Assembly: GCA_025963955.1 (NCBI GenBank)
Contig: JAOPZU010000140.1
Coordinates: 1 to 14,839 of the forward strand
Origin: Solirubrobacterales bacterium
GTDB taxonomy: Bacteria > Actinomycetota > Thermoleophilia > Solirubrobacterales > Solirubrobacteraceae
Reading direction: 5' to 3'
Length of the DNA: 14,839 nucleotides
Shown here piece by piece: positions 1 to 14,839 of the stretch. The first letter of the stretch is position 1. Every line of letters starts with the position of its first letter. The translations under genes and the position numbers were made by a program. The notes below the pieces were generated by a model, which saw nothing but the letters and a program-made list of their open reading frames with translations, was not told the origin of the DNA and made no database searches.

Positions 1-322
1 GCGCGTGACCCGCACCGGGCGGCTCGGCCCCGTGGCCACGGCGGTCACGGTCACGCCCGGACGCATCGGCCCGAACGTCGTCCGGGTGCGGCTCCGGCAG
101 GCCGGGCGCGCCTTCACCGGCGCGAAGGAGCTGAAGGCGCAGGCCACGCTGCCCGCGCGCGGCGTCGTGCTGCCGGTGACGCTGCGTCGCGTCGGTCCGG
201 GCCTCTACATCTCGCGCGGGCTGCAGCTGCTGCCGGACGGGCGCTGGCGCCTCAGCGTCGCGCTGCGCGTCTCCGCCTTCGACGAGTACACCGGCGACTT
301 CACCGTGCCCGTCGCGCCCTGA
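1..322 (+). CDS. C-terminal fragment, possible CopD/YtkA-like protein
   Basis: The reading frame is open from the first bases of the window and stops with TGA at 320-322, so only about the last 106 residues of a longer protein are present. A GTG at position 5 is in frame but is probably internal. The fragment is a beta-rich, soluble-looking stretch with alternating hydrophobic residues. It contains phrases such as RIGPNVVRVRL, a KELKAQATLPARG segment and a final DEYTGDFTVPV strand. From memory this resembles the C-terminal extracytoplasmic YtkA/FixH-like domain found after the membrane part of actinobacterial CopC/CopD copper-resistance fusions. No metal-binding residues can be seen in the fragment, so the assignment rests on general resemblance only. 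It converges on the ltrA-like gene, with four bases between the two stop codons. Confidence 0.5.
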   Translation, partial: RVTRTGRLGPVATAVTVTPGRIGPNVVRVRLRQAGRAFTGAKELKAQATLPARGVVLPVTLRRVGPGLYISRGLQLLPDGRWRLSVALRVSAFDEYTGDFTVPVAP

Positions 323-326
323 ACGG

Positions 327-1529
327 CTAGGTCGCCGCGGACCAGCCCGGCGGCGTCTCGCCCGACTTCAGGTCCGCGTGGCGGCCCGACATCACGTAGT
401 CCGCGAGGATGACCGCCCAGAGGATCACGAGCACCCCGACGCCGAGGACGAGCGCCGGCGCGTGTGCGGCGAGCAGCCCGAGGGCGGCGCAGGCCCCGGC
501 CCCGGCCAGGCGGCGCAGGTTGAGCGTCCCCGTCAGGCGCCGGCGGAAGAGCGCGTGCGCGGCGAGGTAGATCGCGGGCCCCGCCACGACCGCGGCGACC
601 TCCCGGCCGGCCAGCGCCACGCCCGGATGGGCGATCACGAGCTCGTCCCCGACGGCGGCCACGATGACGCCGACCACGAGCAGCGCGTGCAGGTAGGTGT
701 AGGCGTCCCGCGCCAGGGAGGTGCGGTCGTCCGCCACCCGCAGCTCGTGGTGGGCCAGCTCGGCGATCCGCGCGAAGTACATCCACCACAGCGCCGCGGT
801 CCCGAGGAAGGCCACGGCGAACGCGGCGACCCGGGTGGCGCTGAGCGTCAGCTCGGAGGTCGTGCCGCCCGTCAGGACGATCGACTCGCCGAGCGCGATG
901 ATGATGAACAGGCCGAAGCGCTCGCTGAAGTGCGCCGTCTCGACCTCCCACGCCTCGTTGCCCATGGCGCTGCGGCCGGGAATCCAGAAGCCGGTCAGCG
1001 GCGCGCCGTAGTCGACGGCGAGCGCGACGAGCCACAGCGCCACCCGTGCACCGTCGTGCGCGAAGGCGCCCGCGACCCAGAACACGCCGGCCAGCGCGAA
1101 CCACGCGAGGATCCGCCCGGCGCGCTCGCGCTCGTGCGTGCCGCGCTCGGCGGCCGCGAAGGTCAGGAACGCGTGGCGACCGAGCTGGATGGTCAGGTAG
1201 GAGGCGACGAACAGGCCGGCGCGGGGCCCGAACGCCCCGGGCAGCGCGACGGCCATCATCATGCTCGCCAGCATCAGGAAGATCATCAGCCCGCGAACGA
1301 CCGGCGACTCCGGATCCAGCTCGTTGGTGACCCAGGTCGTGTAGTTCCACGACCACCACACGACGAGCAGCAGCAGCAGCGACTCGCCCGCCGCGCTGAA
1401 GGTCAGCCCGGCGACGAGGTGGTGGGAGATCTGGGTGATCGCGAAGACGAACACGAGGTCATAGAACAGCTCCAGGGCCGTGGCCCGCTGCTCGACGTCC
1501 TCGCGCTCCTCCCGCGCGAAGCGGCTCAT
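327..1529 (-). CDS. ltrA: Low temperature requirement protein A (LtrA) family membrane protein
   Basis: This is a 400-residue polytopic membrane protein of the LtrA family, named after a Listeria gene needed for growth in the cold; its molecular activity is not established. The sequence shows the family hallmarks: an N-terminal RATALELFYDLVFVFAITQ segment, a WWSWNYTTW motif, HFSERFGLFIIIALGESIV in the middle, and about ten to twelve hydrophobic segments through the protein. I chose the ATG at 1529 because the family signature starts about 15 residues later, whereas the 33 upstream residues of the longest open frame are low-complexity Arg/Gly/Pro. No clear Shine-Dalgarno sequence precedes this ATG. 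A GCTT-N16-GGGTAG element at 1566-1541 would start transcription only about five bases upstream. The gene is divergent from the PhoD-like gene and may share stress-type control with it. Confidence 0.85.
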   Translation of the reverse strand: MSRFAREEREDVEQRATALELFYDLVFVFAITQISHHLVAGLTFSAAGESLLLLLVVWWSWNYTTWVTNELDPESPVVRGLMIFLMLASMMMAVALPGAFGPRAGLFVASYLTIQLGRHAFLTFAAAERGTHERERAGRILAWFALAGVFWVAGAFAHDGARVALWLVALAVDYGAPLTGFWIPGRSAMGNEAWEVETAHFSERFGLFIIIALGESIVLTGGTTSELTLSATRVAAFAVAFLGTAALWWMYFARIAELAHHELRVADDRTSLARDAYTYLHALLVVGVIVAAVGDELVIAHPGVALAGREVAAVVAGPAIYLAAHALFRRRLTGTLNLRRLAGAGACAALGLLAAHAPALVLGVGVLVILWAVILADYVMSGRHADLKSGETPPGWSAAT

Positions 1530-1540
1530 GGGGAGTCGGG

Positions 1541-1566
1541 CTACCCGTCCCCCGTGTCCCGCAAGC
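1541..1566 (-). promoter_or_regulatory. SigB/SigF-like promoter of ltrA
   Basis: On the minus strand GCTT (1566-1563) is followed after 16 bases by GGGTAG (1546-1541). This fits the actinobacterial stress-sigma pattern GNNT-N14-16-GGGTA. The predicted transcript would have a leader of only about five bases before the ATG at 1529. The call rests on pattern match plus position, and on the similar elements at the next three genes. Confidence 0.4.
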
Positions 1567-1619
1567 GGCCGCCGCCGGGCTGGCGCGCCGGACCCTCGGG
1601 GGCCGTCCGTCCGCCGGCC

Positions 1620-1645
1620 GCTACGCAAGGGCCCGGGCTGGGTAA
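1620..1645 (+). promoter_or_regulatory. Possible SigB/SigF-like promoter of the PhoD-like gene
   Basis: GCTA (1620-1623), a 16-base spacer and GGGTAA (1640-1645) lie directly before the GTG start at 1655. The -35 half is weak (GCTA rather than GTTT). The GGGTA half is clean and correctly placed for a start site around 1652. Confidence 0.3.
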
Positions 1646-1654
1646 GGGGAGCAG

Positions 1655-3304
1655 GTGCCCACTCTCGTGCTCGGACCCCTGCTGCGCCACGTCGGGATGA
1701 CCGACGCCACGTTCTGGGTGGAGACCGACCGTCCCTGCCGGGTGGACGTGCTTGGCGGCAGCGAGGACACCTTCACCGCCGGCGGGCACCACTACGCGCT
1801 CGTCGTCGTGGACGGTCTGCGCCCCGGAACCCACGTGGACTACGAGGTCCGGCTCGACGGCGAGCTCGCCTGGCCGCCGGAGGGGACGCCACGGCCGGTC
1901 GTGCGCACGCAGGGGAGCGACGAGCCGTTCACCCTCGCGTTCGGCTCCTGTCGCGTCTCCCTTCCCCACCACCCGCCGTACGCCCTGACGAAGGACGAGG
2001 ACGACAAGGGCCGCGAGGTCGACGCGCTCGGCGCGCTCGGACGGCGGATGCGCCACGGGCCCACGAGCGCCTGGCCGGACGCGCTGCTGCTCGCGGGGGA
2101 CCAGGTCTACGCGGACGAGGTCTCCCCTGCGATCCTCCGCCGGATCGAGCAGCGGCGTGACGTGACCGCGGGAGCCGGCGAGGAGGTCGCCGACTTCGAG
2201 GAGTACACGTGGCTCTACCGCGAGGCGTGGGCCGACCCGACGATGCGCTGGCTGCTGAGCGTCGTGCCCTCGGCGATGATCTTCGACGACCACGACGTGC
2301 ACGACGACTGGAACACGTCGGGCGCCTGGGTGGAGAGCATGCGGGCCAAAGGCTGGTGGGAGGAGCGCATCATCGGCGCCTACGTCTCCTACTGGATCTA
2401 CCAGCACCTCGGCAACCTCGGGCCCGCCGAGCTCGCGGAGCACGAGCTCTACCAGTCCATCCGCGGCAGCCGCGAGGACGTCGAGCCGGTGCTGCGGCGC
2501 TGGGCGGTCCAGGCGCGCGACGAGGTCGCCGGGACCCGGTGGAGCTTCACGCGGGACTTCGGCGGCACCCGCCTGGTGGTCCTCGACACCCGCGCGGGGC
2601 GGATGGTCGCGGACGACAAGGCACGGCAGATGCTCTCGCCCGAGCAGTGGGAGTGGGCCGGCACCCAGCTCACCGGGGACGTCGACCACCTGCTCATCGC
2701 CTCCACGCTGCCGCTGCTGCTCGCGCCCGGCCTGCACGCCCTGGAGGGCTGGAACGAGGCGGTCTGCGCCGGCGCCTGGGGCGGCCTGGCCGCGAGGGTG
2801 GGCGAGCGCATCCGGCAGGGCCTGGACCTCGAGCACTGGTCCGCCTTCCGCGCGTCGTTCGCGCTGCTGGCGGACCAGCTGCGCGCGGTCGGCGCCGGCG
2901 AGCGCGGAGCCCCGCCGGCGTCGATCGTCGTCCTGTCGGGCGACGTGCACCACGCCTACCTCGCCGAAGCGGGCTTCCCGCGCGAGGCGGGGGTGCAGAG
3001 CGCTGTCGTGCAGGCCGTGTGCTCCCCGGTCCGCAACCCACTGGACAGCCACGAGCGCTTCATGCTGCGCAGCGCGCTCTCCCGTCCGGCCCGGATCATC
3101 GCGGGCGCGCTCGCGCGGGCCGCCGGCGTCCGCGAGCCGCCGATCCGCTGGCGTTTCCCGGAGGCCCCCACCTTCGACAACCAGATCGCGACGCTGACGC
3201 TCGAGGGCCGCGCGGCGCGCCTGCGCATCGAGAAGACGCTCGCCGAGGAGTGGGAGCACCCGCAGCTGCACGTGTCGCTGGACCGGGTGATCTGCACGGC
3301 CTGA
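1655..3304 (+). CDS. phoD: PhoD-like alkaline phosphatase D family phosphoesterase, no signal peptide
   Basis: This 549-residue metallophosphoesterase belongs to the PhoD family, whose studied members hydrolyse phosphate mono- and diesters. An N-terminal beta domain (about residues 1-90) precedes FGSCR (96-100), LLAGDQVYADE (145-155), FDDHDVHDDWN (210-220) and SGDVHHAY (428-435). The Asp, Asn and His residues of these motifs are those expected to bind the catalytic metals. Secreted PhoD enzymes carry a Tat twin-arginine signal; here the protein starts directly with PTLVLGPLLRHVG and has no signal peptide or membrane segment, so a cytoplasmic location is inferred. The GTG start at 1655 has a purine-rich AAGGGGAG (1644-1651) just upstream. 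The gene is divergent from ltrA and followed by an amino-acid permease. The natural substrate cannot be deduced. Confidence 0.85.
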   Translation: MPTLVLGPLLRHVGMTDATFWVETDRPCRVDVLGGSEDTFTAGGHHYALVVVDGLRPGTHVDYEVRLDGELAWPPEGTPRPVVRTQGSDEPFTLAFGSCRVSLPHHPPYALTKDEDDKGREVDALGALGRRMRHGPTSAWPDALLLAGDQVYADEVSPAILRRIEQRRDVTAGAGEEVADFEEYTWLYREAWADPTMRWLLSVVPSAMIFDDHDVHDDWNTSGAWVESMRAKGWWEERIIGAYVSYWIYQHLGNLGPAELAEHELYQSIRGSREDVEPVLRRWAVQARDEVAGTRWSFTRDFGGTRLVVLDTRAGRMVADDKARQMLSPEQWEWAGTQLTGDVDHLLIASTLPLLLAPGLHALEGWNEAVCAGAWGGLAARVGERIRQGLDLEHWSAFRASFALLADQLRAVGAGERGAPPASIVVLSGDVHHAYLAEAGFPREAGVQSAVVQAVCSPVRNPLDSHERFMLRSALSRPARIIAGALARAAGVREPPIRWRFPEAPTFDNQIATLTLEGRAARLRIEKTLAEEWEHPQLHVSLDRVICTA

Positions 3305-3313
3305 GCGCCGTTC

Positions 3314-3340
3314 GCGCCGGGAGGTTGCCCGTCCCGGCGC
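3314..3340 (+). terminator. Perfect 9-bp hairpin after the PhoD-like gene
   Basis: GCGCCGGGA (3314-3322) and TCCCGGCGC (3332-3340) are perfectly complementary around a nine-base loop, ten bases after the phosphatase stop codon. There is no T-run, as is common in GC-rich actinobacteria, so it may be a weak or factor-assisted terminator. Its loop holds the GTTG half of the promoter proposed for the next gene, so the two elements are interleaved. Confidence 0.45.
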
Positions 3341-3348
3341 CCGGGTAG
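3324..3348 (+). promoter_or_regulatory. SigB/SigF-like promoter of the amino-acid permease
   Basis: GTTG (3324-3327), a 15-base spacer and GGGTAG (3343-3348) form the best match in the window to the actinobacterial stress-sigma consensus. A start near 3355 would leave a leader of about 30 bases carrying the AGGAG ribosome-binding site at 3370-3374. Confidence 0.45.
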
Positions 3349-3384
3349 CCACCCCCGCGCACCCGAGCGAGGAGACGGACGACC

Positions 3385-4833
3385 ATGGCGTCGACGCATC
3401 AGCGGCAGGCCCCGGAGGAGCACGAGCACCGTGGGCTCTTCGCGCGCAAGAGCACCGAGCAGCTGCTCGCGGACACGGAGAACCAGGACGGGCTGCGCCG
3501 TGCGGTCGGCGCGCTGGACATGACCGCCCTCGGCGTCGGCGCGATCATCGGGACGGGCATCTTCGTGATCATCGGCGAGGCGATCGGCGTCTCGGGTCCG
3601 GCGATCATCCTGAGCTTCGTCCTCGCCGGGCTGACGTGCCTCTTCTCGGCGCTCTCCTACGCCGAGCTAGCGTCGAGCATCCCGGTCTCCGGCAGCGCGT
3701 ACACCTACGGCTACGCGACGCTCGGGGAGCTGGCCGCGTGGATCATCGGCTGGGACCTGCTGCTGGAGTACGGCGTCTCGGTGGCGGCCGTCGCGGTGGG
3801 CTGGGGCGGCTACCTCCAGGACCTGCTGCAGTCGCTGCTCTCGATCCACCTGCCCGACGCGATCGCCGGACCGCCGGGCGACGGTGGGACGGTGAACCTC
3901 CCGGCCGTCGTGCTGATCGCGGGGGTCTCCGCGCTCCTGATCGTCGGGGTGAAGGAGAGCGCGCGGACGAACACCGTCATGGTCATCACGAAGCTCGGCA
4001 TCCTCGTCTTCTTCATCATCGCCGGCGCCTTCTCGATCAAGAGCTCGAACTACACCCCGTTCGCCCCGCACGGCACGAGCGGGACCGTCGACGCGGCCGC
4101 GCTGATCTTCTTCGCCTACATCGGCTTCGACGCGATCTCGACCTCGGGCGAGGAGGCGAAGAACCCGGGACGCGACCTGCCGCGGTCGATCGTCGGGTCG
4201 TTGCTGATCGCGACGCTCGTCTACATCCTGGTGGCGATCGTCGCGGTCGGGCTGGCCTCCGAGACGCAGTTGTCGCAGTCGGACGCGCCGCTGACGACCG
4301 CGATCCGCCAGGCCGGCCTCGGCTCCTGGGCGGGTGACCTGCTGTCGCTCGGCGCCCTCATCGCGATCACGAGCGTCGTGCTGACGGTCCTCTACGGCCA
4401 GACGCGGATCACGTATTCGATGGCGCGGGACGGGCTGCTGCCGCGCTTCCTCGGCAAGCTGACCCCGCGCGGCACCCCGCTCTGGGGCTGCATCGTGTTC
4501 GGCGCGCTCGCCGCGGGCATGGCCGCGTTCCTGCCGCTGTCCGAGATCGCGAAGCTCGTCAACATCGGCACGCTCTTCGCGTTCCTCATCGTCAACCTCG
4601 GTGTGATCGTGCTGCGCCGCACCCAGAGCGGGCTGGAGCGGCCGTTCCGCGTGCCGCTCGTACCGGTCGTGCCGCTCATCGGCGCGGCGCTCTGCGTCTA
4701 CCTGATGAGTCGCCAGCCCGGCATCACGTGGCTGCGCTTCGGCGTCTGGATGGCGATCGGACTCGTCGTCTACGCCCTGTACGGGCGGCGACATTCCCGC
4801 GTGGCCAGCGGCCGCGGCGTGCGTTCGCTCTGA
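3385..4833 (+). CDS. APC-superfamily amino-acid permease (CAT/YfnA-like)
   Basis: This 482-residue cytoplasmic-membrane protein is predicted to have about twelve transmembrane helices and to import amino acids, probably by proton coupling. The APC signature GVGAIIGTGIFVI (about 51-63) sits in the first helix. A cytoplasmic segment reading GFDAISTSGEEAKNPGRDLPRSI is typical of the cationic-amino-acid-transporter (CAT) branch, which includes Bacillus YfnA and eukaryotic SLC7 CATs. The first 40 residues are a hydrophilic cytoplasmic tail containing LFARKSTEQLL, also common in this group. Helices of the LeuT-type core are evident through to residue about 470, and the protein ends in a short Arg-rich tail. 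The ATG at 3385 is supported by AGGAG at 3370-3374. Which amino acid it carries cannot be told from the sequence. Confidence 0.88.
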   Translation: MASTHQRQAPEEHEHRGLFARKSTEQLLADTENQDGLRRAVGALDMTALGVGAIIGTGIFVIIGEAIGVSGPAIILSFVLAGLTCLFSALSYAELASSIPVSGSAYTYGYATLGELAAWIIGWDLLLEYGVSVAAVAVGWGGYLQDLLQSLLSIHLPDAIAGPPGDGGTVNLPAVVLIAGVSALLIVGVKESARTNTVMVITKLGILVFFIIAGAFSIKSSNYTPFAPHGTSGTVDAAALIFFAYIGFDAISTSGEEAKNPGRDLPRSIVGSLLIATLVYILVAIVAVGLASETQLSQSDAPLTTAIRQAGLGSWAGDLLSLGALIAITSVVLTVLYGQTRITYSMARDGLLPRFLGKLTPRGTPLWGCIVFGALAAGMAAFLPLSEIAKLVNIGTLFAFLIVNLGVIVLRRTQSGLERPFRVPLVPVVPLIGAALCVYLMSRQPGITWLRFGVWMAIGLVVYALYGRRHSRVASGRGVRSL

Positions 4834-4847
4834 CGCGGGCGCGCCAG

Positions 4848-4883
4848 GCGCGGGTTCAGCCCGGGAACGCCGGGCACCCGCGC
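4848..4883 (+). other. Strong nested hairpin ending four bases before the DUF1360 start
   Basis: GCGCGGGT (4848-4855) pairs perfectly with ACCCGCGC (4876-4883). Nested inside, GCCCGG (4859-4864) pairs with CCGGGC (4870-4875) around a five-base loop, with only TCA left as a bulge. That makes 14 G/C-rich pairs. It begins 15 bases after the permease stop and ends just before ATG 4888. It could terminate the permease transcript, or hinder ribosome entry on read-through RNA. Confidence 0.5.
4854..4877 (+). promoter_or_regulatory. Possible SigB/SigF-like promoter of the DUF1360 gene
   Basis: GTTC (4854-4857), 14 bases and GGGCA (4872-4876) resemble the elements upstream of the three preceding genes, with C in place of T in the -10. 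Transcription would begin at about 4884-4888, giving a leaderless message. The same bases form the hairpin at 4848-4883, so either reading could be coincidental. Confidence 0.25.
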
Positions 4884-4887
4884 CACG

Positions 4888-5400
4888 ATGCCGACCGCCC
4901 TCCAGGACCGCCCGCCGTTCGCCGGCCACTCCCCGCAGCAGGAGCGGCCGCTCGGGGCGTACCTCAGCCTCGCGCCCGTCTACACGGGGCTCTGCGGCGC
5001 GTTCGGGCTGTGGCTGCGCCGCGCGGACCGCACGCTGCCCGAGCGTGTGGAGACGCGCGATCTGGTCGTGCTCGGACTCGCGACCCACAAGGCGTCGCGG
5101 ATCCTCACCAAGTCCCGTGCGCTGTCCGCGGTGCGGGCGCCCTTCACGCGCTTCCAGGGGGACGCCGGCCCCGGCGAGGTCGACGAGGCCGCCCGCGGCC
5201 ACGGGGTGCGCCGGGCCGTCGGCGAGCTGCTGGTCTGCCCCTACTGCGTCGCGGTCTGGATCGCGACGCTCTTCGCCTGCGGCCTGGTGGCGGCGCCCCG
5301 CTTCACGCGCTTCGCCGCTGGAATCCTGACGATGGTCTTCGGCTCCGACGTCGTGCAGCTGGCCTACGCCCGCGCCGAGAAGGCGCTCGCGGCGGCCTGA
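4888..5400 (+). CDS. DUF1360 family small membrane protein
   Basis: This 170-residue protein matches the DUF1360 pattern: a conserved ATHKASRILTKSRALSAVRAPFTRF segment (about 65-89), then ELLVCPYCVAVWIATLF with its CPYC motif (117-120) entering a hydrophobic helix. A further hydrophobic stretch follows at 141-160. Related proteins have been linked to sporulation in Bacillus (YjcA), but no biochemical role is known, and sporulation is not implied here. ATG 4888 is the only plausible start; no Shine-Dalgarno sequence is seen, and the bases before it lie in a strong hairpin. Its TGA stop (5398-5400) directly abuts the stop codon of the convergent acyl-CoA synthetase gene. Confidence 0.75.
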   Translation: MPTALQDRPPFAGHSPQQERPLGAYLSLAPVYTGLCGAFGLWLRRADRTLPERVETRDLVVLGLATHKASRILTKSRALSAVRAPFTRFQGDAGPGEVDEAARGHGVRRAVGELLVCPYCVAVWIATLFACGLVAAPRFTRFAAGILTMVFGSDVVQLAYARAEKALAAA

Positions 5401-7095
5401 TCAGCCGCCGCGCGGCAGGCGTCCGTCCGCCAGCCAGCCCCGGAGCTCCACCCGGCGGATCTTGCCGCTGACGGTCTTCGGCAGCTCGTCCACGAAGTGG
5501 ACCTCGCGGGGGTACTTGTACGGGGCCGTGTGCTCCTTGACGAAGTCCTGGATCTCCTTGGCGAGCTCCGGGCTCGCCTGGTGTCCCGGCGCGAGGATGC
5601 AGATCGCCACGACGAGCTGCGTGCGCTCCGGGTCGTCCCGCCCGACGACCGCCGCCTCCATCACGGCCGGGTGCTCGACCAGCGCGGACTCGACCTCGAA
5701 CGGCCCGATCCGGTAGGCGGAGGAGGTGATGACGTCGTCGCTGCGCCCCTCGAACCAGAAGTAGCCGTCCTCGTCGACGGCGGCGCGGTCGCCCGTGAAG
5801 TAGAAGGGACCACGGAAGACCTCGGCGGTCGCGCGCTCGTTGCCGTGGTAGCCGGGGAACAGGCCGACGGGCCGCCGGGGGTCGTGGCGGACGACGACGT
5901 TGCCGACCTCCCCCGCCTCGACCGGCTCCCCGTCGTCGTCCACGACCGTCATGTCCCAGCCGGGGACCGGCCGACCCATGGAGCCCGGCCGCACGTCCAT
6001 CGAGCGGTAGTTGGCGACGACGCAACAGGTCTCGGTCTGGCCGTACCCGTCGTACACCGTCAGGCCGCCGGTGCCGGCCCGCCAGGCGCGGATGACCTCC
6101 GGGTTCAGCGGCTCGCCCGCGCTCGTGCAGTGCCGCAGCGCACTCAGGTCGTGCCGCGCGAAGTCCCCCTGCACGAGCGTGCGGTAGAGGGTCGGCGGGG
6201 CGCAGAAGCTCGTGATGCCGTGCCGGGCGAGGATGCCGAAGATCGTGTCCGCGTCCGGCCGGCCGAGCGCGACCTGGACGATGCACGCCCGCTCGTGCAG
6301 CTGCCCGAAGAGCCCGCCCCAGGCGGCCTTCGCCCAGCCCGTGTCGGTGACGGTCCAGTGCAGGTCACCCGGGCGCAGGTCGTGCCAGAAGCGCGCGGTG
6401 ACGACGTGCCCGAGGCCGTAGGCATGTGTGTGCTGCACCATCTTCGGCGCGGACACGGTGCCGCTCGTGAAGTACAGCAGCAGCGGGTCGTCGCGGTGCG
6501 TGGGGTCCTGCGGCGTGTCCCCGTCGCCGGCCTCCGCGCACGCGGCGGCGAAGTCCCGCCAGCCGGACGGGGCCTCGGCCCCAGACCCCACGCAGAGCTT
6601 CACGCTCAGAGGCGCGTTGGTCGCATCGACCTTCGCCGCCCCCGCCGCGTCCGTGATCGCGCCGACCGCGCCGGCGCGCTCGATGCGGTCCTTGATGTCC
6701 TTCGGCGTGAGCAGGTTCGGCCCCGGCATCGGGATCGCCCCGATCCGCATGCAGCCGAGCATCGCCGCGTACCACTCGGGCACGCGCGGGAGCATCACGA
6801 AGACGTGGTCGCCCTTCTTGATTCCGGCCGCCAGCAACGCCCGGGCCGCCGTCCGCGTGGCGAGCGCGAGCTCGGCGATCGACTGCAGCTCCACGACGTC
6901 GCCGGCCGCGTCGAGGGACAGGACGGCCGGCGCGTCCGGGTCCTCGGCCGCCCACGTCTCGACGATCGCGAGGACCGGGTTGAAGCGCTCGGGGACTTCG
7001 AGCGCGAAGCTCGCGCGCTCGCTGTCGTAGTCCGCCAGGCGCGGCGGGGCGTCGCGACCGGGCCGGACGAGGTCGGCGAGCGTGGCGGGGTCCAT
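5401..7095 (-). CDS. AMP-forming acyl-CoA synthetase (medium-chain/ACSM-like)
   Basis: This 564-residue enzyme of the ANL adenylating family would activate a carboxylic acid with ATP and join it to coenzyme A. Motifs appear in the expected order: the ATP-binding loop YFTSGTVSAPK (208-218), YGQTE (351-355), TGDRA (434-438), the hinge region EGRSDDVI (449-456), and PKTVSGK (539-545) with the adenylation lysine at 545. The overall pattern, including FWHDLRPGDLHWTVTDTGWAKAAWG, is that of acetyl/medium-chain acyl-CoA synthetases; chain length is not determined by this. I chose ATG 7095, not a site 42 bases upstream, because a TACGGT -10 element ends seven bases before it, which would give a leaderless transcript. 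Lying downstream of the alkane-hydroxylase group, it may activate alkane-derived fatty acids for beta-oxidation. Confidence 0.88.
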   Translation of the reverse strand: MDPATLADLVRPGRDAPPRLADYDSERASFALEVPERFNPVLAIVETWAAEDPDAPAVLSLDAAGDVVELQSIAELALATRTAARALLAAGIKKGDHVFVMLPRVPEWYAAMLGCMRIGAIPMPGPNLLTPKDIKDRIERAGAVGAITDAAGAAKVDATNAPLSVKLCVGSGAEAPSGWRDFAAACAEAGDGDTPQDPTHRDDPLLLYFTSGTVSAPKMVQHTHAYGLGHVVTARFWHDLRPGDLHWTVTDTGWAKAAWGGLFGQLHERACIVQVALGRPDADTIFGILARHGITSFCAPPTLYRTLVQGDFARHDLSALRHCTSAGEPLNPEVIRAWRAGTGGLTVYDGYGQTETCCVVANYRSMDVRPGSMGRPVPGWDMTVVDDDGEPVEAGEVGNVVVRHDPRRPVGLFPGYHGNERATAEVFRGPFYFTGDRAAVDEDGYFWFEGRSDDVITSSAYRIGPFEVESALVEHPAVMEAAVVGRDDPERTQLVVAICILAPGHQASPELAKEIQDFVKEHTAPYKYPREVHFVDELPKTVSGKIRRVELRGWLADGRLPRGG

Positions 7096-7102
7096 GTCCC
7101 GG

Positions 7103-7108
7103 ACCGTA
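7103..7108 (-). promoter_or_regulatory. TACGGT -10 element, leaderless acyl-CoA synthetase transcript
   Basis: The TANNNT hexamer TACGGT is read on the minus strand at 7108-7103, seven bases before ATG 7095, so transcription would start at or next to the A of the start codon. No good -35 is seen. The element falls inside the longest open frame, which argues for the shorter protein. Confidence 0.5.
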
Positions 7109-7154
7109 GCCGTCCCCGGCGATCGAGGGACACCCACCGATGGCGCAGTCGTGT

Positions 7155-7180
7155 CCCCCTGCCGGGCGGTGCCGCGGGGG
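7155..7180 (-). terminator. Weak GC-rich hairpin after the dioxygenase operon
   Basis: CCCCC (7155-7159) and GGGGG (7176-7180) can pair, with a two-base mismatch and a further CGG/CCG stem inside. It lies about 30 bases past the stop codon of the minus-strand dioxygenase gene. There is no T-run, so this is only a tentative terminator. Confidence 0.25.
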
Positions 7181-7207
7181 CGCTGAGCCCGGCCGCGGGT
7201 CGTGCGG

Positions 7208-7876
7208 TCAGTCGCTCGCGGGCAGCCCCGTCACCCGCAGCGTCACGTTCAGGCGGCCGGCCTTCATCCCGCAGGGGGGGTCCGCGGTCCCGGGCAGGAT
7301 CCGCGGCACGCCGTGGAAGGCGTGCCGGGAGGGCCCGCCGAAGACGACGAGGTCCCCCGAGCGCAGCTCGAGGTCGCGGTAGGGGCGCCCGCGGTCCTCC
7401 GTGTTCCCGAAGCGGAAGACGCAGCGGTCCCCCAGGCTCAGCGACACGATCGGCGCGCGCGAGCGCTCCTCGTGGTCCTGGTGCATCCCCATGCGCGCCG
7501 CGGCGTCGTAGAAGTTGATCAGCGCCGCGTCCGGCGCGTACTCCTCCGGTGGCCCCAGGAGCGGGTCGGCGGCCGCCACGATCGCCTCGCGGCCGAGGTC
7601 CCCGAGCCACGCCGGGAACGGCTCCACGCGCGCCCCGCCCGCGTCCTCCGCGTAGCGCGAGTAGCGGTACGGGATCCACTGCCAGCCCAGGCAGACCGAC
7701 CGCACCGACATCACGCCGCCGCTCGGCAGCGTCGTGTGGCGCAGCGGCGCCGGGCCGGCCGCCCACGCGCGGCAGGCCTCCACGAGCGCGGCCTGCCGCT
7801 CCGGCGAGAGCCAGTCCGGGACGTGCACCGCGCCCGGCGCGAGGACCGTTCGCTCGCGCGGGATCAGCTCGTCCAC
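7208..7876 (-). CDS. 2-oxoglutarate/Fe(II) dioxygenase, DNA-repair AlkB family
   Basis: This 222-residue protein has the full AlkB-type catalytic set: HQD at 132-134 (iron ligands His132 and Asp134), a second His at 188 in RHAFHGV, and RLNVTLR at 208-214, whose first Arg and neighbouring residues bind 2-oxoglutarate. NFYD (121-124) and CVFRFG (152-157) are also typical. Family members remove alkyl groups from DNA or RNA bases by oxidation. The protein is unrelated to the membrane alkane hydroxylase alkB at 10090-11286 despite the shared name. The GTG start at 7876 lies 12 bases after the stop of the SnoaL gene, without a visible Shine-Dalgarno sequence, so translation is probably coupled. It appears to be last in a dehydrogenase-SnoaL-dioxygenase operon. 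Confidence 0.85.
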   Translation of the reverse strand: MDELIPRERTVLAPGAVHVPDWLSPERQAALVEACRAWAAGPAPLRHTTLPSGGVMSVRSVCLGWQWIPYRYSRYAEDAGGARVEPFPAWLGDLGREAIVAAADPLLGPPEEYAPDAALINFYDAAARMGMHQDHEERSRAPIVSLSLGDRCVFRFGNTEDRGRPYRDLELRSGDLVVFGGPSRHAFHGVPRILPGTADPPCGMKAGRLNVTLRVTGLPASD

Positions 7877-7888
7877 GGAGCCGGCGCG

Positions 7889-8284
7889 TCAGGCCTTCAG
7901 CTCGTCCGCGATCGCCGCGAACTGGACCTTCATCGCCGCAGCCAGCGCGTTCGAGGCGGACAGCGGCCGGACCATCACGATGAGCTCGGTGACCAGGCCC
8001 TGGGCGTTCGTCGTGAGGATGTCCACGCCGTGCACCTCGACCTCGCCGACGCGCGTGCGGAACTCGAGGACGTGTCCCTCCTCGTTCGCGATCTCGCGGA
8101 CGTAGCGGAAGTCCTCGAAGACCCGCGAGACCCCGCGCAGGATCGCGGCGACGAGCTCGCGGCCCTCGTACGGCTTGAACGCGACGGGGCTGCGGAAGAC
8201 GACGTCCTCCGCCAGCAGCGACGGGAAGGCCTCCAGGTCCCACGCCTCGACGGCCGCGCGGAAGGGGTGGCTCGCGGGGCTCAC
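7889..8284 (-). CDS. SnoaL/NTF2-like fold protein
   Basis: This 131-residue protein starts with ASHPFRAAVEAWDLEAFPSLLAEDVVFRSPV, the cone-shaped NTF2-like opening in which a helix leads into a strand lining a pocket. It then shows alternating strands (GHVLEFRTRVGEVEVHGVDIL) and a final helix. Such folds bind or convert small hydrophobic ligands, but no particular reaction can be read from it. The GTG start at 8284 overlaps the TGA of the upstream dehydrogenase as GTGA, the usual sign of translational coupling. The longer open frame runs antisense-like through the dehydrogenase and is rejected. Its position between a dehydrogenase and a 2-oxoglutarate dioxygenase suggests a role in the same metabolic or detoxification task. 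Confidence 0.75.
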   Translation of the reverse strand: MSPASHPFRAAVEAWDLEAFPSLLAEDVVFRSPVAFKPYEGRELVAAILRGVSRVFEDFRYVREIANEEGHVLEFRTRVGEVEVHGVDILTTNAQGLVTELIVMVRPLSASNALAAAMKVQFAAIADELKA

Positions 8285-9243
8285 CGGGTGAACACGATCT
8301 TGCCGGCGGTGTCCCCGTCGAGCATCGCGCGGAAGCCCTGCTCGGCCTGCTCCAGCGGCAGCTCCAGGCCGATCCTCGGCTTGATCCCCTTCACCGCGCA
8401 GAACCGCACGAGGTCCAGCAGCTCGTCGCGCGTGCCCATGGTGGACCCGATGACGCGCAGCTGCAGGAAGAAGATCCGCTGCAGCTCCGCCGCGCTCGCC
8501 TCGCCTGTGGTGGTGCCGGAGATGACGACGACGCCGCCGGGCTTCAGCGCCTTGATCGAGTGCGACCACGTCGCCCCGCCCACGGTCTCGAAGACCGCGT
8601 CGACCCGCTCGGGCAGGCGTGCCCCGGCCTCGAAGACCGCGTGCGCGCCCTGGGCCGTCGCCAGCGCCCGCTTCTCCTCCGTCCGGCCCGTCGCCCAGAC
8701 CCGCAGGCCGGCTGCCGCACCCAGCGCCACGAGCGCCGTCGACACGCCACCGGACGCGCCCTGCACGAGCATCGTCTGCCCCGGGCGCAGCCCCGACTTC
8801 ACGAAGATCATGCGGTAGGCCGTCAGCCACGCCGTGCCCATGCAGGCGGCCTCGGCGAAGCTCAGCTCGGCGGGCTTGGGCAGGACGTTCCGGGCCGGGA
8901 CGACGACCCGCTCGGCGAACGAGCCCTGGTGGACCTCGGTGAGGATCGAGCGCTTCGGGTTGAGCGTCTCGTCGCCCTGCCAGTTCTCGGAGACCACGCC
9001 GTGGATGACGACCTCGCTGCCGTCCTCGAGCGTCCCGGCCCCGTCGCAGCCGAGCGTCATCGGGAAGTTCTCCGGGCGGATGCCGACGCCGCGCAGCGTG
9101 AAGATGTCGTGCATGTTCAGGCTGGCGGCCCGGACGTCGACGGTGACCCAGCCCTCGGGCGCCTCGGGCTCGGGGCGCTCCCCGACGGTCAGCCCGGCGA
9201 GCGGGTCATCGGGGTTCGGGGCGGCGGCGTAGACGGCGAGCAT
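8281..9243 (-). CDS. MDR-family NAD(P)-dependent dehydrogenase/quinone oxidoreductase, zinc-free type
   Basis: This 320-residue protein is a medium-chain dehydrogenase/reductase. An N-terminal GroES-like domain (about 1-125) is followed by a Rossmann domain with VQGASGGVS (160-168) and then VWATGRTEEKR, which fits the end of the second strand that selects the cofactor. The segment SLNMHDIFTLRG (41-52) occupies the place of the catalytic zinc site and carries no cysteine, and the four-cysteine structural lobe is missing, so it belongs to the zinc-independent quinone-oxidoreductase-like branch. It probably reduces or oxidises carbonyl, enoyl or quinone compounds. ATG 9243 follows a TAGCAT -10 element by six bases, predicting a leaderless transcript. 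It heads the operon with the SnoaL and dioxygenase genes and sits directly after the alkB-rubA-tetR unit. Confidence 0.82.
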   Translation of the reverse strand: MLAVYAAAPNPDDPLAGLTVGERPEPEAPEGWVTVDVRAASLNMHDIFTLRGVGIRPENFPMTLGCDGAGTLEDGSEVVIHGVVSENWQGDETLNPKRSILTEVHQGSFAERVVVPARNVLPKPAELSFAEAACMGTAWLTAYRMIFVKSGLRPGQTMLVQGASGGVSTALVALGAAAGLRVWATGRTEEKRALATAQGAHAVFEAGARLPERVDAVFETVGGATWSHSIKALKPGGVVVISGTTTGEASAAELQRIFFLQLRVIGSTMGTRDELLDLVRFCAVKGIKPRIGLELPLEQAEQGFRAMLDGDTAGKIVFTR

Positions 9244-9249
9244 GGCGCG

Positions 9250-9255
9250 ATGCTA
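9250..9255 (-). promoter_or_regulatory. TAGCAT -10 element, leaderless MDR dehydrogenase transcript
   Basis: TAGCAT is read on the minus strand at 9255-9250, six bases before ATG 9243. This is the spacing expected when the start codon is the first transcribed triplet. The 24-bp palindrome at 9264-9287 covers the corresponding -35 position. Confidence 0.5.
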
Positions 9256-9263
9256 CCCCGGGA

Positions 9264-9287
9264 CGGGCGGCCGTCGACGGCCGCCCG
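9264..9287. repeat. 24-bp perfect palindrome between tetR and the MDR dehydrogenase gene
   Basis: The bases 9264-9287 read the same on both strands, centred on GTCGAC at 9273-9278. As RNA they would form a ten-pair stem with a four-base loop, 10 bases after the tetR stop codon, so a terminator for the alkB-rubA-tetR unit is possible despite the lack of a T-run. The centre also falls about 32 bases upstream of the predicted leaderless start of the dehydrogenase, so it could equally be an operator over the -35. Confidence 0.55.
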
Positions 9288-9297
9288 AGGGTCGCGC

Positions 9298-9924
9298 TCA
9301 GGCGGGGCGCAGCAGCTCGTCGATGTACGGCCCGAAGAGCCGGGTGACCGCCGCGGCGGTCACCTCCGCCGGCCCGGCGGGGAGCGCGGCGTGGCTGATC
9401 GCCAGCCGGACGAGGGTCTGCGCGAGGAGCTCGGTCCCCGCCTCCGGCGCCTGGGGCCAGCCCGTGCGCATGACGTCGGCGAGCGTCGCGGTCGCGATCG
9501 CCATGACGGGCCCGCCCTCGGTGGTGACGAGCGCGAGCAGGCCGTCCGTCCCGTCCCCTGACGTGATCGCCCGGAGCCGGGGGCGCTCGGCGGCGGCCTC
9601 GAGGAACAGCGCGAACGCCGCCTCCACCGCGCCGCGCGGGTCGACCGTGCGGCCCAGCACGCAGTCGCGCACGGCGGCCAGGAAGCGGTCCGCCTCCCGC
9701 AGGACGTACTCCTGCGCGAACGCCTCGCGCGAGCCGAACTCGTTGTAGACCGTCTGGCGGCTGACTCCGCCGGCCTTCGCGATGTCCGCCATCGAGATGG
9801 CCGGCCACGGACGCCCGCGCAGCAGGTCGTCCGCCCCGTCCAGCACCCGGCCGCGCAGCCGCTCGCGGGCGGCCTCGGCGAACGTCGGCCGGACGGTCTG
9901 CGCGACGGGGGGCTCGGCCCTCAC
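9298..9924 (-). CDS. TetR-family regulator of the alkane hydroxylase operon (AlkU-like)
   Basis: This 208-residue regulator has an N-terminal TetR DNA-binding domain: a helix at about 15-36, then AISMADIAKAGGVSRQTVYNEFGSREAFAQEY (42-73) with the classic turn and recognition helix (GVSRQTVYNEF). The remaining residues form the ligand-binding and dimer domain, whose sequence is not diagnostic. The start is GTG 9924, which overlaps the rubredoxin stop codon as GTGA; the longer frame would run through the rubredoxin gene. Gene order alkB-rubredoxin-tetR parallels the alkB-rubA1-rubA2-rubB-alkU clusters of Rhodococcus. By analogy it should repress its own operon and be released by an alkane-derived ligand. 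The palindrome at 11369-11385 is the obvious binding site. Confidence 0.85.
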   Translation of the reverse strand: MRAEPPVAQTVRPTFAEAARERLRGRVLDGADDLLRGRPWPAISMADIAKAGGVSRQTVYNEFGSREAFAQEYVLREADRFLAAVRDCVLGRTVDPRGAVEAAFALFLEAAAERPRLRAITSGDGTDGLLALVTTEGGPVMAIATATLADVMRTGWPQAPEAGTELLAQTLVRLAISHAALPAGPAEVTAAAVTRLFGPYIDELLRPA

Positions 9925-10088
9925 GCCGGCACCGGCACGAAGTCCACCTTCTCCCGCACCGCGCAGTCGGGGCAGCACCAGTCGTCCGGGACCTGCGTCC
10001 ACGGCGTACCGGCGGGGAAGCCCTCCCGCGGCGCGCCCGTCGCCTCGTCGTAGACGTAGCCGCAGCCAGGGCACTCGTAGGCCGCCAC
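9921..10088 (-). CDS. rubA: Rubredoxin, AlkG1-type
   Basis: This 55-residue iron protein carries one Fe bound by four cysteines in CPGC (6-9) and CPDC (39-42); AYECPGCGYVYDEATG and the DDWCCPDC segment are textbook rubredoxin. It would pass electrons in the alkane hydroxylase chain. The residues after the second motif read AVREKVDF: the glycine is replaced by alanine and an extra arginine is present, the two marks used to separate AlkG1-type from AlkG2-type alkane rubredoxins. AlkG1-type members did not replace the Pseudomonas electron donor in complementation tests. A further cysteine (Cys38) sits next to the second motif. The GTG start at 10088 follows the alkB stop by one base, and the stop overlaps the tetR start. 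A reductase partner is not in the window. Confidence 0.92.
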   Translation of the reverse strand: MAAYECPGCGYVYDEATGAPREGFPAGTPWTQVPDDWCCPDCAVREKVDFVPVPA

Positions 10089-10089
10089 C

Positions 10090-11286
10090 TCAGGCCGCCT
10101 TCCCGTAGCGCCCGAGCACGCGGTCCCGCCGGCGCGGGTAGATGTTCGCGCGCGTCACGTCGCCGTCGTAGTGGGCGAGCACGCGCTTGTCCATCACCCG
10201 GCGCCACAGCGGCGGGAAGTAGGCCAGCGTGATCATCGAGCCGTAGCCCGAGGGCAGCTCGGGCGCCTCGTCGAAGTGGCGCAGCGCCTGATAGCGGCGG
10301 ACCGGGTTGGCGTGGTGGTCGGAGTGGCGCTGCAGGTGGTAGAGCAGGACGTTGGACGCGGTGTTGTTCGAGTTCCAGCTGTGCTCGGGGCGGCAGCGCT
10401 CGTAGCGGCCGTCCTCCTGCTTCTGACGGACCAGGCCGTAGTGCTCCAGGTAGTTCACGACCTCCAGCAGCGAGAACCCGAAGACCGCCTGCAGCAGCAG
10501 GTAGGGCAGGACCTCCACGCCGAAGCCCGCCACGAGCGCGGCGAACAGCACGAGCGTCATCGCCCAGGCGTTGAGCACGTCGTTGCGGTAGGTGAAGAAG
10601 CCGCAGCCCACGCGGTCCAGGCGCGTCTTCTCCAGCTCGATCGCCGACCGCAGGCTGCCGCTGACCGTGCGCGGCAGGAAGGCGTAGAGGCTCTCCCCGA
10701 GGCGGGAGGACGCCGGGTCCTCCGGCGTGGCGACCCGCACGTGGTGCCCCCGGTTGTGCTCGATGAAGAAGTGGCCGTAGCCCGTCTGCGCGAGCGCGAC
10801 CTTGGAGGCCCAGCGCTCGCCGTTCTTGCGCTTGTGGCCCAGCTCGTGCGCGGTGTTGATCGCGATCCCGGCGACGGTGCCGATCGTGAGCGCCAGACCG
10901 ATGGACTCGATCACCGACAGGTCGCCGCTGCCCCACTTCCAGCAGGCGAAGAGGAGTCCGCCGTACTGCAGCGGCAGGAAGAGGTAGGTGCACCAGCGGT
11001 AGTAGCGGTCCTCCTCCAGGTGCTTGACCACGCTCTCCGGCGGGTTGGCCTCGTCGCTGCCGACGAACGTGTCGAGCAGCGGCAGGATGATGTACATGAA
11101 CATCGGGCCGAACCACCAGAAGACGCCCAGGCCGGTGGCGGCGACGAGTCCGAGGGCGATGAACGGCAGCAGCGGCACGAGCAGCCCCAGCAGCCACAGG
11201 TAGCGCTTGGGATCACGCCAGGAGACCTGCTCCCCCGTGTCCGTCCCCGCCGACTTCTCCACGTTGCGCAGCGTTGCTGCCTCCAC
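10090..11286 (-). CDS. alkB: Membrane-bound alkane 1-monooxygenase AlkB
   Basis: This 398-residue integral-membrane non-haem di-iron enzyme hydroxylates the terminal carbon of alkanes, using O2 and electrons from rubredoxin. All family signatures are present: HELGHK (147-152), EHNRGHH (176-182), NYLEHYGL (278-285) and LQRHSDHHA (318-326). Hydrophobic segments lie near 29-50, 52-72, 99-117, 127-145 and 238-275. I place the start at GTG 11286 because GAAGGGGG (11299-11292) lies five bases upstream. A longer frame opening with TTG at 11376 would begin inside the operator and upstream of the promoter. No rubredoxin is fused to the C-terminus; a separate one follows after one base. A TTGTCA-N17-TACCTT promoter overlapped by a palindrome suggests TetR-controlled expression. 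Substrate chain length cannot be read from the sequence. Confidence 0.95.
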   Translation of the reverse strand: MEAATLRNVEKSAGTDTGEQVSWRDPKRYLWLLGLLVPLLPFIALGLVAATGLGVFWWFGPMFMYIILPLLDTFVGSDEANPPESVVKHLEEDRYYRWCTYLFLPLQYGGLLFACWKWGSGDLSVIESIGLALTIGTVAGIAINTAHELGHKRKNGERWASKVALAQTGYGHFFIEHNRGHHVRVATPEDPASSRLGESLYAFLPRTVSGSLRSAIELEKTRLDRVGCGFFTYRNDVLNAWAMTLVLFAALVAGFGVEVLPYLLLQAVFGFSLLEVVNYLEHYGLVRQKQEDGRYERCRPEHSWNSNNTASNVLLYHLQRHSDHHANPVRRYQALRHFDEAPELPSGYGSMITLAYFPPLWRRVMDKRVLAHYDGDVTRANIYPRRRDRVLGRYGKAA

Positions 11287-11347
11287 GACGACCCCCTTCA
11301 CGTTCCGTTGACACACGCGGGCCGATCCGGCCGTCCGCTTGACAGCG

Positions 11348-11376
11348 AAGGTACCAGCTGTAAACCGATTTGACAA
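11348..11376 (-). promoter_or_regulatory. Promoter of alkB-rubA-tetR
   Basis: On the minus strand TTGTCA (11376-11371) and TACCTT (11353-11348) are separated by 17 bases, close to the housekeeping consensus. The predicted start near 11341 leaves a leader of about 55 bases with a good ribosome-binding site. The -35 lies inside the palindrome at 11369-11385. A second, imperfect inverted repeat (TTGACAGC at 11339-11346 with GCTGTAAA at 11357-11364) flanks the -10. Confidence 0.6.
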
Positions 11377-11385
11377 CCTGTCAAA
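11369..11385. promoter_or_regulatory. 17-bp palindromic operator, likely TetR site
   Basis: TTTGACA and TGTCAAA form perfect seven-base arms around ACC. The site covers the -35 of the alkB promoter and is one of the few A/T-rich stretches nearby, as expected for a repressor operator. Assignment to the TetR encoded in the same operon is by position, not by a known motif. Confidence 0.6.
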
Positions 11386-11410
11386 CGATGGCCCACGGAG
11401 CGCGCTGCGC

Positions 11411-11416
11411 TAGAGT
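11411..11416 (+). promoter_or_regulatory. TAGAGT -10 element for the candidate RNA
   Basis: A TANNNT hexamer on the plus strand sits about seven bases before the proposed 5' end of the structured RNA. No convincing -35 is visible 16-18 bases upstream; the alkB operator ends 25 bases before it. Confidence 0.35.
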
Positions 11417-11422
11417 GGGAAT

Positions 11423-11572
11423 CCGACGCACCCCAACTCGTCGCGGGTGACCGCGGCGGGAGTGTCTATTGCCCAGGCACGCCACATCAATTAGGTCCTG
11501 GGACTCGTATTAATTAGGTTGGGTGTGATCGACGGGCGCTGGGCCGGCAAGAGTCGCCGGCCCATCTCGTTT
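11423..11572 (+). ncRNA. Candidate structured small RNA (about 150 nt), family not recognised
   Basis: The gap between alkB and the LysR gene holds no convincing protein gene but folds well on the plus strand. P1 pairs CGCA (11427-11430) and CCCAAC (11432-11437) with GTTGGG (11518-11523) and TGTG (11524-11527), with one bulged C. P2 is a hairpin at 11438-11446/11451-11459 capped by GUGA, a GNRA tetraloop. P3 joins GAGT (11460-11463) and CCCAGG (11472-11477) to the uninterrupted CCTGGGACTC (11497-11506). A terminator-like hairpin (11540-11564) with TCTCGTTT follows. Three G-U pairs (one in P1, two in P2) work only for the plus-strand RNA. Two AATTAGGT copies (11489-11496, 11512-11519) lie in the P3 loop and at the last junction. 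The next gene downstream is on the opposite strand, so a stand-alone RNA fits better than a riboswitch. It is not a tRNA, 5S, SRP, 6S or RNase P RNA that I can recognise. Confidence 0.45.
11540..11564 (+). terminator. Rho-independent-type terminator of the candidate RNA
   Basis: TGGGCCGGC (11540-11548) and GCCGGCCCA (11556-11564) form nine perfect pairs around a seven-base loop and are followed by TCTCGTTT (11565-11572). The U-rich side is downstream only on the plus strand. On the minus strand, after the LysR gene, the trailing bases are GC-rich. A role behind the LysR gene is still possible. Confidence 0.5.
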
Positions 11573-11590
11573 AAGCGCTCGGGGTCGTGC

Positions 11591-12532
11591 TCAGGAGGCG
11601 AGCGAGAGTTCGCGGCGGGCCGCGCCGAACTCCGCCCCGACCTCGCCGAGAACCGCGAGCATCGCCTCGCGCGCCGGCGAGGCGTAGGAGCCCGCGAGCG
11701 TCGAGGCCATGATCCGGCGCACGGGCGGCCGGGCGCCGAGGGAGCGGACGACGACGTCGTCGCGCAGGTTGATGAGCGCGAGGTCCGGGACGAACGCCAG
11801 GCCCATCCCGGCGGCGACGAACCCCTGGATCGACGGATAGTCGTTCGAGGCGAACGCGATCCGCGGCTCGAAGCCGGCGGTCCGGCAGGCCCGCAGGAAG
11901 ATCGAGGCGTCGGGGCAGCTGCCGGCGGAGCCGAGCATCCACTGCTCCTCGGCCAGGTCCCCGAGGCGCAGCGACCGGCGGTGCGCCAGCGCGTGCGTCT
12001 CGGGCAGGATCACGTACATCGGGTCGTCGAGCAGGTGGTGCTCCTCGATCCCCGGACCGAACTGGCAGGTCTCCTCGTAGGTGGTGGAGATCGTCAGCGC
12101 GATGTCGATCTCCCCCGAGCGCAGCAGCGCGATGCCGTCCTCGGGCTCCGCGGGCTGCAGCGTCAGGTCGACGGCGGGGTGGCGCTCGCGGAAGAGCGCG
12201 ATCGCGCGCGGCATCACCGACGCGCCCGCGGACGGGAAGGCGGCCAGGCGCAGGCGCCCGCCGCGCAGGCCGGCGATCGCCTCCAGCTCGGCCTCGGCGT
12301 CGGCCAGGCGCGCGAGGATGGCGTCGGCGTGGCGCACGAGCACCGCTCCCGCGTCCGTGAGCCGTACGCCGCGGGCGTTCCGCTCCACGAGCTTCGTCCC
12401 GGCCTCACGTTCCAGGGCCGCGATCTGCTGCGATACGGCAGATTGCGTATAGGCGAGGGCCTCGGCCGCCGCAGAGAAGGACCCGCGCTGGGCGACTTCA
12501 CGGAGCACACGCATACGGCGGACGTCGAGCAT
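11591..12532 (-). CDS. LysR-family transcriptional regulator
   Basis: This 313-residue protein has the LysR N-terminal winged helix: MLDVRRMRVLREVAQRGS leads into a helix-turn-helix at about 18-41 (SAAAEALAYTQSAVSQQIAALE), then LVERNARGVRLTDAG. A linker helix leads to a periplasmic-binding-protein-like effector domain (about 90-295) with LRLAAFPSAGASVMPRAI and a GFVAAGMGLAFVPDLAL stretch, both family-typical. The effector is unknown. ATG 12532 is supported by a TAAGCT -10 hexamer ending six bases upstream, giving a leaderless transcript. It is divergent from a small GNAT-like gene, with a LysR-type T-N11-A dyad in between, so autoregulation and control of that gene are plausible. Control of the alkane genes cannot be excluded but nothing shows it. 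Confidence 0.9.
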   Translation of the reverse strand: MLDVRRMRVLREVAQRGSFSAAAEALAYTQSAVSQQIAALEREAGTKLVERNARGVRLTDAGAVLVRHADAILARLADAEAELEAIAGLRGGRLRLAAFPSAGASVMPRAIALFRERHPAVDLTLQPAEPEDGIALLRSGEIDIALTISTTYEETCQFGPGIEEHHLLDDPMYVILPETHALAHRRSLRLGDLAEEQWMLGSAGSCPDASIFLRACRTAGFEPRIAFASNDYPSIQGFVAAGMGLAFVPDLALINLRDDVVVRSLGARPPVRRIMASTLAGSYASPAREAMLAVLGEVGAEFGAARRELSLAS

Positions 12533-12538
12533 GAGGTC

Positions 12539-12544
12539 AGCTTA
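12539..12544 (-). promoter_or_regulatory. TAAGCT -10 element, leaderless LysR transcript
   Basis: TAAGCT is read on the minus strand at 12544-12539, six bases before ATG 12532. An overlapping TATAAG register (12546-12541) is also possible. Either places the transcript start at or very near the start codon. Confidence 0.45.
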
Positions 12545-12563
12545 TACCCGTCAGCTCGCAATG

Positions 12564-12576
12564 TCATTTGTACTGA
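12564..12576. promoter_or_regulatory. Possible LysR box (TCA-N7-TGA)
   Basis: TCA (12564-12566) and TGA (12574-12576) form a small dyad that matches the T-N11-A LysR core. It lies in the 71-base divergent region between the LysR gene and the small GNAT-like gene. The motif is short and could occur by chance; its position is what makes it worth listing. Confidence 0.3.
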
Positions 12577-12603
12577 TGAAGTTCGGGGAGGAACATCCAG
12601 GTC

Positions 12604-12936
12604 ATGAAGAACTCCACGCCCTCCCCCAGCGCACCCGTCGTCTCGATCCGCGTCGCCGGCCCCGACGATCACGCCGACCTCCGCCGTCTCGCCGCGCTCG
12701 ACAGCGCCCCGGTACCCACGGGCCCGTTCCTCATCGGTTCGGTCGACGGTCTCGCCGTCGCGGCGGTGAGCGTCGCCACCGGCCATGCCGTGGCCGATCC
12801 GTTCGCCCACACCGCTGATCTGGTCACCTTGCTGCGGCTCCGCGCCGAGCATCTCCGCGGCCCTGCCCGAGGACCGGACAGGCTCGGGCTGCGGCACCTC
12901 GCGCTCGCCCTGCGCCGGCGCGGCGCCGCGGCCTGA
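12604..12936 (+). CDS. Small GNAT-like hypothetical protein
   Basis: This 110-residue protein begins VVSIRVAGPDDHADLRRLAALD, like the first strand and helix of a GNAT acetyltransferase, and continues with GPFLIGSVDGLAVAAVSVATGHAVADPF, like the next strands. It then ends in an Arg/Leu-rich helix (TADLVTLLRLRAEHLRG) and lacks the acetyl-CoA binding loop (R/Q-x-x-G-x-G/A) and the later half of the fold. Similar short proteins are common in actinobacteria and have no known activity, so it is probably a natural half-length family rather than a broken gene. ATG 12604 is preceded by GGGGAGGA (12585-12592). It is divergent from the LysR gene and converges on the HxlR gene, 16 bases apart. Confidence 0.65.
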   Translation: MKNSTPSPSAPVVSIRVAGPDDHADLRRLAALDSAPVPTGPFLIGSVDGLAVAAVSVATGHAVADPFAHTADLVTLLRLRAEHLRGPARGPDRLGLRHLALALRRRGAAA

Positions 12937-12952
12937 GGCCCGGCGCCCGCCT

Positions 12953-13432
12953 TCAGCCGGCGGCGTACAGCGGGTGCCCGGGCGACGCCCCGGGCCCAGG
13001 CTCCGCGCGGGCCTGGCGCGAGGACGTGAGGAGGACACCGCACTTCTGGCAGACGCGGTCGTCGAGGATGCCGCCGCAGTCGCGGTGGCGGACGATCGTC
13101 GGGGGCCCGTCCGGGTTCGGGGCGTGCCGATCGCCCCAGGCCATCAGCGCGGAGATGACCGGCCACAGGTCGTGGCCCTTGTCCGTCAACACGTACTCGT
13201 GGCGGACCGGGCGGTCCTGGTAGACCCGCCGCTCCAGCACGCCCTCCTCCACCAGGCGCTCCAGCCGTGTGGTGAGGACGTTGCGGGCGACGCCGAGGTT
13301 GCGCTGCATGTCCTCGAAGCGGCGGACACCGAGAAAGGCGTTCCGGAGGATGAGCAGCGTCCAGCGCTCGCCGACGACCTCGAGGGAGCGGGCGACGGAG
13401 CAGGTCTGGTCGGTGTAGGTGCTGCCGAGCAT
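12953..13432 (-). CDS. HxlR-family winged-helix regulator with C-terminal cysteine motif
   Basis: This 159-residue regulator matches the HxlR/DUF24 family: an N-terminal Cys11 (QTCSVARSLEVVGERWTLLILRNAF), RRFEDMQRNLGVARNVLTTRLERLVEEGVLERRVY as the winged helix, and HEYVLTDKGHDLWPVISALMAWGD. The usual family length is about 110-130 residues; here a tail adds HRDCGG (Cys119) and CQKC (Cys128, Cys131), which could bind zinc or sense redox or electrophiles. ATG 13432 lies eight bases after a TACACT -10 element. The gene is divergent from the PaaI-type thioesterase, with a shared palindrome in the gap. Control of that gene and of itself is the natural inference. Confidence 0.88.
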   Translation of the reverse strand: MLGSTYTDQTCSVARSLEVVGERWTLLILRNAFLGVRRFEDMQRNLGVARNVLTTRLERLVEEGVLERRVYQDRPVRHEYVLTDKGHDLWPVISALMAWGDRHAPNPDGPPTIVRHRDCGGILDDRVCQKCGVLLTSSRQARAEPGPGASPGHPLYAAG

Positions 13433-13440
13433 CTGGATCC

Positions 13441-13470
13441 AGTGTAGCGCGAAGCAGTTGCATCACGCAA
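13441..13470 (-). promoter_or_regulatory. Promoter of the HxlR gene
   Basis: On the minus strand TTGCGT (13470-13465), an 18-base spacer and TACACT (13446-13441) precede ATG 13432 by eight bases, so the leader would be at most a few bases long. The -35 is part of the palindrome at 13457-13471. Confidence 0.5.
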
Positions 13471-13471
13471 C
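13457..13471. promoter_or_regulatory. 15-bp palindromic operator shared by two divergent promoters
   Basis: GTTGC and GCAAC are perfect arms around ATCAC. The -35 box of the HxlR gene (minus strand) and the -35 box of the thioesterase gene (plus strand) both lie inside it. A dimer bound here would block both promoters; the adjacent HxlR protein is the likely ligand. Confidence 0.55.
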
Positions 13472-13485
13472 CGATTCGGTACTGT
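13458..13485 (+). promoter_or_regulatory. Promoter of the hotdog thioesterase gene
   Basis: TTGCAT (13458-13463), a 16-base spacer and TACTGT (13480-13485) precede ATG 13496 by ten bases. The leader would be about four bases or none, and there is no Shine-Dalgarno sequence, in line with near-leaderless translation. Confidence 0.5.
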
Positions 13486-13495
13486 CCACCGCCCC

Positions 13496-13999
13496 ATGAC
13501 CGGACCGAGCGCGGGCACGCGCACCTTCAGCTGGCAGGACCCGACCCCCACCTGGCAGGCGGGCGCGACCATGTCGGGCCTGGAGATCTGGCAGGCGATC
13601 GCGGCCGGGGCACTGCCGGCGCCGCCGATCGGCGAGCTGATGGGCTTCCGCATCCCGGAGGTCGAGGCGGGGCGCGTCGTCTTCGCCGCCGACGCCGCGC
13701 CGTGGTTGCTGAACCCGATCGGCACCATCCACGGTGGGGCCATCGCCACGCTGCTGGACTCGTGCGTCGGCTGCGCGATCCATACGCTGCTGCCGCTGGG
13801 CGCGGGATACACGACGCTCGAGCTCAAGGTCAACTTCATCCGCGGCGTCACGGCGGACGGCGGCGAGCTCCGCGCGGAGGGCAAGGTCATCCACGTCGGC
13901 GGCACCGTCGCCGTCGCGGAAGGCCGCCTGACCGACCCGGCGGGCCGGCTCCTGGCCCACGCCACCACGACCTGCCTGATCCTGAAGCCGCGCGAGTGA
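13496..13999 (+). CDS. PaaI-type hotdog-fold acyl-CoA thioesterase
   Basis: This 167-residue hotdog protein of the PaaI/YbgC-like thioesterase group would hydrolyse an acyl-CoA or aryl-CoA to the free acid and CoA. The active-site pattern is clear: Asn73 in LLNPIGTIHGG, His79-Gly80-Gly81, then ATLLDSCVGCAI with Asp88 on the central helix. The strand TTLELKVNFIRGV and the closing GRLLAHATTTCLIL strand complete the fold. The first 40 residues are an extension with a FSWQDPTPTWQAG segment. An internal ATG at codon 26 is possible, but the promoter position and coding character favour ATG 13496. It is divergent from the HxlR gene. The following dehydrogenase begins 41 bases later and may be partly co-transcribed. 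The substrate is not known. Confidence 0.87.
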   Translation: MTGPSAGTRTFSWQDPTPTWQAGATMSGLEIWQAIAAGALPAPPIGELMGFRIPEVEAGRVVFAADAAPWLLNPIGTIHGGAIATLLDSCVGCAIHTLLPLGAGYTTLELKVNFIRGVTADGGELRAEGKVIHVGGTVAVAEGRLTDPAGRLLAHATTTCLILKPRE

Positions 14000-14028
14000 C
14001 CCGGCGCGGAGCACCGGCGCCCGCTGGG

Positions 14029-14034
14029 TAGGGT
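14029..14034 (+). promoter_or_regulatory. TAGGGT -10 element, leaderless dehydrogenase transcript
   Basis: TAGGGT ends six bases before ATG 14041, the same arrangement as at the MDR dehydrogenase and LysR genes. GGGTA at 14026-14030 overlaps it and could be read as a stress-sigma -10, but no GNNT partner stands out upstream. Confidence 0.45.
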
Positions 14035-14040
14035 CAGGCC

Positions 14041-14839
14041 ATGATCGATCCGGCTGCCTCGTTCACCTGGCAGGACGGCGAGCGCACCGTGCGCTTCGGC
14101 CGCGGCGCCCTCGCCGACGCGCCCGGGCTGCTCGGCGACGACTACGTCCTGCTCACCACCGCCCGCGGGCGGGGTGCGGCCCCCGACCTCGTCGCGGGCG
14201 CCGCGCACGTGCTCGACGTGCGCTCCGGCTTCGTCGACGAGATCTCGGCGGAGTTGCTCGAGGAGCTGCCGGCGGGCGACGGCCTGCTCGTCGCCCTCGG
14301 CGGCGGACGGGTGATCGACACCGCGAAGGCGATGGGCGCCGCCACCGGCCGCGGCGCCGCCGCCGTGCCCACCACGCTCAGCGCGGCGGAGATGACGAAG
14401 GTCGGGCGGCTGCCGAAGGGCACCACGGGTCTCACCGGGGTCCGGCCGCGCGTCGTCGTCAACGACCCCGCGCTGTCGGCCTCCCAGCCGGACGCGGAGC
14501 TCGCCGCGTCCGCGGCCAACGCCCTCGCGCACGCGGTCGAGGCGCCGCTGACGACGCTCGCCTCCCCCGTCCCGACGCTCGCGGCCCACGAGGCCGCCCG
14601 CTTGGTGGCGATGGCCTACCGCGGCGACGTCGACGAGCCCGACCGCGACGCTCTCGCGCTCGCCGCGCTGCTCTCGGGCTACGGCATCGACGGGGCGTGG
14701 TACGGCCTGTCGCACGTGTGCTCGCAGACCCTGGTGCGCGTCGGCGGCGCCGGGCACGGCCAGGCCAACGCGGTCGTCCTGCCGCGCACGAGCGCCGCCC
14801 TGCGCCGCCGCGCCCCCGACGCGCTGGAGGCGCTCGACC
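14041..14839 (+). CDS. Iron-containing ADH family dehydrogenase, maleylacetate-reductase-like (3' end outside window)
   Basis: The first 266 residues of a longer protein are present; the family is usually 350-390 residues. The N-terminal nucleotide-binding domain has LVALGGGRVIDTAKA (84-97) and AVPTTLSAAEMT (108-119), both close to maleylacetate reductases. The second domain shows AANALAHAVEA (158-168), HV at 225-226 and GHGQANAVVLP (238-248). Iron-ADHs have Asp four residues before the first metal His; here it is Asn160, with His164, a change also seen in maleylacetate reductases, which do not need the metal. The usual double His (GLHH) reads GLSH. The likely role is NAD(P)H-dependent reduction of maleylacetate or a related ring-cleavage product, but a general alcohol dehydrogenase is not excluded. 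ATG 14041 is supported by TAGGGT six bases upstream. Confidence 0.82.
   Translation, partial: MIDPAASFTWQDGERTVRFGRGALADAPGLLGDDYVLLTTARGRGAAPDLVAGAAHVLDVRSGFVDEISAELLEELPAGDGLLVALGGGRVIDTAKAMGAATGRGAAAVPTTLSAAEMTKVGRLPKGTTGLTGVRPRVVVNDPALSASQPDAELAASAANALAHAVEAPLTTLASPVPTLAAHEAARLVAMAYRGDVDEPDRDALALAALLSGYGIDGAWYGLSHVCSQTLVRVGGAGHGQANAVVLPRTSAALRRRAPDALEALD

Follow-up and report, generated by a model that had tools for sequence, protein, structure and literature searches.

A candidate free-standing structured RNA with its own family in the Solirubrobacteraceae

Bacterial genomes contain gaps between protein genes that may hold structured RNAs, and one such gap raises the question addressed here: does the space between an alkB-like gene and a LysR gene in a Solirubrobacterales genome encode a free-standing RNA, and what might such an RNA do? 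The window—the whole stretch of 14,839 nucleotides that was analysed—is a contig of a genome that is 68% complete. A first-pass annotation, made from the letters alone, had proposed a structured plus-strand RNA of no recognised class in this gap. Here we follow that proposal through relatives, covariation, distribution and comparison with known RNAs.

The locus and its parts

The features of the locus are collected in Table 1. The true start of the AlkB-like gene probably lies nearer 11290, and no tRNA gene was found in the window. All the parts named in the first-pass annotation lie where it had put them: the ten-pair closing stem is present with one bulged A, as are the capped hairpin, the third hairpin with its eight-base bulge, the terminator-like stem with its tail, the two AATTAGGT copies and the TANNNT -10 box. 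The window RNA is a short form, consisting of P1, a simple P2 and P3.

Table 1. Coordinates of the candidate RNA, its parts and its neighbouring genes in the window
Feature	Position	Strand	Basis or remark
Candidate free-standing structured RNA locus	11423-11572	+	
Upstream neighbour, fatty-acid-desaturase domain, AlkB-like	10090-11376	-	
Downstream neighbour, LysR regulator	11591-12532	-	
-10 box TAGAGT, preceded by CGC	11411-11416	+	TANNNT conserved in relatives; no conserved -35
P1 closing stem, 5' strand (CGACGCACCC)	11424-11433	+	pairs with 11521-11531
P1 closing stem, 3' strand (GGGUGUG-A-UCG, A11528 bulged)	11521-11531	+	fold and covariation
P2 hairpin, GUGA loop; a branched domain replaces the hairpin in long forms	11437-11460	+	fold and alignments
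P3 domain: outer stem AGU/ACU, 8-nt bulge, CCCAGG/CCUGGG stem, large loop	11461-11506	+	fold and alignments
P3 eight-base bulge GUCUAUUG	11464-11471	+	seen where the first-pass annotation placed it
Pseudoknot strand 1 (GUGUC)	11462-11466	+	family pair GUGUC/GACAC
Pseudoknot strand 2 (GCCAC), in P3 loop	11481-11485	+	4 of 5 pairs in window; U11465.C11482 mismatch
J3/1 single strand (GUAUUAAUUAGGUU); other short forms have GUAUGAAGUCAGG here	11507-11520	+	A8 alignment, by eye
Terminator-like 3' hairpin region	11532-11572	+	stem conserved downstream in relatives
3' hairpin stem TGGGCCGGC/GCCGGCCCA	11540-11548/11556-11564	+	outer pairs 11532-11536/11566-11570
3' hairpin tail UCUCGUUU	within 11532-11572	+	sequence

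Folding energy gives a first indication of structure; the plus strand of the locus folds better than shuffled sequences (z -3.7, with one of 200 shuffles as good). The minus strand also out-folds its shuffles (z -3.1, none of 200 as good), so that the direction of the RNA is not settled by energy alone.

A separate feature lies upstream of the AlkB-like gene, where positions 11369-11385 form a perfect inverted repeat, TTTGACA-ACC-TGTCAAA. Counterparts are found in two genomes of the same genus, as TTTGACAAGGTGTCAAT in G006 and, further upstream, as CGACAAGGTGTCAG in G007. The repeat is a possible operator, and the TetR-family gene at 9298-10074 (PF00440) may be the one it serves.

Relatives and conserved structure

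A DNA comparison with 151 genomes, the window's own included, yielded two true relatives: G006 and G007 carry RNAs that are 87% and 86% identical to that of the window, in the same alkB-lysR gap. Six further short matches (L005-L010) were judged to be chance, four of them after inspection. Among the three closest sequences compensatory changes are confined to the 3' hairpin (5 pairs), and more distant relatives were therefore needed. A covariance model built from these three (R1) found 15 of 299 relatives, and a model built from 16 sequences (R2) gave matches in 29 of 399 genomes of the class. A degenerate P3 pattern recovered 59 records from a named genome collection, 56 of which match R2 with an E-value of 0.051 or better; the remaining three are L063, a long form by its sequence with a weak score, and L071 (Gordonia sputi) and L100 (a Melainabacteria bin), both judged to be chance pattern matches.

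Most members found are long forms, with two additional branches on P2 and a distance of 65-83 nt between the P2 anchor and P3 (44 sequences). The third model, R3, was built from these 44 long forms with no short-form sequence included, and it finds the window RNA at 11423-11537; the E-value is 1e-6 when the window is searched and 2.4e-4 when its genome is. This match is the strongest homology test, within the limit that R3 is not blind, since models and a pattern partly derived from short forms had been used to find its long forms. A member of the window's own genus, G003, carries a long form (L133, 2523-2681; R3 E-value 1.2e-18) about 1.9 kb from an alkB-like gene. Both forms thus occur within one genus, and the P2 branches may have been lost there.

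Covariation, which the first-pass annotation had proposed as the check on its fold, was found in long and short forms alike. A7 is a plain MAFFT alignment of the 44 long forms (L033, L063 and L096 left out); A8, which holds 20 short forms including the window, is model-fitted, as is A5, and both lean towards the model structures. Near-identical loci were removed only where the core was identical, and L071 was left out of all counts. In A7, 96.9% of 1664 pair cells are paired and both sides have changed in 20 of 38 pairs; 92 cells hold such changes against a shuffle mean of 22.1, and none of 500 shuffles, which ignore relatedness, reaches any of the five measures. Shifting the partner by 1-3 columns lowers pairing to 52.4% or less. 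In A8, pairing holds in 97.2% of cells, and both sides have changed in 8 of 25 pairs, six of them in P1 (6 of the 10 modelled P1 pairs). With shuffles that again ignore relatedness, the 8 of 25 pairs are reached by two of 500 and the number of pair types by 11 of 500; the other three measures, among them the 50 cells with both-side changes, are reached by none.

Support is uneven across P3. The central CCCAGG/CCUGGG stem is 99.2% paired and nearly invariant in the 44 long forms, with its five inner pairs invariant in the 20 short forms; because it hardly varies, it has no covariation support of its own. Less can be said for the outer P3 stem, a weak one with 91.7% of its cells paired in A8 and no both-side change; it stands outside the structure used for the long forms. 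The hairpin that had been described as GNRA-capped does carry a GUGA cap in the window, but the cap is not conserved, G007 having CUUG in its place.

A pseudoknot between the bulge and the loop of P3 had been overlooked in the first reading. All five pairs of GUGUC with GACAC can form in 57 of 66 loci, against 6.0 expected from shuffled loops, and four of the five in five more loci, the window, G006 and G007 among them. In six loci the two strands have changed together to GUGUU and AACAC. The first reading had instead looked to two AATTAGGT copies in the P3 loop and the last junction as the place of a binding surface. Both copies are present in the window, but the exact pair is shared with G006 only; G007 has one copy and AATTGGGT instead of the other, and the remaining 63 of the 66 loci have none. 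A kissing contact between the copies was dropped because the pair is limited to these 2 of 66 loci. Three loci deserve separate mention: in L024, L027 and L028 (from G002, G004 and G005) the first pseudoknot is incomplete, and by eye the P3 bulge can pair with J3/1, as AUGGC with GCCAU in G002 and G005 and as AUCGC with GCGAU in G004. A second pseudoknot between bulge and J3/1, compensatory by eye, is possible.

The direction of the RNA, previously argued from a few G-U pairs, is borne out by the alignments. When the same pairs are read on the minus strand, standard pairing falls by roughly 7 to 10 points, to 89.8% in the long and 87.4% in the short forms, and the -10 box and 3' hairpin also lie on the plus strand. 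All 62 loci counted have a TANNNT, mostly with CGC before it, whose first base is 24-30 bases ahead of the P2 anchor, the distance range having been chosen after the sequences were inspected; in three upstream control stretches of the same width the motif occurs in 1, 0 and 1 of 62 loci, and at random places in 1%. This count excludes L071, L063, L096, L020 and L033, in which P1 was not safely placed by the script; L063, L096 and L020 show the box by eye, and L033 has CAGGCT and thus no box. No -35 element is conserved across the promoter loci.

Downstream, 64 of 65 loci have a stem of at least 8 pairs (G-U allowed) within a stretch of 85 nt counted from 26 nt past P3, compared with 16.1 expected from random places in these loci; for a few of them the script chose another stem than the expected 3' hairpin. 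The 12 bases after the stem hold a mean of 3 T, and the U-rich tail is weak in many relatives, making the efficiency of termination uncertain. Reading frames inside the RNA are short (median 19 amino acids, longest 50, across 66 loci), and a small protein encoded within it was thought unlikely on these lengths. As far as sequence comparison can establish them, then, the homology, strand, paired structure and pseudoknot of the RNA are in place, together with its promoter box, the conservation of its 3' hairpin and, from the surveys that follow, its copy number and independence of neighbours.

Distribution, neighbours and known RNA classes

R3 matches occur in 92 of the 232 genomes of the order, all of them in family f1 (Solirubrobacteraceae) and spread over 21 of the order's 54 genera; of the 112 order genomes with a completeness of 90% or more and a contamination of 5% or less, 53 are positive. 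A sample of the phylum gave matches in 4 of 296 genomes, again all f1. One copy is present in 91 of the 92 positive genomes, and two in G204, which has 7% contamination. R2 adds genus g6, bringing the count to 22 of 25 numbered f1 genera, with no match in g5, g7 or g24. Among the f1 genomes off the R3 list, 35 of 38 are also negative with R2 at E-values up to 1; one of the other three has a weak R2 match (E 0.28), and none of the 17 best-quality genomes in the off-list set is positive. The negative f1 genomes include several that are more than 95% complete, six of g12, and small ones of g13 and g24. As the RNA goes undetected in some well-assembled genomes of the family it is not indispensable, and it is probably common in the family but dispensable; these absences are soft, because the number of candidates that the search scores in each genome is limited. 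The RNA is carried by records of Paraconexibacter, Conexibacter, Solirubrobacter and Patulibacter, including the strains Paraconexibacter antarcticus 02-257 (NZ_CP098502.1), Conexibacter arvalis DSM 23288 and Patulibacter medicamentivorans I11.

These counts bear on the simplest alternative, that the fold is a DNA-level element (an operator, repeat or mobile piece) or arose by chance. High G+C content makes stems common, and both strands fold better than their shuffles; against this stand the covariation, the G-U pairs that fit one direction, and the single copy per genome, and neither an exact match to the P3 pattern in viral_contigs nor a blastn match to the window in plasmids was obtained. 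We consider this explanation exceedingly improbable.

The genes beside the RNA were called by a third-position G+C heuristic and clustered by similarity. Upstream genes are divided between the strands (31 plus, 30 minus), and downstream genes are more often on the minus strand (40 minus, 23 plus); 57 of 124 flanking proteins have no relative among the others. The alkB-lysR placing holds for the window, G006 and G007, and other loci have other neighbours. The commonest shared setting, seen in 11 loci, has a lepA-like gene upstream and frequently a murJ-like gene on the downstream side; the recurring upstream gene we take, by eye, to be lepA. Apart from the RNA itself, Rfam AsrC matches below the gathering score were seen in L090 (2373-2437) and L057 (7278-7340), apparently in the start of lepA; they are probably conserved coding sequence rather than antisense RNA.

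An aptamer-like fold followed by a terminator-like hairpin could also belong to a cis-acting riboswitch or leader acting on a same-strand gene downstream of it. The gene that follows is encoded on the opposite strand in the window, G006 and G007, and across the family 40 of 63 downstream genes, as called by the heuristic, face the RNA, with neighbours that differ from locus to locus and no conserved same-strand downstream gene across the loci. The variation of neighbours argues that the family, taken together, is neither a leader nor a riboswitch; the cis reading is largely refuted by gene order, and we regard it as very unlikely. The earlier view of a free-standing RNA agrees with both the facing gene in the window and the changing neighbours elsewhere.

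No known class in Rfam 15 accounts for the RNA, as had been suspected. Rfam 15 (4227 covariance models) gave no gathering match in the window and, at E-values up to 10, just one 17-base match (E 9.8) on the other strand. Over the RNA there was no match in short forms (5 loci) or long forms (7 loci); the matches at relaxed thresholds were chance, plus the two AsrC matches, which lie outside the RNA. Annotation based on Rfam consequently misses it. A missed RNase P or SRP RNA was rejected, both mapping elsewhere than the new RNA in G004-G007; of 31 genomes searched, 29 gave an RNase P RNA (17 of the 19 from f1) and 26 an SRP RNA (15 of the 19 from f1). Among the open-access literature matches listed, no paper names an RNA of this group, and two survey papers on novel bacterial RNAs (PMC8632094, PMC11109978) do not mention the group names in their main text.

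6S RNA is a stem-closed rod with a central bubble. The new RNA resembles it in being free-standing, single-copy per genome, similar in length, closed by a stem at its ends and patchy by family within the order; it differs in being a three-way junction with a pseudoknot, and it has no 6S model match. The 6S model (RF00013) has no match in the window, and none in 25 f1 genomes at E-values up to 1. Matches were obtained in all five sampled f3 genomes, three of them over the cut-off, and one clear match in the six f2 genomes; the other five f2 genomes (one with E 0.7) and all five f4 genomes are without a convincing match. R3 found no match to the new RNA in f2, f3 or f4.

Two other actinobacterial RNAs invite comparison, by description. 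Ms1 (MTS2823, scr3559) is described in PMC9130861 as a structured, free-standing RNA found where 6S was not, with candidates identified by synteny, mostly with a HAD hydrolase neighbour. The new RNA is likewise actinobacterial, structured and free-standing, in a family of which 25 genomes gave no 6S match. Its neighbours vary; those in the window are AlkB-like and LysR genes, and those of the other loci were compared by similarity clustering. The terms Thermoleophil-, Solirubrobact-, Conexibacter and Rubrobacter are absent from the main text of PMC9130861. The CoRP RNA of Corynebacterium, as PMC11077062 describes it, is another lineage-limited structured RNA from an actinobacterium without known 6S or Ms1; it is 516 nt long with tRNA genes on its flanks, compared with about 150-210 nt here and no tRNA gene in the window.

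What the RNA may do

With moderate confidence, we read the locus as the gene for a free-standing, trans-acting structured RNA that forms its own family in the Solirubrobacteraceae and is recognised by a protein as a folded object. Transcription would proceed on the plus strand from the RNA's own CGC-TANNNT promoter, starting at P1 or a base or two earlier. The transcript is predicted to fold into a compact three-way junction of P1, P2 and P3, which the P3 bulge-loop pseudoknot would lock, and the 3' hairpin would end the RNA as a terminator or an end cap. The folded RNA would then accumulate and act through a bound protein, not by base pairing with mRNAs. Recognition by protein is suggested because it is mainly the fold, junctions and loops that are conserved, with no long exposed conserved seed seen by eye. 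In the 44 long forms 72 columns are at least 90% conserved, 22 of them outside modelled pairs; about six of these 22 (near columns 53-57 and 100-104) are, judging by the fold, probably paired in an unmodelled P2 branch, which weakens the case for protein binding.

A trans-acting small RNA that regulates mRNAs through base pairing would share many of these properties: a gene that stands alone, with a promoter box of its own and a hairpin resembling a terminator, a length of about 150-210 nt, and variable hairpin loops that could hold species-specific seeds. What is conserved here is a closed fold whose pseudoknot is maintained, and by eye we see no conserved seed that is exposed, for which reasons we think this reading decidedly unlikely.

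If a protein does recognise the RNA, RNA polymerase is our first choice of candidate, a tentative suggestion that draws on analogy with Ms1 (PMC9130861) and CoRP (PMC11077062). The RNA may, by an improbable but worthwhile conjecture, be the family's RNA-polymerase-binding RNA, a functional stand-in for 6S, Ms1 or CoRP with a different architecture. The distribution fits such a role, the 6S model matching none of 25 f1 genomes, all five f3 genomes and clearly one of f2, and the new RNA having been found only in f1; CoRP provides a precedent, since an RNA unlike 6S and Ms1 is described as binding RNA polymerase in C. glutamicum (PMC11077062). Against it, the new RNA has no 6S model match and no apparent bubble resembling an open promoter, and f2 (5 of 6 genomes) and f4 (5 of 5) gave no convincing 6S match while no match to the new RNA lies in either family, so that the complementary pattern may only reflect how poorly the 6S model reaches into this order. 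That an unrelated three-way-junction RNA with a pseudoknot has taken the place of 6S or Ms1 in the Solirubrobacteraceae and binds RNA polymerase is a specific proposal that we hold to be doubtful.

Whatever its partner, the protein-recognised RNA that we favour probably does a general, so far undescribed cellular job, a general role being likely from its single copy across most genera of the family and its strong structural conservation. Were RNA polymerase its partner, the RNA would represent a further independent solution to the control of this enzyme by RNA. Because the carriers include named strains, its expression, partner and deletion phenotype are open to direct study—including the prospect of a control of RNA polymerase unlike that by 6S.
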